A stretch of 64,000 bases of DNA from the NCBI GenBank assembly GCA_028284395.1, contig JANQRV010000637.1:1-64000 (forward strand). The letters are read 5' to 3'. Every line of letters begins with the position of its first letter. The stretch's first letter is position 1. This DNA is from Saprospiraceae bacterium (lineage in GTDB: Bacteria; Bacteroidota; Bacteroidia; Chitinophagales; Saprospiraceae). Under the pieces are notes generated by a model, which was not told where the DNA came from, did no database searches, and saw only the letters and a list, made by a program, of their open reading frames with translations. Position numbers and translations under genes: made by a program. This document shows, piece after piece, positions 1 through 64,000 of the stretch.

Positions 1-38
1 TTTTGCAGACCTCTGCCTAGCCACTCGGCCACCCGACC
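1..38 (-). tRNA. tRNA-Cys (GCA), 5' part only
   Basis: Read on the minus strand, the first bases of the window give the 5' half of a tRNA: a 7-nt acceptor strand (GGTCGGG), a D arm with GCC/GGC stem, and the start of the anticodon arm with stem GAGGT and a loop beginning CTGCAAA. The anticodon is GCA, so cysteine. The 3' half lies outside the window, so the TΨC arm and CCA end cannot be checked. A TATATTTG box lies on the same strand about 18 bp upstream. Confidence 0.85.
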
Positions 39-55
39 TGGTCTATTTCGGAATG

Positions 56-63
56 CAAATATA
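56..63 (-). promoter_or_regulatory. Possible -7 promoter box of the tRNA-Cys gene
   Basis: The minus strand reads TATATTTG, an exact match to the Bacteroidota -7 consensus TAnnTTTG, ending 18 bp before the tRNA 5' end. I see no clear TTTG at the expected -33 position, so this is a tentative call. Confidence 0.4.
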
Positions 64-122
64 AAAGAATTTTTATTATGATGTTGAATTACCGGGAAAA
101 ATAAATTTGTTGATCAATAGAA

Positions 123-1856
123 TTACCTCAATAACAGGACGGTACCTTTTCGTTCAGTGACAATGCCACCCTCTTGTGCCACCCGTATGTAGTAGGCGTA
201 TACGCCTTGCGGGAGAGGTTCGTTTTCTTTTTTACCGTCCCAACCGTCTTCTAAGGTTTGTGATTCAAATAGTTTGCCGCCCCAACGATCGTAAATGATC
301 ATGGTGTAATTTACGGGGTTTCCAAATTGCAGAATTGGGCGAAATTCCGTATTGAAACCGTCCGGTACGAATGCATTGGGCACGAAGACTTGTGCACTTT
401 GTTGAGCACAGGCAATATTAGATTGTGACTGTACAGTTTCCAAACGCCCCGGAGGAACAGATATGTTAACAGAAGCCAACACATAATAGCAGGCAGAAGC
501 TTCCGTAGGATTCCTGAGATCGATGAGGTCGGTGAAGGAAAGAGAAGTTCCGGGTACAGTTACTAGTAATTCGTCTTTTCCGTTGACGATCCTTCGGACT
601 TCATAGGTCGATACTTCTCCTAGCTCGTTGGAATAAGGGGTCCAATTCAGGATGTTTTCTCCATTCGCCTTAGCCTCTGCGGTTAGGTAACTAGTCTTCA
701 CCGTATTGGTAGCGGCACTAGTGCCGCAGTCGTCTGTCGCATCAATGCGGTACGTCAATGGCCCTGATATTGAACCAAGCCCCAGGTCTAGAAATGTATT
801 TCGTTCGCTGAGCGGAAAATTGGGAGGACCTTCTGTTGCTATGGAAAAATTAAAGTCGTCAGTGGAACGATTAATGGAGAAAAGGGCAATTTCTGAAGTA
901 GGGTCCCAGGCCCAGGCCAATTCTATCGAGTCGCTGCCGGTGACGGTTGCGTTCAGCAAAGCAAAATCTCGCACGGGCTGGACAATGTCCAATGTTTCAC
1001 AGATTACGTTCGAACTGGAACCAAATTCGGTTCCTGCTTCAATCGACTTAATGAAGAAGCAATACGTATCCATGTCATTAGCATTCTCGAAGGTAAAGAC
1101 AGTAGTACTGGCATCTACGGTGCCAGCTAACTCGAAATCACCTCCATTATTACTGACCCAAACTTCCTGCCGGTCGGTGCCACCCATCCAGTTTTGATAG
1201 AGGTTCCATTCCAATTCAATACTTTGAGTACAGGTATTGATGGCAGTTATATTTGCCAACATGGTATTGTGGGGATCTCCAAAAAGGCTGGTATTGCCGC
1301 AGCGATCAAGGCTATTGACAAAATAAGATTCTACCTGATTCTGCGCGTTCGCGGTGATATCGGTATAAGAAGTAATGCCAAAAGCTGTATCGATGGCCGT
1401 GGTTCCGGATGAAGTTTCTCGATAGATAATATAGGCGAACACCTCTGGGGAGGGACTTTCAGCCCAGTGGATTTCAACGTTGTTGGTGTTGACTGTTACA
1501 AATTGGATCGGGCTTATTTCCGGTATTAAATTATTGAGCGTATCCGAAGATAGGATCGTACTGCCCGGACAGTCAAAATTTCCCTGCAAATAGTAAAACC
1601 AGGTTTCGGACGTTGCATCTGCATGGAAGAAGGAAGTGACTGTTTGGTCGGTAATTACCGCTATGGTATCAAATGGGCCGCTGATGTCTCTGCTGCCAAA
1701 CACCTTGTAATCAATAAAGGGACCACAGTTGTTCGCAGGCAATTCCCATTTAAGAGTATCATTGGTCACACAAAGAAAATCGGGTGCCAGTACTTGCGCA
1801 TTGGTCGCAATCGGCAGACAGAATAAGACGGTAATTGCTAGTAGCAATTTCTTCAT
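123..1856 (-). CDS. Secreted fibronectin-like protein with T9SS type B C-terminal domain
   Basis: A 577-aa exported protein. Residues 1-21 form a signal peptide (MKKLLLAITVLFCLPIATNAQ). The body is a chain of beta-rich segments resembling fibronectin type III modules (recurrent ‘IELEW’ and ‘TYEVRR’ type strands). From about residue 489 it has the gliding-motility-associated C-terminal (type B) domain, with VPNAFVPDG, the YDRWGGKLF motif, GWDGK and PQGVYAYYI. That domain directs secretion through the type IX system to the cell surface. The ligand or role of the Fn3 region cannot be read from sequence. It lies 18 bp downstream of a lipoprotein gene on the same strand and may be co-transcribed with it. 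Confidence 0.85.
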   Translation of the reverse strand: MKKLLLAITVLFCLPIATNAQVLAPDFLCVTNDTLKWELPANNCGPFIDYKVFGSRDISGPFDTIAVITDQTVTSFFHADATSETWFYYLQGNFDCPGSTILSSDTLNNLIPEISPIQFVTVNTNNVEIHWAESPSPEVFAYIIYRETSSGTTAIDTAFGITSYTDITANAQNQVESYFVNSLDRCGNTSLFGDPHNTMLANITAINTCTQSIELEWNLYQNWMGGTDRQEVWVSNNGGDFELAGTVDASTTVFTFENANDMDTYCFFIKSIEAGTEFGSSSNVICETLDIVQPVRDFALLNATVTGSDSIELAWAWDPTSEIALFSINRSTDDFNFSIATEGPPNFPLSERNTFLDLGLGSISGPLTYRIDATDDCGTSAATNTVKTSYLTAEAKANGENILNWTPYSNELGEVSTYEVRRIVNGKDELLVTVPGTSLSFTDLIDLRNPTEASACYYVLASVNISVPPGRLETVQSQSNIACAQQSAQVFVPNAFVPDGFNTEFRPILQFGNPVNYTMIIYDRWGGKLFESQTLEDGWDGKKENEPLPQGVYAYYIRVAQEGGIVTERKGTVLLLR

Positions 1857-1874
1857 TGCTGAGTATTTTCTATT

Positions 1875-2639
1875 TCAATTCGGATACAATTGCAAGAATT
1901 TTTGTTCTAGAGTATCCATCGGGTATCGATCTGCCAAAGCGTATTCAAAGCTTAGTTCTGGTGCAATTTGCTTCTTTACGTAAACGAGACCGATTCCTTT
2001 GGCATAAAACTCGACACCTTCAAATTCTTGTTCCAACACGCCTTCATTTTCTACTGCGACCAACTCCTTTACTTCAAAGGCGATGCAATCGTATGATTTA
2101 TCCTTATACAAGAAGGTCGTATCACCTAAATAACGACGGTTTTTGATCAGTGTTGTAGTGGTCATCGAATCTGTTGGTTCTTGCCAATTAACCCGGTAGA
2201 GAAAGATGCCTCCGGGAATACTGACGTAAAAAGGAAAGGTACTTGGGGCCTCTATATTTACTTCATAGGGGACCTGTTTGTTGGTAGAGTCGGTGTGGTA
2301 TAAGGTTAATTCATTGATTAACATTCCGTTGTCTACTAGTTCTTCTTGTATGAATTGTTTTGGAATGAGGTCAACTTCATAGTTGGTACCTGTCAGGAAA
2401 ACCTGTTGATCGTTCTTGACTGCTCTGTAAAACCAATAATAAGGAGCCAATGAATCGGGGTAAATGGCTTGATATTCATAAACTAATCCGTCCATTAGGC
2501 TTTTCAACGGAAAATAGTAATCCCGGATGTCTCTTTTTGGATGCTCGCTGCAACCTAAAACAATGGATGCGGTTACCAATAAGGTCAGGCCCTTTACCAA
2601 AATTGTCTTAATGCCGATCTGAACCTGAAGGAATTTCAT
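1875..2639 (-). CDS. Putative lipoprotein of unknown function
   Basis: About 254 aa from the ATG at 2639; an upstream ATG at 2669 would add ten residues before the hydrophobic stretch, and I prefer the internal start because it places the signal correctly. The N terminus ends in a lipobox-like sequence (ASIVLGC), predicting an envelope lipoprotein. The rest is soluble with many aromatic residues (DYYFPLK, YEYQAIYPD, PYYWFYRA) and no motif I recognise. It is divergent from secA. A perfect TGCCAA-A-TTGGCA palindrome lies 17 bp upstream of the chosen start. Confidence 0.7.
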   Translation of the reverse strand: MKFLQVQIGIKTILVKGLTLLVTASIVLGCSEHPKRDIRDYYFPLKSLMDGLVYEYQAIYPDSLAPYYWFYRAVKNDQQVFLTGTNYEVDLIPKQFIQEELVDNGMLINELTLYHTDSTNKQVPYEVNIEAPSTFPFYVSIPGGIFLYRVNWQEPTDSMTTTTLIKNRRYLGDTTFLYKDKSYDCIAFEVKELVAVENEGVLEQEFEGVEFYAKGIGLVYVKKQIAPELSFEYALADRYPMDTLEQKFLQLYPN

Positions 2640-2708
2640 GTTGTTCAATTTTATGTGCCAAATTGGCATTAATTTTTACAATTTTTCCGTATGGAATAGT
2701 ATGTGTTG

Positions 2709-2737
2709 GATAACTTAGGTCGCAAATATAAGTTATC
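2709..2737. repeat. 9-bp inverted repeat between secA and the lipoprotein gene
   Basis: GATAACTTA at 2709-2717 and TAAGTTATC at 2729-2737 are perfect inverse complements separated by 11 bp. The repeat sits in the divergent promoter region, 42 bp before the secA ATG. It could be an operator or a hairpin in the secA leader. There is no T-run, so a terminator is unlikely. Confidence 0.5.
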
Positions 2738-2778
2738 TTTATCGTCTCTAATTTTGAAGATTTAGCAAATTCAAGAAT

Positions 2779-5700
2779 ATGATCGGTTCAATAACCAAAT
2801 CTATAAAGAAACTATTTCCAAACAAGTACGAAAAGGACGTAAAGGCCTACATGCCCTACGTTGGCGAGATTAATGAGTACTTCGATGAGCTCCAAAATGT
2901 AAGCAACGATGAGTTGCGAAATCATACCTTGGATTTCAGAAAACGCATCAAAGAGCATCTTGCGGGAATTGATGAAGACATTGCTAGCATTAACAACGAA
3001 GCGGCAGAGGAAGAGGATTTGCTTCGGAAAGAGGAGTTGTTCAGAGAAATTGATTCTCTCAAGGAAGAAAGAGATAAACACTTAGAAAATATTCTGAAGG
3101 AAATCTTGCCGGAGGCATTTGCGGTCGTAAAAGAAACGGCCCGGCGTTTCAAAGAGAACTCCACCTTAGAGGTGGAAGCAACCGATCATGACAGGGAATT
3201 AGCTGCCAAGCAAGGGAAAAACTATGTAACAATTTCAGGAAATAAAGCCATCTGGAAGAATACTTGGATGGCTGCCGGAGGAGAAGTTACCTGGAATATG
3301 GTCCACTACGATGTGCAATTGATTGGTGGAATGGTGTTGCACGATGGCAAGATATCGGAAATGCAGACTGGTGAAGGTAAAACCTTGGTGGCAACTTTGC
3401 CGGCATACCTTAATGGCGTATCCGGAGAAGGCGTTCACGTAATTACTGTGAATGATTATCTGGCCAGAAGGGATAGTGAATGGGTAGGACCTATCTTTGA
3501 ATTTCTCTTTCTTACCGTCGATTGTATTGATAAGTACCGGCCTCACTCCGAACAAAGAAGGAATGCCTACAATTGCGATATCACCTATGGAACGAACAAC
3601 GAATTTGGTTTTGATTACCTAAGAGATAACATGGTTCGTTCGATGGGAGAAATGGTGCAGCGCAAACACCATTTCTGCATGATCGATGAGGTGGATTCCG
3701 TATTGATCGATGATGCGCGAACGCCTCTAATCATTTCCGGGCCAGTGCCAAAGGGTAGCGAAGATCAAGAGTACAATGCACTGAAACCGCAAGTTGAGAA
3801 ATTGTTGAGTGCTCAGCGAAAATTGTCGACTCAATATTTAGCAGAGGCTAAACGGTTGTTTAAAGAAGGCAAAACAGGTCATGAGGAAGGCGAAGCTGGT
3901 ATGGCACTCCTAAGAGCTTTCAGGGCACTTCCCAAAAGTAGGCCTTTGATCAAATATTTGAGTGAGGAAGGGGTAAAGGTAATGCTTCAGAAATCAGAGA
4001 ATTTCTACATGCAGGAGCAAAATAAACACATGCACCTGGTCGATGCTCCGCTTTATTTTACCATCGATGAGAAAAATCGAAATGTTGAGCTAGTGGAAAG
4101 GGGTTCGGAGCTGCTTTCAAAGGATAATGACGACCCCAACTTTTTTGTCATGCCCGATATTGCAACGGGAATGTATGAGATCGATGGAGATGAAGAAATG
4201 AACAAACTGGAGAAGGACGAAGCCAAAAGCAAATTAGCGCAGGACTTTGCAGTGAAGTCCAAACGACTTCATTCGATTAGCCAGTTACTCAAAGCTTATA
4301 CGCTTTTTGAGAAAGATGAGGAATACGTCGTAATGGATGGGCAGGTGAAGATTGTTGATGAGCAAACGGGTAGGATGATGGAAGGTCGGCGTTATTCAGA
4401 CGGGCTGCACCAGGCGTTAGAGGCTAAAGAAAACGTAAAAGTTGGAGATATCACGCAAACTTATGCAACAGTAACCCTCCAGAATTACTTCCGGATGTAT
4501 CACAAGCTAGCAGGTATGACCGGTACCGCAGAAACAGAAGCTAGCGAACTTTGGGAGATCTATAAACTCGACGTAGTTGTCATCCCGACCAATAAACCGG
4601 TGATTCGGGATGATAAGGAGGATATGGTGTACAAGACGGCTCGAGAAAAATACAATGCCGTTATTGACGACATTGTCAAGCTTACAGAAGCGGGTCGTCC
4701 TGTCTTGGTAGGTACGACCTCCGTCGATATATCCGAGAAGTTGAGTCGAATGCTTCAGCTTCGGAGTATTGATCACAACGTCCTGAATGCGAAACAGCAT
4801 CAGAGAGAAGCAGAGATAGTTACCGAAGCGGGGCGACCGGGGAAAGTGACCATTGCCACCAACATGGCTGGTCGCGGAACGGATATCAAGATTTCTGATG
4901 AAGTTAAGAAAGCGGGCGGTTTAGCCATCATTGGTACGGAGAGGCACGAATCTCGACGAGTTGATCGACAGTTGCGAGGTCGGGCCGGGCGCCAAGGTGA
5001 TCCCGGTAGTTCTCAGTTCTATATTGCTTTGGAGGATAAATTAATGCGGTTATTCCATTCGGAGCGGATTGCAAAGTTGATGGACCGGATGGGCCATAAG
5101 GACGGAGAAGTTATTCAGCATTCGATGGTTACAAAGTCGATTGAGCGGGCCCAGAAAAAATTGGAGGAGAACAGTTTTGGTATTCGTAAGCGCTTATTGG
5201 AGTACGACGATGTAATGAATATTCAGCGAGAAGCCATTTATAAGAAGAGAAAGAATGCCTTATCTGGCGAACGGTTGTCCGTAGATCTATTCAATTTGTT
5301 CAGCTCTACCACTGAGAATATTCTGATTGGACATAAAGAGCAGGGAGATTTCGAATCTTTCCGTCAGGCTTCCCTTTCGATTTTGGGTTTTGATCCGAAG
5401 ATGGATCCCATTGATTTCAAAGAGGGGAAGACCGCTGAGCTGGCTGAGAATTATTTTCAACAATTCCAAGAGTTTTACAACCGGAAAGGTGAGCAGATTA
5501 GCGGTACCTTGATGCCTCAAATTTCTCATGTATATGACACGCAACGCGAAAAATTCAAGCGAATTCTGATCCCATTTACAGATGGACGATCTAACCCACT
5601 TGCGATAACGGCAGAAATTGAGGAAGCGGTCAAGTCGAAGGGAACTTCTGTGATTCGCGATATAGAAAAAGCGGTCACCCTTGCCATCATTGATGAAAAA

Positions 5701-6105
5701 TGGAAGGAGCATTTGCGATCGATGGATGAATTGAAAGATGCGGTGCAAGCAGCCTCGTTTGAACAGAAAGATCCCCTAGTGGTCTACAAAATGGAAGCCT
5801 TCAATCTTTTTGAAGAATTGGTTTTTGATGTTAATGAAAGTGTGTCTGCGTATTTATCTAAAGGTTTTCTTGCTTTGCCGGGTGAGGGCCGTTCTTTAGA
5901 ACAGGCGCGAGAGCAAAGAACAGACATGAGTAAGGTGCAAACCAACAAGCGAGAAGACGGTGCTAGGGCTGCTGCTGAAGCCGTGAGCCGACGTTCGAAA
6001 CCCCAAACTTTCAAACGAGTCGAGAAAAAAGTCGGTAGAAATGCACCGTGTCCTTGTGGTAGCGGCAAGAAATTCAAACACTGTCACGGGAAATCCAGCG
6101 GCTAA
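2779..6105 (+). CDS. secA: Preprotein translocase ATPase SecA
   Basis: A 1108-aa SecA, the ATP-driven motor that pushes unfolded preproteins through SecYEG. The Walker A region MQTGEGKT is at residues 195-202 and the DEVD Walker B box at 303-306, followed by the [12 protein letters not shown] signature. Motifs [19 protein letters not shown] and [12 protein letters not shown] of the second nucleotide-binding domain are present. The C terminus (about 1090-1103) carries the zinc/SecB-binding motif [14 protein letters not shown]. The protein is about 200 residues longer than E. coli SecA, mainly through an insertion around residues 340-440, a form I associate with Bacteroidota. It is divergent from the lipoprotein gene. 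Confidence 0.98.
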
Positions 6106-6281
6106 CAATAATAACAGTACACATTCGTTTGGACCATTGTTGATAGCGTATACTTTTTTGTTTTTTTCCGTATAAGGAATAGTGGCAACTGTTAAGGAGC
6201 TTCGTATTTTGTATATTGCCAAAAAAGATAGGTATGATCACAGTCCATATCAACACGTTTTCTAGAACTACTAAATACACT

Positions 6282-6677
6282 ATGAGTCGCCTACTATTAA
6301 TCGCATGCTTCTTTGCCATTACATTTGGTGTTCATGCACAAAATATTCAGATTAAGGAAGATCCCTTGGTCACAATGATGGTTAACCGATTCGTTGAGAT
6401 AAATAAATCCAAGAGTAACATTGACGGTTGGCGTATCCAAATCCTGGCAACTACGGATCGCCAGCGGTTAGAGAGTGTTCGTCAGACTTTTCAGTATCGA
6501 TACCCTAATATTCCCATCGATTGGATTCATAATAAACCATATTACAAGTTGAGAGCCGGGGCTTTCTCCTCAAAGCTTGAGGCTTTAAGACTAAAGTACA
6601 TTCTGGAGCAAGATTATCCGGGAACTTATCCGGTAAGGGACAAAAAGATTCGCCCTGAAGAACTGATCGGCTTCTAA
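6282..6677 (+). CDS. Small exported SPOR-domain protein
   Basis: About 131 aa from the ATG at 6282, which begins a clean signal peptide (MSRLLLIACFFAITFGVHAQ); an in-frame ATG at 6216 would bury that signal. The mature part has a SPOR-like fold: GWRIQILATTDRQRLESV, then YYKLRAGAFSSKLEALRL. SPOR domains bind denuded peptidoglycan glycan strands. The gene ends 12 bp before rodA, so a shared transcript and a wall-related role are likely by context. No catalytic domain is present. Confidence 0.75.
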   Translation: MSRLLLIACFFAITFGVHAQNIQIKEDPLVTMMVNRFVEINKSKSNIDGWRIQILATTDRQRLESVRQTFQYRYPNIPIDWIHNKPYYKLRAGAFSSKLEALRLKYILEQDYPGTYPVRDKKIRPEELIGF

Positions 6678-6689
6678 ATTGCCAGGTAG

Positions 6690-8108
6690 ATGCGTGAAAG
6701 AAATACTTCTTCTGCCCTCACAAATATTGATCTTATTACCTTTTGCATTTACCTTGCCTTGATTGGTATCGGGTGGTTGATGGTTTATACCGTCAATTTT
6801 GAGGAAGTCAACCAGGTCGGCATCATCGAATTTTTCGATACCATTGTTGGGAAGCAAACTATGTGGGTGGCTCTTTCGTTAGTCGTCTTTTTCTTCATAC
6901 TGCTAATTGACTGGAAGTTTTGGCAAACTTTTTCCTACCTTATTTATGCCATTTCGATTGTTTTGCTGGTGGCTGTTCTTTTCTTTGGGGTGACCATCAA
7001 GGGGGCCTCTTCGTGGTTTATTTTAGGAGGATTCTCGTTCCAACCATCTGAGCTGGCTAAGTTTGGAACTTGTCTCGCTGTTTCCAGTTACCTCAGTTCC
7101 TATAATACGAATTTGAAATATCTTCAGTCTCAGATGACCGTGGTCGGATTGTTCATCCTGCCAGTCATTTTGATTCTCTTCCAGCCGGATGCGGGATCAG
7201 CCTTGGTTTTTTTATCATTGTTTATCTTGCTGTTTCGAGAAGGGCTGTCTTCCACCTATTACCTAATTGCTATTGCTGGATCAGCAATTCTCGTCATGGG
7301 ACTGGTTTACCATCCTTATGCAGTTATTCTCACTCTTTTCTTAATTGCTCTAATGATCCTGGGGGCAGGGATGAAATCGAAGTGGTATTGGATTGGAGGA
7401 GTTACTGGAGTTGCCACGGCTGCCTATTATTTTGTCTCTCAAAATAACGAATTATTGCCATTGGCCTTTTTTCTGGTTGCCGGCCCCAGCGTACTTATTG
7501 GTATCTGGGCGGCTTTTAATCGGAAAGGACAACTGGTCCGGGGTTTGGCATATGCCATATTGTTGGGTAGTGCAATTGCCATTACCGCCAACTATGCTTT
7601 CAATAATGTCTTACAACCCCACCAGCAAGAAAGAATCAAGGTCTGGTTGCAGCCGGAGGAATGTGATCCCCAAGGGGCTTTGTATAATGTCTTGCAATCA
7701 AAAATGGCCATTGGTTCAGGAGGGTTTCAGGGCAAAGGGTTTCGCAATGGAACGATGACTTCTCTAAACTACGTTCCGGAGTTATCTACCGACTTCATTT
7801 TTTGTGCGATTGCCGAAGAACAGGGATTTGTCGGAAGTTTCGGGATCATCGGCCTCTTTCTGGTGTTAGTCATAAGAATGACCGTTATTGCTGAGCGCCA
7901 GCGCAATAATTTTGGCCGCCACTATGCTTATGCAGTTAGCGGTATGTTGTTTTTCCATTTCATTATCAATATTGGCATGACAATGGGGTTATTGCCGATA
8001 ATTGGCATACCTTTACCTTTTATTAGTAAGGGGGGGTCCTCTTTACTAGGGTTTACTTTGATGATTGCAGTTTTACTCAAACTCGACAGCAATCGCTTTA
8101 AAATATGA
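6690..8108 (+). CDS. rodA: Rod-shape/SEDS peptidoglycan polymerase RodA
   Basis: A 472-aa polytopic membrane protein of the SEDS family, which polymerises lipid II into glycan strands for cell elongation with a class B PBP. Family features visible are QPSELAKFG, the QPDAGSALVF segment carrying the catalytic aspartate (about residue 167), the extracytoplasmic QQERIKVWLQPEECDP loop, the FRNGTMTSLNYVPELSTDFIF motif and PLPFISKGGSS near the C terminus. It is about 100 residues longer than E. coli RodA, with additional hydrophobic segments around residues 195-300. It is followed after 6 bp by tgt. Confidence 0.93.
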   Translation: MRERNTSSALTNIDLITFCIYLALIGIGWLMVYTVNFEEVNQVGIIEFFDTIVGKQTMWVALSLVVFFFILLIDWKFWQTFSYLIYAISIVLLVAVLFFGVTIKGASSWFILGGFSFQPSELAKFGTCLAVSSYLSSYNTNLKYLQSQMTVVGLFILPVILILFQPDAGSALVFLSLFILLFREGLSSTYYLIAIAGSAILVMGLVYHPYAVILTLFLIALMILGAGMKSKWYWIGGVTGVATAAYYFVSQNNELLPLAFFLVAGPSVLIGIWAAFNRKGQLVRGLAYAILLGSAIAITANYAFNNVLQPHQQERIKVWLQPEECDPQGALYNVLQSKMAIGSGGFQGKGFRNGTMTSLNYVPELSTDFIFCAIAEEQGFVGSFGIIGLFLVLVIRMTVIAERQRNNFGRHYAYAVSGMLFFHFIINIGMTMGLLPIIGIPLPFISKGGSSLLGFTLMIAVLLKLDSNRFKI

Positions 8109-8114
8109 TTCTCC

Positions 8115-9248
8115 TTGTTTGACTTTAAGCTTCAAAAGAAATCCTCTGATTGCGAGGCCAGAGCGGGCGAAATAACTACCTCCCATGGTTCGATTCTAAC
8201 TCCGATTTTTATGCCGGTAGGAACACTGGGTACTGTGAAGGGGGTGCACCAACGAGAGTTGGATCAAGACATCAAAGCTCAAATAATTCTTGGTAATACT
8301 TATCATTTGTATTTGCGACCCGGCACCAACATACTGGAGCGGGGAGGTGGTCTTCATCAATTCATGAATTGGAAAAAGCCAATCTTGACGGATAGTGGTG
8401 GTTACCAGGTGTATTCTCTCAGCAGCCAAAGAAAAATAACGGAAGAGGGGGTTACTTTTAGTTCACATATTGACGGTTCTAAGCATCTCTTTACGCCGGA
8501 ACGATCACTGGATATACAAAGATCGATTGGGGCCGACATTGTTATGGCATTTGATGAATGCCCGCCTTATCCATGTGAGTACAAATACGTTAAGGATTCA
8601 ATGGCGCTGACTCATCGTTGGTTAGAGCGTTGTTGCAAACACATCGATGCTACTACGCCCCTGTATGGATATGAGCAAACATTGTTTCCTATTGTTCAGG
8701 GTGGGACTTATCCCGACCTTCGTAAGCAATCGGCAGAGGTTATCAGTGAATTTGATAGGGCGGGAAACGCGATTGGTGGGTTGTCGGTCGGAGAGCCGGC
8801 AGAGAAAATGTATGAGACAACCGAACTGGTTTGCGGTATCTTGCCTGTGGATAAACCCCGCTACTTGATGGGGGTTGGGACTCCGGTAAATTTGTTGGAA
8901 TGTATTGCACTTGGCATCGATATGTTTGACTGTGTCTTACCCAGCCGTAATGCACGGCATGGCCTATTGTACACTGAAAATGGCATTATCAATATTAAGA
9001 ATGCCAAATGGAAGGACGATTTTAGTGCGATTGATGAAAACAGTAGTTGTTATGCCAGTCGCAATTATTCAAAGGCCTACCTGCGCCACTTAGTACATTG
9101 TAATGAACTGTTGGGTGGCCAGATCGCGACATTACACAATCTGAGCTTCTTCCTATGGCTGGTCGGAGAGGCGCGACAGCATATTATTGATGGCGATTTT
9201 TTGACCTGGAAAAAACAAATGATTCCGTCTCTTGGCCAAAGGTTATAA
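8115..9248 (+). CDS. tgt: tRNA-guanine transglycosylase (queuine/preQ1)
   Basis: A 377-aa enzyme that swaps G34 for preQ1 in tRNAs with GUN anticodons. It starts with TTG at 8115; no ATG is in frame nearby and the N terminus aligns well from here. Substrate-site motifs are DSGGYQVYSL, FDECPPYPC (D147) and GGLSVGEP; the nucleophile is D272 in MFDCVLPSRNARHG. The usual C-x-C-x-x-C zinc motif reads S310-S-C312-Y-A-S315, so two of three cysteines are serine, while the fourth ligand H341 (LHN) is kept. I believe loss of this motif is shared by other Bacteroidota Tgts, but cannot check. The gene lies between rodA and an Lpt permease. Confidence 0.95.
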   Translation: MFDFKLQKKSSDCEARAGEITTSHGSILTPIFMPVGTLGTVKGVHQRELDQDIKAQIILGNTYHLYLRPGTNILERGGGLHQFMNWKKPILTDSGGYQVYSLSSQRKITEEGVTFSSHIDGSKHLFTPERSLDIQRSIGADIVMAFDECPPYPCEYKYVKDSMALTHRWLERCCKHIDATTPLYGYEQTLFPIVQGGTYPDLRKQSAEVISEFDRAGNAIGGLSVGEPAEKMYETTELVCGILPVDKPRYLMGVGTPVNLLECIALGIDMFDCVLPSRNARHGLLYTENGIINIKNAKWKDDFSAIDENSSCYASRNYSKAYLRHLVHCNELLGGQIATLHNLSFFLWLVGEARQHIIDGDFLTWKKQMIPSLGQRL

Positions 9249-9310
9249 TATTGTTAATGAGCGGCCCGAATAGTATTTCAAAGCAGAGAATGTAGGAAAT
9301 TCGTAGTGTT

Positions 9311-10399
9311 ATGCTTAAGAAAATTGACCATTATATCATAGGTAAGTTTCTAAGGACTTTCTTTTTTACTGTCCTTATATTTACGATGATTTCAGTGGTC
9401 ATTGACTTTGCTGAAAAGGTTGAGAAATTCATTGAAGAACCCATAACGACCTATGAAATTGCTTTTGGGTATTACCCCAATTTTATTCTCAACATCATAG
9501 GCATTCTTTGGCCCCTTTTTACTTTGATTGCAGTGATCTTCTTTACCTCCCGGATGGCCTATTCCTCGGAAGTAATTTCAATCTTCAATGCGGGAGTGAG
9601 TTTTCGAAGATTAATGTACCCCTACATGGTGGCCGCCGCCTTTATTGCTGCTCTTCATTTCGTCGGTAATCACTATTTCATTCCTGAAGGAAACAAGACT
9701 AGATTAGATCTGACCTATAAGTATTTGCACAAGAACGATGACAAGGGAAAGACACAGGATGTACACCTCTTTCTTTCGCCCGATACCAAAGTTTTTATTC
9801 ACAATTTTTATAAGCTACAAAGTAGGGCTAATAAGTTTCGCCTCGAACGATTTAAGGATCATCAACTAGTATATATTCTGAAAGCAAATAGTGCCAAATG
9901 GCTGGAGGAAGAAGAAAAGTGGCGATTGGTCAATTACGAAATTCGAACTTTCGATGAAAGGGGAGAAGACCTCATTATTGGAAATGGAAAACAAATCGAT
10001 ACCACGCTCAACTTAACTCCGCAGGACTTTGTAGATTACAAAGAGCAGCATACGATGATGACGACGCCCGAATTAAAGGAGTATATCAACTACCTAAATA
10101 GTCGAGGCGCCGGTAATACAAAAAAGTATGAGAGTGAACTTTATCGGCGAACGGCTGCAGCTTGCACCAATTTTATCCTTACAATCATTGGTTTGGCCAT
10201 TGCTGCTCGGAAGGTCCGCGGGGGAAGAGGACTTCAATTAGCACTTGGAATTGGCCTTTGTGCAATCTTCATGTTCTTATCTCAGTTTTCCATTGTCTTC
10301 GCTATGGGGAACATTCTTTCACCACTTCTGGGTATTTGGATGCCCAATATTGTTTTTTCCTTCATTGCGCTTTATCTGGTGTTAAACGCACAGAAGTAA
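9311..10399 (+). CDS. LptF/LptG family LPS export permease
   Basis: A 362-aa inner-membrane protein of the YjgP/YjgQ (LptF/LptG) family, the transmembrane part of the ABC transporter that extracts LPS and feeds it to the Lpt bridge. It has the typical opening MLKKIDHYIIGKFLRTFFF, two N-terminal membrane segments, a loop with ‘VISIFNAGVSFRRLMYPY’ (the coupling-helix region), a periplasmic beta-jellyroll of about 180 residues, and three C-terminal membrane segments. LptF and LptG cannot be separated from sequence alone here. The partner gene is not in the window. It follows tgt after 62 bp. Confidence 0.9.
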   Translation: MLKKIDHYIIGKFLRTFFFTVLIFTMISVVIDFAEKVEKFIEEPITTYEIAFGYYPNFILNIIGILWPLFTLIAVIFFTSRMAYSSEVISIFNAGVSFRRLMYPYMVAAAFIAALHFVGNHYFIPEGNKTRLDLTYKYLHKNDDKGKTQDVHLFLSPDTKVFIHNFYKLQSRANKFRLERFKDHQLVYILKANSAKWLEEEEKWRLVNYEIRTFDERGEDLIIGNGKQIDTTLNLTPQDFVDYKEQHTMMTTPELKEYINYLNSRGAGNTKKYESELYRRTAAACTNFILTIIGLAIAARKVRGGRGLQLALGIGLCAIFMFLSQFSIVFAMGNILSPLLGIWMPNIVFSFIALYLVLNAQK

Positions 10400-10447
10400 C
10401 CTTCTACAGAAGTTTCTAAATTCCATTTTTAAGGCAGGAGATTTACG

Positions 10448-10663
10448 TTTTGTTTAACAAAATGCTTTAGAACTCTAATCTTTGTTCAACAATTTTCATT
10501 TTTTTCTGAAAATAAAAAATATTTTAATTGATTGTTTTTCAGAATTTTGTGTTCCTTGTGAATGAACCAGGAGATAAATAGTAAGGAAATTTGCTGATTC
10601 GGTTTTGATTTTGTTTAACTATTCTGTATATTTGTTCAACAAAATAATAACGGGGTTAAACAA
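10448..10663. promoter_or_regulatory. Cluster of TTGTTYAACAA palindromes upstream of the ECF sigma gene
   Basis: Three perfect copies of the palindrome TTGTTYAACAA occur at 10450-10460, 10482-10492 and 10632-10642. The first extends to TTTTGTT-T-AACAAAA (10448-10462). Two further partial copies lie at 10611-10619 (TTGTTTAAC) and, inverted, at 10655-10663 (GTTAAACAA). The third perfect copy overlaps the -7 box and the presumed start site, which suggests an operator. The binding protein is unknown. Confidence 0.6.
10604..10634 (+). promoter_or_regulatory. Bacteroidota-type promoter of the first ECF sigma gene
   Basis: TTTG at 10604-10607 (-33) and TATATTTG at 10627-10634 (-7) are separated by exactly 19 bp, matching the Bacteroidota housekeeping consensus. 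The predicted start site is near 10641, about 30 bp before the ATG at 10670. Confidence 0.75.
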
Positions 10664-10669
10664 TATATT

Positions 10670-11191
10670 ATGTCTCAAGTAGATTTCTATTCCAAGTTCG
10701 ATGAAATGACGATCCTTCTCCATTCATTCGCTTTCAATTTGACCAAAAATGTAGAAGAAGCGAAAGATCTTTTTCAGGAAACTGCGTATCGTGCTTTAAC
10801 TAATATGGAGAAATTCAGACCAGGTACGAACTTCAAAGCCTGGTTATTTACCATTATGAAAAACATCTTCATTAACAATTATCGAAAGAAGATGAAGGCG
10901 AATACAATCATGGATTCTACCGAGAATAATTATTACATTAATTCTGGTAATCAGTCAATCAAAAATGATGGCGATTCCAATATGATGATGGAGGAATTGA
11001 CGAAAATGGTCCGAGAGTTGGAGAGCAGCATTAAAGTACCCTTTCTAATGCATTATGAAGGATTCAAGTATCAGGAAATTGCCGATCACTTAAATTTACC
11101 ACTAGGTACTGTTAAAAGTCGTATTTTCTTTGCACGGAAAGAATTGAAATCAAAGATTGACGTTCGGTACGCTGGTAATGCCAGAGTTTAA
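10670..11191 (+). CDS. ECF-type RNA polymerase sigma factor
   Basis: A 173-aa sigma-70 family regulator with only regions 2 and 4. Region 2 contains AKDLFQETAYRALTNMEKF and NFKAWLFTIMKNIFINNYRKK. Region 4 contains the helix-turn-helix YQEIADHLNLPLGTVKSRIFFARKEL. The linker holds NNYYINSG, also found in the second sigma gene of this window (58566-59090), so the two are close paralogues. No anti-sigma gene is adjacent. A strong promoter with overlapping palindromes precedes it and a 15-bp terminator hairpin follows, so it is probably a single-gene transcript. Confidence 0.93.
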   Translation: MSQVDFYSKFDEMTILLHSFAFNLTKNVEEAKDLFQETAYRALTNMEKFRPGTNFKAWLFTIMKNIFINNYRKKMKANTIMDSTENNYYINSGNQSIKNDGDSNMMMEELTKMVRELESSIKVPFLMHYEGFKYQEIADHLNLPLGTVKSRIFFARKELKSKIDVRYAGNARV

Positions 11192-11227
11192 GAAGCATAC
11201 TTACTTTTTATAATCCAGAAGTTTTTA

Positions 11228-11274
11228 ATTTGGCAGCAAGGATGTTCCCTAATTCCTTGCTGCCAAATCTTTTT
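11228..11274 (+). terminator. Rho-independent terminator after the sigma gene, directly before mutY
   Basis: A perfect 15-bp inverted repeat (11228-11242 and 11254-11268, core GGCAGCAAGGA) with an 11-nt loop is followed by CTTTTT (11269-11274). It ends immediately before the chosen mutY ATG at 11275, so it could also attenuate mutY transcription. Confidence 0.85.
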
Positions 11275-12342
11275 ATGGAGCATATTAACTTCAATACGAA
11301 TGCCTTCACCAGGCAACTTATCAACTGGTATGACCCATCTGATAGGCAACTTCCCTGGAAGGAAGAGAAAAACCCTTATCTGGTTTGGCTATCCGAAGTA
11401 CTTTTGCAGCAAACCCGGGTTGAACAAGGTCTTTCTTACTACCTACGATTCAAAGAAGAATTTCCGACCATCATTGAAATGGCCAAAGCGTCAGAAGACC
11501 GAATCATGAAATTGTGGGAAGGGCTTGGTTACTATTCCCGGGCCCGGAATATGCATCATACCGCAAAGTACATTGCTTTTGAGTTGGGAGGACAATTTCC
11601 CAATACCATTGAAGAAATCCGTCGACTTAAGGGAGTTGGGCCTTACACGGCTGCCGCTATTGCCTCTTTTGCCTTTGATTTGCCACATGCGGTTGTAGAT
11701 GGAAATGTATATAGGGTATTGTCGAGGGTTTTCGGTATTGCCGTGCCAATAGATACTACAAAGGGTAAAAAAATATTTTTTGACTTAGCGCAATCGTTAA
11801 TCGATCCTAAGCAGCCTGGAGTTTACAACCAAGCGATTATGGATTTTGGCGCGACCGTATGTCAACCTCAAAAACCATTCTGCAAACGTTGTCCCTTCTC
11901 TGATGAATGTCAAGCAAAAAAGGAGAATACGATTTCTCTTTTGCCACGGAAAAGCAAAAAGATAAAGCGCAGAGAGCGATTCTTTCATTATTTGGTGGTG
12001 CGTTATGGCGAACAGAGGTTGATTCGAAAACGGACTGGCAAAGATATTTGGAAAAACCTTTACGAATTTCCATATTTCGAAGTGCCTAGGATGGGGTTCA
12101 ACCAAGAGATCATTCAACAGAATATTTTTTGGGAGAAGGTGGGCTTGAAAGGAAAGGTTTCAATTGACTTTGTAAGTAAGCCCTTTCACCAACTATTGAC
12201 CCATCAGAAAATTGTAGCTGTGTTTTGGGAGATAGATGCCTTAAATACCCCGGAAATTGAAGGAACTGACCTTTTGTTGATCGATAAAAATGACCTTTCT
12301 AACTTTGCTTTCCCAAAGATTATCCACCGCTACTTGGGGTGA
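11275..12342 (+). CDS. mutY: A/G-specific adenine glycosylase MutY
   Basis: About 355 aa. MutY removes adenine mispaired with 8-oxoguanine. Catalytic E41 lies in WLSEVLLQQTRV, and the helix-hairpin-helix motif LKGVGPYTAAAIASFAF is followed by catalytic D142 in AVVDGNVYRVLSR. The 4Fe-4S cluster ligands are C196-x6-C203-x2-C206-x5-C212. The C-terminal third is the NUDIX-like 8-oxoG recognition domain (QLLTHQKIVAVFW). An in-frame ATG at 11230 lies inside the terminator stem and would add residues unlike the family, so I chose 11275. It begins the mutY-ssb-gldE-gldD series. Confidence 0.95.
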   Translation: MEHINFNTNAFTRQLINWYDPSDRQLPWKEEKNPYLVWLSEVLLQQTRVEQGLSYYLRFKEEFPTIIEMAKASEDRIMKLWEGLGYYSRARNMHHTAKYIAFELGGQFPNTIEEIRRLKGVGPYTAAAIASFAFDLPHAVVDGNVYRVLSRVFGIAVPIDTTKGKKIFFDLAQSLIDPKQPGVYNQAIMDFGATVCQPQKPFCKRCPFSDECQAKKENTISLLPRKSKKIKRRERFFHYLVVRYGEQRLIRKRTGKDIWKNLYEFPYFEVPRMGFNQEIIQQNIFWEKVGLKGKVSIDFVSKPFHQLLTHQKIVAVFWEIDALNTPEIEGTDLLLIDKNDLSNFAFPKIIHRYLG

Positions 12343-12496
12343 GGTTAATTCTTAAGCTTTTTCAACCGTTGATATATATTTTTTACAATTTGCTGTGTAA
12401 AGGATAATTCTCTAAATTTATACCAATGCAAGCTTTAGAAACCTTGGATTGATGATACGAATCAATTAAATAATTATTTACAATAGAAGACCAAAT

Positions 12497-13009
12497 ATGG
12501 TAAACCGAGTAACATTAATAGGAAATTTGGGTCGCGACCCGGAAGTGCGGCGTTTCGAAAATGGTGCAGTAGTAGCAAAGTTTTCGGTTGCAACCAATGA
12601 GAATTACAGGGATAAAAGTGGAGAGTGGCAGACACAGACAGAGTGGCATGATGTAGTTGCATGGAGGAATTTGGGAGAAAGAGCGGAAGCTACATTAAAA
12701 AAGGGAATGATGGTCTATGTTGAAGGCAAGTTGACACATCGGTCCTGGCAAGACCAGGATGGTAATAATCGTCGGACCACTGAAGTAGTTGCTAACTATT
12801 TCCGGCAAATTGGTAAAAGAGAAAATAATCAGCCTGGTTATTTTCCATCACCAACTGATGAGGCAATGCACTCTGAGAGTAATCACAGCCCGAATACCAT
12901 GAGCCCAAGCCATGTTACCCCGGCGACTCCTCCTGTTGCACAAATTGTTCCGGAACCAAATTCTAATGGTCCTGCCGAGAACGCTGTAGATGATGACTTG
13001 CCATTTTGA
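12497..13009 (+). CDS. ssb: Single-stranded DNA-binding protein
   Basis: A 170-aa SSB with an N-terminal OB fold (VNRVTLIGNLGRDPEVRR, FSVATNENYRD, VEGKLTHRSW), a low-complexity linker rich in P, S, N and T from about residue 110, and the acidic tip DDDLPF that recruits repair and replication partners. It lies 154 bp after mutY and 29 bp before gldE; the same order occurs in gliding Flavobacteria as I recall it. Confidence 0.96.
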   Translation: MVNRVTLIGNLGRDPEVRRFENGAVVAKFSVATNENYRDKSGEWQTQTEWHDVVAWRNLGERAEATLKKGMMVYVEGKLTHRSWQDQDGNNRRTTEVVANYFRQIGKRENNQPGYFPSPTDEAMHSESNHSPNTMSPSHVTPATPPVAQIVPEPNSNGPAENAVDDDLPF

Positions 13010-13038
13010 TTCTATTTCTTAACAAATGATGAGTTTCG

Positions 13039-14481
13039 TTGGAAACCGAACCTGACAGTTTATTTCTATTCCTTGATGCCCAACCTACTCTGTTGCTTTC
13101 ATTTCCTTCTTTGGAGGTAACAATTGGCCTGTTGCTTATTTTTCTGTTGTTGGTCTGTTCAGCGTTGATCTCGGGTTCAGAAGTTGCTTTCTTTTCTCTT
13201 TCGGCAAACGATTTGGAGGATTTACGACAGAAAAACACTCGGAATACACAGCGAATTCTCAAATTAAAGGAAACACCCCGCAAATTGTTGGCAACCATTT
13301 TGATCAGCAATAATTTCATCAATATTGCCATTGTTGTCATCTCTGAATTTGTAATCAAAAAGATCTTCGATGGTGGTGGCGTATTTGAGAAATGGGCGGA
13401 AGCCGTAAATCATTCCGTTGCATTGGGAGTTGAGGCTGCTAGTTTAGCCAACTTTTTTCAGTTTCTGGTCACCATTATTGGCGTTACATTTTTATTGGTT
13501 CTTTTTGGAGAGGTAGCCCCTAAAATTTATGCAAAACTGAATAATATCCGATTAGCAACATTTATGTCCAGGCCATTGGCTTTTCTTACAGTGCTTTTTA
13601 GGGGGCCAAGCAATATTTTGGTTACCTGGACCAGTTTTATTGAGCGAAAATTGGAGAAAACTTCGGTGAGCAGCGGCATTACAAGCCGCGAGGAGATTGA
13701 TGAAGCAATTGATCTTGCGGTCAGAAATGAGAAGAACACAGAACGGGAAGTTGATATCCTGAAGAGGATTGTGAAATTTGGCGATGTATCGGTTAAGCAA
13801 ATTATGCGCTCGAGAGTTGATGTTGTAGCAATCGACTTTAGGATAGGGTTCAAAGAACTGTTGAAAATTGTTCGAGATTCCGGATATTCTCGTATTCCTG
13901 TTTATGAGAATGATTTTGATAATGTGACGGGAATATTGTATGCAAAGGACCTTCTGGGCCACTTAGATGAAGATGGGATCAGCTTCGAATGGCAAGAATT
14001 GATCCGTACGGATGTTTTGTATGTACCGGAGGCAAAAAAAATTGACGATCTTTTGCGAGAGTTTCAGCGAAAGCACCTACACATGGCTATTGTGGTAGAT
14101 GAGTATGGGGGGAGCGCTGGTATCATTACTTTGGAAGATATTCTTGAGGAGATCATTGGCGAGATCAAAGATGAATTTGATGATGATCGTGACTTGTCAA
14201 TTCGAGAGGTGGGTGAAAACACCTTTATGATCGAGGGGAAAACCTTACTGAATGATATTTATCGAGTATTACAGATTTCGGATGATACTTTCGATGCCGT
14301 TCGAGGTGACTCGGATTCCTTGGCGGGTTTAGTGCTCGAACTTCTGGGAGAGATGCCCAAACGCAATGCAATTGTGGAATACAATCAAATTCAGTTCAAA
14401 ATTGTATCCGTCGATAAAAGACGCATCAAAGAGATACAAATGACCATGCCTTCCAGCGTTGTAATATCCGATAATTCCTAG
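13039..14481 (+). CDS. gldE: Gliding motility-associated protein GldE (CNNM/CorC-like with CBS domains)
   Basis: A 480-aa membrane protein with an N-terminal DUF21/CNNM region (FLLLVCSALISGSEVAFFSLS, further membrane segments to about residue 190), paired CBS domains (about 215-350; IMRSRVDVVAIDF, LLREFQRKHLHMAIVVDEYGGSAGIITLEDILEEIIGEI) and a C-terminal CorC/HlyC transporter-associated domain. The call as GldE rests on the position between ssb and gldD. In Flavobacterium GldE is linked to gliding, partly overlapping GldD function. It starts with TTG at 13039; the ATGs just upstream are out of frame. Confidence 0.88.
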   Translation: METEPDSLFLFLDAQPTLLLSFPSLEVTIGLLLIFLLLVCSALISGSEVAFFSLSANDLEDLRQKNTRNTQRILKLKETPRKLLATILISNNFINIAIVVISEFVIKKIFDGGGVFEKWAEAVNHSVALGVEAASLANFFQFLVTIIGVTFLLVLFGEVAPKIYAKLNNIRLATFMSRPLAFLTVLFRGPSNILVTWTSFIERKLEKTSVSSGITSREEIDEAIDLAVRNEKNTEREVDILKRIVKFGDVSVKQIMRSRVDVVAIDFRIGFKELLKIVRDSGYSRIPVYENDFDNVTGILYAKDLLGHLDEDGISFEWQELIRTDVLYVPEAKKIDDLLREFQRKHLHMAIVVDEYGGSAGIITLEDILEEIIGEIKDEFDDDRDLSIREVGENTFMIEGKTLLNDIYRVLQISDDTFDAVRGDSDSLAGLVLELLGEMPKRNAIVEYNQIQFKIVSVDKRRIKEIQMTMPSSVVISDNS

Positions 14482-14593
14482 TTTTGATTTTAATTGTTGT
14501 TAGTTGCCTTAATCTTGGCATGAAGCCAGGATGCTTCTACAGTGTTGATCTGTAGTGGGTTACTTGAACAACGAAAACGTACAATTATTTTAT

Positions 14594-15193
14594 ATGCAAT
14601 TGAAGGAAGTTGGATTTTTTATATTGATCGCTTTAGTGGTTGCTTGTTCCAATGGCAATCAAATTGTTACTCCCAAGCCCAGAGGGTATCCCAAAGTAAT
14701 TTATCCTCCAAAAGCCTATCAGTCGTTTAAGGCAGAATATTGTGGGTTTAGTTTTGAATACCCAGTTTATGCAGAAATTCAACAAGACACCTCTTTTTTT
14801 GAGGAGAAACCTGTTAATCCTTGTTGGTTTGACATATACTATCCTGCCTATTCTTGCCGAGTGCATTGTAGTTATTATGAAATTGGAGCTGCCAAGAATT
14901 TTGAAGAATTGAAAAGTGACGCCTTTGAATTGGTGGATTGGCATACCAAAAAAGCTAATTACATCGATGAGTTGCCCATTGACCGGCAAAATGGTACGAC
15001 CGGTTTTGCATTTGAAATTGAAGGGCCGGCAGCATCTCCATTTCAGTTTTATTTGACCGATAGTTTACAGCATTTTCTAAGAGCCGCAGTTTATTTTAAT
15101 ACACAGGCCAAGCCTGACTCTCTGGCTCCAATATATCAGTTTGTTCGAAAAGATGTTATGCAGATGATTGAGACTTTTGAGTGGGGAGAGTAA
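14594..15193 (+). CDS. gldD: Gliding motility lipoprotein GldD
   Basis: About 199 aa from the ATG at 14594, which opens a lipoprotein signal (MQLKEVGFFILIALVVACS). A GTG at 14555 is possible but would precede the signal. The mature protein shows the GldD pattern: PKPRGYPKVIYPPKAYQSF, then CGFSFEYPVYA, PCWFDIYYPAY and a C-terminal FYLTDSLQHFLRAAVYF segment. GldD is a periplasm-facing lipoprotein needed for gliding and T9SS function in Flavobacterium. It lies 113 bp after gldE and its stop codon abuts a long terminator hairpin. Confidence 0.88.
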   Translation: MQLKEVGFFILIALVVACSNGNQIVTPKPRGYPKVIYPPKAYQSFKAEYCGFSFEYPVYAEIQQDTSFFEEKPVNPCWFDIYYPAYSCRVHCSYYEIGAAKNFEELKSDAFELVDWHTKKANYIDELPIDRQNGTTGFAFEIEGPAASPFQFYLTDSLQHFLRAAVYFNTQAKPDSLAPIYQFVRKDVMQMIETFEWGE

Positions 15194-15240
15194 ATAGAAT
15201 TGTGGTACGGAGTTCAAAAACTCCGTACCACAATTCTATT
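15193..15240. terminator. Perfect 22-bp hairpin between gldD and recA, bidirectional terminator
   Basis: Arms 15193-15214 and 15219-15240 are perfect inverse complements with a CAAA tetraloop. The arm begins at the last base of the gldD stop codon and ends 16 bp before the recA end. The AT-rich outer stem (AATAGAATT) supplies the U-run on both strands, so it probably stops both convergent transcripts. Confidence 0.85.
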
Positions 15241-15256
15241 ATAAGGTTGGACCTAA

Positions 15257-16330
15257 TTAGGTGCTTGGCACCTTATCTAACTTACCATTTTTAGCAGAGG
15301 TTTTCGCATCTGCTGAAGGCTCCTGAGCTTTCCCGGTAATTTTTTCTTTGATCTTTAATTCTATTTCTCTGGCAGCTTCAGGATTGTCTTTCATGAACTG
15401 TTTGGCAGCTTCACGACCCTGGGCGATCTTACCACCACCGTAACTATACCAGGCTCCACTTTTTTGTATGATGTCATAATCGACACCAAGGTCGACAATT
15501 TCGCCGGCTTTGGAAATACCTTCTCCATAAATGATGTCAAACATGGCAATTCGGAAAGGAGGGGCCAATTTGTTTTTCACTACTTTCACCTTTACATGGT
15601 TGCCGGTAACATTTCCTTCTTTGTCTTTTATCGCGGAACCTGATTTTCTGATATCAAGCCTGATAGAAGCATAGAACTTCAATGCATTACCCCCTGTTGT
15701 TGTCTCTGGGTTTCCGAACATCACGCCAATTTTTTCCCTCAATTGGTTGATGAATATACAGCACGCACCAGTGCGACCAATTGTAGCGGTCAGTTTTCGC
15801 ATGGCTTGCGACATTAATCGAGCTTGTAAACCCATCTTAGAATCCCCCATCTCTCCTTCAATTTCACTTCTGGGTACGAGGGCGGCAACGGAGTCAATTA
15901 CGATAATATCAATGGCACCGGAACGGATCAAATTCTCTGTGATTTCTAATGCTTGTTCTCCATTGTCTGGTTGAGAAATTAACAAGTTCTCAGTATCAAC
16001 ACCCAGCGATTCAGCATAGAAGCGATCAAAGGCATGTTCAGCATCGATAAAGGCGGCGATACCCCCCGCTTTTTGACATTCCGCTATCGCATGGATGGCC
16101 AGTGTCGTCTTACCGGATGATTCCGGGCCATAAATTTCAACAATTCTACCGTGTGGGTAGCCATTAATCCCCAATGCAATATCTAACCCTAAGGAACCGG
16201 ATGCAATAGATGGTATGTCGACAATTTGTTTGTCACCTAGTCGCATGATGGTGCCTTTCCCAAATTGTTTATTGATACTGTCCTCGGCTAATTTGAGTGC
16301 CTTAAGTTTTGCTTCTCTATCCTGTTGCAT
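15257..16330 (-). CDS. recA: Recombinase RecA
   Basis: A 357-aa RecA, the ATP-dependent strand-exchange protein and LexA/UmuD co-protease. Visible are the Walker [10 protein letters not shown], the Walker B region [12 protein letters not shown], loop 1 near [14 protein letters not shown], and loop 2 around [16 protein letters not shown]. The C-terminal tail is lysine/alanine rich. A well-formed promoter lies about 50-80 bp upstream. No LexA-like box is obvious in that region. Confidence 0.98.
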
Positions 16331-16376
16331 GAAATTTTTTTGAATGAAGTGAAAAACTTTTTGTAATCCGTCAGAC

Positions 16377-16407
16377 CAAAAATAAATTTTTTGTTTTTAA
16401 AATCAAA
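16377..16407 (-). promoter_or_regulatory. Bacteroidota-type promoter of recA
   Basis: On the minus strand TTTG (16407-16404) and TATTTTTG (16384-16377) are separated by exactly 19 bp, a full match to the -33/-7 consensus. The start site would lie near 16370, about 40 bp before the ATG. Confidence 0.75.
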
Positions 16408-16472
16408 ATATTTTGAAATATTTTTTTTAAAACAACTGTTTCAATGTAGCTGAAATATTTGAATTGTAACCG

Positions 16473-19289
16473 TTATTCCTCTTTATTTAGGTCTTCCATA
16501 GCATCTTCCAGATCCTTTGTTGCTTTTTTAAGCTCTTCAACCTGCTTCATTCGTTCTTCTAGTTCGGCTTTGGTCTCCGCTTTTTCCACTTCAGGGTCTT
16601 TAGGAGACTCTGGAGCCGTCTTTTCTTCCACCTCCTCAATTTCTTCTTTTGTAATTTCGGTTTTGGTATCGGCGGCACCATTGAAAGGCTCTTTGCCAAA
16701 GGTCAGGTAGTCTTCATCCTCGTCCACATAAATGGTGTCACCCGCCGCAAATTCGCCACCAATTACCAATTTGGACAACTCATTAATTACCTCTTTCTGA
16801 ATCACACGTTTCAGGGGACGAGCTCCAAACTGTGGATCATAACCTAACTCAGCTAAAAGGTCCAGAGCCTTTTCACTGAATTTGATCACAATTCCCTGGC
16901 GGGCCAACATTTTGTGTACCTTTTTCAGCAGAAGTTGGGAGATAGCGTGAATTTCTTTTCGCGATAGCGGCGTAAACATGATTTGTTCGTCGATCCGATT
17001 GAGGAATTCCGGTCGGAGGTTTTCTTTCAATAATTCGAAAACTTCATCTTTGGTCGCGTCGATGATCTCCTCGTGTTTGTCTTCCTCCATTTCGGAAAGA
17101 TCTTCAAAGTTTTCCAGGATTGTTTCCGCTCCTATATTGGAAGTCATGATTATAATCGTGTTCTTAAAATTGGCAACCCGCCCCTTATTATCCGTTAACC
17201 TACCGTCATCCAGGACCTGTAACAAAGTGTTGAAAGTGTCCGGGTGCGCTTTTTCGATCTCGTCAAGAAGAATGATAGAATAAGGTCTTCTACGGACGGC
17301 TTCGGTCAATTGTCCTCCTTCATCGTAGCCTACGTAACCGGGAGGAGCACCTACTAGCCTCGAAACAGAATGTCTTTCCTGATACTCACTCATATCGATT
17401 CGAGTGATCGCTTTTTCATCGTCAAAAAGCACTTCTGCCAGAGTCTTTGCCAGTTCAGTTTTACCCACACCGGTTGGGCCTAGGAAAATAAAGGAGCCAA
17501 TGGGGCGGTCAGCATCTTGCAAGCCCGAACGACTGCGCCGCACCGCATCAGAAACTGCTCTAACCGCTTCGTGCTGACCAATGAGACGCTTGCCAATTTC
17601 AGCTTCCAAATGCAATAACTTCTCTTTTTCACTTTTCAACATTCTAGCTACCGGTATCCCGGTCCACTTGGCAACGGTTTCAGCAATATCATTCGCAGTT
17701 ACTTCTTCGGTCGTGAATCTCACTTCGTCTGGAAGGGTGTCCAGCTTTTCTTCAGCGGCTTTTAACATGACCTGAAGCTTTTGCATATCTCCATAGCGGA
17801 TTTTGGCCACTGTCTCAAAATCGCTGTTTCGCTCAGCCTTGTCGGCGGCCATTTCCAGCTCTTCCAATTGTTTTTTTATGTTCTGGATGGTATCTACGAC
17901 TTCCTTCTCATTTTTCCAAGCTGCTCGAATAGAGTCACGTTTCTCTCGAGCATTGGCGATTTGGCTATTGATGACCTTTAACTTAGCACCGTCTTTCTCC
18001 CGTTTGATTGCTTCTTTTTCAATTTCCAGTTGCCGCACTCTACGATCCCATTCATCTACTTCATCCGGGACCGAATCCAATTCCAACCGCAGCTTAGCGG
18101 CAGCTTCGTCAATGAGGTCGATGGCTTTATCGGGCAAAAATCTATCTGCAATGTATCGTTGAGAAAGCTCGGCCGCGGCGACCAGGGCACCATCCAAGAT
18201 TTCTACCTTGTGGTAAACTTCATAGCGCTCTTGAAGGCCGCGAAGTATTGAAATGGTGTCTTCGATGCTTGGTTCGTCAATAAGAACAGTTTGAAACCGT
18301 CGGACGAGCGCTTTGTCGTTTTCAAAATATTTCTGGTATTCATCTAAGGTAGTAGCGCCAATGGTTCGGATTTCTCCTCGAGCTAGAGCCGGCTTTAGAA
18401 TATTGGCGGCATCCATCCCTCCTTGACCTCCACCGGCACCAATTAAAGTGTGAATCTCATCAATGAAAAGAATGTATTCACCGTTTGACTGTTCAATTTC
18501 ACTGATGATCGACTTCAGCCTTTCCTCAAAATCCCCCTTGTATTTGGCACCCGCAATCAAAGCTGCCAGGTCAAGGGTATAGATTCTCTTGCTGCGCAAA
18601 TTCTCTGGTACATCTTTCTTGACGATTCTCCAGGCTATCCCTTCTACTATAGCTGTTTTACCGACTCCTGGTTCGCCAATGAGTACGGGGTTGTTCTTTT
18701 TCCGGCGGGATAGAATGTGCAATACGCGTCGAATCTCTTCATCACGGCCAATGATCGGGTCCAGTTCTCCCGATTCCGCTCGATCGTTGAGATTAACGGC
18801 AAATTTATTTAGTGAATTGTAATTGCCTTCAGCACTCTGTTCGGTAACCTTCTTGCCTTTTCTAAGCTCTTCGATTGCAGCCTTAAGATCTTTTTCCTTT
18901 GCTCCTAGGCTCTTCAGCAACTTCGCTCCTTCATCAGTTCCTTGCACGACCCCAAGCAGTATCAATTCAATTGAAATGTATTCATCGCCAAAGTCTTTCA
19001 GCATTTTTTTTGCCCTTGCTAAAGAGCGGTTGGCATCATTGGTCAGGAACTGCTTTTCAGTACCCTTTACCTTTGGATACCGTGCAATGATATTATTTAA
19101 TTTATTTTTCAGTTCGGGGATGTTTACGTTCATCTTGTTGAAGATGAAGGAAGGAACATTTTCATCGGTTTCCAGTATACCGCGGATTAGATGAGGAGTA
19201 TCTACCTGTTGTTGGCTGAGTGCCGAGGCGATTTGTTGGGCTTTTAGGATGGCTTCTTGGGCCTTTATAGTGAAATTATCGTACGTCAT
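16473..19289 (-). CDS. clpB: ATP-dependent disaggregase ClpB
   Basis: A 938-aa Hsp100 chaperone that threads aggregated proteins with DnaK. It has the N domain ([16 protein letters not shown]), first AAA+ module with GEPGVGKT near residue 200, the coiled-coil middle domain (about 405-530), and second AAA+ module with GPTGVGKT near 603 and the [13 protein letters not shown] pore loop. No ClpP-docking IGF/L loop is visible. After the usual end (about residue 870) it has a charged tail of roughly 70 residues rich in E and K ([29 protein letters not shown]), which looks helical. Confidence 0.97.
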
Positions 19290-19313
19290 GGAAGCGTTTG
19301 ATTAGTATGGATC

Positions 19314-19345
19314 TAAAAATAGAAAGTCTTTGCTATTTTATCAAA
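19314..19345 (-). promoter_or_regulatory. Possible clpB promoter
   Basis: The minus strand has TTTG (19345-19342), a 20-bp spacer and TATTTTTA (19321-19314), one base off the -7 consensus. It lies 25 bp upstream of the clpB ATG. No heat-shock element (CIRCE) is seen. Confidence 0.4.
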
Positions 19346-19393
19346 ATCCAAACGAAAATAAAGGATTTTCGATCAGCAGGTAGGTATTTTAGA

Positions 19394-19906
19394 TTACTTG
19401 AACCAATCGGAATAGAAAAGATAGGCATTGGCGATGCGTTCTATGGAGTCTTTAAACTGTGCTTCACTTAATGATTTAATTTTTTTAGCAGGTACGCCTC
19501 CGTATATGAAACCAGATTCTAAGGTAGCATTTTCGAGTACGACCGCTCCTGCACCGATCAGAACGTTGGAAGGCACAAGGGCATGGTCCATAATGATTGC
19601 TCCCATTCCCACCAAGACATTGTCCTCTAATGTACAGCCATGAACGATTGCCCGGTGCCCAATTGAGACATTATTACCGATGGTGGTCGAAGATCTTTGG
19701 TAAGTAGCGTGGATAACCGCTCCATCCTGGATGTTTACCTTATTGCCAATGCGTATACTGTTTACATCGCCACGAACAACTGCCTGAAACCAGACACTAC
19801 AATCATTTCCCATTTCCACGTCGCCGATAACTGTTGCATTTTCAGCGAGGTAACAGTTTTGTCCGAAGATCGGGGTAAAACCCCGCACACTTTTAATTAA
19901 AGCCAT
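19394..19906 (-). CDS. Gamma-class carbonic anhydrase-like hexapeptide-repeat protein
   Basis: A 170-aa left-handed beta-helix protein of the YrdA/PaaY group, trimeric zinc proteins related to gamma-carbonic anhydrase. Candidate metal ligands are H66 (VIHATY), H84 and H89 (SIGHRAIVHGC), with the family spacing. Hexapeptide turns (VIGDVEMGNDCSV, VLVGMGAIIMDHALV) run to about residue 145, followed by a short C-terminal helix. The physiological substrate of this subgroup is uncertain; hydration of CO2 is possible but not shown. It lies 18 bp downstream of the TPR membrane protein gene. Confidence 0.85.
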   Translation of the reverse strand: MALIKSVRGFTPIFGQNCYLAENATVIGDVEMGNDCSVWFQAVVRGDVNSIRIGNKVNIQDGAVIHATYQRSSTTIGNNVSIGHRAIVHGCTLEDNVLVGMGAIIMDHALVPSNVLIGAGAVVLENATLESGFIYGGVPAKKIKSLSEAQFKDSIERIANAYLFYSDWFK

Positions 19907-19923
19907 TTATAGTTTTTTGAAAA

Positions 19924-22014
19924 TTAGCCTCCTCCCATTCTCTTTTGTATCCCTGGATCAATTTGAATCGCTTTTTGTCGGTATTCTTCCCCTTTTTGAG
20001 GATTGCCAACATTGTAATAAGCTGTACCCACATTATAGAGTGCATCAGCGCTGTTAGGACTTGTTTTCAAGGCCTGCTCAAAATATTGGAGTGCTTCGCC
20101 GTTATTACCTTGCATACCCATGGCGACTCCAAGTAGCCTTAAGGTCTCATAGTCGTTGGGGTTGATTTCATATGCTTTCTGAAGGTAAAGCATAGCATTC
20201 TGAAGATCGTTTTGTTGTTCTCCGTATTTTCGACCCAAATCTCGATACGCCATAGCCAGGTAGTTTTGGTATTGAGGATCCCTTGGATAACTCTGAATGA
20301 GCAACTCAATGTTGTCTAACGATTTTTCGGGCTGCTTCATATTCATATAGGTGATAGCCTGATTGAGGATAGCGTCTCTGTAGAGCGGGTCAATATTGCG
20401 AGCCTGGTTGAAGTATTGAATGGCTACATCGTGTTGTTCGAGGTAAGAATGAGCATTACCCAGCAACAAATAAGCATTCTTGTAAAGCGGATGGATATCT
20501 ATCGCTTCCTTCAAGTGTCCAATGGCTTCGCGAATCATCTCATCTTTTTTTGTATCATCATCTTGTTCAAGTGCCTGAGTCAATAACTCGCCACCGACGG
20601 CATTTCGCAATTTTGCGCTGTTGTAAGAAGTCTCAATATCCGTTGTGAAAAGGGTGAAGTTGTCTTTCCAAGCTTTGTTTCGATCCATAGTTTTGATGCC
20701 GAATAAAAGTACGACGACCCCTACTGCGCCAAAGTATGGATATAGATTACTGAAACTCCTGATCTTCTGTTTGTCAAACCAATTGTAAAATAAAAGAGCA
20801 ATCGCCATGCTGAAGCCTACCGATGGCATAAACATGAACCTTTCAGACATATTTGTACCAATTGGGAAAAAGAAATTGGAGATGATAGAAGAAGTAATCA
20901 GAAAGAAAAGAATGCAAAAGCTTATGGGATCCCTTTTGGGAGCCCTCATCAAAGCATAAGCAAATAAGCCGATGTATAATAGTAGACTGAGGAGAACCCT
21001 CCAGTTGGCAAAAGACATAATTTCCACATGCCGCGGATAATAATCATGGGTTAAGGAGTAAGGTAAGACGAGTAATTGAAGATATTTACCCATGGTGTAA
21101 GTAATCGTTGCCAGCCGTTCGGCACCTGAAAAACTACTATAGGAATTACCATTCCATTTTAAGAATGGATTGTTCATCAGTTCCGTAGAGGGAGGAGCAT
21201 CTAAGGCGCTTCCCAAAACGGAAGAACGAATAAATAGGAAGAGCGCGGCAGCGACAACAAATGGTACCGTTTGCCAAACGATTTTAACCAATGAGGCTCG
21301 GGTGAAGAAATAGAAACTCAATGGTACGATCGCCAAAAAGGTAATGGCGTTTTCCTTCGACATCAGCCCCAGAAAAAATAGGATGCCAGCCGTAACCGTC
21401 CAGTACCACCTTTCACGGCGATATCCCAGAAAAGCATAATAGAGGGCGGCTAAGCTAAACAATAAAGTCATAATCTCATCGCGGCCTTTAATGTTGGCTA
21501 CTGCTTCAGTATGAAGCGGATGAGTGACAAAAATAAGGCTGGTTATCAATGCGATCCAATAAGCATAGGGGCCTTTCTTCTTAGTTGGAAATAACTGAAG
21601 CAGTAGCATATACAGAAACACACCAGTGATGCCATACAAGATGGCGTTCACCAGATGACTCACCGATGGTTTGTTGCCAAAAAACTCATGTTCAATGGCA
21701 AATGAAACTAGTGATAAAGGTCGATACCGGCCTCCGGATACAAGACTTGCTTTGGATGGGTCATTGAAAAACCCAAAAAAAGTGTCATTAGTGAGAATAT
21801 CTGGAATGCCACCGATACCTTGTTGGGTAAAGGTATTGTCGGTAATCACGATGGCATCATCCTGTGCATACTTGTGAAAGATGGTGTTGCTGTAAAGTAG
21901 AAATCCAATCGCAAATATCAACCAGCTATGTAGAGTCTGGTTGGAAAACCACTTGGGTTGATCTGTGAAAATGTGTTTGCCAGACCTTTTCTTCTTTTTG
22001 GTCGTCGCGTTCAT
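19924..22014 (-). CDS. Polytopic membrane protein with C-terminal TPRs (TMTC/DUF1736-like)
   Basis: A 696-aa protein with about ten to eleven hydrophobic segments in residues 25-430 and TPR motifs in the last 230 residues (HPLYKNAYLLLGNAHSYLEQ, DPLYRDAILNQAITYMN, NPNDYETLRLLGVAMGMQG, SPNSADALYNVGTAYYN). The first loop has YAQDDAIVITDN, with acidic residues as in GT-C glycosyltransferases, and the overall layout matches TMTC-type O-mannosyltransferases. An envelope glycosyltransferase role is therefore plausible but unproven. It is first in a minus-strand pair with the carbonic-anhydrase-like gene. Confidence 0.75.
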   Translation of the reverse strand: MNATTKKKKRSGKHIFTDQPKWFSNQTLHSWLIFAIGFLLYSNTIFHKYAQDDAIVITDNTFTQQGIGGIPDILTNDTFFGFFNDPSKASLVSGGRYRPLSLVSFAIEHEFFGNKPSVSHLVNAILYGITGVFLYMLLLQLFPTKKKGPYAYWIALITSLIFVTHPLHTEAVANIKGRDEIMTLLFSLAALYYAFLGYRRERWYWTVTAGILFFLGLMSKENAITFLAIVPLSFYFFTRASLVKIVWQTVPFVVAAALFLFIRSSVLGSALDAPPSTELMNNPFLKWNGNSYSSFSGAERLATITYTMGKYLQLLVLPYSLTHDYYPRHVEIMSFANWRVLLSLLLYIGLFAYALMRAPKRDPISFCILFFLITSSIISNFFFPIGTNMSERFMFMPSVGFSMAIALLFYNWFDKQKIRSFSNLYPYFGAVGVVVLLFGIKTMDRNKAWKDNFTLFTTDIETSYNSAKLRNAVGGELLTQALEQDDDTKKDEMIREAIGHLKEAIDIHPLYKNAYLLLGNAHSYLEQHDVAIQYFNQARNIDPLYRDAILNQAITYMNMKQPEKSLDNIELLIQSYPRDPQYQNYLAMAYRDLGRKYGEQQNDLQNAMLYLQKAYEINPNDYETLRLLGVAMGMQGNNGEALQYFEQALKTSPNSADALYNVGTAYYNVGNPQKGEEYRQKAIQIDPGIQKRMGGG

Positions 22015-22354
22015 AAAGTGATACGCTTTACAGTATGTAAAATGCTGACAGTGGTCAATGTCAGTGATCTAAAAGGAGTAGCATTTTCATACCAAGTTAG
22101 CTAATAGTGTAACAGGGCAAGTTATTGTGCAAAGGTATTCTTCGATACAAGACCGGTTGGGGAGTATGTAGTCTCGAAACTTAGTGCGATCGGTCCTGTA
22201 AAAATAGGACCAATTCGCGGGATTTCAAAACTCGTTAACTGCAAATATTAAAGTGGTGCGCTCCAATATATACCCTCCAATCATTAAATCCGATAATTTC
22301 ACTATTTTGGGTTAGCAAGATATCTCCAAAGTTATTAACCTAATCAAAGTTAGT
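22015..22354. other. 340-bp divergent intergenic region
   Basis: It separates the TPR membrane protein gene (minus) from the amidohydrolase trio (plus). I see a 6-bp inverted repeat CTGACA/TGTCAG (22045-22064) and a hairpin GGTCCT/AGGACC (22192-22211). No ORF, tRNA or full -33/-7 pair is evident. Both repeats are short and could be chance. Confidence 0.4.
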
Positions 22355-24085
22355 ATGAAAAAGCGCTTACTGTTGTTCCTTTGCGGGCTTGTCCTTCTTT
22401 GGACTGGACCGGCTGTGGGGCAAGAAATTGTGGAACTCAAGCCCGTGACAAAAACCTACGCTTTTACCAATGTGACTGTAGTTCAAAAACCAGGCCAGAT
22501 TCTAAAAAGCGTTAACCTGGTGGTGAAGGATGGTTCCATCGCGGCCATCGGAAAAGACATTCCGATCCCTCCCGATGCAAAGATCGTTGGTAGTGATTCT
22601 CTTTACATCTATTCGGGGTTTATAGACGGAGCCACTAATGTGGGAGTACCACGTCCTAAATCGGATGCCGGACAAAGTCAGGAAGGAAGGAGAAGGGGGC
22701 CACCCCCAGGAGTGAAAGATCGAGGGAATCCACCGAATAAAGTAGCGGGAATACTACCCGAACGATCAGTGGTAGACCTCTTGAACCCAGAGGAACGTTC
22801 CGTCGCCGAAATGCGGAAAATTGGCTTTACTACTGCGCATGCTGTTCCACGTGGACAAATGTTGCCAGGTAAAGGAGCGCTCATATTGTTGAAAGGAAAG
22901 TCGGGTAAGGAAATGGTACTGAAAGACGAAACCTCTCTTTTTGCTCAGTTATCTGGTGCCCGTGGTGTATATCCGGCGACCGTAATTGGCGTGATGTCAA
23001 AATTTCGGGATCTTTATAAGCAGGCTGAATTAGCTCAAAAGCATGAAAAAGCTTATAGGGAAAACCCATCGGGAATGAAGCGACCGAACTACGATGAGGT
23101 TCACCAGGCATTTTATGGGGCCATAGACGGGCAACGCCCCATTTTCTTTAATGCCAGTGATGTGAAATCTATTCATCGGGTAATGATGCTGCAGAAAGAT
23201 CTTGGTTTTCCACTTGTTCTTGCCAATGTGAAGCAAGGTTGGCATGTGGCTGATCAAATTAAGAATGCCCAAATACCGGTATTCCTATCATTGGATCTTC
23301 CGGAATTCAGTGATACCAAAAAGAAAAAAGAGGCAACTGCTGGTGCAAAAGCTGTAAATGTGAAAAATCCGGAAGTTCAAAGTGACGAAAAAGCAAAACT
23401 GGAGAAAAGGCGAAAAGAAGAAATGGGCAAACATTTGCGGCAAGCTGCGGTATTTGCTGAAAAAGGCATTGATTTTGGATTTTCGACAATTTCTGCGAAG
23501 TCCAAGGATATTCGGGGGAACCTTCTGAAATTGATAAAAAATGGATTGTCAGAAGAGCAAATACTGGCAGCTTTAACTGTGATACCATCCAAGCTTCTGG
23601 GGGTAGACAAAATATTGGGTACCGTTGAAAAAGGGAAAATGGCCAATTTGCTGGTGACTGATAAGCCCTATTTTGAAGAAAAAGCAAATGTTCGATACGT
23701 AATGGTTGAGGGCGAGGTATTCGAATATGAAGTAAAAGAAAAGAAAAAAGGAGACACTAAGGTTAAGGCCGACCCGGTTGGTTCGTGGTCTTATCAGGTT
23801 GATGCGGACGGTCAGACTATGGAAGGGCAATTGGTAATCAAAAAAAATGAAGACATTTTCAGTGGGACCATAAGTAACCCTATGACCAACGAATCCAGTC
23901 CTGTTAATGATGTAGAATTGGCCGGCAACAAATTATCCTTTTCGACGAAATTTAATGATGGAAGCCAAACTGTTTCCGTATCCTTTTCTGTAGTGATCGA
24001 AGGGAATAATTTTGAAGGTAGTGTCAGTGCTGATGGCCTTGGAACCTTTGATATTGAAGGAGAACGGGCGTCTACTCCCAGGTAA
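22355..24085 (+). CDS. Exported amidohydrolase-fold protein lacking the HxH motif, first of three
   Basis: A 576-aa protein with a signal peptide (MKKRLLLFLCGLVLLWTGPAVGQE). The amidohydrolase beta-sandwich and C-terminal signature are present (ILGTVEKGKMANLLVTDKPYF), but where metal-dependent members have an HxH after the ‘PGxID’ strand this one reads YSGFIDGATNVG (about residues 86-95), with no histidine. The second-histidine regions are also replaced (IFFNASDVKS). A lysine-rich insert lies near 325-365, and the last 110 residues form an extra beta-rich domain (GSWSYQVDADGQTMEG). Catalysis by the usual mechanism looks unlikely. It precedes the second gene by 29 bp. Confidence 0.8.
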   Translation: MKKRLLLFLCGLVLLWTGPAVGQEIVELKPVTKTYAFTNVTVVQKPGQILKSVNLVVKDGSIAAIGKDIPIPPDAKIVGSDSLYIYSGFIDGATNVGVPRPKSDAGQSQEGRRRGPPPGVKDRGNPPNKVAGILPERSVVDLLNPEERSVAEMRKIGFTTAHAVPRGQMLPGKGALILLKGKSGKEMVLKDETSLFAQLSGARGVYPATVIGVMSKFRDLYKQAELAQKHEKAYRENPSGMKRPNYDEVHQAFYGAIDGQRPIFFNASDVKSIHRVMMLQKDLGFPLVLANVKQGWHVADQIKNAQIPVFLSLDLPEFSDTKKKKEATAGAKAVNVKNPEVQSDEKAKLEKRRKEEMGKHLRQAAVFAEKGIDFGFSTISAKSKDIRGNLLKLIKNGLSEEQILAALTVIPSKLLGVDKILGTVEKGKMANLLVTDKPYFEEKANVRYVMVEGEVFEYEVKEKKKGDTKVKADPVGSWSYQVDADGQTMEGQLVIKKNEDIFSGTISNPMTNESSPVNDVELAGNKLSFSTKFNDGSQTVSVSFSVVIEGNNFEGSVSADGLGTFDIEGERASTPR

Positions 24086-24114
24086 CCTAATGTCCATAAC
24101 TTAAATTCGACAAA

Positions 24115-25470
24115 ATGAAAAAATATTCTGCAATTATTATTGTTTCTTTCTTGGCCTTTGGTCTTTTTGCACAGACACCAAAAGGAGACGTTCTGATCAA
24201 AAATGGCACTGTGCTAACCGTTACGAATGGAACCAGAGAAAATACAGATGTATTGATCAAAAATGGGAAAATTGCTAGGATCGGGAAAAACCTTAAGGCT
24301 CCTTCAGAAATCATTGTTGTTGATGCCACCGGGCAATTCGTGATGCCCGGTATCATCGATGCACATTCCCACATTGCGATTGATGCGGTCAATGAAGGAA
24401 CGAATCCTGTAACAGCCGAAGTTTTTACTGGTGATGCCTTGGATCCACTCGACATCGCCATTTACCGGGCCTTGGCGGGAGGGGTTACAGCCTCACACTC
24501 CATGCACGGATCCGCCAATGTTATCGGAGGACAATGCGAGACCATTAAACACAGATATGGAGGTTATAACCCGGCCGACCTGGAAATGAAGGACGCTCCA
24601 CGGACGATTAAATTTGCACTGGGTGAAAACCCAATGCGCGTTCACGGCGAGGGGAATAAACTGGTGCCAAGAACCAGAATGGGTGTCGAGCAGGTTATCC
24701 GTAAAGCTTTTGAAGATGCAAAAGCTTATCAAAATGCGTGGACCGCTTACGAAAAAGGAGCGGATCCTTCACTGGCTCCGCCAACCTACAGCCGCCGGTT
24801 GGAAACTTTGTCCGACATATTAACCGGAGACATCATCATCCACTGTCATTCCTACCGGGCTGATGAGATCCTAATGCTCATGAATGTTTGTAGAGATTAT
24901 GGCGTTTCAAAACTGTGTTTTCAGCACGTTAATGAAGGTTTTAAAGTTGCTCCGGAGTTAGCGGATTTTGGCGCAGGAGCTTCGGTGTTTGCCGATTGGT
25001 GGGCTTACAAATTCGAGGTCTACTACTCGACAGCTTATAACGCTGCGATTTTGACACGCAATGGCGTGGTTACCTCCATCAACTCAGATTCCGGTGAACT
25101 AATCCGCCACCTGTATCATGAGGCAGGTAAAAGCCAAAAATACGGTGGCCTTACTGATGATGAAGCACTCGCTCTGATTACCATCAATCCGGCTAAGCAG
25201 TTGGGGGTCGCAGACCGCATCGGCAGCATCGAAGTGGGGAAAGATGGTGATATCGCGATCTTCAACAACCATCCTCTGTCTATTTATGCGATTCCCCAGA
25301 TGACCTTTATCGACGGTGTGAAATATTTTGATATAAAGGAAGATAACGATGACATGAGATTAGATGTTGATCCGGAGGAAGCGGTTCCTGCATTCATGAT
25401 GGAAGATACACATGACCACGATCGTTGCATGCAAGGTGTTTTTGAACAGGTATTTCACTCACATCATTGA
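24115..25470 (+). CDS. Exported metal-dependent amidohydrolase, second of three
   Basis: A 451-aa enzyme with signal peptide MKKYSAIIIVSFLAFGLFAQ. The metal site looks complete: H84 and H86 in PGIIDAHSHIA, H243 or H245 in IIIHCHSYRADE, H271 in CFQHVNEG and D325 in INSDSGELIRH. The ASHSMHGSANVIGGQ region follows as in imidazolonepropionase-like exported hydrolases, and a C-terminal GSIEVGKDGDIAIFNNHPL closes the sandwich domain. The substrate is unknown; peptides or cyclic amides are typical. The extreme C terminus is histidine rich (DTHDHDRC, FHSHH), which may hold extra metal. Its neighbours are two related proteins without HxH. Confidence 0.88.
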   Translation: MKKYSAIIIVSFLAFGLFAQTPKGDVLIKNGTVLTVTNGTRENTDVLIKNGKIARIGKNLKAPSEIIVVDATGQFVMPGIIDAHSHIAIDAVNEGTNPVTAEVFTGDALDPLDIAIYRALAGGVTASHSMHGSANVIGGQCETIKHRYGGYNPADLEMKDAPRTIKFALGENPMRVHGEGNKLVPRTRMGVEQVIRKAFEDAKAYQNAWTAYEKGADPSLAPPTYSRRLETLSDILTGDIIIHCHSYRADEILMLMNVCRDYGVSKLCFQHVNEGFKVAPELADFGAGASVFADWWAYKFEVYYSTAYNAAILTRNGVVTSINSDSGELIRHLYHEAGKSQKYGGLTDDEALALITINPAKQLGVADRIGSIEVGKDGDIAIFNNHPLSIYAIPQMTFIDGVKYFDIKEDNDDMRLDVDPEEAVPAFMMEDTHDHDRCMQGVFEQVFHSHH

Positions 25471-25495
25471 ATTTGTAAATTAAGAATCCACTAAA

Positions 25496-26794
25496 ATGAA
25501 ATATAAACTTCTGAATTTTCTTTTTGCCACTTTGCTTGTCTTGCCACTTATCGGACAAACGGAGAGTAAGCCGGCGAAGGCGACTTTTGCGCTCACCAAT
25601 GCCACCATTGAAACGATTACCAACGGAACCATGAGCGGCAATCTTATCATTTCAAATGGTAAAATTACGGCTTTAGGTCCGGATGCCGCCATCCCTGCCG
25701 GTGCCGAGATCATCGATTGTACCGGTCATAGCATTTATCCAGGGATGATCGATAGCGGTACCCAACTGGGATTGTCGGAGGTGAGTTCGGTGTCCTTAAC
25801 AAATGATTACAATGAATTAGGCGACATCATTCCACAAATGCAGGCACTGACAGCAGTGAATCCGAATTCCACTGCGGTTCCGGTTACAAGAGTAAGTGGT
25901 GTTACGTCGGTTATTGTGTCTCCCTCGGGTGGGATATTGCCAGGTACTGCCTCATTGATCAACCTGGTTGGATATACTCCAGATCAAATGGATTTGGGGT
26001 TCCGAGGAGTTATCCTCAACTTTCCCTCTGCTGAGGCGCGCGGCAGATGGGATCGCCGTTCGGAAGACGTCCGTAAGAAAGAGTACGATAAAAAACTCAA
26101 AAAGCTGAATGAAGTAATGGACGAGGCAGCTATATACACTCAACTCTCTGATGCCAGCGTTGGTCAGCAAGGTGCAAGTATTGAGTACAATCCGGAATTA
26201 AGAGCTTTGCTTCCCGTTATCAAGGGGGAAGCTCCTTTTCTATTGGAGGTCAATAGCGAACAATCGATCAAAGCAGCCATCAAATGGGTATCGAAGCGTA
26301 AGGTGAAGGCCATTTTTACCGGTGTTGCAGAAGGTTGGAGAGTGGCGGATCAACTGGCCGCTGCTAAAATTCCGGTCATAACCGGCCCGGTTCTAAGCAC
26401 GCCGACACGTAGTTCGGATCGTTATGACAAACCGTACGCAAATGCTGGACTTATGCACAAAGCCGGTGTCAAGGTTGCTATTAGAACTGGAGATTCTGAG
26501 AACGTTCGTAACTTACCCTATCATGCGGGATTTGCCGCCGCTTATGGCTTCGGGAAGGAAGAGGCACTAAAAGCAGTGACCATTACCCCGGCAGAAATAT
26601 TCGGTGTGGCCGATCAATTGGGTTCGCTGGTTGTCGGCAAAAGTGCTACACTTTTTGTATCTGATGGAGACCCTTTCGAGACGAAGACTCAAGTCAAATA
26701 CGTCTTTATCGATGGATGGAACATCCCCATGGAAAGCAGGCATACCAGATTATACGACGAATTTTTAAATCGTCGACCAGGTTTGAAAAAGTAA
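25496..26794 (+). CDS. Exported amidohydrolase-fold protein lacking the HxH motif, third of three
   Basis: A 432-aa protein with signal peptide MKYKLLNFLFATLLVLPLIGQ. It resembles the first gene more than the second: the HxH position reads YPGMIDSGTQLGLSEVSSV (about residue 85), and the second-histidine region reads FLLEVNSEQSIKAAIKW. The late aspartate region is kept (AIRTGDSENVRNLPYHAGFAAAYG), as is the C-terminal DQLGSLVVGKSATLFVSDGDPF. It may be a non-catalytic partner or use another mechanism. It starts 25 bp after the middle gene, so the three form an operon, probably acting in the periplasm. Confidence 0.8.
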   Translation: MKYKLLNFLFATLLVLPLIGQTESKPAKATFALTNATIETITNGTMSGNLIISNGKITALGPDAAIPAGAEIIDCTGHSIYPGMIDSGTQLGLSEVSSVSLTNDYNELGDIIPQMQALTAVNPNSTAVPVTRVSGVTSVIVSPSGGILPGTASLINLVGYTPDQMDLGFRGVILNFPSAEARGRWDRRSEDVRKKEYDKKLKKLNEVMDEAAIYTQLSDASVGQQGASIEYNPELRALLPVIKGEAPFLLEVNSEQSIKAAIKWVSKRKVKAIFTGVAEGWRVADQLAAAKIPVITGPVLSTPTRSSDRYDKPYANAGLMHKAGVKVAIRTGDSENVRNLPYHAGFAAAYGFGKEEALKAVTITPAEIFGVADQLGSLVVGKSATLFVSDGDPFETKTQVKYVFIDGWNIPMESRHTRLYDEFLNRRPGLKK

Positions 26795-26808
26795 CGGAAG
26801 ATCGATAA

Positions 26809-26854
26809 GTGGGCGATCAACAATAACGTTTTGTTGGATCAGTTGATCGTCCAC
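26809..26854. terminator. Hairpin between the amidohydrolase operon and thrC
   Basis: GTGGGCGATCAAC (26809-26821) and GTTGATCGTCCAC (26842-26854) pair at 12 of 13 positions around a 20-nt loop, between convergent genes. The right arm touches the thrC stop codon. There is no T-run on either strand, so termination is inferred from position. Confidence 0.5.
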
Positions 26855-28026
26855 TAGAAGTTCTCCATGTATTTATACAGGCTACCGGTATTTAGAAGGA
26901 CTACTTTTTCATTTGCCTTGATCCAATTTTTCTTACGCAATTTTTTGGCACCTTGCCATACTGCAGCCCCCTCCGGTGATAACAAAATACCTTCAGTTTG
27001 GGCAACCTCTTCAATACCCTTCATCATTTCCTTTTCGGTTACTGCCACCGCTTCGCCCTGGCTTGCCTTCAGAATACTTAAAATTAGTTCATCACCAAAT
27101 GCAACAGGCACACGCAGGCCATTAGCTACTGTAAAGGCCGGATTGATAAAGGGCTCGGCATAGTTGTGTCCTGTTCGAAAAGCGTTCACAATGGGATAGC
27201 AGGCTTCAGTTTGTATGGCGACCATCCTAGGGCGTTTTGCGCTGGTCCAACCCAATTGTTCCATCTCTTCAAATGCTTTCCATATTCCAATCAATCCCGT
27301 ACCTCCCCCAGTCGGATATACAATGACGTCGGGTACTTCCCAGCTCATTTGTTCAGCAATTTCATAACCCATGGTCTTCTTTCCTTCTAATCGGAAAGGT
27401 TCTTTAAGAGTGGATACATCAAACCAATCCTCACGTGCCATTCCTGCAATCCGCTTTGCACAATCCTTGATGTTTCCGTCGACCAACTCGACTTTTGCGC
27501 CATAGAATTCACATTCCCTTAAGAAAGCTTTTGGCGTTTCACGTGGCATAAATACAAAAGCTTCTATTCCGGCTTTGGCACAATAAGCGCTCATGGCACC
27601 ACCAGCATTGCCCGCCGTTGGGATGACGCATTTCTGGACTCCCATTTCCTGGGCTTTGGAAACGGCCATGGCCAAACCACGAGCTTTGAAAGACCCCGTT
27701 GGATTATAAGCTTCATCCTTCAAATGCAAACTGGCGAAACTGAAATTCGAGCCGATATTGGGCATGCTTATCAGAGGAGTCATCCCCTCTCCAAGGGTAA
27801 CGATATTATCCTCATTCTCAATCGGGAGCATTTCACGGTACCTCCACATGTTGTGTGGACGTCCTTTCAAGATTGCCCTATCAAAGGTTTTGTTGGTATC
27901 ATAGCACGCAAGAAGTGGCTTGTTTTGTCGGGAAAATGTATGTAGTTGTTTTTTGTCGTAAATATCTCCACTTTTTGAACACACAAGGTGGGTGTATTTC
28001 GTTTTAGTCATGGTCATTAACTCCAT
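26854..28026 (-). CDS. thrC: Threonine synthase
   Basis: A 390-aa PLP enzyme (fold type II) converting O-phosphohomoserine to threonine. The PLP lysine is K114 in AYNPTGSFKARG; GNAGGAMSAYC and the phosphate-binding TGGGTGLIGIW also fit. The N terminus has the short THLVCSKSG segment typical of the plant-type/archaeal branch. It starts at 28026 (MELMTMTKTKYTH); ATGs at 28014 and 28011 are equally possible. No thrA or thrB is nearby, so it stands alone, divergent from an AraC regulator. Confidence 0.92.
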   Translation of the reverse strand: MELMTMTKTKYTHLVCSKSGDIYDKKQLHTFSRQNKPLLACYDTNKTFDRAILKGRPHNMWRYREMLPIENEDNIVTLGEGMTPLISMPNIGSNFSFASLHLKDEAYNPTGSFKARGLAMAVSKAQEMGVQKCVIPTAGNAGGAMSAYCAKAGIEAFVFMPRETPKAFLRECEFYGAKVELVDGNIKDCAKRIAGMAREDWFDVSTLKEPFRLEGKKTMGYEIAEQMSWEVPDVIVYPTGGGTGLIGIWKAFEEMEQLGWTSAKRPRMVAIQTEACYPIVNAFRTGHNYAEPFINPAFTVANGLRVPVAFGDELILSILKASQGEAVAVTEKEMMKGIEEVAQTEGILLSPEGAAVWQGAKKLRKKNWIKANEKVVLLNTGSLYKYMENF

Positions 28027-28073
28027 AATTTGTTTTTGCGATCAATTTCTGATTTTTTGGAGCGATCGACCAC

Positions 28074-28104
28074 TACGATATTGGCTTTCTCTAATACGAT
28101 ATTG
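28074..28104. promoter_or_regulatory. Direct repeat TACGATATTG with 21-bp spacing (AraC-type operator candidate)
   Basis: Two exact copies of TACGATATTG occur at 28074-28083 and 28095-28104, start-to-start 21 bp (two helical turns), ending 18 bp before the regulator's ATG. Tandem half-sites at 21 bp are the classic arrangement for AraC-family binding, suggesting autoregulation and perhaps control of thrC. Confidence 0.55.
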
Positions 28105-28122
28105 CAAAAGCAAAGTTCAGGT

Positions 28123-28980
28123 ATGAAACCAATCCAGTTTAAAGTAACGGAAACGAACAACAGCTCTTTTCATATCCAAGAAAATACGGAATCCGACCTT
28201 TACAATAAACTACATTGTCATCCGGAGTATCAGATTAGTTGCATTGTTAAAGGCGAGGGGATAAGCTCGGTTGGAAACCGGGTTGAGCACTTTGAAGCCG
28301 GAGATCTCTATATGATCGGACCAAATGTTCCGCACGTCTTTAAAAAAGATCATGCCCGCCATGCTCACATGTACTCCGTTTTCTTTAGGGAATTTTCTTT
28401 TGGAAGCGGATTTTTTCAATTACCGGAAATGACCAAGGTACGGGAGTTTCTCCTGGATTCGTCGCGAGGACTAAAATTCCACAACTCATTTTCCGAGAAA
28501 CTGCGACCAAGGTTAATGGAGCTGAAAAGAAAGGCGGGAGCGGATAAGATCATTGAGTTGTTAGCTATTCTCAATGAAATGGCATTGAGCCGAGAATGGA
28601 AATTCCTATCAAGTGTTAGCTATACGATCCCCCAGAAAACAGAGTTTTACAATTCTATGAACCGAATCTTTCGCTATATTTCTGAAAACTTCGATCAGCC
28701 GATCAAATTGGAGGATGTCGCCAATTTGGCCAATTTGAGCAAATATTCTTTTTGTCGCTACTTTAAAAGAACAACCCATAAGTCGTTCGTAAACTACCTC
28801 AATGAATTCCGAGTGGGGATGGCATGTAAGATGCTGCATAGTAATAATTATACCATTTCGCAGATTGGTTTTTACTCGGGATTCAATAATCTTTCAAACT
28901 TCAACCGGCAATTCAAGAGGATTATGAATTGTACGCCATCTAAATACAGAGACTTGTATCATAAGTACTTCTCCCGTTAG
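28123..28980 (+). CDS. AraC-family transcriptional regulator with cupin domain
   Basis: About 285 aa from the ATG at 28123; a TTG at 28030 in the same frame would add 31 residues over the operator-like repeat and is less likely. Residues 20-90 form a cupin sensor (HCHPEYQISCIVKGEG, GDLYMIGPNVPHVFKKDH). The last 100 residues are the AraC double helix-turn-helix (IKLEDVANLANLSKYSFCRYFKRTTHKSFVNYL, then ISQIGFYSGFNNLSNFNRQFKR). The ligand is unknown; sugar-sensing is common in this family. It is divergent from thrC. Confidence 0.9.
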   Translation: MKPIQFKVTETNNSSFHIQENTESDLYNKLHCHPEYQISCIVKGEGISSVGNRVEHFEAGDLYMIGPNVPHVFKKDHARHAHMYSVFFREFSFGSGFFQLPEMTKVREFLLDSSRGLKFHNSFSEKLRPRLMELKRKAGADKIIELLAILNEMALSREWKFLSSVSYTIPQKTEFYNSMNRIFRYISENFDQPIKLEDVANLANLSKYSFCRYFKRTTHKSFVNYLNEFRVGMACKMLHSNNYTISQIGFYSGFNNLSNFNRQFKRIMNCTPSKYRDLYHKYFSR

Positions 28981-29000
28981 AGAGATTGCCTACAGTTAAG

Positions 29001-30776
29001 CTATTCTGGTCTCAAATCCAGGCGCTTGCGAATTTCATGAATTAAAGGATTGGTCATACCCATTTTTTGATAGACCTGTTTAGGGGTTAATACTTCCTTT
29101 TTCTTCGGTGGGGGTGGAGCCTTACTCTTATCTATTTCTACGGACAGGGTAATTTCGGTTGTCGTTAACTCCTTCCGCAAAAAATCCATGATGGACGCTT
29201 CTTGGCGGATGGCATTTTCGGAAAGTGAAGAGCCAACGATAACGGAAATGTTGTGTCCATCCAGTTTGAGTTCTGTCTGTTTCAGAATGTGTTTTAATGT
29301 ATCCCGATCGCATTGCTCCACTAATTTGTCCCAGGCTATTTGGAGTGATTCCAGGCTTAACTCATTGCCACTTCCTTCTTTTTTGTCAATGTCCTTTTCG
29401 ATTTCTGATGCTAGGGCTGATAGGTCTTTCAATTGTGGCATCGAATACATCGACGAGGATTCGACCATCGTTTCTAATTCAGTTGAAAGAGCTGGATTTG
29501 AAACTGGTTTTTCCGGCACCGGCATTGGTGAAGGTGTGGGATCTTGAATCGGCGGAGCCAGCGCTTCAACAACTGGTTTACCAGCTTCTTTGACTGTAGC
29601 AGGACCGGAGGTCATCTGGTCAATTGAGGGTGGACTTTTTTTTTCTGGGCTAACCTCGACGGCCATTGTAGAAGCATTAACAGCCCTATTAATAAATGCC
29701 ATTTTAATCAGGGCCATTTCCACATGCAAACGCTTGTTTCGAGCGGTCTTGTAGTTAATGTCACAATTGTTGGCAATGTCCAAGGCTGAAATAAGAAAAG
29801 AAGAAGGTGTCAGTCTTGCCTGCTCCAAATACTTTTTTTGCAGGGATTCACTCACATTCAATAGTACAACGGTAGCTCGATCTTTGCAGACCAATATATT
29901 CCGCAGATGCTCAGCCAAACCATTGATGAAAATATCTCCATCAAAACCTTTGGCCATGATATCGTCCAGGGTCAATAGAATTTGTGAAATATCCTCACTT
30001 AAGAGATTATCAATGATCTTGAAATAATAGTCATAGTCCAGAACATTGAGATTGTTAATGACATCTTCGTAAGTGATTTTTTTGCCGGAAAAAGAAGCGA
30101 TACGATCGAAAATCGAAAGGGCATCACGGAGCGCACCATCCGCCTTTTGAGCAATGATGTGCAAAGCTTCTTTTTCCGCTTCAGTCCCTTCTTGTTGGCA
30201 AATATTTTGTAGATGCTGGACAATCCTTGGAATCTGTATCCGCTTAAAATCGTAGATCTGGCAGCGGGAAAGGATGGTTGGGATGATCTTGTGCTTCTCC
30301 GTCGTCGCTAAAATAAAGATTGCGTATGAGGGAGGTTCTTCCAGCGTTTTCAAAAAGGCATTAAAAGCCTGCTGAGAAAGCATGTGTACCTCATCGATGA
30401 TGAATACCTTATATTTTCCTTGTTGAGGTTGGAACCTAACCTGCTCAATCAATGCCCGAATATGTTCAACACTATTGTTCGATGCGGCATCTAGCTCCGT
30501 GATGTTAAAAGAGGCATTTTCATTAAATGCCTGGCAAGCATCACAAGTATTACACGGTTCGAAATCCTGCGTTACATTTTGACAATTGAGCACTTTCGCA
30601 AGGATTCGAGCACAAGTTGTTTTCCCAACTCCACGGGGGCCGCAAAAGAGAAATGCATGCGCCAAATGGTTGCTCTGAAGCGCGTTTTTGAGAGTCTGCG
30701 ATACATGTTCTTGTCCGACGACTTCTTCAAACCTAGTGGGACGATATTTTCTTGCCGAGACAATGAATGAGCTCAT
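29001..30776 (-). CDS. dnaX: DNA polymerase III subunit gamma/tau
   Basis: A 591-aa clamp-loader ATPase. Walker A is GPRGVGKT (residues 46-53); the zinc module ligands are C65, C75, C78 and C81 (LNC, CNTCDAC); Walker B is VFIIDEVHMLS; and sensor 1 is ILATTEKHKIIPTILSRCQ. Residues 380-460 are a proline-rich linker, and the C-terminal domain (about 470-591) would contact the polymerase, so this is the tau-like full form. No slippery run for gamma frameshifting was identified. It is divergent from nadE. Confidence 0.96.
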   Translation of the reverse strand: MSSFIVSARKYRPTRFEEVVGQEHVSQTLKNALQSNHLAHAFLFCGPRGVGKTTCARILAKVLNCQNVTQDFEPCNTCDACQAFNENASFNITELDAASNNSVEHIRALIEQVRFQPQQGKYKVFIIDEVHMLSQQAFNAFLKTLEEPPSYAIFILATTEKHKIIPTILSRCQIYDFKRIQIPRIVQHLQNICQQEGTEAEKEALHIIAQKADGALRDALSIFDRIASFSGKKITYEDVINNLNVLDYDYYFKIIDNLLSEDISQILLTLDDIMAKGFDGDIFINGLAEHLRNILVCKDRATVVLLNVSESLQKKYLEQARLTPSSFLISALDIANNCDINYKTARNKRLHVEMALIKMAFINRAVNASTMAVEVSPEKKSPPSIDQMTSGPATVKEAGKPVVEALAPPIQDPTPSPMPVPEKPVSNPALSTELETMVESSSMYSMPQLKDLSALASEIEKDIDKKEGSGNELSLESLQIAWDKLVEQCDRDTLKHILKQTELKLDGHNISVIVGSSLSENAIRQEASIMDFLRKELTTTEITLSVEIDKSKAPPPPKKKEVLTPKQVYQKMGMTNPLIHEIRKRLDLRPE

Positions 30777-30850
30777 TCAGTCAGATTTTGAAACCGTTGT
30801 TGTTTTAAAATTTCTCTTTCAGAAACAAAAATAGCAATTATAATCCTAAT

Positions 30851-30877
30851 TACTTAGTTTTGTTTTTAAACTAAGTA
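30851..30877. repeat. 10-bp inverted repeat between dnaX and nadE
   Basis: TACTTAGTTT (30851-30860) and AAACTAAGTA (30868-30877) are perfect inverse complements around a 7-bp spacer, in the divergent promoter region 63 bp before the nadE ATG. It is a candidate operator. Confidence 0.5.
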
Positions 30878-30939
30878 GCTGAACTTTTGTTATTTAGAGA
30901 AAAAATGGTTAATTCGGGCAACTTAAAATAGATGGATCT

Positions 30940-32577
30940 ATGAAAATTGCAATCGCACAATTGAATTATCACATTGGCAATTTTGATGGAAATTTGTCAA
31001 AGATGTTGCAATCTATTGATGAGGCGAAGGCTGGAGGAGCGGATATGATCTGTTTTTCAGAATTGGCAACTTGCGGATATCCTCCCCGGGATTTCCTTGA
31101 ATTTAATGACTTCATTAACGAAGCAGAAGCAACCATCCAAAAGTTAGCGTCTGCTGCCCAGGACATTGCGGTAATTGTAGGTTCGCCAACTCGCAATCCG
31201 CTTGTCGAAGGCAAGGATTTATACAACTCCGCATATTTTCTCTACGAGGGGAAAGTCAAGGCAATCCGCCATAAGGCTTTACTTCCTACTTATGATGTTT
31301 TTGACGAATATCGTTATTTTGAGCCGGCTATAACCTTTGAAACGATTGATTTCATGGGTAAGAAAATAGCATTGACCGTTTGCGAAGACATCTGGAATAT
31401 TGGCAATGAGAATCCGCTCTATACGGTCTGTCCAATGGATGAGCTGATTACACAAGAGCCCGATTTTATGATCAATATATCTGCTTCCCCTTTCAATTAT
31501 AACAATCCGAGTGGTAGACGACATATTGTACTTTCGAATGTGAAACGTTATGAGATCCCGATGTTCTATATCAATCACTGTGGCGCTCAAACGGAATTGA
31601 TTTTCGATGGTGGTTCTCTCGTGGTTTCGGGAAATGGCCAGGTTTACGACGAACTTCCTTTTTTTGAAGAGTGTATCCGGTTTTACGATTTGGCGGAAGT
31701 CTTGAAGGGACATCGAAATATTGATCGTCCCAAGAAAAAGATTGAAATGATCCACAAAGCTCTACTCATGGGGGTCGGGGACTATTTCGGAAAACTGGGA
31801 TTTCAAAAGGCTATTCTCGGCCTGTCTGGAGGAATTGATTCGGCGGTGACTGCGGTCATTGCTGCTCAGGCTCTAGGTAGTGAGAATGTACGAGTTATTT
31901 TAATGCCCAGCCAGTTCTCTTCCGACCATTCGGTCAATGATGCAAGGAAGCTGGCTGAGAATTTGGGCATACAGTACGACATTATCCCAATTGAAGAAAT
32001 CTACCAATCTTATTCCGAAATTCTAAAACCTCATTTCTGGGGGCACTCTTTTGATATAACAGAGGAGAATATTCAAGCGCGGATCCGCGGAATGCTTTTG
32101 ATGGCATTTTCCAATAAATTTGGCCACATCGTTCTTAATACTTCCAATAAAAGCGAAATGGCAGTGGGTTATGGTACCCTCTATGGCGATATGTGTGGAG
32201 GACTTTCCGTACTGGGGGATCTTTATAAAATGGAGGTTTTTGAACTAGCCCGATCGATGAATCGGGATTCGGAAGTCATCCCTTGGAATATCATCGAAAA
32301 ACCCCCGTCAGCCGAGCTTCGACCCGACCAAAAAGACTCCGATAGCTTGCCGGATTATGAAATTCTTGATAAAGTATTGTTCGAATACATAGAAAATCGC
32401 AAAGGGCCTAAGGAAATTATTGATATGGGGTATGAAGAAACCTTAGTACGGCGTATTCTCCGACTGGTCAACATTAATGAATTCAAGAGACATCAGACAG
32501 CTCCCGTACTAAGGATATCACCAAAGGCATTTGGAATGGGGCGGCGAATGCCGATTGTAGGAAAATATCTTTCCTGA
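30940..32577 (+). CDS. nadE: Glutamine-dependent NAD+ synthetase
   Basis: A 545-aa two-domain enzyme making NAD+ from deamido-NAD+, ATP and glutamine. The N-terminal nitrilase-type glutaminase has the triad E41 (CFSELATCGYP), K112 (RHKALLPTYDVF) and C148 (LTVCEDIW). The C-terminal synthetase carries the PP-loop LSGGIDSAVTAV near residue 295, NTSNKSEMAVGYGTLYGDMCGG, and the PPSAELRPDQKDSD loop. It has its own divergent promoter region. Confidence 0.96.
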   Translation: MKIAIAQLNYHIGNFDGNLSKMLQSIDEAKAGGADMICFSELATCGYPPRDFLEFNDFINEAEATIQKLASAAQDIAVIVGSPTRNPLVEGKDLYNSAYFLYEGKVKAIRHKALLPTYDVFDEYRYFEPAITFETIDFMGKKIALTVCEDIWNIGNENPLYTVCPMDELITQEPDFMINISASPFNYNNPSGRRHIVLSNVKRYEIPMFYINHCGAQTELIFDGGSLVVSGNGQVYDELPFFEECIRFYDLAEVLKGHRNIDRPKKKIEMIHKALLMGVGDYFGKLGFQKAILGLSGGIDSAVTAVIAAQALGSENVRVILMPSQFSSDHSVNDARKLAENLGIQYDIIPIEEIYQSYSEILKPHFWGHSFDITEENIQARIRGMLLMAFSNKFGHIVLNTSNKSEMAVGYGTLYGDMCGGLSVLGDLYKMEVFELARSMNRDSEVIPWNIIEKPPSAELRPDQKDSDSLPDYEILDKVLFEYIENRKGPKEIIDMGYEETLVRRILRLVNINEFKRHQTAPVLRISPKAFGMGRRMPIVGKYLS

Positions 32578-32582
32578 TAAAT

Positions 32583-33140
32583 TTACTGTTTCCATTTAAT
32601 ATTGCAACCTGCGCTTGGAATTTGGAGAGAGCTTACTTCACTTCCAGCCAAAACTGCATCGAGTGCTGCTCGTAGGTCTTCTCCGGTAAGTGTTAGGTTG
32701 TTTCCAGGGCGGGATCCATCCAACCGGCCCCTGTAAGCCAATTTTAGAGCGCCATCAAAAACGTAAAAATCAGGTGTACAAGCTGCATCATAAGCCTTGG
32801 CTACCTCCTGAGTCTCATCGTAAAGATAGGGGAAATCATACCCCACTTCCCGCGCGTGAATTTTCATCTTGTCTGGACCGTCTTGAGGATAGTTTACAAC
32901 ATCATTTGAGCTGATCCCAATGAAACGGACGCCTTTCGATTGATAATCCTTGGTTATCCTGACGATTTCCTCATTGACGTGGATGACATAAGGGCAGTGA
33001 TTACAAAGAAACATAATCACGGTAGCTTTCTCGGACTTTAAATCAGACAGAGATAGCACTTGTCCACTTACGGTATCCGGGAGTGTAAAATCAGGCGCCT
33101 GGGTGCCAAGCGCCAACATTTTGGATTCTGTCAATGCCAT
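32583..33140 (-). CDS. Thioredoxin-fold (AhpC/TSA-like) protein
   Basis: A 185-aa soluble protein with a peroxiredoxin/thioredoxin fold: LGTQAPDFTLPDTVSG, then the redox motif C46-N-H-C49-P, VRFIGISSNDVVNYPQDGP, and the cis-Pro region AACTPDFYVFDG. CxxC at the helix start suggests a thiol oxidoreductase rather than a one-cysteine peroxidase. No signal peptide is seen, so it is probably cytoplasmic. A conserved-looking tail reads PSAGCNIKWKQ. It converges on nadE with only 5 bp between the stops. Confidence 0.85.
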   Translation of the reverse strand: MALTESKMLALGTQAPDFTLPDTVSGQVLSLSDLKSEKATVIMFLCNHCPYVIHVNEEIVRITKDYQSKGVRFIGISSNDVVNYPQDGPDKMKIHAREVGYDFPYLYDETQEVAKAYDAACTPDFYVFDGALKLAYRGRLDGSRPGNNLTLTGEDLRAALDAVLAGSEVSSLQIPSAGCNIKWKQ

Positions 33141-33215
33141 GTTTCGTTATTTTCGGTTAACAGTTTGATTCAAGATGTGCATGAGTAATGGGGGCCGAGT
33201 GAGAGGTTAAGATAG

Positions 33216-34961
33216 CTATTTTTGAAGTTTAATGAGTTTTTTAACTCCTAATAATTGATCGTTGTCGTAGATCACAAGCCAGTACAGCCCGGCGGGCAAT
33301 TGACCCATAGATAATTGGCTCTTTGATTCCCGGAGGTTCCATTCTTTCTCTAAGTGACCGGTAGCATCCATCAACCTCACTTTGGGGGCATTGATTCGTG
33401 AAGTCAACTCAATCGTCAGGAGATCGTCAGTTGGGTTAGGAAATACAACAACATCAATTGGTGTTGATTTCGTATCCAAAGATGATACCAAATCACTACC
33501 AATTAATCCGTCCCTGGTATTGCTGCCTTTGTAAGTCGACCAAAGTACTTTTTGGGGAGCATACCTTACTTCCAACTCATATACGTTTATATAGGTAGAA
33601 TCTGGTGTTCCCGTAATATTTTCCACAGTATTGGAAAGAGCAACCAAATCCATTCTACCATTGTTGTTGACATCTCCGATGCTGACTCCGTTCATGAATG
33701 TCCAGCCACGTGGCTGAAGGGGAAATCCGGGTACCTGAGTGACACCGTCCATCTCGTAAGCATGTATGTAACCAAGTCCATCGGAGTCTGCCATTTGAGA
33801 GCCAAAGACCAATTCGAATTCATCGTCTCCATCGACATCGGCAACGCTGATTAAACCTTCAAGTCCGCCGGTTTTAACGATCGGAAATCCAGCCTTGGGT
33901 ATGGCGTCAGAAGTCCAGGAGAACAACATGCTATTAACCGTATCCTGAAAAAGCGGGCGACTCATAAAAATATTGTAGACTCCCTGCACCGGCACTACCG
34001 TTGGCGTATTGAAGGTCCACGAACTGCCGGGTACATCTATTGGCCAATTAGGGGCAAAGGTTCCATCGTGCTCCAAAACATAATACTGAGGAACATCTCC
34101 ATGGGTCGCTCCAATAACTTCCAGAAAACCATCTTGGTCAAGGTCTATGAGAATGGGAGATTGGAAACTGTATTTTTGAAATGGTTCGGTTGAGAAGCCC
34201 CAGCCCTCCTTCAGATTTCCATCCAGGTCAAAGGCAAATTGTGTTGTAGTAGAAAAGACGACAATGTCCTTTTCTCCGTCATTGTCAATATCTCCAATGG
34301 AAGGCGTAACGGCCGGTGTACCCCCCAAACTGACGGGCCAATTGGAGTTGAAAGAGGTTCCGTCTAGGTTTAGGATATGGACCTTGCCTGAAGGACTGTC
34401 TCTTTCATTGACGATTATTTCCAGTGTTTGGTCGTTGTCAAGGTCGCTTAAAGCAGGAGCTGTTAGTATCCAGTTGTCATTAAACCCAATCGGCCACGGT
34501 TCAATTGGGGTACCATCTCGATCGAAAACATATATGCGTCCCTTTTCCCCTTGTCCCCCGGTGACCTGTACAATTTCGATTGCTCCATCATTGTCAATGT
34601 CCCCTACGGAAGGAGGATAAATGGCCAATCCGTCAAGAGGGGTCTGCCACAATAAACTATCACTCTTAAAAGCATAAAGAGTCTTGTTGATCCCCGTTAA
34701 AATTTCGGGGATACCATCTTTGTCAATATCTGCGAGCGCGACATTGCGAAAGTTCTTAAAATTTCTGTTAGCCGGAAATCCAATTGGAAAGCCTGAAATT
34801 TGAGGGCTTGGCGTATTTCTCAAATGTGCAGGTCCGGAGATCGGGATTTTCCTAAACTCAAGGCGTTGATCTTCACTGGTTCGAGCCTGGTAGTATTGAG
34901 TAAAGGCAGAATTGGTGGTTAGGGATAAAGCGAGGAAGAGTGTTATTTTCGTACATTTCAT
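33216..34961 (-). CDS. Secreted FG-GAP/VCBS-repeat protein with T9SS type A sorting domain
   Basis: About 581 aa from the ATG at 34961, which opens a signal peptide (MKCTKITLFLALSLTTNSAFTQ); an ATG four codons upstream is possible. The body is a beta-propeller of FG-GAP/VCBS repeats with calcium-loop motifs DIDKDGIPEIL, DIDNDGAIEIV, DLDNDQTLEII, DIDNDGEKDIV, DLDQDGFLEVI, DVDGDDEFELV and DVNNNGRMDLV. The last 80 residues are a type A T9SS signal (VVFPNPTDDLLTIEL, LPAGLYWLVIYD). It is predicted to be a surface or released protein; the ligand is unknown. It lies 56 bp downstream of the M15 peptidase gene. Confidence 0.88.
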   Translation of the reverse strand: MKCTKITLFLALSLTTNSAFTQYYQARTSEDQRLEFRKIPISGPAHLRNTPSPQISGFPIGFPANRNFKNFRNVALADIDKDGIPEILTGINKTLYAFKSDSLLWQTPLDGLAIYPPSVGDIDNDGAIEIVQVTGGQGEKGRIYVFDRDGTPIEPWPIGFNDNWILTAPALSDLDNDQTLEIIVNERDSPSGKVHILNLDGTSFNSNWPVSLGGTPAVTPSIGDIDNDGEKDIVVFSTTTQFAFDLDGNLKEGWGFSTEPFQKYSFQSPILIDLDQDGFLEVIGATHGDVPQYYVLEHDGTFAPNWPIDVPGSSWTFNTPTVVPVQGVYNIFMSRPLFQDTVNSMLFSWTSDAIPKAGFPIVKTGGLEGLISVADVDGDDEFELVFGSQMADSDGLGYIHAYEMDGVTQVPGFPLQPRGWTFMNGVSIGDVNNNGRMDLVALSNTVENITGTPDSTYINVYELEVRYAPQKVLWSTYKGSNTRDGLIGSDLVSSLDTKSTPIDVVVFPNPTDDLLTIELTSRINAPKVRLMDATGHLEKEWNLRESKSQLSMGQLPAGLYWLVIYDNDQLLGVKKLIKLQK

Positions 34962-35017
34962 TTTTGGCGACAATTTTTCTTACCCATAAAAATACCAAAC
35001 ATAGTGTTACGACCCTT

Positions 35018-35851
35018 TCAAAAACAAGTCGGGTTAATACCCAAAACGTATTTTTCTACTACGCCGATTTCCACAGCAGTTTCGGAGCCTTTAAAACCTG
35101 AAATGAGGCTATTTTTCAAATTGTCACGAGCAAAAGCGGTTAATGGTCTGGCGATTGGAAGATAGGACCAATGCCATTTTTCCTCATTATAGCCATGAGG
35201 GCGGTCTGCTCCTTTGGGGGAATAAATTTGGCAGTACCCATATTTATGTGCATTTGAGGCGAGCCATTCATAAACTTTTTTCCCAGTTCCACTTTCAAAA
35301 TAGTTGCCGTTGACGCTGTTGATATCGATATCTGTTCCCCAATGATGACGGGAAGTGCTGGGCATCGAACTATACTCTAGGATTTTTAATGCCCTTTGTA
35401 CTGGATCCGAAACTGTGTGGGACAGGTTGGCGCCATTGACTGCCCGGCGCCCATCCCATTTTGCTTCCCAAATGGCTTTCTGGGCGGAGAAATTACGAGC
35501 AGCAGAAACAATAACCAATTTGATGTCATCTTTCTGTGCTGCCTCAGCCATCCTTACAAAGTCCCGATAGGCTTCCTTACGCATATAGCTGCGGTTGTTA
35601 TTTGCATACTGTGAGGGGATCTTTACAAAATTGGAATCCTGAGCGGGATTGAACTTTCCCATCAGATAGTTCAGGTCGAATCCCATCCCTTCCCAAATGG
35701 GTTTAGGGGGGGCTTCCGTGATAGCAGATTCAAGAGGTATTGCTTGGTCTTCTACATCAGCGGAACTTCCAGAAGGTCTACAGGAAAACATGATTGTAAG
35801 GAAGGCTAATAGCATGAATTGGTTCACAGCATTCTGATTAAGGTTGAACAA
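35018..35851 (-). CDS. M15-family D,D-carboxypeptidase-like lipoprotein
   Basis: A 277-aa protein with a lipoprotein-like N terminus (FMLLAFLTIMFSC). The VanY/M15 zinc motif is visible: SRHHWGTDIDIN (His and Asp ligands) and HWSYLP (second His) with EEKWHWSY. Upstream LVIVSAARNFSAQKAIWEAKW fits the substrate-binding strand. It should cleave D-Ala from peptidoglycan stem peptides at the inner face of the outer membrane. It starts 6 bp after the 474-aa gene, so co-transcription is likely. Confidence 0.87.
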   Translation of the reverse strand: MFNLNQNAVNQFMLLAFLTIMFSCRPSGSSADVEDQAIPLESAITEAPPKPIWEGMGFDLNYLMGKFNPAQDSNFVKIPSQYANNNRSYMRKEAYRDFVRMAEAAQKDDIKLVIVSAARNFSAQKAIWEAKWDGRRAVNGANLSHTVSDPVQRALKILEYSSMPSTSRHHWGTDIDINSVNGNYFESGTGKKVYEWLASNAHKYGYCQIYSPKGADRPHGYNEEKWHWSYLPIARPLTAFARDNLKNSLISGFKGSETAVEIGVVEKYVLGINPTCF

Positions 35852-35857
35852 TGGGAA

Positions 35858-37282
35858 TTAATATTCGAATTCGATTCTCTCGCTCGGATAATCAAATAGA
35901 TAGGTTTCTTTGATTAGCTTCGCAACTTTTTGGGGGACCATGGTTTCCCACCCGGTACCTCCTTCCTGGATTAATTCATAGACTTGTTTGGTGAAAATAT
36001 TAAGGACTTCTGGATCGAATTCTGAAATATCGATAATTTGTTGATTGTCCAGCAAATGCCGGTATAGAAATTTGACCCCTTCCGGGACCGGAAGTGTTTC
36101 TGCTTTCATTAATTCGGGACTCCCTTCCTGCAGGGATGGATAGACATAGACACGGACTTCATGAGTGAAAAGCTCCCCGAAAGCTGCAATCAGCCGGCCA
36201 TCGAGATTCTGATAATACTTTTGGTTGATCAAATCCAGCAACTTGTGTGCTTCCAGGACTACGGCTAATTGGCGAATTTTGAAATCGGAAAAATATTGCA
36301 GCATTTCCTGATGATCTGCACAGTTTGAAATGACGACGGTATAGCCCAGAGCATTCAAAAGAGTGGCCCGGTCGAGAAAGTCCTTTTCATTGGGATTCTT
36401 TTCACCTTTTTTGCAGAGGCTTTCCAGCGGAATCTCCGTTAATAGGAATGTCTTATCGGTCTGGACTTCCGGATTGTTTTTGAATTGTTTATAACTTTTC
36501 TGAAGCATATCTTGATGGGTGAGTGTAGGGGGGCGAAAGCTGCTTCTGACCACCATCACATACTTCTTGTAAAGAAATTCTGATGCATGAACATTCTTTC
36601 CTTCTGGACTGAACATCGCTAGCTCGGTCAGATTGTGCTTTACGAGGTAGAGGCTGAGCAGTTTGTTATTGACATGCTCAAAGTCCGGTCCATTCAGGCG
36701 GATCATATCTATTTTGGCCCGACCGTGCAGGCCATCCAACAGAGAGATGATCATGGTTTCTGGGTCATCAGGGTAGCGGAAACAAGCGTAGATCAGGTTG
36801 ACGCCAAGAATACCTACGGCTTGTTGTTGTAGGCGATTGTCATTATCCAACATGCTAACATGAATTACCAAATCGTTTGGACCTCGGTCGGGATCTAATT
36901 GAAAACGGATCCCCAACCATCCATCACCATTAATTGTGCGGTGATAGTTAATGGCGGCGATGGTATCGGCAAAGACAAAGAAGTTTGTATTGGGGCGTTC
37001 GGCTTGTAGGCGGGATTCAATTAAGTCGTATTCGTGATCCAGCATTTTATATAACCGGGGCTCACAAACATATCTGCCGCTATCTTCGACCCCATAGATT
37101 TGATCCGAATAAACTTTGTCATAAGCGGACATAGTCTTTGCGATGGTGCCAGCTGCTCCTCCTACCTGAAAGAAGTAGCGGGCAACTTCCTGTCCTGCGC
37201 CAATTTCGGCGAAAGTGCCATATATTTTTCGATCAAGGTTGATTTCCAGGGCTTTTTGTTCGGTCTCTAATTGCTGGTACAT
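35858..37282 (-). CDS. Conserved 474-aa protein of unknown function
   Basis: A soluble protein with no signal peptide. The opening, LDRKIYGTFAEIGAGQEVARYFFQVGGAAGTIAKTMSAYDK, contains GAGQEVARYFF and GGAAGTIAKTMSAYD, which I recall from a family found in Bacteroidota and Cyanobacteria that databases label inconsistently (for example as nicotinate-nucleotide adenylyltransferase or TonB-dependent receptor). Nothing here supports either label: there is no nucleotidyltransferase HxGH motif and no barrel. It contains a Rossmann-like stretch near 300-350 (NALGYTVVISNCADHQEML). It leads a minus-strand run with the M15 and FG-GAP genes. Confidence 0.8.
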   Translation of the reverse strand: MYQQLETEQKALEINLDRKIYGTFAEIGAGQEVARYFFQVGGAAGTIAKTMSAYDKVYSDQIYGVEDSGRYVCEPRLYKMLDHEYDLIESRLQAERPNTNFFVFADTIAAINYHRTINGDGWLGIRFQLDPDRGPNDLVIHVSMLDNDNRLQQQAVGILGVNLIYACFRYPDDPETMIISLLDGLHGRAKIDMIRLNGPDFEHVNNKLLSLYLVKHNLTELAMFSPEGKNVHASEFLYKKYVMVVRSSFRPPTLTHQDMLQKSYKQFKNNPEVQTDKTFLLTEIPLESLCKKGEKNPNEKDFLDRATLLNALGYTVVISNCADHQEMLQYFSDFKIRQLAVVLEAHKLLDLINQKYYQNLDGRLIAAFGELFTHEVRVYVYPSLQEGSPELMKAETLPVPEGVKFLYRHLLDNQQIIDISEFDPEVLNIFTKQVYELIQEGGTGWETMVPQKVAKLIKETYLFDYPSERIEFEY

Positions 37283-37367
37283 GTTTTCTATTAACGATAT
37301 TTAATCGAATTGGCATTTGCGATTGCGATCAGACATAGCTAATTCAGCTGTTGAACTGAAATTTGTC

Positions 37368-37375
37368 TATTTTTG
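37368..37375 (+). promoter_or_regulatory. Possible -7 box of mnmG
   Basis: TATTTTTG matches the Bacteroidota -7 consensus and ends 50 bp before the mnmG ATG. No clear TTTG lies 19-21 bp upstream. Confidence 0.35.
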
Positions 37376-37425
37376 TTGTCTGTTGACGAAAGCGTTTTGA
37401 TGTGTCGCAAAAGTAATTAAAATAT

Positions 37426-39291
37426 ATGTTTCCAAAATACGATGTCATTGTTGTAGGGGCGGGACACTCCGGCTGTGAAGCAGCAGTGGCTGCAGCGAAT
37501 ATGGGATCCAAGGTGTTATTGGCTACTATGAATATGAATACCATTGCCCAAATGTCCTGTAATCCAGCAATGGGTGGAGTAGCAAAGGGGCAAATCGTGC
37601 GTGAAGTGGATGCTCTCGGCGGGTATTCCGGTATTGTGACCGATCATACCATGATTCAATTTAGAATGCTGAATCAGTCCAAGGGGCCAGCAATGTGGAG
37701 CCCTAGAGCGCAAAGTGACCGAATGTCGTTTGCGAAAAAGTGGCGAATGATGTTGGAGGCACATCCCAATATCGATTTTTGGCAAGAAATGGTAACGGGC
37801 ATACTAGTGAAAGATGGGCGTGCAAGAGGTGTCAGAACTTCCATCGGCCTCGAAATTGAAAGTGAAGCGGTAGTGCTCACCAATGGAACATTTCTAAATG
37901 GAATTATTCACATCGGCGAAAAACAATTTGGAGGAGGTCGAGCGGGTGAAAGAGCGGCAAAAGGGATTACTGAACAATTGATTGAATTGGGATTTGAGTC
38001 GGGGCGAATGAAAACTGGCACTCCTCCACGAGTGGATGGCCGCAGCCTTAACTGGGAAGCGATGGAGGAACAACCTGGAGATGAACAACCGGGCAGATTT
38101 TCTTATCTCGATACACCGGCACTAGAAAAACAAATGCCTTGCCATATCACTTATACGAGCAAGGAAGTACATGAAATATTAAAAAGCGGCTTTGACCGCT
38201 CACCACTTTTCAATGGCCGGATTCGAGGCCTAGGTCCGCGGTATTGCCCTTCCATTGAGGATAAGATCGATCGTTTTGCCGATCGGGAAAGACATCAGAT
38301 GTTTGTGGAACCGGAGGGGAGAGACACCTGTGAAATTTACGTCAATGGTTTTTCTTCCTCTCTTCCTGAAGATGTACAATTCAAGGCCCTAAGAAAGGTT
38401 CAGGGCTTTGAAAATGTGAAAATGTTTCGACCTGGTTATGCCATCGAGTATGATTTTTTCCCTCCTACGCAGCTCAAATTATCACTTGAAACCCATCTGA
38501 TTAAGAACTTGTTTTTTGCGGGTCAAATCAATGGTACGACTGGATATGAAGAGGCAGCTTGCCAGGGACTCATCGCAGGTATAAATGCCCATTTGGCCAT
38601 TCATGAAGAAGAGCCTTTTATCCTTAAGCGGTCAGAGGCTTATATCGGGGTACTGATTGATGATTTGGTGAATAAGGGTACCAAAGAACCGTATCGCATG
38701 TTTACTTCGAGGGCCGAATACCGCATCCTTTTACGTCAGGATAATGCCGATATTCGCTTATCACCGATTGCCGACGGAATAGGAGTACGTGAAATGTCAG
38801 AACGCATTCAAAGAGTCGATGAAAAAAAGAAAGCGGCATCAAGCATTGAAAAATTTATGAGAAAGACGAGTGTCGGTCCAGATCAGATCAATGCTTTTTT
38901 GATCGAGCGAGGAAGCGCCCAAATAAAACAAAAAGTGAAATTGCACGGCATTTTGCTGCGACCGCAGATAGATCTTAAAGGGCTAATCCAGGCGCTGCCA
39001 TTTTTGAAGACCGAAATGAATCAATATGATCAGGTTTGCCAGGATTTGGCAGAGATCAATATGAAGTACGAGGGGTATATTAAAAAGGAGGAGGAAATGG
39101 TCAATAAAATGAACCGGTTAGAGCAAGTGCGGATTAACGAGGGCTTTGATTACGAACAATTGCAATCACTGTCTTCCGAGGCCAGGGAGAAGTTAATGAA
39201 AATCAAACCAATGACCATAGGGCAAGCCAGTAGGATTAGTGGGGTTTCTCCAGCCGACATTTCCGTATTATTAGTCCATATGGGTCGATGA
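37426..39291 (+). CDS. mnmG: tRNA U34 carboxymethylaminomethyl-modification enzyme MnmG
   Basis: A 621-aa FAD protein (GidA) that with MnmE installs the cmnm5 group at U34 of certain tRNAs. The FAD-binding motif is VVGAGHSGCEAAVAAANMG at the N terminus; signature segments SCNPAMGGVAKGQIVREVDALGG and GLGPRYCPSIEDKI are intact, as is GQINGTTGYEEAACQG. The C-terminal helical domain (about 550-621) that contacts MnmE and tRNA is present. It converges on fluC with one base between the stops. mnmE is not in the window. Confidence 0.97.
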   Translation: MFPKYDVIVVGAGHSGCEAAVAAANMGSKVLLATMNMNTIAQMSCNPAMGGVAKGQIVREVDALGGYSGIVTDHTMIQFRMLNQSKGPAMWSPRAQSDRMSFAKKWRMMLEAHPNIDFWQEMVTGILVKDGRARGVRTSIGLEIESEAVVLTNGTFLNGIIHIGEKQFGGGRAGERAAKGITEQLIELGFESGRMKTGTPPRVDGRSLNWEAMEEQPGDEQPGRFSYLDTPALEKQMPCHITYTSKEVHEILKSGFDRSPLFNGRIRGLGPRYCPSIEDKIDRFADRERHQMFVEPEGRDTCEIYVNGFSSSLPEDVQFKALRKVQGFENVKMFRPGYAIEYDFFPPTQLKLSLETHLIKNLFFAGQINGTTGYEEAACQGLIAGINAHLAIHEEEPFILKRSEAYIGVLIDDLVNKGTKEPYRMFTSRAEYRILLRQDNADIRLSPIADGIGVREMSERIQRVDEKKKAASSIEKFMRKTSVGPDQINAFLIERGSAQIKQKVKLHGILLRPQIDLKGLIQALPFLKTEMNQYDQVCQDLAEINMKYEGYIKKEEEMVNKMNRLEQVRINEGFDYEQLQSLSSEAREKLMKIKPMTIGQASRISGVSPADISVLLVHMGR

Positions 39292-39292
39292 T

Positions 39293-39673
39293 TTATGAAC
39301 CCACAAGTTGGCCTATTCGAAGCCCGAAAAATATGCAAAGAAGTCCGGTCAGTAAACTAATTGTGATATAAGCCACGGCCATCCACGGACTGCCTTCATT
39401 AAACAGGTGGAAATTTTCATTTGAAAAAGTCGAGAAGGTACTAAAGCCTCCGCAAAACCCCGTCATTAACATCAGCTTTGCTTGATTGGACCATAAGTTT
39501 TGTGTGTTCACACCTACCAAAAAGCCTAAAATCAAACAAGAAATGATGTTGGCCCACAAGGTTGCCCAGGGGAATTCACTCGTTTGGCTTTTGACCAACA
39601 GAGAAATACCGAATCGGCAAATACTTCCGAGCCCACCTCCGATGAATACCCACAGAAAGTTCAGCAGGTTCAT
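39293..39673 (-). CDS. crcB: Fluoride channel FluC/CrcB
   Basis: About 126 aa with four hydrophobic segments, the size of a Fluc fluoride channel. Motifs include GGGLGSICRFGIS at the N terminus and GFCGGFSTFSTFSNE, the broken third helix with the phenylalanine box that lines the pore. I chose the ATG at 39673; an in-frame upstream start at 39736 lies within the preceding gene. The ATG overlaps the stop of the upstream WecA-like gene (ATGA), indicating translational coupling. No fluoride riboswitch is visible. Confidence 0.9.
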   Translation of the reverse strand: MNLLNFLWVFIGGGLGSICRFGISLLVKSQTSEFPWATLWANIISCLILGFLVGVNTQNLWSNQAKLMLMTGFCGGFSTFSTFSNENFHLFNEGSPWMAVAYITISLLTGLLCIFFGLRIGQLVGS

Positions 39674-40764
39674 TGGAATTGCATTTTTCCAGCTTCGACA
39701 GCTAGCCTTTTTCGGACTACAGCCCGGTGGAGCCAATAGGTCATCGCGGTTGCAAGCGTAATGATTATCAAAAGCAATAGATGTAGATCCAGAACATTGT
39801 GTAAACTGAAGACCAAAGCGATGAATAAGAAATTGACAAAGACCAAAGTCAATGTCGCATGTACATGGGTCATGCCGAAATCAACAAGTAGATGATGAAT
39901 ATGCCGGCGATCTGGTTTAAAAGGAGAATGGCCCCTGATGATACGTGTAGTGAATACCCTAAAAGTATCAAAAAGAGGGATGATGAGAATTCCAATTGCT
40001 ACAACGGGGGTAGATTGGAATTTGAAAACAGCAGTTGCATCATCGAGATTATGGTTGATGTCAATGAATTTTATGATGAGTATAGAAAGAGTTATACCGA
40101 TTAGTAGTGATCCCGTGTCTCCCATAAATATCTTGGCTGGCGAAAAATTATACTTCAGGAAGGCGATGATTGATCCTGTAATCGAAAATGCAACCACGGC
40201 AAATGGCATGAATTCAGTGCCATTGACCGCATACCAAACGCCTAACGTGGAGGATACCAGGGCTCCAATGCTTCCCGCTAATCCATCGATGCCATCAATG
40301 AGGTTTACAGCATTTGTAATGACCAGGATTGTGAAGATTGAGATGATGGTAAAGAGCCAGAACGGGAATTCAGTTGATTGGTAGAAGAGCCCATAAAAAC
40401 TCTTCAACTGAATTTCGGATTTGAAAACCAAGATGGAGGCTGCCAGAATCTGAGCGATCAATTTATTGGATGCACTGACCGGATTCAGGTCGTCACGGGT
40501 GCCAATCAGGAAAATGATAATGAAAGCACAAAGTATGAATTGTAACTCACTGAATCGCTCTCCAACCGGTGTCCAAAGCACAATCGCGAAGAGCGTACCA
40601 GCGAAAATACTGATGCCGCCCAGGGAAGGTGTTTTCACAGTATGAGAACTTCGCTCGTTGGGTTCATCATACAATCTTTTATCTCTTGCGACATCAATAA
40701 TTGAAGGTATTGCGAAGTAGGTCAGCGTGAACGCTGTCAAAAAACTAAGAAATAATATCAGCAT
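39670..40764 (-). CDS. WecA/MraY-family undecaprenyl-phosphate sugar-1-phosphate transferase
   Basis: A 364-aa polytopic membrane protein. It carries the family motifs YDEPNERSSHTVKTPSLGGISIF, GTRDDLNPVSASNK (DD metal site), NLIDGIDGLAGSIG (catalytic), GDTGSLLIG and PDRRHIHHLL. These fit the WecA branch, which moves GlcNAc-1-P (or a related sugar) from UDP to undecaprenyl phosphate to start O-antigen or capsule synthesis. The exact sugar cannot be read. It is translationally coupled to fluC. Confidence 0.9.
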   Translation of the reverse strand: MLILFLSFLTAFTLTYFAIPSIIDVARDKRLYDEPNERSSHTVKTPSLGGISIFAGTLFAIVLWTPVGERFSELQFILCAFIIIFLIGTRDDLNPVSASNKLIAQILAASILVFKSEIQLKSFYGLFYQSTEFPFWLFTIISIFTILVITNAVNLIDGIDGLAGSIGALVSSTLGVWYAVNGTEFMPFAVVAFSITGSIIAFLKYNFSPAKIFMGDTGSLLIGITLSILIIKFIDINHNLDDATAVFKFQSTPVVAIGILIIPLFDTFRVFTTRIIRGHSPFKPDRRHIHHLLVDFGMTHVHATLTLVFVNFLFIALVFSLHNVLDLHLLLLIIITLATAMTYWLHRAVVRKRLAVEAGKMQFQ

Positions 40765-40892
40765 TATTTTAATCTTTTGGGCCTCGCAAAAGTAAAAAAA
40801 TAGCTTGTTAACGGATGGAAAGGAGAATTATTTATTGTATGAGGACGGCTGAAATGCGAGCCAATAGGTACTTCCGTAGTTTACGTTATGGG

Positions 40893-42245
40893 TTATGGTT
40901 TGGTTTCTTTTTTTCGCCAGTTTTCCAGATTGGGACAACCGTCGTACATCGCGTCAATATTTAAGTAGGTTGAACTTACCTTTTCTTCAATCCAGGTACC
41001 GATAAACCCACTTTGTTTAGAATCCTTGGCCGCTTTTACAATCTTGGCGTAGTCCTGCTCCAAGTTAGCCCGGTGTGGAGCGGTTTGAGATTGTAACTGG
41101 ACAATACGATATCCGGTTTCTCCCCTGGGGTCAGTGAATTCGAAAGGTGCAGAAACCTGCCCCACTTCCATGGTGTCAATCGTGAAATAGATGTCGGGGT
41201 CCAAATCTCCAATTTCAAAGAAAGTATTCCCGGAAGCCGGATTGACCATGCGTCCATCGTTATTATAACTTTGTTCGTTGTCATCGGAAAATAATTTGAC
41301 TGCTACCGAAAAAGTCATAGAATCGGTGCTCACCAAATTTCGGATACTGTCTAAATGCATTTCGGCAGCTTCCAGGTCAGCATCCGTAATTTCTGGTTTA
41401 ATCAAGATGTGGCGGACACGAATGGTGTTTCCACGTCTTTCCTGCAATTGAATGATGTGATAGCCAAATTCGGTCTCCGTTACCTCTGAGATTTCGTCTT
41501 TATCAAGGTTGTAGGCAGCAGCTTCAAATTCCTGAACGAATTTTCCCCTCTTAGTCCAACCAAGGTCACCACCCGCTCGAGCGGAACCATCATCGGAAAA
41601 AGTCTGTGCCATTTCTTCAAATGTTGCTTGTTCAGTAATGATCAGATTTCGAATAGAATCCAATAAGTTGATGGCAATATTTTTCTGATTTTCATTAACC
41701 TTCGGACGATAGACAATTTCTCCGATTTCAACCTCTGAATTGAAGTATGGTAGGCTGTCGTTGGGAATACGATTGAAGAAATCTTTCACTTCTGATGGTG
41801 TTACCGTTATACTTTGTATGACGGAGTTTCGCATGCGTTCTACCAGCAATTGATTTTTCATATCTTCCCTCACTTGCTCTTTTACTTCATTTACGGTCTG
41901 ACCATAATAAGCTTCAAACTGGCTAACGTCGTTGTTCATATAGGTGAGTATGCGTTCGATCCGCGCATTCAACTGTGTTTCAACCTCAGCGTCCGCTACC
42001 AAAATACTATCCAACTTGGCTTGATTGAGTAAGAGTTTTGATCCCATTATCTGTGCGAGGATATTACAACGAACTCCCTCCGGAAGATTGCTATTTTGGT
42101 CTTGCATCAGTGCGTGTTGTTCTTCAATTTCGGAAAGCAACACCAATTCTCCTCCAACGGTGGCAATAACCTTGTCGATTACTTGTTTTTGAGCAAGCAA
42201 GCAGTTCGATGTAAAGATTAGTAGGACTACGAGACCTTTTTTCAT
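40893..42245 (-). CDS. SurA-like periplasmic peptidyl-prolyl isomerase
   Basis: A 450-aa exported protein: signal peptide MKKGLVVLLIFTSNCLLAQ, SurA-type N-terminal domain (VIDKVIATVGGELVLLSEIEEQ), then two parvulin-like (PpiC) domains at about 170-275 and 278-385 (FSDDGSARAGGDLGWTKRG, FGYHIIQLQERRG; RVRHILIKPE). SurA guides outer-membrane proteins across the periplasm. The second parvulin domain is less typical (FSDDNEQSYNNDGRMVNP). It is last in a three-gene chaperone run, 11 bp after the preceding gene. Confidence 0.92.
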   Translation of the reverse strand: MKKGLVVLLIFTSNCLLAQKQVIDKVIATVGGELVLLSEIEEQHALMQDQNSNLPEGVRCNILAQIMGSKLLLNQAKLDSILVADAEVETQLNARIERILTYMNNDVSQFEAYYGQTVNEVKEQVREDMKNQLLVERMRNSVIQSITVTPSEVKDFFNRIPNDSLPYFNSEVEIGEIVYRPKVNENQKNIAINLLDSIRNLIITEQATFEEMAQTFSDDGSARAGGDLGWTKRGKFVQEFEAAAYNLDKDEISEVTETEFGYHIIQLQERRGNTIRVRHILIKPEITDADLEAAEMHLDSIRNLVSTDSMTFSVAVKLFSDDNEQSYNNDGRMVNPASGNTFFEIGDLDPDIYFTIDTMEVGQVSAPFEFTDPRGETGYRIVQLQSQTAPHRANLEQDYAKIVKAAKDSKQSGFIGTWIEEKVSSTYLNIDAMYDGCPNLENWRKKETKP

Positions 42246-42256
42246 CTCTTTTGGTT

Positions 42257-43117
42257 TTAATCGATAAACAATTGAATATCATTTCGCCGCAAGGCCAGAT
42301 CGTACATCTCCAGTTTCTTCTCCTCCAATAGTTCCAACTTCCTTTGCCGCATGATTACTTTTCGGGCCTGTCCTTCAATAAAAGAAAGCGGAGCAATTTC
42401 TTTTTGCTTTTTCACTTCCAACACCTTGAAGAAGTACTGATAATCATTATCTCGGTTTGTTACCTCCAAGCGGGCTCGAACATTCTTACTAGAAATGGTC
42501 CCTTCTGGTAATTTGCCGGCAATTTCGTCTAATGCATACCAGGTACTGTCAACCAACAGATATTCGCTGGCATTTTCTGTGCAGTAATTGATGAGCTTTT
42601 GTTGATCCCCTTCCTTTTTACTGTTCCAAAACCCCCGTAAGGTAGCTGAATTTGGAACGGGGAGCTTGACTTTTATAAAATGACAACGCAGAATCGGCGT
42701 TTCCAGTTGATATTGTTCTTTGTTCTTTTCATAAAAGTCTTTCAATTCATCCGCCTCAACTTCCGCATCCAGTAATTGATCGAGCATCATTTTCTCATAG
42801 TTATGTAACACCAATGAAGCCCGATAATCCTGCACCATCTTATCAATATTGAGATCGTTTGGGATGTTTTTTTCAGCTTCATATAGGAGTAAAGCGTCTT
42901 TGACCCAGCGATCTACGTATGAACTAATGATCAAAGTACTGTCCTGACTGCTGGTTTGAGCCGGGAACATACCTTCTAGCTCAGAAAGGTACAGTGATAT
43001 ATTGTGAACCCTTGCTAATAGTTTATCGTTTTCTTCTCCTTGCGTTTCAGGTAATTCACAGCTGGAGGCCGTCCACAGAAGCACAATCGACAGTAACAAG
43101 CATCCTAGTTTTGCCAT
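42257..43117 (-). CDS. SurA/PpiC-related lipoprotein without a clear isomerase core
   Basis: A 286-aa protein with a lipoprotein signal ending WTASSCE. It has a SurA-like N-terminal helical region (ARVHNISLYLSELEGMFP, SYVDRWVKDALLLYEAEKN) and a parvulin-sized central segment (PILRCHFIKVKLPV, EYLLVDSTWYALDEI) that lacks the usual GGDLG and FGYHI motifs. It may be a chaperone without isomerase activity. It lies between two bona fide PpiC proteins with 4-bp and 11-bp gaps, so it is probably part of the same complex or pathway. Confidence 0.75.
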   Translation of the reverse strand: MAKLGCLLLSIVLLWTASSCELPETQGEENDKLLARVHNISLYLSELEGMFPAQTSSQDSTLIISSYVDRWVKDALLLYEAEKNIPNDLNIDKMVQDYRASLVLHNYEKMMLDQLLDAEVEADELKDFYEKNKEQYQLETPILRCHFIKVKLPVPNSATLRGFWNSKKEGDQQKLINYCTENASEYLLVDSTWYALDEIAGKLPEGTISSKNVRARLEVTNRDNDYQYFFKVLEVKKQKEIAPLSFIEGQARKVIMRQRKLELLEEKKLEMYDLALRRNDIQLFID

Positions 43118-43121
43118 GTGG

Positions 43122-45095
43122 CTATCCTTTTATCAATTTTTCAAACACCTTATTATTAACCTTTATCTTGTATTCCTTTTCTAACTGCTCGATCCATTGT
43201 TTTTCTAAATAATCCTGGTAATCAGCTATCACATACCCCTTGGCTTCATTGAGTGTTTTATCCACCGCCGGACTCATGTTCTCAATCTTCATAAACTCAA
43301 TCAACTTGTCTTTCTCATTGTTGTAAGGAGTCGAAATGGCGCCGGCTTTCCATTCCATCCTTTTTAGTTGCATATTTCGGCCCTTTTCCATCTTAACTTC
43401 TTCCACCGTCAGAATCTCCGATTCGCTGTTGAATTTTGCCAGTACCGCACTGATCGGATTCTTCTTAGCAAAAGCCTGCAATTCTTTGACCTTGGCTTCA
43501 TGTTCACTTTTTAGTTTATAGATTGAAACTTGCGCACGTTCTCCCCATCGATATTTTCCTTTAATCGAATCAAAAAAGGTCTTTAGTCCAGCGGTATCTT
43601 GGGAGGCTCGATCCCAAACCAACATCTTCGTAACTTCAAAGAGCAGAATCCCTTCCTCATATTCCCTCATCAAAGCTTTAAAGTCGGGATATTTTTCTTC
43701 CAATCTATTTTCTTCATATTTGAAGCACTGTTGCTCGACAAATTCTTCATAAAGCCGATTAGCTACATAATTCACATCACCGGATCTGGCGTACGTCATA
43801 CGTTTCCTCGAAGCATTTCTCAAGAATTTAACAAAATCACTCACATCTGCCTGGAAACCATCATCCATGGTAAAGAGAACCTTTTCCAGATTCTGTTTTG
43901 GAGCCTGCCATCGGAACGTTAAGAAAGTATCATTTAAGGCAGTAGTGAATTTCGACAAAACTTCCGGGTTCTCCCTGAAATTGCCATCGGCTTTGATTTG
44001 CGCCAATACGGCAGCTTGCGCTTTTGCAAAACGGCCATCATTTTTAATATTTGCTTCTAAACGACGCTTTTCAATGTTATAAGGTTGTATACCTCTATGA
44101 CTTATTCTTTTGACGATGTGCCATCCGAGGCTGGACTTGAATGGCATAGAGATAGTATTGTCTTCCTCAATAGCGAATGCTGCATCTTCGAAAGATTTTT
44201 CATATTTACTGATCCCGAAGAAACCAAGATAGCCGCCATTAGGTTGTGATCTCTTGTCCTCAGATCGTTCTTTTGCTATGGTGTTGAAATCGCCGCCTGC
44301 ATTCAATAGTTGATACAAGCTATCTATGATTTCTTTTGCTTCTTCTGGTGTTCGGCCATCCTCTCGAATGAGAATATGGGCAGCCTCTATTTCCCCCCTT
44401 GCCGGTCGTCTGCTATTGACTTTTACCAGGTGATATCCCATTTTAGTGCGTACAGGTTCCGATAGTTCACCAATGGGCAAAGTGTAAACGGCATTTTCCA
44501 GCGGATAGAACCCATCCGGAAACAGAACTTCCAGAAACCCGATTCTACCGCCATTGTTTTTAGCGGATTCGTCGTCAGATAGTTCTGCTGCCACCTTCGC
44601 AAAATCCTCTCCGTTTAAAATTCGTTTTCTGGCCGCTATTGCTCTGCTGAAGGCCGCCATAGTATCTTTGGCATTCGCATTGAGGTCCACTGAGAACAGG
44701 AGGTGACTGAAATCAGAATCCTGCGACTTACGGTCGTAAGCCTCTTTTACCAGTTTTTCGGTTACTTCTTTATTGATGAGATAGGAATCGGCCAGTTGTC
44801 GGCGATAGCCTTCCAATTCTTTAATGAGTTTGGGAATGGTGTCGATCTTCATGTCTCTGGCCTTCTCCACCTTGAGCTTAAATTTGGTATATAGATCGAG
44901 GTATTCCTTAAGGGAGGTTTCAGAAAAGTCAGCCTTTTCCGCGTTTGTCTTCGTGTAGATGTATTTGAATTCAGAAACGTGTACGGGTGTATCTGCTACG
45001 GTAAATAATACCGGGTCAGCACTTTGTTTTTGTGCTGAGGCAAAGTGGGCAACAGCAAATAAAATGAAAATCAGAAATAAACGATTCATCATCAT
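43122..45095 (-). CDS. Exported peptidyl-prolyl isomerase with two PpiC domains
   Basis: A 657-aa protein with signal peptide (MMMNRLFLIFILFAVAHFASAQ), an N-terminal helical region (about 25-125), two parvulin domains at about 130-235 and 238-345 (LSDDESAKNNGGRIGFLEVLFP, MGYHLVKVNSRRPARG; AAHILIREDG, PNGGYLGFFGISKYEKSFEDAAF, LGWHIVKRISHRG), and about 300 further helical residues. The order resembles PpiD/SurA chaperones for outer-membrane proteins. It starts 26 bp after purD and leads the chaperone trio. Confidence 0.88.
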   Translation of the reverse strand: MMMNRLFLIFILFAVAHFASAQKQSADPVLFTVADTPVHVSEFKYIYTKTNAEKADFSETSLKEYLDLYTKFKLKVEKARDMKIDTIPKLIKELEGYRRQLADSYLINKEVTEKLVKEAYDRKSQDSDFSHLLFSVDLNANAKDTMAAFSRAIAARKRILNGEDFAKVAAELSDDESAKNNGGRIGFLEVLFPDGFYPLENAVYTLPIGELSEPVRTKMGYHLVKVNSRRPARGEIEAAHILIREDGRTPEEAKEIIDSLYQLLNAGGDFNTIAKERSEDKRSQPNGGYLGFFGISKYEKSFEDAAFAIEEDNTISMPFKSSLGWHIVKRISHRGIQPYNIEKRRLEANIKNDGRFAKAQAAVLAQIKADGNFRENPEVLSKFTTALNDTFLTFRWQAPKQNLEKVLFTMDDGFQADVSDFVKFLRNASRKRMTYARSGDVNYVANRLYEEFVEQQCFKYEENRLEEKYPDFKALMREYEEGILLFEVTKMLVWDRASQDTAGLKTFFDSIKGKYRWGERAQVSIYKLKSEHEAKVKELQAFAKKNPISAVLAKFNSESEILTVEEVKMEKGRNMQLKRMEWKAGAISTPYNNEKDKLIEFMKIENMSPAVDKTLNEAKGYVIADYQDYLEKQWIEQLEKEYKIKVNNKVFEKLIKG

Positions 45096-45121
45096 ATCCT
45101 ATCTTTTGGCTATTATAATTC

Positions 45122-46390
45122 TTACAAGTCAAAACCGATGTCCGTCCGAAAATATTTTCCATCGAAACGAATAAGTTCGGCATTCTTATACGATACGTTT
45201 AAGGCATCTTCATAGTTTCGAGCCCGACTGGTGACCGCAATGACCCGTCCGCCGTTAGTTACAATTTCTCCATTGCTGATCCTTGTGCCCGCATGAAATA
45301 GCAGGCTATCCGAAATGGCTTCAATTCCGTAGATTGCCTTTCCTTTCTCATATGGGCCCGGGTACCCACCAGATACTAGAATTACAGTACTTGCCGCTTC
45401 GTCTGAAACCTCTATTTTTACGCGGTCGAGTCCTCCTTGGTCGGTAGCAACCAACAATTCCACCAGATCGTTCTGGAGCCTAGGCAGCACAACCTGGGTT
45501 TCGGGGTCTCCCATCCGACAATTGTATTCAATTACATAAGGATCACCTTTGACGTTGATCAGCCCAAAAAATATAAATCCTTTATAAGCATATCCTTCCT
45601 TGTTTAATCCAGCAATTGTCGGTTGGATAATCCGTTTTTCCACCTTGGTCATCAATTCATGATCAACAAAACGAACGGGAGATATCGATCCCATACCACC
45701 GGTATTTGGTCCGGTATCTCCTTCTCCAATACGCTTGTAGTCTTTCGCAACCGGAAGGATTTGATAATTCTTACCATCGGTGATTACGAATACGGAAAAT
45801 TCAATGCCGGAGAGAAACTGTTCAACCACAACTTTTTGACTAGCGTCGCCAAATTTGCCGTTCAACATTTTATCAAACTCCTCGTCGGCTGTGGCGTAAT
45901 CTTCACAAATTAGTACTCCTTTACCCGCGGCCAAACCATCCGCTTTTAAAACGATTGGCAGGGCATGTTCGGCCAGGTAAGCCTTCCCCTTGCTTAATGT
46001 TTCTTTGGTAAAGGTTTCATAAGAGGCGGTTGGGATATCATTTTTTACCATGAAGGCCTTGGCAAAGGCCTTACTGCCTTCCAGTTGAGCACTGACTTTG
46101 TTCGGTCCGATAATGACGACTTGCTTTAATTCCGGGTCTTGCTCGAAGTAATCAACGATCCCATTGACCAGTGGAGCTTCCGGGCCAACCAGTACTAGGT
46201 CAATTGCATTTTCTTTCACGATCTTTTTGATCGCAGGAAAATTATTGACATCTGCCTCCAGGTTGGTACCAATTTCTGCAGTTCCGGCATTACCAGGTGC
46301 AACGAAAAGTGCCGAACAAGAGGAGCTTTTTTTGATCTTCCACGCAAAAGTATGTTCTCTTCCACCGCTCCCAAGAATTAGTATCCTCAT
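45122..46390 (-). CDS. purD: Phosphoribosylamine-glycine ligase
   Basis: About 422 aa from the ATG at 46390 (MRILILGSGGREHTFAWK); an ATG at 46411 would add seven residues. It is an ATP-grasp enzyme for step two of purine synthesis (phosphoribosylamine + glycine + ATP to GAR). Motifs are LVGPEAPLVNGIVDYF, LKADGLAAGKGV, NTGGMGSISPV and EYNCRMGDPETQVVLPRL. It is not next to other pur genes; instead three PpiC/SurA genes follow at short spacing. Confidence 0.95.
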   Translation of the reverse strand: MRILILGSGGREHTFAWKIKKSSSCSALFVAPGNAGTAEIGTNLEADVNNFPAIKKIVKENAIDLVLVGPEAPLVNGIVDYFEQDPELKQVVIIGPNKVSAQLEGSKAFAKAFMVKNDIPTASYETFTKETLSKGKAYLAEHALPIVLKADGLAAGKGVLICEDYATADEEFDKMLNGKFGDASQKVVVEQFLSGIEFSVFVITDGKNYQILPVAKDYKRIGEGDTGPNTGGMGSISPVRFVDHELMTKVEKRIIQPTIAGLNKEGYAYKGFIFFGLINVKGDPYVIEYNCRMGDPETQVVLPRLQNDLVELLVATDQGGLDRVKIEVSDEAASTVILVSGGYPGPYEKGKAIYGIEAISDSLLFHAGTRISNGEIVTNGGRVIAVTSRARNYEDALNVSYKNAELIRFDGKYFRTDIGFDL

Positions 46391-46640
46391 TAGAATTGAA
46401 ATTTCCCGCAAATATATAAATTAACGTCAACACGCCGCGGCCGCCATACATCCAAATAAGAATCCGTCTAATACACTGTTGTTCAACCAATGATTCGCGA
46501 GCCGTTTCTTGCAGCAGTCATTCGCGATATATGGCCGTTGCAAAGTAAGGTTGTTAAATGCAGGAATGGAGACTTATTAATGACTGGAAAGGTTTACCTT
46601 TAGCAGATTCAATCAATCCCAACCGATTAAAAAACTGAAC

Positions 46641-47171
46641 ATGCAAATAGGGCCTCGCAACTTTTTTCATTTATTGTTACTATCCACTCTTTTTTTGCTG
46701 ATTACCGCATTTAGTATGGTTGCTCAGAGTATGGATAACGAAAAGCTTGAAAAGATTTTTTACGTCGTAGGTGATACAGTGACCGGTCAAAACGGGAACT
46801 GGCAGGTACTGGTGCGAGGGCTGCCAATGTTCTGTTTTACCGATGAGTTTAACAATCGGATGCGCATTATTTCACCCGTAAAGGAAATTAAAGATGTAAC
46901 ACCGGAGGAGATGAAAGCATGCATGGAGGCCAATTTCCACTCTGCGCTCGATGTCAAATATTGTATTTCAGAAGATGTTCTCTGGGTCGCTTTTATTCAC
47001 CCTTTAAGAGAATTGAGTAAAGATCAGACAGTCAATGCCATATCGCAGGTTTATAATGCAACACTGACTTTTGGTTCCTCCTATTCAAGTACTGATCTTA
47101 TTTTTCCAAAAAGACAAGAAAAGGAAGAGGTGACCCCTAAAAAGAAAAAAAAGCTTCCCAAAAAAAGTTAA
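46641..47171 (+). CDS. Small exported protein of unknown function
   Basis: A 176-aa protein with a hydrophobic signal (LLLLSTLFLLITAFSMVAQS). The mature part has an alpha-beta pattern (FCFTDEFNNRMRIISPVKEI, VTPEEMKACMEANFHSALDVKYCISEDVLWVAFIHPLREL, QTVNAISQVYNATLTFGSSY) that loosely recalls YbjN/CesT-type folds, but I would not assign a family. It ends in a lysine-rich tail (TPKKKKKLPKKS). It is divergent from purD and converges on the phosphatase gene. Confidence 0.65.
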   Translation: MQIGPRNFFHLLLLSTLFLLITAFSMVAQSMDNEKLEKIFYVVGDTVTGQNGNWQVLVRGLPMFCFTDEFNNRMRIISPVKEIKDVTPEEMKACMEANFHSALDVKYCISEDVLWVAFIHPLRELSKDQTVNAISQVYNATLTFGSSYSSTDLIFPKRQEKEEVTPKKKKKLPKKS

Positions 47172-47190
47172 AAATTTTATCGCTGAGAAA

Positions 47191-47655
47191 TTAGCAGGCG
47201 GCCTTGTCAAATGCTTCGATAACCTTGTCGCAGGCTTGGTCTAACATAGAGAAAACTTGCTCGAAACCGTCATCGTTCCAGTATGGATCAGGCACTTCCA
47301 GAGCGGTTTTGTCCGGGTCGAAATCCATGATCAGCTTGACCTTTTCTTCATCTGCGATTCCTTTAGCCATTGCAATGATGTTGCTGTAATTACTTTGATC
47401 CATTGCCAGGATTAGGTCATAGTCCTCAAAATCCTTTTCCGAGAATTGCTGAGCTCGTTGGTCCGTGATATCGATCTGGTGCCTTTTGGCAGTAGCGATC
47501 GACCTCGGATCTGGCAATTGTCCAACATGCCAGTTGCCAGTGCCCCGCGACTCCACTTTCCAATCAAGGTTTCTGCTTCTGAGTTTTGCTTTCATTATGC
47601 CCTCCGCCAATGGGGATCGGCAAATATTGCCAAGACAGACCATTAAAATTTGCAT
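47191..47655 (-). CDS. Low-molecular-weight protein tyrosine phosphatase
   Basis: A 154-aa cytoplasmic LMW-PTP. The CX5R P-loop is C7-LGNIC-R13-SP at the N terminus, and the general acid aspartate lies in VPDPYWNDDGFEQV. Members act on tyrosine-phosphorylated proteins, often Wzc-like kinases in capsule control, or arsenate in some cases; no kinase gene is adjacent here. Length matches the family. Confidence 0.92.
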   Translation of the reverse strand: MQILMVCLGNICRSPLAEGIMKAKLRSRNLDWKVESRGTGNWHVGQLPDPRSIATAKRHQIDITDQRAQQFSEKDFEDYDLILAMDQSNYSNIIAMAKGIADEEKVKLIMDFDPDKTALEVPDPYWNDDGFEQVFSMLDQACDKVIEAFDKAAC

Positions 47656-47807
47656 CTAAATATTTGTTTACAACAACCTTTGCACAGATTTGGGAAGACC
47701 AGCTCATACAGCATCAGGCGATGGCCATAGCATCAAAATGGTGGTTTCCTCTATTTCATATACATAAGTCAACGGGGTTTTGTTGTGACAAAATGGCCGT
47801 AATTTGA

Positions 47808-48911
47808 TCATAATTTTAATATTCTGAAACAATTAACCTCTTGATCGACTTTGAGATACAGGAAGTAGTAGCCTGGTGGAAGGTGACTGACGTCGAAAGC
47901 CATACTATTTTGATTCGACTGTGCTTCACCCAAAGGATGTTGTCTGCCCAAAAGGTCGAAAAGTACAATTGGATTCAGTAGATTGCCATTATTCGAACCC
48001 CTCAACACCATTTTGTCTTTGACCGGGTTCTGGATACTAATTTTCCGATACGGATGGAGCCTGACTACTTTGATTGCAGAAAAAAACTGTAGGGTGCCAT
48101 CCAGTTGTTTGAGCCGGTAATAATTTAATCCGGGGTTTGGCGAATTATCCAAGAATTGATATCGGTTTTGATATAAAGAACCGCGTACGGTGCCGATGTT
48201 TGTAAAGACTATTCCATTGTAACTTCGTTCTATTACAAAATTGGTTTGGCCATCATACTGTTCCGTTTCCCAGGTCAGTCGAATGCCACTTTCGTTTTCC
48301 TGCTCAGCGGTAAAGGTCAGTATGTCTACTGCCAGAAGATGGCAAGAGGAGCCGAAGCCTGAACTGCCAGGTATTCCTTCATTATTATTAGTATTGACGC
48401 TGACGCTCAAACATTCATCCTTTCGGTTCCCGGTTAGTTTGATGGAAATAGATTCTGAAGCCCCGGTTGTGGAGTAACAAAAGGATTCATTTACATAATT
48501 TCCAAAGCTACTGGGAAATGACCCTCCCAGCCCGTCCTGTTTGTGGTCATAATTGCCCTGGTTGGTCTCCACGACGAAATTATCCCCTCCCTCTAAATAG
48601 CTGCCAGGAGTACTCAGATCTCCAGGACAATTCAGGCTGGTGACCGTAATTTCTGCGTCTCGGTTAGCGGGGATGTTGATGTTCATGGTTTCCGTATCGA
48701 ACACTAAGGTTGGGGAGGTGCCCGGTTGAGTGCAGGAGCCCGTCCCCTCTGGAGAACAGATACCGCTACTGGCACATGCTGCAGAGCAACCGCAAGCTTC
48801 TTCCGATTCATTGTCAACACCGGCAGGTAGCTGGACGCAAAGAATTCCTTGAGCATAAATGGAGAGTGGTGAGCATGTAATTAAGATAGATGAAATAAGT
48901 TGTTTGTACAT
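47808..48911 (-). CDS. Secreted protein with T9SS type A sorting domain
   Basis: About 367 aa from the ATG at 48911 (MYKQLISSILITCSPLSIYAQ); an ATG three codons upstream is possible. A cysteine-rich segment follows the signal (ACGCSAACASSGICSPEGTGSC), suggesting disulfide bonds. Then comes a beta-rich region with weak fibronectin-like strands (IRLTWETEQYDGQTNFVIERSYNG) and a type A C-terminal signal (ISIQNPVKDKMVLRG, LPPGYYFLYLKV). No enzymatic motif is visible. It is divergent from the first DUF6089 barrel gene. Confidence 0.8.
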   Translation of the reverse strand: MYKQLISSILITCSPLSIYAQGILCVQLPAGVDNESEEACGCSAACASSGICSPEGTGSCTQPGTSPTLVFDTETMNINIPANRDAEITVTSLNCPGDLSTPGSYLEGGDNFVVETNQGNYDHKQDGLGGSFPSSFGNYVNESFCYSTTGASESISIKLTGNRKDECLSVSVNTNNNEGIPGSSGFGSSCHLLAVDILTFTAEQENESGIRLTWETEQYDGQTNFVIERSYNGIVFTNIGTVRGSLYQNRYQFLDNSPNPGLNYYRLKQLDGTLQFFSAIKVVRLHPYRKISIQNPVKDKMVLRGSNNGNLLNPIVLFDLLGRQHPLGEAQSNQNSMAFDVSHLPPGYYFLYLKVDQEVNCFRILKL

Positions 48912-49161
48912 GATGAACATTTTTGGGTTAGTAGCTTGAAAAACTATGTTTTATACAGTGAGGAATATTGTAATCCAAAACTAAGTTGAAGTCCTGGGGT
49001 AATTTGGGTAAGAATGAGAAAGGTCGAGCAAAGTTGGGTAAGGTGGATAATTAATGAGCTAGTAACCAAGAATTTAAAATGAAGTCTTCTTGTAGAAACG
49101 GAAAAAATCAGGATGCTGAAAGACCTTCAAGTGTCAGCCATTTCCTAGTCCGTCAACCTTA

Positions 49162-49204
49162 TGTTCGCTTGTATTCAAGGTTTTTTGATCATTTAAAGCG
49201 AACA
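49162..49204 (+). promoter_or_regulatory. Inverted repeat in the leader of the first DUF6089 gene
   Basis: TGTTCGCTT (49162-49170) and AAGCGAACA (49196-49204) are perfect 9-bp inverse complements with a 25-nt loop, ending 4 nt before the ATG at 49209. As RNA this hairpin would sit on the ribosome landing site; as DNA it could be an operator. The rest of the 287-bp region upstream holds only repeated GGGTAA runs. Confidence 0.45.
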
Positions 49205-49208
49205 CATC

Positions 49209-49892
49209 ATGAACAAACTTATCCTGGTACTATTTTTGCTATTATTTTTGAATACAACTTACTCGCAAACCAGTTTCGAAGCTGGATTATTCTTTGGAGG
49301 CACTAATTACTACGGTGAAGTAGCTGCCCATCACGGTTCAATGAAAGAAGTTGGTCTCGGCTTAGGCCTAATGAGTAGATTGATGATTAATCGAAACTTA
49401 GGACTGAAGGGAACACTGGGCCAAATCTCCCTAAGGGGATCGGATTTGAATTCTGGGATCCATACCAGCAGAGGATGGTCTTTTGAAACAAGATTATTGG
49501 AATTGTCCTTACAGTTTGAGTTTCACCCTTTTGGTCGGGCGAGAAGAAACATAGTGGGGCGATTCAATAAAAATCAATTCTCTCCTTATGTTTTTTGGGG
49601 GTTTGGTGTTGCTTTTGGAACGGCGCAGGTATTCACCTCAGAGCATGACAAGGATCTGTTTCCCGAGCCGGAAGTGAGCCGATCTCATCTGATTTTACCG
49701 ATTGGTATGGGAGTGCGCTTTGATGCCTCGGAATATTTCATTCTATCTTTTGAATTAGGGAAAAGGGCTGTCTTCTCAGACTACATTGATGGGATTAGTC
49801 TGAATGGCAATAGTTTGACAAACGATTGGTATTTATTTGCCGGTCTGGTCATTTCCGTATTGATCTCGGCCGAGAATGAGAAAAGCCCTTAA
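49209..49892 (+). CDS. DUF6089-type outer-membrane beta-barrel protein, copy 1
   Basis: A 227-aa protein with signal peptide (MNKLILVLFLLLFLNTTYSQ) and alternating amphipathic strands. It opens with TSFEAGLFFGGTNYYGEVAAHH and ends in aromatic-rich strands (WYLFAGLVISVLIS). Features shared with the next gene are FHPFGRARRN / FSPYVFWGFGVAFG, the RSHLILPIGMGVRFDASEYFILSFELGKRAVFSDYIDG block and NDWYLFAG. The pattern fits a small 8-strand barrel of the DUF6089 family. Function is unknown; some are reported with T9SS clusters. Confidence 0.8.
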   Translation: MNKLILVLFLLLFLNTTYSQTSFEAGLFFGGTNYYGEVAAHHGSMKEVGLGLGLMSRLMINRNLGLKGTLGQISLRGSDLNSGIHTSRGWSFETRLLELSLQFEFHPFGRARRNIVGRFNKNQFSPYVFWGFGVAFGTAQVFTSEHDKDLFPEPEVSRSHLILPIGMGVRFDASEYFILSFELGKRAVFSDYIDGISLNGNSLTNDWYLFAGLVISVLISAENEKSP

Positions 49893-50344
49893 AATGCATT
49901 TAAGTAATTTGGCCTTTTTTTGTTCACAGAGATAAACTTTTTATATATTTGCTAATTATAAATTTTGATTTCTCCAGTAATTGCTTTTTTGAGATTTGTT
50001 TCAGATTTTTGTTGATTATCAATTGTTTGGGGTGATTTGAGAAAATAAGGACCACCTATCTCATATTTGGGACTCACAATATTTGGCAAATTAGCCTAAT
50101 GTCTCCTTTGACAGGTAAACGACCTAAAAGCAAAGTTACAGTTCAAGCTGCATAACATTCTGACATCTATATAGGGATCATAACAAATCTCTCTGACACA
50201 CCCCTTCCGGGAATTTTTAGGAATTTCAGTGGTCTATGTATCCAATAGGCTATCATTCACTTTACTGCAAGAGGTTAGCATAAATTTTTTGATTTTTTCA
50301 ATAGTTGTAAAATTAATTTTCATCATCATTTAAAAACTACACTC
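49893..50344. other. 450-bp region between two barrel genes
   Basis: No convincing ORF. A promoter-like pair is TTTG near 49921 and TATATTTG near 49936-49943, but it would give a 400-nt leader for the downstream gene. The segment is AT rich and otherwise has no repeat I trust. Confidence 0.35.
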
Positions 50345-51061
50345 ATGGGTTCCTTTTTAAAGAGTTTAGGATTTATTCTAGTACTCGGTTTGGCAATGCC
50401 CTTCAGTTCAAGCGCTCAAACAAGTTCTGAGATTGGGTTGTTCGTTGGTTTTTCTTCCTATGCCGGTGATTTGGCACCTGGCCCATTTGCGCTCAACCAA
50501 GCCCGCCCTGCATTTGGCGGTTACTACCGTTTTCTTTTCAGTAGAAAGTGGGGATTCAAAGCAGCTGGATATTACGGCCAATTGCGTGGAGATCGTTTGG
50601 ATAAACCGAATTTCAATTTCCCAGCAGGTACTGTTTCTATGAAAGCCGGATTGCTTGAAATAACAGGTAATTTGGAGTGGTATCCCTTAGGGGGCCCTCG
50701 ATTCAATAATGCCGGATTGTTCATCGCTCGCTGGAGTCCATATTTTTCAGTTGGCTTAGGACTGGCATTTGCCGATGCGGATATCACGGTAGGAGAGGGT
50801 TTCAGTGGTAAATTCCCTGAAAGTGATGACCGTTCGACCTTTCTGACAATGCCCATCTCCGGAGGGTTGAGGCTAGATGCTACCGAATATTTGACCTTTG
50901 CTTTTGAGATTGGCGGCAGAACTCCATTTTCTGATTACATCGACGGTGTAAGCCAAAATGGTAACCCGGACAAGGGAGATTGGTATTGGATGGGTGGTGT
51001 ATCCATCATTTTCTACTTACAAGGAGAAATGAGCGAGCATTCCGAATCCAGACCTAGATAG
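50345..51061 (+). CDS. DUF6089-type outer-membrane beta-barrel protein, copy 2
   Basis: A 238-aa paralogue of the gene at 49209: signal peptide (FILVLGLAMPFSSSAQ), then SEIGLFVGFSSYAGDLAPG, the WYPLGGPRFN / WSPYFSVGLGLAFA block, STFLTMPISGGLRLDATEYLTFAFEIGGRTPFSDYIDGVSQNGN, and a terminal WYWMGGVSIIFYL strand. Shared order and spacing of these blocks support a tandem duplication. The large gap between them suggests separate promoters. Outer-membrane location is predicted; role unknown. Confidence 0.8.
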   Translation: MGSFLKSLGFILVLGLAMPFSSSAQTSSEIGLFVGFSSYAGDLAPGPFALNQARPAFGGYYRFLFSRKWGFKAAGYYGQLRGDRLDKPNFNFPAGTVSMKAGLLEITGNLEWYPLGGPRFNNAGLFIARWSPYFSVGLGLAFADADITVGEGFSGKFPESDDRSTFLTMPISGGLRLDATEYLTFAFEIGGRTPFSDYIDGVSQNGNPDKGDWYWMGGVSIIFYLQGEMSEHSESRPR

Positions 51062-51217
51062 TAGTCAAGCAGTAAAAAAGCTTAGCAAGTAAGGAGCGCT
51101 TAACAAATGTATCCTTGACAGAGGTATAATCTGTACGGTTTCATGTACGTTTCCTTACCTTTATCGTTATTGTGACCACAGCAGATCAAGAATTTTGTTG
51201 ATTGGTAAATAGATCAG

Positions 51218-51294
51218 GCATTTGATTTTCTATTCTTAAATCCCTTGCAGACAACTTTGGGGTGAAAGGGATTTAAGAATAGAAAATCAAGTGC
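51218..51294. repeat. 29-bp near-perfect inverted repeat with 19-nt loop
   Basis: Arms 51218-51246 and 51266-51294 pair at 28 of 29 positions (one G/T-type mismatch). The stem is AT-rich outside and ends with CCCTT/AAGGG by the loop. It is not followed by a T-run and lies about 150 bp from either flanking gene, so a simple terminator is doubtful; a DNA hairpin, small RNA or degenerate miniature element is possible. The rest of 51062-51472 contains no ORF. Confidence 0.7.
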
Positions 51295-51472
51295 TTATTA
51301 GTTTTATCGACCTTTGTCAATCCAGTGCAACCGGTCATTTCCTCCTTGTTTTCAATCTTCATTTTTAGTGGCTTACCCTATCGTGTTTGCAGATTTGTTG
51401 ATACCTTAGCTCAATATTTGTTTGTTGTACATGTGCTTTGGAACAGATTTAATTCAGGAAATTAGATAATCT

Positions 51473-51787
51473 ATGTTTGGTAACCTTTTTGGGGATATGC
51501 AGGAGAAACAAGAAGCCCTAAAAGAAAAGCTCAAAGGTATTTCTGTGCAGGGTGAAGCCGGCAACGGCAAGGTGATTGTAACTGCCAACGCCGCTCGTGA
51601 AATCACCGATGTTTCCATAAGCCAGGATTTGGCTTCTGATATCGAACAGCTTGAGGACTTAATCCTAACGGCGATTAATCGCGCTTTGATAAGATCGGCT
51701 GAAATTGAAGCTACGGAAACACAACGACTTTTGTCGGATATGTTACCCCCGGGGCTCGGTAATTTGGGAAACATGTTTGGCAAATAG
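51473..51787 (+). CDS. YbaB/EbfC-family nucleoid-associated protein
   Basis: A 104-aa protein matching YbaB/EbfC DNA-binding dimers: MFGNLFGDMQEKQEALKEKL (helix 1), a beta hairpin GEAGNGKVIVTANAAREITDVSIS, then a long helix and the methionine/glycine-rich tail MLPPGLGNLGNMFGK. It is usually next to dnaX-recR; here dnaX is 20 kb away. The function is nucleoid binding with regulatory effects. Confidence 0.9.
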   Translation: MFGNLFGDMQEKQEALKEKLKGISVQGEAGNGKVIVTANAAREITDVSISQDLASDIEQLEDLILTAINRALIRSAEIEATETQRLLSDMLPPGLGNLGNMFGK

Positions 51788-51944
51788 ATTGTTGGAAAAT
51801 ATCGAATTCCCCTCTTCGTTTAATTATCGATATCAGTTAAGTAAGTGATCAATTTTGAAGCTATATTTATTCACTTACTCAATGCGGAGATCGGGCTGCC
51901 TTTGAACGGCCCGTTTGATTCTACCATTCATTCCAATTACGTTA

Positions 51945-53198
51945 ATGAAACGTTCGTTCATGATCGCCAGATTTTTATTCGTTTTACTGCTTGCTGCTTC
52001 GACGGGGAATGCCCAATCAACCATTGGTCTGATTGCTCATTATCCTTTTGATAGCACTTTAGCAGATCTAACCGGAAATACGGCCAATAATGGTATCCCT
52101 AGTGGTTCTCCAAATATCCAGGCCTGCGGCCCGATCGGAAATGCATTGGTGCTTAATAGCGACCCAGACCAAATTACTTTTTTAGGTCAGGTCAATGACG
52201 AATTTGATACAGAGGACTTTACCCTTGGATTTTACTTTAAACCCAAGGATTCCGGGACTCAATATCTAATTTCGAAACGAAGCGACGATTGTGATAATCT
52301 AGATAACGTTTTCTTTATAAGGTACGCTCCACTTGGTGATCAACGTGGCACTGTAAATGTCGTGATGAGAGAGACTGCAGATATTGCCATTTCTATGATT
52401 CACACCATTGATAACGGAGCCTGCTGGCAACATCTAGTCTTGGTGCGAGAGAAAAATAAGGTCAAACTCTATATCAACGGTGAATTTGTCCAGGAGGCCG
52501 GTACCGACGAACGGATTGATATTTTCAATGCAGGGAATTTAGTGCTTGGCGGAAATGAATGCAAGGACCGCTCTAGAGAACGCAATTTCAATGGCTTTAT
52601 CGATGATATGCGTGTTTATAACCGGGCTTTAGATGATGATGAAATCGAAGGGCTCTACTTTCGTCCAGACCGTATTGCAACTTCCGATACCATTGTATTT
52701 CTCGGTAATTCCGTTAATATTCAACTGTCTAAGACTTGTGCAAACAGGTTTTTATGGTCTCCTTCTGAAGATCTGGATCGCGACGATATTCCCGACCCGG
52801 TCATTACCCCCCAAAGTGGAGGCACATTTGTCTATAATCTTCAGTTTTCCGATGTATTGAATGTCTGTACTGCAAATGATTCCATTACGATTCGAGTGAT
52901 CAATCCCAGTGAATTGGATTGTACACAAGTGTTCTTACCGAAAGCTTTTACGCCTAATCTAGATGGGCTAAATGACCAGTTTGGCATTAGCAATCCATTT
53001 GCCATTCAAGATTTGATTGCCTTTGAAATATTTGATAGATGGGGTAACCGCGTTTTCTTCACGGAAGATCCTTTCATCAAATGGGATGGCAACTACTTGG
53101 GGGTGGAAGTAAATCCGGGCATTATGCTCTATCGAATTCAATTCCGATGCAATGGTGAGGAAAAGCTTAAGGTTGGTAATTTTGCTATTATTAAGTGA
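51945..53198 (+). CDS. Secreted LamG-domain protein with T9SS type B C-terminal domain
   Basis: About 417 aa from the ATG at 51945, followed by a signal (FMIARFLFVLLLAASTGNAQ); a GTG/ATG upstream at 51915 would precede it with nonsense. Residues about 30-220 are a concanavalin A-like LamG domain (IGLIAHYPFDSTLADLTGN, FTLGFYFKPKD, FNGFIDDMRVYNRALDDDEIEGLY). The C terminus from about 330 is the gliding-motility-associated type B domain (VFLPKAFTPNLDGLNDQF, FEIFDRWGNRVFF, KWDGNYLG). LamG modules typically bind carbohydrates or proteins; the ligand is unknown. Confidence 0.88.
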   Translation: MKRSFMIARFLFVLLLAASTGNAQSTIGLIAHYPFDSTLADLTGNTANNGIPSGSPNIQACGPIGNALVLNSDPDQITFLGQVNDEFDTEDFTLGFYFKPKDSGTQYLISKRSDDCDNLDNVFFIRYAPLGDQRGTVNVVMRETADIAISMIHTIDNGACWQHLVLVREKNKVKLYINGEFVQEAGTDERIDIFNAGNLVLGGNECKDRSRERNFNGFIDDMRVYNRALDDDEIEGLYFRPDRIATSDTIVFLGNSVNIQLSKTCANRFLWSPSEDLDRDDIPDPVITPQSGGTFVYNLQFSDVLNVCTANDSITIRVINPSELDCTQVFLPKAFTPNLDGLNDQFGISNPFAIQDLIAFEIFDRWGNRVFFTEDPFIKWDGNYLGVEVNPGIMLYRIQFRCNGEEKLKVGNFAIIK

Positions 53199-53570
53199 TC
53201 AGTTTTCCTAGCTCCCTACGTAGAACTGAAATAAAGTTGCAATAAATGAGCGAAAAATTTGCATTTTTGCATTTTTTTTCGTATTGTACTAGTATTGAGA
53301 ACTAAATTCAAACATTTTGAGCTGCTTTTACACCCAGTTAAACAAAACACCTCTTTCCTTTCTACTAATAACAACACCAAACCATCCTTTAAATCTTATC
53401 TCCTTTAAAAGTAACTCTGGATGATCTCCAGCGTAACGACTTTTGGTGTTATCAATTCACGAGCTCATCCATCAAGAAAACCTCCTTTTACAAGAAAATT
53501 AGTAGGCCTTTATTTAGGCCTGCGGCTTTGATTCGGCTTTATATTACTATATTTTAATAAATATCTTTTT
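53199..53570 (+). other. 372-bp leader/intergenic region with several hairpins before a 65-aa gene
   Basis: AACACCAAA (53373-53381) can pair with TTTGGTGTT (53442-53450), enclosing a small hairpin CTGGA/TCCAG (53417-53431). A further hairpin AGGCCT...AGGCCT lies near 53502-53520. There is no ORF in the segment. These could form a structured leader of the following small gene. Confidence 0.4.
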
Positions 53571-53768
53571 ATGAAAAAGCATTTCACTTTAGGCGTGGGA
53601 AACTATTACTTCACAATTCGGAATGGAGGTAACAGCATTATGATTAAGAGGAAAAAGAAGAAAGAAGCAATCCATGCTTATGAATCTTACCAAAAAATCG
53701 GCAAACAGTGTGAGTGGCACGGTTGCTGGGACGGGAAAAAGTTTACCGAGTCGTCTATTGAAAAGTAG
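53571..53768 (+). CDS. Small basic protein of unknown function (65 aa)
   Basis: An unassigned 65-aa protein, MKKHFTLGVGNYYFTIRNGG then a lysine-rich patch IKRKKKKEAIHAYESYQKIG and KQCEWHGCWDGKKFTES. It is strongly basic, has one C-x4-C pair (C51, C56) next to tryptophans, and no signal peptide. I do not recognise the family. It stands alone between the LamG gene and the M19 dipeptidase, with about 370 bp upstream and 280 bp downstream free of genes. Only conservation would prove it real; the flanking hairpins and lack of overlap favour it. Confidence 0.5.
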   Translation: MKKHFTLGVGNYYFTIRNGGNSIMIKRKKKKEAIHAYESYQKIGKQCEWHGCWDGKKFTESSIEK

Positions 53769-53819
53769 ATCTCCCGATCCAGAAGTTATTTTCGATTAAA
53801 TATAGGTTCGTCAAATTAG

Positions 53820-53855
53820 CAGGAGTCGTTTTTTTAAAATAAGAAATGACTCCTG
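53820..53855 (+). terminator. Possible terminator hairpin after the 65-aa gene
   Basis: CAGGAGTC (53820-53827) and GACTCCTG (53848-53855) pair perfectly, with T-rich/A-rich inner sequence that can extend the stem. It lies 52 bp after the stop of the small gene. No T-run follows, so it is tentative. Confidence 0.45.
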
Positions 53856-53993
53856 TTGCAATATACTTTTCTTACTTCCAGGTTTTACCTATTTACCTTC
53901 TAGTAATCATCCCAATTATCAAGATTTCTGGTATTTCTTCCGTTTCAACAGAACTTCTTAGCTACAGTAGCATTTCCAATTCATAAATTAACC

Positions 53994-54001
53994 TATTTTT
54001 G
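53994..54001 (+). promoter_or_regulatory. Possible -7 box of the M19 dipeptidase gene
   Basis: TATTTTTG matches the Bacteroidota -7 consensus 47 bp before the ATG at 54049. A clear TTTG at -33 is absent. Confidence 0.3.
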
Positions 54002-54048
54002 GCCACAGAATTTGGCTTGGAGCCAAATTAGACGGTGAATAATTATAA

Positions 54049-55338
54049 ATGAGGAATATGAGAAGAGTTCTGAATTTTATTTTCATTGGTCTGTGGATTG
54101 TCCTGGCCATTTCTTGCTCCGTAAGGCCCACGGCGAAACTGCGAGCACAAAGTACCGATGTTGAACTGAAGAAATTAGCCGATGAAATAGCTCACAAATA
54201 CATTATCACAGATGGACATGTCGATCTACCTTATCGGTTAAATGTGAAGAATTTTAAGTTGACCAAGGAGTTTATCGGCATACCAATTGAAACGGATAAA
54301 GGAGACTTTGACTTTGTGCGAGCAAGAAAGGGAGGATTGGATGCACCTTTCATGTCCATATATATACCTGCTTCCTATCAGGAGAATGGCGGCGCTAAAG
54401 ATTTTGCAGATGGCTTGATTGACATGGTAGAAGGTATCGCCAAAGCACATCCCAATCATTTTGTCCTGGCTAAGACTCCTGCTGATGTGGAAAAAGCTTT
54501 TCGGTTAGGTCAGGTTGCCCTTCCAATGGGGATGGAAAATGGAGCTCCAATCGAGCATGATCTTACGAATATTGCCTACTTTCACAAACGTGGCATAAGA
54601 TATATAACATTGACCCATTCCAAAGACAATCAAATCTGTGACTCTTCTTACGATAATGCTGGTACCTGGGGAGGATTGAGCCCTTTTGGTAAGGAGGTGG
54701 TTGTTGAGATGAATCGCATAGGAATTATGGTGGATGTTTCACATATTTCCGACAAGACGTTCTATCAAGTGATGGACTTGACCCAAGCCCCGGTCATTGC
54801 TTCACACTCATCTTGTAGAAAATTTACTCCGGGTTTTGAAAGGAATATGAACGACGAAATGATAAAACTACTTGCCGATAATGGCGGTGTAATCCAGATT
54901 AATTTCGGTTCCAGCTTCTTGGAGAGCACATTTAGGGATAGAAGTAGAAAGTCTTACCAGACCGAAAAAAGAACCGAATTACAGGCCTTGCTTGCTAAGA
55001 AGGGCCTTAGAGCAAGCGATCCGGCAGCAAAGGAAGTCATTGAATCGTTCCAAAAGGAAAATCCGCTGCTTTTTTCAGATGTGGAAATGGTGGCAGACCA
55101 CATCGACCATGTGGTAAAAATTGCTGGTATCGATCACGTCGGGTTGGGGTCAGATTATGATGGAGTAGGAGATTCTCTTCCGACAGGTCTAAAGGATGTC
55201 TCCCAATATCCAAATTTGATTTATGTATTGTTGAAAAGAGGATATGCAGAAGAGGAGATTGCCAAAATCTGCTACCAAAATGTTTTTAGAGTTTGGAAAA
55301 CCGTTGAGCAAGTGGCACTGGAATTGCAGAATAACTAG
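54049..55338 (+). CDS. M19 membrane dipeptidase-like lipoprotein
   Basis: A 429-aa protein with a lipoprotein signal (FIGLWIVLAISCS). The renal-dipeptidase (M19) pattern is clear: ITDGHVDLPYRL (HxD metal site), MGMENGAPIE (bridging Glu), VDVSHISDKTFYQ, ASHSSCRKF and GLGSDYDGVGDSLP. It should hydrolyse dipeptides in the envelope with two zinc ions. Start at 54049; a second ATG at 54058 is equally possible. It precedes the TonB-C/TPR gene by about 50 bp. Confidence 0.9.
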   Translation: MRNMRRVLNFIFIGLWIVLAISCSVRPTAKLRAQSTDVELKKLADEIAHKYIITDGHVDLPYRLNVKNFKLTKEFIGIPIETDKGDFDFVRARKGGLDAPFMSIYIPASYQENGGAKDFADGLIDMVEGIAKAHPNHFVLAKTPADVEKAFRLGQVALPMGMENGAPIEHDLTNIAYFHKRGIRYITLTHSKDNQICDSSYDNAGTWGGLSPFGKEVVVEMNRIGIMVDVSHISDKTFYQVMDLTQAPVIASHSSCRKFTPGFERNMNDEMIKLLADNGGVIQINFGSSFLESTFRDRSRKSYQTEKRTELQALLAKKGLRASDPAAKEVIESFQKENPLLFSDVEMVADHIDHVVKIAGIDHVGLGSDYDGVGDSLPTGLKDVSQYPNLIYVLLKRGYAEEEIAKICYQNVFRVWKTVEQVALELQNN

Positions 55339-55391
55339 TAATGATTAGGTTTGATGAAGATTCTACTTAAAATCTAAAGGAATTGAAGATT

Positions 55392-56513
55392 ATGAAATAT
55401 TGGCTCTTTTTATGTTTGTTTTTCTGCTCCTTAGGCCTGTACGCCCAGGATATTGCGGCAGATACTACCATCTATGATGTACTGGAAGAAATGCCCAGGT
55501 TTCCTGCTTGTGAGGCATTGGATACTACGGTTGCTGCCAAAAATACTTGTGCTCAACAACAACTGCTGGCTTTTGTTAACAAAAATATTGTATATCCGGT
55601 AGAAGCCCGTCAACTGGGAGCAGAAGGGATGGTGGTAGTCAAATTTACCGTTGAAAAAGATGGTACTTTGTCTAACCCTTCCGTATTGAAAAATGTCGAT
55701 GGGGGTTGTGGAGCAGAAGTACTGCGCGTTATCAATCTTATGAATACCATTGGCGTTAAATGGGTCCCCGGTAAACTGAAAGGAGAACCGGTAAGAGCAA
55801 ATTTTACTTTGCCGATTCGTTTTCGTTTGGCGGAGACGCCCCCCTTTGTAATGATCGAAGGAGATAGTATTTGGACTCGGGTTGATACGCCGTTGTCTTT
55901 TAAGGAAGGTACGGAGGCTCTGTACGAGCAATTGAATAGTGCTCTGAAATACCCCAGTTCCGGCATAGATAGTTGTTTAATGGGGAATATTGAAGTCAAG
56001 ATAAAAGTGGATCGTGATGCCTCGGTAGAAGTGTTAGACATGGTAGATCTTAATAATCTCGGATTTGATTTCTGGTATGCGGCAACCAAAGTTGTTACTT
56101 CGACATTCGGCCTTTGGGAAGTGGCAGAATATGAAGGGCAAAAAGTGCCATCCGCCTTTAACGTAAATCTCAGCTTTTTCCCACAAGAGGCTTCCTGTAA
56201 GGAGGAAGTAGAGAACTATCGACAAGCTATGTTGCTAGCAAATGAAGGGTCGGTTAAGTTTGACAATGAAGAGCAAGATCTTGGAATTGAGCAGATGACT
56301 AAAGCATTGGATTTGTTGCCTGACAATCCTGAGATTCTCTTGATGAGAGGCCAGGCGTATCTTGACCTTAACCGATTCTCAGAGGCCTGCTCAGACTTGA
56401 CCAAAGCTCAGGAAGTCGCACTTGTAAATTGGTACGACGATATCTTACCCATGATTTGCAAAGCCAAATTAATTGAAGAGGGGGATCTGGAAAAAAAAGA
56501 AGATGGAAATTAA
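55392..56513 (+). CDS. Exported protein with TonB C-terminal-like and TPR domains
   Basis: About 373 aa from the ATG at 55392 (MKYWLFLCLFFCSLGLYAQ). Residues about 55-145 form a TonB C-terminal domain: FVNKNIVYPVEARQLGAEGMVVVKFTVEKDGTLSN, then WVPGKLKGEPVRANFTLPIRF. A second, more diverged copy follows (YEQLNSALKYPSSG, GNIEVKIKVDRDASVEVLD, VPSAFNVNLSF). The last 70 residues contain TPRs (IEQMTKALDLLPDNPEILLMRGQAYLDL). It has a cleavable signal and no proline-rich membrane stalk, so it is not a classical energy transducer. It converges on the subtilase gene. Confidence 0.82.
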   Translation: MKYWLFLCLFFCSLGLYAQDIAADTTIYDVLEEMPRFPACEALDTTVAAKNTCAQQQLLAFVNKNIVYPVEARQLGAEGMVVVKFTVEKDGTLSNPSVLKNVDGGCGAEVLRVINLMNTIGVKWVPGKLKGEPVRANFTLPIRFRLAETPPFVMIEGDSIWTRVDTPLSFKEGTEALYEQLNSALKYPSSGIDSCLMGNIEVKIKVDRDASVEVLDMVDLNNLGFDFWYAATKVVTSTFGLWEVAEYEGQKVPSAFNVNLSFFPQEASCKEEVENYRQAMLLANEGSVKFDNEEQDLGIEQMTKALDLLPDNPEILLMRGQAYLDLNRFSEACSDLTKAQEVALVNWYDDILPMICKAKLIEEGDLEKKEDGN

Positions 56514-56526
56514 TAAATTTTGGGTG

Positions 56527-58389
56527 CTATTTTAGATCCGCTAAGTTTCTGGGGAAACCGTTTACTCCGGCATTTTTCATTCGTTGAAATAATCTGGAGG
56601 CTTCATCTTTTGAATTATATGCTCCTACGACTACCTTATAAACGGTTTTTCCCTTGAGTTCATTAATGTTTACGATAACAGGAAGGCCAAATTGGCGTTG
56701 CAGTTTCTCTACTTGTATCAGTACATTCCCATATTCATAAAAAGCACCGATCTGTACTCCCCAGCCTTGTGATGGCTGCCGTTCAACACTAAATCTGAAA
56801 AGACCTCTTCCGGAAGAAATGCTTTCTTGAACCTCCACCGGTGGTTGCTTGCTTTCTTTTCTTCTCAATGCCTCCGCTACTGCACGGTCCGCATTAATTC
56901 TTCCATAGCCATATTTATTGGAGTGACCGTTGACGTATTCGGTAGGACTACCAATTTTGTCGGCAGTCTTTGTGATAATTTCCTTGACTTCTTTCGCGGT
57001 CAAATCTGGATTTGCGGAAAGGACCAAAGCACAAATTCCGGCTACCAATGGTGTTGAACTCGAAGTACCTCCAAAATGTTTGTAGTATTTGCCGCGCGAT
57101 TTCCCATCTCTCCAATACTTATAATTACCACTTTCTCGGCCGATGCCTTCATCCCACCATGCCCGTCCGGCTATAATGGGCCAATCACCGTTAGATGGCG
57201 CGGCAATTGTAACTTCTCGGCCCCGATTGGAGTAGTATGCATGGGAGTCTTGGCTGGTACAAGCGGCAACCGCGATGACATCCGGATGAGCAGCATAAAA
57301 GTTAACGTAGTCGAAATCCTCATTTCCCACGGCATATAAAACAATACAACCTTTCCCGTCTCTACCTTCTCGAACCGCGCGGGCAATCGCTTCTTGTTTG
57401 ATGTTTCCCAAAGCGAACTTAGGATCGGTTGTTCCCCAACTGCAACTGATAATATCGGCACCATTCAAAATACAGTAATCGAACATTTGTTCCGTAGCTC
57501 GGTTGCTGAATGAAGTGCCACTTATTGGCATAAAGCGGGCGTTGGGCGCTGCGCCGACGATTCCCGATCGGTTGGAAGCTGCCACAGCTACACTTGCGCA
57601 GGGCGTGCCGTGAGTAAACCTCGGATCCCCTTGTAGTACCGAGTCGGATTGGTTCCATAAATCGAACGGCCGGTATATTTTACTTTTGAGATCCGGGTGT
57701 GATAAGTCAAAGCCGTTGTCTATTACCGCTACTACAATGTCAGAAGATCCCAGGTTTCCAAGCCGATTCCAGGCATCTACTACCCTTGAATCCGCACCAT
57801 TTTTCAGGCGATAATTAGCGTCGGCAACCCGGCCTTCATTCTTGAGATGCCATTGATGAGAGAGTAATTCATCTTTCGGTAAGTTAACATATTCATCTAA
57901 TTGTATGTCCAGGTCTGGTTCCGCTGTTTTGACCATCGAGGTCTGCTGGATGGCTTGAGCTGCTTTTAGCGGATTTGGAGATTGTGGAGTAACCCGGACG
58001 ACGATGTTCTCTGCATTTCTTCTTTCTACTAGCTCTAAAGCAAATTCATTAAGTATAATATTCTGTTCTTCTTCGCTTACACCTTCTTCAAATTGGATAT
58101 AGATTTCTCCGGTAGCAATCAGTGGTTTGTCACTCCCTTCTGCATAATACACATGAGTCCCAACATCTACTTCCTCTTTTTCGCGTACTTCGTCTAATTT
58201 GGAATCAATGTCTTGGTCTCCTTTATCCAATACAACAACATTGAAACCGCCAAGATTTTTGATCACTTCTTTTCCCAGGTTACTCTCCTCCTCGGCACCA
58301 CGAGATTTGATGGTTTTAAGGCCGACCAGGTTTTTGCTTTTCTTAAGGGTAAGCTCTCCTTTACCACTTCTAATGGTTAATTTGCTCAT
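56527..58389 (-). CDS. Subtilisin-like (S8) peptidase with C-terminal SPOR domain and no signal peptide
   Basis: A 620-aa protein. The catalytic triad is D224 (VVAVIDNGFDLSHP), H260 (FTHGTPCASVA) and S443 (GGTSSSTPLVAG), with oxyanion N356 (YAVGNEDF). Residues about 95-165 look like a subtilase prodomain (IYIQFEEGVSEEEQNIILN). Residues 541-620 are SPOR-like (WGVQIGAFYEYGN, VYKVVVGAYNSKDEASRLFQRMKNAGV). The first 95 residues (MSKLTIRSGKGELTLKKSKN) are unassigned and show no signal peptide, and no upstream in-frame start supplies one. SPOR normally works in the periplasm, so location is a puzzle. It sits downstream of a terminator that isolates it from the sigma gene. Confidence 0.88.
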   Translation of the reverse strand: MSKLTIRSGKGELTLKKSKNLVGLKTIKSRGAEEESNLGKEVIKNLGGFNVVVLDKGDQDIDSKLDEVREKEEVDVGTHVYYAEGSDKPLIATGEIYIQFEEGVSEEEQNIILNEFALELVERRNAENIVVRVTPQSPNPLKAAQAIQQTSMVKTAEPDLDIQLDEYVNLPKDELLSHQWHLKNEGRVADANYRLKNGADSRVVDAWNRLGNLGSSDIVVAVIDNGFDLSHPDLKSKIYRPFDLWNQSDSVLQGDPRFTHGTPCASVAVAASNRSGIVGAAPNARFMPISGTSFSNRATEQMFDYCILNGADIISCSWGTTDPKFALGNIKQEAIARAVREGRDGKGCIVLYAVGNEDFDYVNFYAAHPDVIAVAACTSQDSHAYYSNRGREVTIAAPSNGDWPIIAGRAWWDEGIGRESGNYKYWRDGKSRGKYYKHFGGTSSSTPLVAGICALVLSANPDLTAKEVKEIITKTADKIGSPTEYVNGHSNKYGYGRINADRAVAEALRRKESKQPPVEVQESISSGRGLFRFSVERQPSQGWGVQIGAFYEYGNVLIQVEKLQRQFGLPVIVNINELKGKTVYKVVVGAYNSKDEASRLFQRMKNAGVNGFPRNLADLK

Positions 58390-58480
58390 GCGTAAGATTT
58401 TCAGGGTAAAAAGAATCGATGGCTGATGATAAGGGGAAGATAAAAAAATAACGAATATTTACGCTTATAAATTATAAACA

Positions 58481-58510
58481 AAAAAGCCAGGAGCTAATCC
58501 CGGCTTTTTT
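58481..58510 (-). terminator. Terminator after the second ECF sigma gene
   Basis: Arms 58481-58491 and 58500-58510 pair at 10 of 11 positions (AAAAAGCC-GG with GGCTTTTT) around an 8-nt loop. The A/T-rich stem ends give a U-run on both strands. It lies 56 bp past the end of the minus-strand sigma gene. Confidence 0.8.
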
Positions 58511-58565
58511 GCTAATCAAATAGTATTTAGCACACATCTGGTTCTATGATCCTTTTGCATTTTGC

Positions 58566-59090
58566 TTAGGCCCTTTCCTTGTGTTGCGCCTTATACATTC
58601 GTTGTAATTTCTTTCTGGCGAAGAAAATTCTACTCTTGATCGTCCCTAAAGGAGCACCTAATTCCTCCGCAATCTCATCGTATTTGAAGCCCTGGTAAGC
58701 CATGATAAATGGGCGGCGAAAATCTTCGTGGAGTGCGTTGATCATTTTCATCAACTCTCCATGAGCAATATTTGTCTCTCCTTCATTGTTCACAACTTTA
58801 TCTCCAGAGTTAATATAGTAGTTATTGGGTGTTTGATCGATGATCATATTCCTACGCACCTTTTTGCGATAATTGTTGATGAATATATTTCTCATGATCG
58901 TTACTGCCCAAGCCTTAAAGTTAGTGCCGGGATTGTACTTATCTGCATTTGTAATGATACGGAGTGCTGTATCCTGATACAAATCTTCCGCATCTACATT
59001 GTTTCCGGTCAACTTTAATGAGAACGCTTTCAGAGACGAACTCACCAAATTTAACTGGTCCGAGATTTGATTTTGCATGGTATAGATCAT
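58566..59090 (-). CDS. ECF-type RNA polymerase sigma factor, paralogue of the one at 10670
   Basis: About 174 aa from the ATG at 59090 (MIYTMQNQISDQLN); an ATG at 59078 is also possible, and the far upstream one at 59177 adds an unrelated segment. Region 2 has AEDLYQDTALRIITNADKYNPGTNFKAWAVTIMRNIFINNYRKK; region 4 has YDEIAEELGAPLGTIKSRIFFARKKLQRM. It shares FINNYRKK and NNYYINSG with the first sigma gene and nearly the same length. No anti-sigma gene is adjacent. It faces an XRE regulator across 267 bp. Confidence 0.92.
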   Translation of the reverse strand: MIYTMQNQISDQLNLVSSSLKAFSLKLTGNNVDAEDLYQDTALRIITNADKYNPGTNFKAWAVTIMRNIFINNYRKKVRRNMIIDQTPNNYYINSGDKVVNNEGETNIAHGELMKMINALHEDFRRPFIMAYQGFKYDEIAEELGAPLGTIKSRIFFARKKLQRMYKAQHKERA

Positions 59091-59179
59091 AGCCGGTGAT
59101 TTTGGTCTGTAATTATTTTTTACAAATCTACCCTTTGGATGATTAAAATGCAAAAATAATTTGCTAAAAAACGACAAAT

Positions 59180-59210
59180 AAATGTCATAACTGTATCATT
59201 TTTGACATTT
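59180..59210. repeat. 8-bp inverted repeat between the sigma and XRE genes
   Basis: AAATGTCA (59180-59187) and TGACATTT (59203-59210) are perfect inverse complements with a 15-bp spacer, in the shared upstream region of the divergent sigma and HTH genes. It is an operator candidate for either. Confidence 0.45.
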
Positions 59211-59357
59211 TTACCGGAGTTCAGAATTTAAATGTTAATTTCGTTCACTTTCTTAAACCAAAATTTTAAATTTTTGTATTCTATATTGTAAATTTCATCG
59301 ATGACTAAAGGCTGTTTGTCGATAAATGTAATTTTTAATCGTAAAGCGGGATCAGGT

Positions 59358-59894
59358 ATGGCAATAATTAAGGACTCAACTGTTTTTTTGCAGAGTAACA
59401 TTCGCACATTGAGGAAGAGGTTAAGTCATAGTCAGGAAGAACTGGCGCAAAGGATTGGATTGAATCGCGGTAATATTGCCTCTTACGAAAACGGAAGTGC
59501 AGAGCCCAAAATTTGTAACCTACTTAAATTAGCCAATCTTTTCAAAGTGACCATCATCGATCTCACTCAAAGAGATTTAAGTTCCGAAGATACCTACAAT
59601 ACTGCAATACAAAAGTGGCAACAAACGACGGACGCAGAAAAAGAGTTTATTAAAGGATTTATTGATCACTCCAGCGAGATCGAAAAATTTCTACAAAGCA
59701 TTCATACCTGTCAGAAGTACAAGATGAAGTTTGTAGAAAATGTTCCCGATGACGTGAAATTTGCGTTCTACAATTTTGAACAATTGTATGAAGCTACTCA
59801 ATCTTTGCTAAGAGACAACAAGGAAATGATTGGCTTCATTTGTTGTAAGATGAAGGAGCATCAACCAGAAGATACTTCGTTAAACCAAGGTTAA
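59358..59894 (+). CDS. XRE-family helix-turn-helix regulator
   Basis: About 178 aa from the ATG at 59358; an in-frame ATG at 59301 gives an N terminus unlike the family. The HTH_3 domain spans about residues 10-65 (LRKRLSHSQEELAQRIGLNRGNIASYENGSAEPKICNLLKLANLFKVTIIDL). The C-terminal 100 residues are helical and contain several cysteines (HTCQKYKMKF, IGFICCKMKEHQ), with no known ligand domain. It is divergent from the ECF sigma gene, with the 8-bp inverted repeat between them. Confidence 0.85.
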   Translation: MAIIKDSTVFLQSNIRTLRKRLSHSQEELAQRIGLNRGNIASYENGSAEPKICNLLKLANLFKVTIIDLTQRDLSSEDTYNTAIQKWQQTTDAEKEFIKGFIDHSSEIEKFLQSIHTCQKYKMKFVENVPDDVKFAFYNFEQLYEATQSLLRDNKEMIGFICCKMKEHQPEDTSLNQG

Positions 59895-60065
59895 AACCCG
59901 GTAATTGGCCAATAGATTGTAACTTTAGACGCTAAATGCGTATATAGTATTACGTACATACTCCGTTTATTCTCTCAGTCTCGACTACCCTATTCTTTTT
60001 TGGTAAAATCCCTGCCCCAGTTAGAACACACTGATTTTCATTACTGTACCTTAAACCGTAATCCC

Positions 60066-60917
60066 ATGAAAAGTATCTGTGTCTGCATTCTAATGGTGTG
60101 GCAATTAGGACCTCTGTTTTCCGGTGTTGCATTCCGTACAATCAGCCTCGAAGAAGGGTTGATTCAGGCTCAACGAGAACAAAAGCCCATTTTTATCTAT
60201 TTTTCAGCCAACTGGTGTATGCCCTGTGAATGGATGGAAAAAAATACCTTTTCGGATACCAACAATTCCCGTATCATTAACAATCATTTTGTTCCAATAA
60301 AATTTGATGTCGACGACCCATTGTGCAAAGGTTTGGTTGAGAAATTTGAAGTTAAATCTCTTCCGACGATCATTTTCTTGGATATTAATGGCGAACTCAC
60401 CATGAAACTGGAATCATCCATGGGACCAGAAGAAATGTTCCTAACCTGCCGAAAGGTATTGGGAGATCACCTAGAGGGAAGAAAACTGGAAGATCTGGTT
60501 ATCAGTACACCAACCTATAGTGTGGAGTCAGATCAGTTACCTCCCTCCATTCCCGAATCGGTAAGTATTGCTCACGCCAACCGGCCCAATTATGCCCCTG
60601 AGTCGATAGGGGGGTACAGCCTGGAGCATTTGCCACCATCCCCTCCTACGATTGAAGACGAAGATTTTGCCACTCCAAGATCGGTTGAAACCTATGTTCT
60701 GGTGCTGGGTAGATATAGTGAATTAGCAGCAGCCGTCAAGAATATCAATCGCCTGGAGAAGCTACTCGCTTGGGAAATAAAGTTGGTTAGGAGAAGAAAG
60801 GAAAGTGAGATCAGATACCACCTGAAAGCAGGGCTGTTTACGAGTTATGAAGAAGCAAAGAAAAATTTGGACTTATTGAAGATAAAAGGTGTAAAAGGTT
60901 GGGTGAAAAAACAATAA
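60066..60917 (+). CDS. Exported thioredoxin-like protein fused to a SPOR-like domain
   Basis: About 283 aa from the ATG at 60066, which opens a signal (MKSICVCILMVWQLGPLFSG); the upstream start at 60000 would bury it. The thioredoxin/DUF255-like half has FIYFSANWCMPCEWMEKNTF (WCMPC redox site), VPIKFDVDDP and LPTIIFLDINGEL. A proline-rich linker (about residues 150-205) leads to a SPOR-like C-terminal segment (ETYVLVLGRYSELAAAVKNI, YHLKAGLFTSYEEAKKNLDLLKIKGVKGWV). It is likely a periplasmic thiol protein tethered to peptidoglycan. Confidence 0.82.
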   Translation: MKSICVCILMVWQLGPLFSGVAFRTISLEEGLIQAQREQKPIFIYFSANWCMPCEWMEKNTFSDTNNSRIINNHFVPIKFDVDDPLCKGLVEKFEVKSLPTIIFLDINGELTMKLESSMGPEEMFLTCRKVLGDHLEGRKLEDLVISTPTYSVESDQLPPSIPESVSIAHANRPNYAPESIGGYSLEHLPPSPPTIEDEDFATPRSVETYVLVLGRYSELAAAVKNINRLEKLLAWEIKLVRRRKESEIRYHLKAGLFTSYEEAKKNLDLLKIKGVKGWVKKQ

Positions 60918-61007
60918 ATTTGTTCCTATTACTTTAAGAAATAGAACTACCCATTAAAATTACCCTTAGTCACATCAGTTATCAGACCTTTATTGAACCA
61001 AAGGACA

Positions 61008-61025
61008 GCAATATTGTCATATTGC
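61008..61025. repeat. 7-bp inverted repeat upstream of the SprB-like gene
   Basis: GCAATAT (61008-61014) and ATATTGC (61019-61025) are perfect inverse complements with a 4-bp spacer, 42 bp before the ATG at 61068. It could be an operator; a 7-bp match may be chance. Confidence 0.3.
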
Positions 61026-61067
61026 CGGTCGTTTTTTCTTGATTAGACTTGTTTATAAACCAGGAAC

Positions 61068-64000
61068 ATGATAAGAATTTTTTCTACCGCCTTATTATCG
61101 GTTTTATTCATTCTTCCGGCCTATGCACAAAGGCCCCAGAATATAAAACTTACAGCTAATCCCACCCAGAACTACGAGGACCAAATCCAGATAAGGTCAA
61201 CGCCCAACATGTGCAACGAGGCAGGTACTATAAGTTTTGCGAATCCTACGGGCCAAAGCAATGACATTGACATCAATAGTCGAAGATTCTTTCTTTGCCT
61301 GGGTGACATGTTCAACGTTTTGCACAACGGGGACTTTAATGTTGACGGTTCGCCAAACCCTAACGATGCTGGCGTAGGCTATGCATTTTACGACGAGTTT
61401 CCAACGATCGATGGCCCGGATCTCAATACAATTTTGACTGACCCCAGCTTAAATACCACCAGCCCCATCCTACTCAATGGCATGCCCGTTCCTCAAACTC
61501 AAGGGGTCTGGATTGCATCAGATGGCGCCGCCGGAAATATACAGATCGTCAATGACGGGACTTTGCAAAGTGCTTTCAATAATGGAGTGCCAGCACCCGT
61601 TCAGTTCTGGTTTGCTCCAATAACAATTGATAATGTAAATACTATCCCTCCAGGCTATGAAAGCTTTCCGGGTGGGGATCCGGGCCCTTGCGTAGATGTG
61701 AATCCCGATTTTGCATTTTCGGTAGTTTACCTCAATGGCTTGGAGATTAGCATGGAAAACAACAATGTTACTCCAGAAACGGGCTGTTCGGGGTCTTTTA
61801 CAATCACCGGTGGGTTGCCAGAGTTCGATGTCAATGAATTTTACACCGTCACCATTCAGCTTCAGGGAGACCCATCGGTTGTTGCGGCCATTAATTCTTT
61901 ACCGGGACACGGTGATGAAGTACAGTTTAGTGTTCCACAACCGGGTATCTATGATATCATTGTGGAGGATGGGAAGAGCTGCGGCGCCTCCACAACCATG
62001 GATTTTACCGCTTGCCAGGCTATTACCTTGAATCTTCCATTTCTAAACGCCAATCCGGGAGACACTGACGTGTGTCTGGACCTTACTGTTGAAGACTTCA
62101 CCAATATTGCAGCTCTTCAGTTTTCGTTGAACTGGGATCCGGCAGTATTGTCGCTGGGCGATGTTCGGAATCTGAATTCGAATATGCCTGGCCTGACGTT
62201 GACTTCTTTGGGCACGAATAATGCTGGAAATGGTGTACTTACTTTCGTATGGCCTTCCTCCATTGGTTTTGCTTCTGCGACTTTAGCCGATGGAGAAACT
62301 CTATTTCAAATTTGTTTTGACGTGATTGGAAGTCTTGGTGATCGATCGCCCGTTAGTTTTGGCAACGATCCGACGCCCATTCAGGTAGGAGACAATACAC
62401 CAGTGCCGGATGGACCGCTAAACCTAGGTGTAATTACCAATGACGGGCAAGTCAATTTATCTACCAATAGCATATTTTTAGAATTGGAAGCGACGGATGC
62501 GGTTTGCAATGGTGAAAATACCGGGAATATTACGGTAAAATTTGACGATGGTACTGAACCTTACAATATTTTCTTTGATCAAATTCCTTCGACCGGCGCT
62601 CCGACCGGTCCCATAGGCCCGTTGTCTGGCATTAATCAACAAGACATTCCTAATTTAGCCGCAGGTGAATATGAGGTGATTGTCCAGGATGATGCAGGAA
62701 ATGAAGTGAGAGATACGGTGATCATTAACGACCCTCCTTCCATTGGGGTTCGTTTTTTGATCATTGATCCCGAGTGTTTTGGAGACAGCATACCCGAGGT
62801 TAGAGTAGAAGTTAGGGAGAATAATGTACGGGTGGATAATCCCGGATTAACCTACGACTTTATGTGGGACACGCCTTTTGGAAACAATCTAGCCATCAAC
62901 TCACCTTTTTTAAATGATGTGCCTGAAGGTGCTTATTCGGTTTCCGTGACCAATGCCAATGGCTGTTTCGAGGTGGCTGCGAGTTCGATATTTTCACCGG
63001 ACCAAATCACGGTCCCGGTACCCAATATAGCCGTGACGGATGCTACGTGCTCGGGGGCCTTCGATGGAGAAGTGTCGATTTCTGCCAGTGGAGGTACCAG
63101 TGCTACCGGCAATTATTCTTATCAATGGGAAAATGGTTTATCTGAAACGGATGTTAGTTCGGTAAACCTAAACCTAGATCCCGGCGTCTATTTTGTGACG
63201 ATTACAGATGATAATAGTTGTGAAGTGGTGGATAGTTTTGAGGTGAGTGCGTCTAAGATCCTGACCCTAGATGCACTTCCTACTGATGTACTTTGTTTCG
63301 GAGATTCGACTGGTAACGTTGTTGCCAATATTGAAACGAGTATTGGAACCGAATCTCTTCCCTATACCTTTTCATGGACGGATGCAGCGGGGGAACCACT
63401 GGTCAATATTGTAAGTGGACCTCGTTCTGAAACGGCCAGTGAATTGCCGGCCGGTACTTATTTTTTACAAGTTACGGACAGCGATCCGAGAGGTTGTTCG
63501 GTCTCTGATTCTATTGTTATAGCCCAGCCTGACTCTCTACTGATCGAATTAGTAGAACAAGTGGATGAAACCTGCGAAAACGGTGGTGGAGCCATGGATG
63601 GCAGTGCGATTATTGAGGTTTCAGGGGGTACATTCGCCTATGAATACTTGTGGACAACCCCGATGATGGAGGATACGGTAGCGATGGATTCGATAGCCGT
63701 TATGTTATCGGCGGATACTTTGTCGGCAAGAGTGACGGATATGAATGGCTGCATCGATTCGCTGGAAGTTATTATCCGGGCACCTCCTCCACCTGCGATC
63801 AATTCAATCACCACCGATGTATTGGATTGTTTTAATGATTCTGATGGAATGTTGATGGTTAATGCTTCTCCGACGGTATCGCCGATCAGTTTTATCGAAT
63901 GGTTTGATGAATTCGGCAATCCGGTCGGGGCGGGACCGACCGCACAGAACTTGGGTGTTGGTGTTTATTTTGTTCGAGTGCTTGGTGAAAATGAATGTGC
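61068..64000 (+). CDS. Giant secreted protein with cohesin-like domain and SprB-type repeats, 3' truncated by window
   Basis: An uninterrupted frame of 977 codons that runs off the window edge without a stop. It opens with a signal peptide (MIRIFSTALLSVLFILPAYAQ). Residues about 322-425 resemble a cohesin-type module (DVCLDLTVEDFTNIAALQFSLNWDPAVLSLGDV). From about 470 there are six SprB-like repeats of 70-90 residues, each starting with a ‘...A/V-x-C-x-G/N...’ strand and ending near GxYxVxVTDxNGC (for example VTITDDNSCEVV, VTDMNGCIDS). SprB repeats occur in the gliding adhesin and other T9SS cargo, so surface location is expected; the C-terminal sorting domain would be to the right. Confidence 0.88.
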   Translation, partial: MIRIFSTALLSVLFILPAYAQRPQNIKLTANPTQNYEDQIQIRSTPNMCNEAGTISFANPTGQSNDIDINSRRFFLCLGDMFNVLHNGDFNVDGSPNPNDAGVGYAFYDEFPTIDGPDLNTILTDPSLNTTSPILLNGMPVPQTQGVWIASDGAAGNIQIVNDGTLQSAFNNGVPAPVQFWFAPITIDNVNTIPPGYESFPGGDPGPCVDVNPDFAFSVVYLNGLEISMENNNVTPETGCSGSFTITGGLPEFDVNEFYTVTIQLQGDPSVVAAINSLPGHGDEVQFSVPQPGIYDIIVEDGKSCGASTTMDFTACQAITLNLPFLNANPGDTDVCLDLTVEDFTNIAALQFSLNWDPAVLSLGDVRNLNSNMPGLTLTSLGTNNAGNGVLTFVWPSSIGFASATLADGETLFQICFDVIGSLGDRSPVSFGNDPTPIQVGDNTPVPDGPLNLGVITNDGQVNLSTNSIFLELEATDAVCNGENTGNITVKFDDGTEPYNIFFDQIPSTGAPTGPIGPLSGINQQDIPNLAAGEYEVIVQDDAGNEVRDTVIINDPPSIGVRFLIIDPECFGDSIPEVRVEVRENNVRVDNPGLTYDFMWDTPFGNNLAINSPFLNDVPEGAYSVSVTNANGCFEVAASSIFSPDQITVPVPNIAVTDATCSGAFDGEVSISASGGTSATGNYSYQWENGLSETDVSSVNLNLDPGVYFVTITDDNSCEVVDSFEVSASKILTLDALPTDVLCFGDSTGNVVANIETSIGTESLPYTFSWTDAAGEPLVNIVSGPRSETASELPAGTYFLQVTDSDPRGCSVSDSIVIAQPDSLLIELVEQVDETCENGGGAMDGSAIIEVSGGTFAYEYLWTTPMMEDTVAMDSIAVMLSADTLSARVTDMNGCIDSLEVIIRAPPPPAINSITTDVLDCFNDSDGMLMVNASPTVSPISFIEWFDEFGNPVGAGPTAQNLGVGVYFVRVLGENEC

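Follow-up and report, generated by a model that had tools for sequence, protein, structure and literature searches.

Upstream of an ECF-type sigma factor gene, in a stretch of Saprospiraceae DNA of 64,000 nucleotides (contig JANQRV010000637.1; analysed as a whole and called the window hereafter), copies of the palindrome TTGTTYAACAA cluster around a predicted promoter. The locus thus raises the question of what this cluster represents, which protein would recognize it and whether the sigma factor is its user or its target. The features concerned are collected in Table 1.

Table 1. Features at the sigma factor locus and elsewhere in the window
Feature	Coordinates	Strand	Remarks
LptG-like permease gene, upstream	9311..10399	+	TIGR04408 172 bits, below curated cut-off 240
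Distal palindrome pair (10450-10460, 10482-10492)	10450..10492	.	Outer halves 27 bp apart
-33 element TTG	10605..10607	+	N19 before -7 box; sequence read directly
Dyad operator 1 (predicted), TTGTTTAA-N16-TTCAACAA	10611..10642	.	Half-sites flank -7 box
-7 element TATATTTG (TAnnTTTG)	10627..10634	+	16 bp from dyad 1 start
Dyad operator 2 (predicted), TTGTTCAA-N16-TTAAACAA	10632..10663	.	Covers predicted start site and 5′ leader
ECF-type sigma factor gene, 173 aa (proposed regulated gene)	10670..11191	+	TIGR02937 84.9 bits (cut-off 42.9)
mutY (adenine glycosylase), downstream	11230..12342	+	TIGR01084 329 bits (cut-off 286.5)
Paralogous ECF sigma gene	58566..59177	-	55% identical over matched stretch; negative control

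The conserved element and its promoter

Direct reading of the window gave exact TTGTTYAACAA at 10450-10460, 10482-10492 and 10632-10642, the three perfect copies of the initial annotation, and the last of these shares the final TTG of the -7 box, in line with the overlap described there. Two partial copies had also been counted: one is present at 10611-10621 with a single mismatch, and the second is probably only the half-site GTTAAACAA at 10655-10663. With up to one mismatch, we observed 10 matches in the window (both strands) versus 5.5 expected, a number reached by 6 of 100 window shuffles. Genome-wide, TTGTTNAACAA occurred at 41 sites and the reversed control at 21. Of these 41 sites, 34 fell within mechanical ORFs of at least 60 aa. 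Because of these 34 sites the 11-bp palindrome was rejected as a regulon marker; alone it is a weak marker, and the excess over coding DNA that had been expected of it half fails. The cluster is real and not due to chance, yet it is part of a larger element, the unit having first been drawn too short.

In the aligned upstream regions of 30 sigma genes (from the own genome and relatives), the recurring element was an inverted pair, TTGTTTAA ... TTAAACAA. When spacers of 6 to 30 were scanned in this first set with a threshold of 14/16 positions, spacers 16 and 17 yielded 16 and 14 matches respectively, the next best being 6 (8 matches) and 27 (5 matches). This defines the conserved unit as a 32/33-bp dyad, TTGTTTAA-N16/17-TTAAACAA, with its halves inverted. 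Two such dyads, each with 0 mismatches to TTGTTNAA-N16-TTNAACAA, overlap in the window through the palindrome TTGTTCAACAA and are laid over the -7 box and the start region; overlapping pairs of the same kind were found at loci L221 and L225.

A second set comprised 80 sigma orthologues, 68-78% identical, from named records (Saprospiraceae, Lewinella, Neolewinella, Phaeodactylibacter and others named only to higher rank), a few of which may duplicate genomes of the first set. The dyad (at least 14/16 positions) was present in 63 of these 80 promoters versus 1.6% of Markov shuffles, and the threshold was not reached in the other 17. Spacer 17 was found in 60 regions versus 1 for the everted order. 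The conservation upstream of sigma orthologues proposed in the initial annotation is thus borne out, but for another unit than the 11-bp palindrome named there, which occurred in 19 of the 80 promoters (shuffle mean 0.5, maximum 2). The spacing of the distal palindrome pair lies about one helical turn above the main spacing and corresponds to a secondary peak in the orthologues (12/80 regions versus 3 for the everted control); this pair is a possible auxiliary site. The spacings 6, 16/17 and 27 seen in relatives hint at helical phasing.

An upstream TTG is an element of the Bacteroidota sigma-A promoter. At 10605-10634, TTG-N19-TATATTTG meets this pattern (TAnnTTTG with upstream TTG), and the orthologous promoters, once aligned, share a TTG located 20 bp ahead of the -7 box. 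A -7 consensus of the TAnnTTTG type is reported for Flavobacterium psychrophilum (PMC9723704). The Bacteroidota promoter of the initial annotation was therefore retained, though as a predicted promoter of the primary sigma-A type and not as a distinct ECF promoter. TAnnTTTG was found near the dyad in 56 of the 63 dyad-bearing promoters (null 8.6%, from shuffles), and in 51 of the 63 at one of two fixed offsets without overlap, 16 in 36 promoters and 38 in 15. When aligned on the -7 box, the offset-16 class, which is also the register of the window, reads TTG-ta-TTTTGTTTAAC-taTTncn-TAnnTTTG-a-TTCAACAA, so that the halves flank the -7 box. The offset-38 class is shifted by 22 bp (two helical turns) and its halves flank the -33 box. 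Either placement, around -7 or around -33, would be expected to hinder RNA polymerase.

The downstream gene encodes a short protein with sigma-70 regions 2 and 4 (Sigma70_r2, PF04542; Sigma70_r4_2, PF08281). No anti-sigma gene was found beside it, its flanks being the lptG-like gene and mutY, which are present in 43 and 48 of the 63 full-length orthologous loci, respectively. No dyad was detected upstream of the paralogous sigma gene of the window (best 12/16); a divergent Xre-type HTH gene at 59301-59894, recognized by eye, may regulate that paralogue.

A candidate regulator of the CarH/LitR type

The initial annotation had stated that neither regulator nor regulon was known from the window; with whole-genome searches both can be proposed, a CarH/LitR-type MerR protein and a set of crt, rhodopsin, fasciclin and sigma genes. 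For the regulator the proposal comes from comparative genomics. The own genome carries one MerR homologue, on contig C60 (L073:7978-8862) and not on the contig of the sigma gene. Its N-terminal MerR DNA-binding domain scored 51.8 bits with PF13411 (cut-off 21.6) and its C-terminal region 20.3 bits with B12-binding_2, under the cut-off of 23; the homologue at locus L034 reached 39.2 bits with the latter, above cut-off. The own protein aligns to Thermus CarH (5c8d) over residues 2-227 (phmmer, E 9e-16).

The B12-ligating histidine, which we take to be H177 in Thermus CarH, is aligned with a glutamine in the own MerR protein. In the order sample (the closest 30 of 114; alignment-dependent) 20 of the 30 proteins keep it, and the 10 proteins without it all belong to the window's family, where 1 of 11 keeps it. 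Among 28 further closest family members (of 54 MerR-positive genomes; again alignment-dependent) we counted Gln in 25, Asp in 2 and His in 1. Similarly, a second conserved histidine is mostly replaced by Asn in the Saprospiraceae proteins. Because Gln replaces the B12-ligating histidine, the own protein was rejected as a B12-type CarH, and B12-based light sensing by it appears unlikely. The conservation of the glutamine suggests a changed function rather than decay.

According to a review of light regulation in Myxococcus (PMC8156234), the CarH repeat is nAnnTnnACAn, present in three or four tandem copies that overlap the promoter. The 11-bp half-site observed here, TTGTTTAAnTn, fits the reverse complement of this repeat, with a weak T at position 10 (only 46-57%). 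These CarH-like units overlap the promoter element TAnnTTTG, but the strong conserved halves are inverted and not tandem direct repeats as published for CarH sites.

We then searched 149 genomes of the order for sigma (E 1e-30), MerR (1e-15) and phytoene synthase, and obtained matches in 114, 114 and 118 genomes, respectively. MerR and sigma co-occurred (100 genomes with both, 14 and 14 with a single one, 21 with neither; p 5e-8). Perfect dyads numbered 130 versus 2 for the reversed control. They were present in 61 of the 100 genomes with both genes and in 10 of the 14 with MerR but without a sigma match, and in only 2 of the 14 with sigma but without a MerR match and 2 of the 21 with neither: the presence of dyads follows MerR more closely than it follows sigma. 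Among the 61 family genomes, TTGTTNAAN{16,17}TTNAACAA was found in 38 of 54 with MerR, leaving 16 without a site under this pattern, versus 1 of 7 without MerR.

The same trend was observed directly upstream of sigma, where 74 of the 81 regions from MerR-carrying genomes had the dyad (at least 14/16): 24/24 in three other families (f18, f20 and f3; regions hand-chosen from the 100 both-gene genomes), 25/30 in the first set and 25/27 family loci. Without a MerR match, 4 of 17 regions carried it (3/16 in 15 genomes, plus G195/L202). As the assemblies of these four carriers are incomplete (G077 83%, G136 74%, G142 68%, G195 72%), a MerR gene was likely missed in them. Within f18 alone the dyad was present in 4/4 regions with MerR versus 0/7 without, at the same threshold. 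Since the genomes with and without MerR are related within groups, these tests overstate independence, including the p of 5e-8 for upstream dyad versus MerR presence. Paralogues may account for the sigma matches of G017 and G093 (47-51% identity). The seven MerR regions without a 14/16 dyad (G068, G079, G129, G147, G086, G182 and one copy in G151) all belong to the family of the window, and one good half-site is preserved in some of them.

In five family genomes with MerR (L018, L020, L021, L022 and L025) no good dyad was seen upstream of sigma; some keep the half-site GTTCAACAA, adjoining TTGCCTAA or TTATCTAA. The operator may have drifted there together with a divergent MerR.

The MerR gene lies divergently beside the sigma gene at L034, L037 and L041. 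Outside the window's family, 78 genomes were tabulated by hand (those of about 84 for which sigma and MerR matches are both listed); 57 of them have MerR and sigma no more than 3.5 kb apart, and crtB lies within 4 kb of sigma in at least 29 of these 78 (among 31 hand-picked crtB matches). Inside the family linkage is rare, with MerR within 3 kb in 4 of the 80 named loci. Dyads also precede the MerR genes themselves at L162, L164, L188 and L189. No dyad was detected at the own MerR promoter (best 11/16), and MerR autoregulation was accordingly rejected for the own genome, though it has the matching site in some relatives.

Candidate target genes

In the own genome (11.15 Mb, 653 contigs), TTGTTNAAN{16,17}TTNAACAA occurred at 8 sites versus 1 for the control, and 7 of the 8 lie upstream of genes, two of them at the window sigma gene. 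Among the others, one is located 58 bp upstream of crtI-crtB and one 53 bp upstream of a fasciclin-domain gene. The eighth (contig C236) lies within an ORF and was taken as chance. Only sites with 0 mismatches were counted, because searches with up to two mismatches did not usefully exceed the controls (196 versus 169 and 140 versus 157) and were uninformative. A single one-mismatch dyad, upstream of a beta-carotene dioxygenase (Blh) and rhodopsin gene on contig C26, was accepted, and only for its position and genes; the other one-mismatch sites were rejected. Of the own-genome sigma paralogues examined, one carries the dyad and five, including that of the window, do not. Carotenoid, rhodopsin, fasciclin and sigma genes can thus be proposed as candidate targets of MerR.

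Three further perfect dyads deserve description. On contig C530 the dyad (L200:1838) lies between divergent genes for a fasciclin and a cyclic-nucleotide-binding (Crp-like) protein (L200:856-2510); cited titles mention Crp/FNR-family proteins that work with LitR in Thermus. On C517 (L196:1625-2254 and L231) a sigma paralogue, 58% identical, stands under the dyad, followed by a flavin amine oxidase, by oxidoreductase-like ORFs and by a gene for a PAS-like protein, the final three being recognized by eye only; this cluster is possibly a second light-stress operon. On C372 the dyad (L197:1747) lies about 15 bp upstream of a 74-aa ORF (L197:1793-2017) that holds sigma region 2 only and runs into the beginning of a patatin gene; possibly this ORF is a truncated sigma gene with a retained operator.

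The 61 family genomes contained 81 dyads versus 18 for the control. Of 30 family loci taken, 19 lie before a sigma orthologue, 1 before crtI, 2 before fasciclin genes and 8 before others. Similarly, in 30 loci of the order sample the dyad precedes sigma in 17, MerR only in 2, crtI in 1 and other or unclear genes in 10. At L180, L187, L219, L221, L224 and L227 the dyad falls within a mechanical ORF whose start precedes the sigma homology; it was counted as upstream, as was the dyad on C517. Fasciclin-domain proteins recur as dyad targets, in family relatives (L205, L228) and in the own genome (L199, L200).

Proposed mode of action and relation to known systems

From the computed dyad, promoter register, MerR co-occurrence and shared own-genome operator we infer MerR binding, repression and a releasing signal. 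We consider it likely that the element is the operator of the CarH/LitR-type MerR repressor encoded on C60, which would occlude the sigma promoter until a light or photo-oxidative signal arrives. Two inverted halves, 32/33 bp from outer to outer end, would bracket the -7 box, with the second dyad over the start region. In the dark or ground state, bound MerR would keep primary-sigma RNA polymerase off the ECF sigma promoter. MerR would be released by a signal, for which the target genes and the CarH relatives suggest light or photo-oxidative stress as most likely; the sigma factor would then be made and, in parallel, the carotenoid, rhodopsin/retinal and fasciclin products whose genes carry the same operator. 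The sigma factor would form a second tier of the response. Dyad and MerR together would probably constitute a light- or stress-responsive switch.

A MerR protein bound to the same dyad could instead activate, in the manner of classical MerR proteins, by remodelling a promoter whose spacer is too long. The left half indeed lies between -33 and -7 elements spaced 19-20 bp, and MerR proteins are described as repressing or activating from sites within or overlapping promoters (PMC8156234). Occlusion, however, fits better than one fixed activating geometry with the 15 of 63 promoters in which the -7 box is 22 bp further off and the dyad brackets the -33 box, as well as with the second window dyad over the start region; moreover, CarH and CarA are repressors (PMC8156234). 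Activation is for these reasons unlikely in our view.

We give far less credit to two readings in which MerR has no part. The initial annotation had left a choice between a repressor-controlled and an autoregulatory operon, and the repressor-type operator before the sigma gene stands by its conservation in orthologues. Autoregulation, in which the ECF sigma factor would itself use the dyad as promoter or control element, would agree with the location of the dyad at the sigma gene and with the presence of sigma in 63 of 75 genomes that carry a perfect dyad. But the element is symmetric, dyads are kept in 10/14 MerR-only genomes versus 2/14 sigma-only ones, the upstream regions of sigma mostly lack it where MerR is absent, and five own-genome sigma paralogues are without a dyad against one with it. 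Since dyads follow MerR and most sigma paralogues have none, autoregulation was disfavoured and seems highly improbable; the sigma factor is probably a target of the dyad, not its user. Just as improbable is an unlinked dimeric regulator other than MerR that would bind the dyad and whose co-occurrence with MerR would be incidental. The own-genome MerR gene does not adjoin the sigma gene, and one dyad is shared with the Crp-like gene on C530, as such a regulator might predict; against it, the half-site fits the published CarH repeat, MerR and dyad are absent together within f18, and some MerR genes have upstream dyads of their own.

CarH/LitR repressors and light-linked ECF sigma factors are already known. 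The system proposed here, with MerR as repressor, resembles the CarH/LitR (CarA) repressors of Thermus, Myxococcus and Bacillus in its MerR DNA-binding domain and a C-terminal region that aligns to CarH, in an operator placed over the promoter with a half-site matching the CarH 11-bp repeat, and in carotenoid genes as neighbours and targets in relatives. It differs in that the repeats form an inverted 32/33-bp dyad instead of tandem direct copies, that an ECF sigma gene is a main target, and that the own protein and its closest relatives have the B12-ligating histidine replaced, mostly by glutamine. In this last respect it resembles class II LitR of Pseudomonas, where PmlR2, a CarH-like repressor thought unable to bind B12, has a short LOV partner (PMC9758184). 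As described in that source, a CarH relative can work without B12 through such a partner; however, class II LitR keeps only the helical bundle and receives its light signal from the LOV protein. The Myxococcus carQRS system likewise places an ECF-type sigma factor, CarQ, in a light-carotenoid circuit (PMC8156234), but CarQ is described as held by an anti-sigma factor, whereas the window sigma gene has no adjacent anti-sigma gene and its control appears transcriptional. Within Bacteroidota, light-induced carotenoid synthesis in Chryseobacterium lacus shows that such genes exist in the phylum; that study detected no car or lit operon genes and names a hypothetical protein as the regulator only by way of speculation (PMC7064467).

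For the Bacteroidota operator, the inverted layout, the sigma target and the B12-ligand loss in the family we found no report in the open-access papers searched, most subscription papers lying outside this scope. One tentative interpretation, to which we give slightly less than even weight, is that the Saprospiraceae CarH-type repressor gave up B12 but retained its operator, ancestral in Bacteroidota. Scattered ECF sigma, carotenoid, rhodopsin-retinal and fasciclin genes would now form its regulon, under a light or redox trigger of another kind; the repressor might then represent a sixth, chromophore-free or partner-driven class of LitR.

Light-induced pigment synthesis has been reported in Bacteroidota, in the one such paper found without an established regulator (PMC7064467). 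Our analysis offers a concrete candidate for the regulator, a precisely defined operator and a list of targets, all testable in culturable relatives, and named strains of Neolewinella, Lewinella and Phaeodactylibacter carry close sigma orthologues. In addition, a B12 photoreceptor of the Saprospiraceae seems to have parted with its cofactor ligand but not with its operator, so that a change of trigger, away from B12 sensing, could be investigated in this family.
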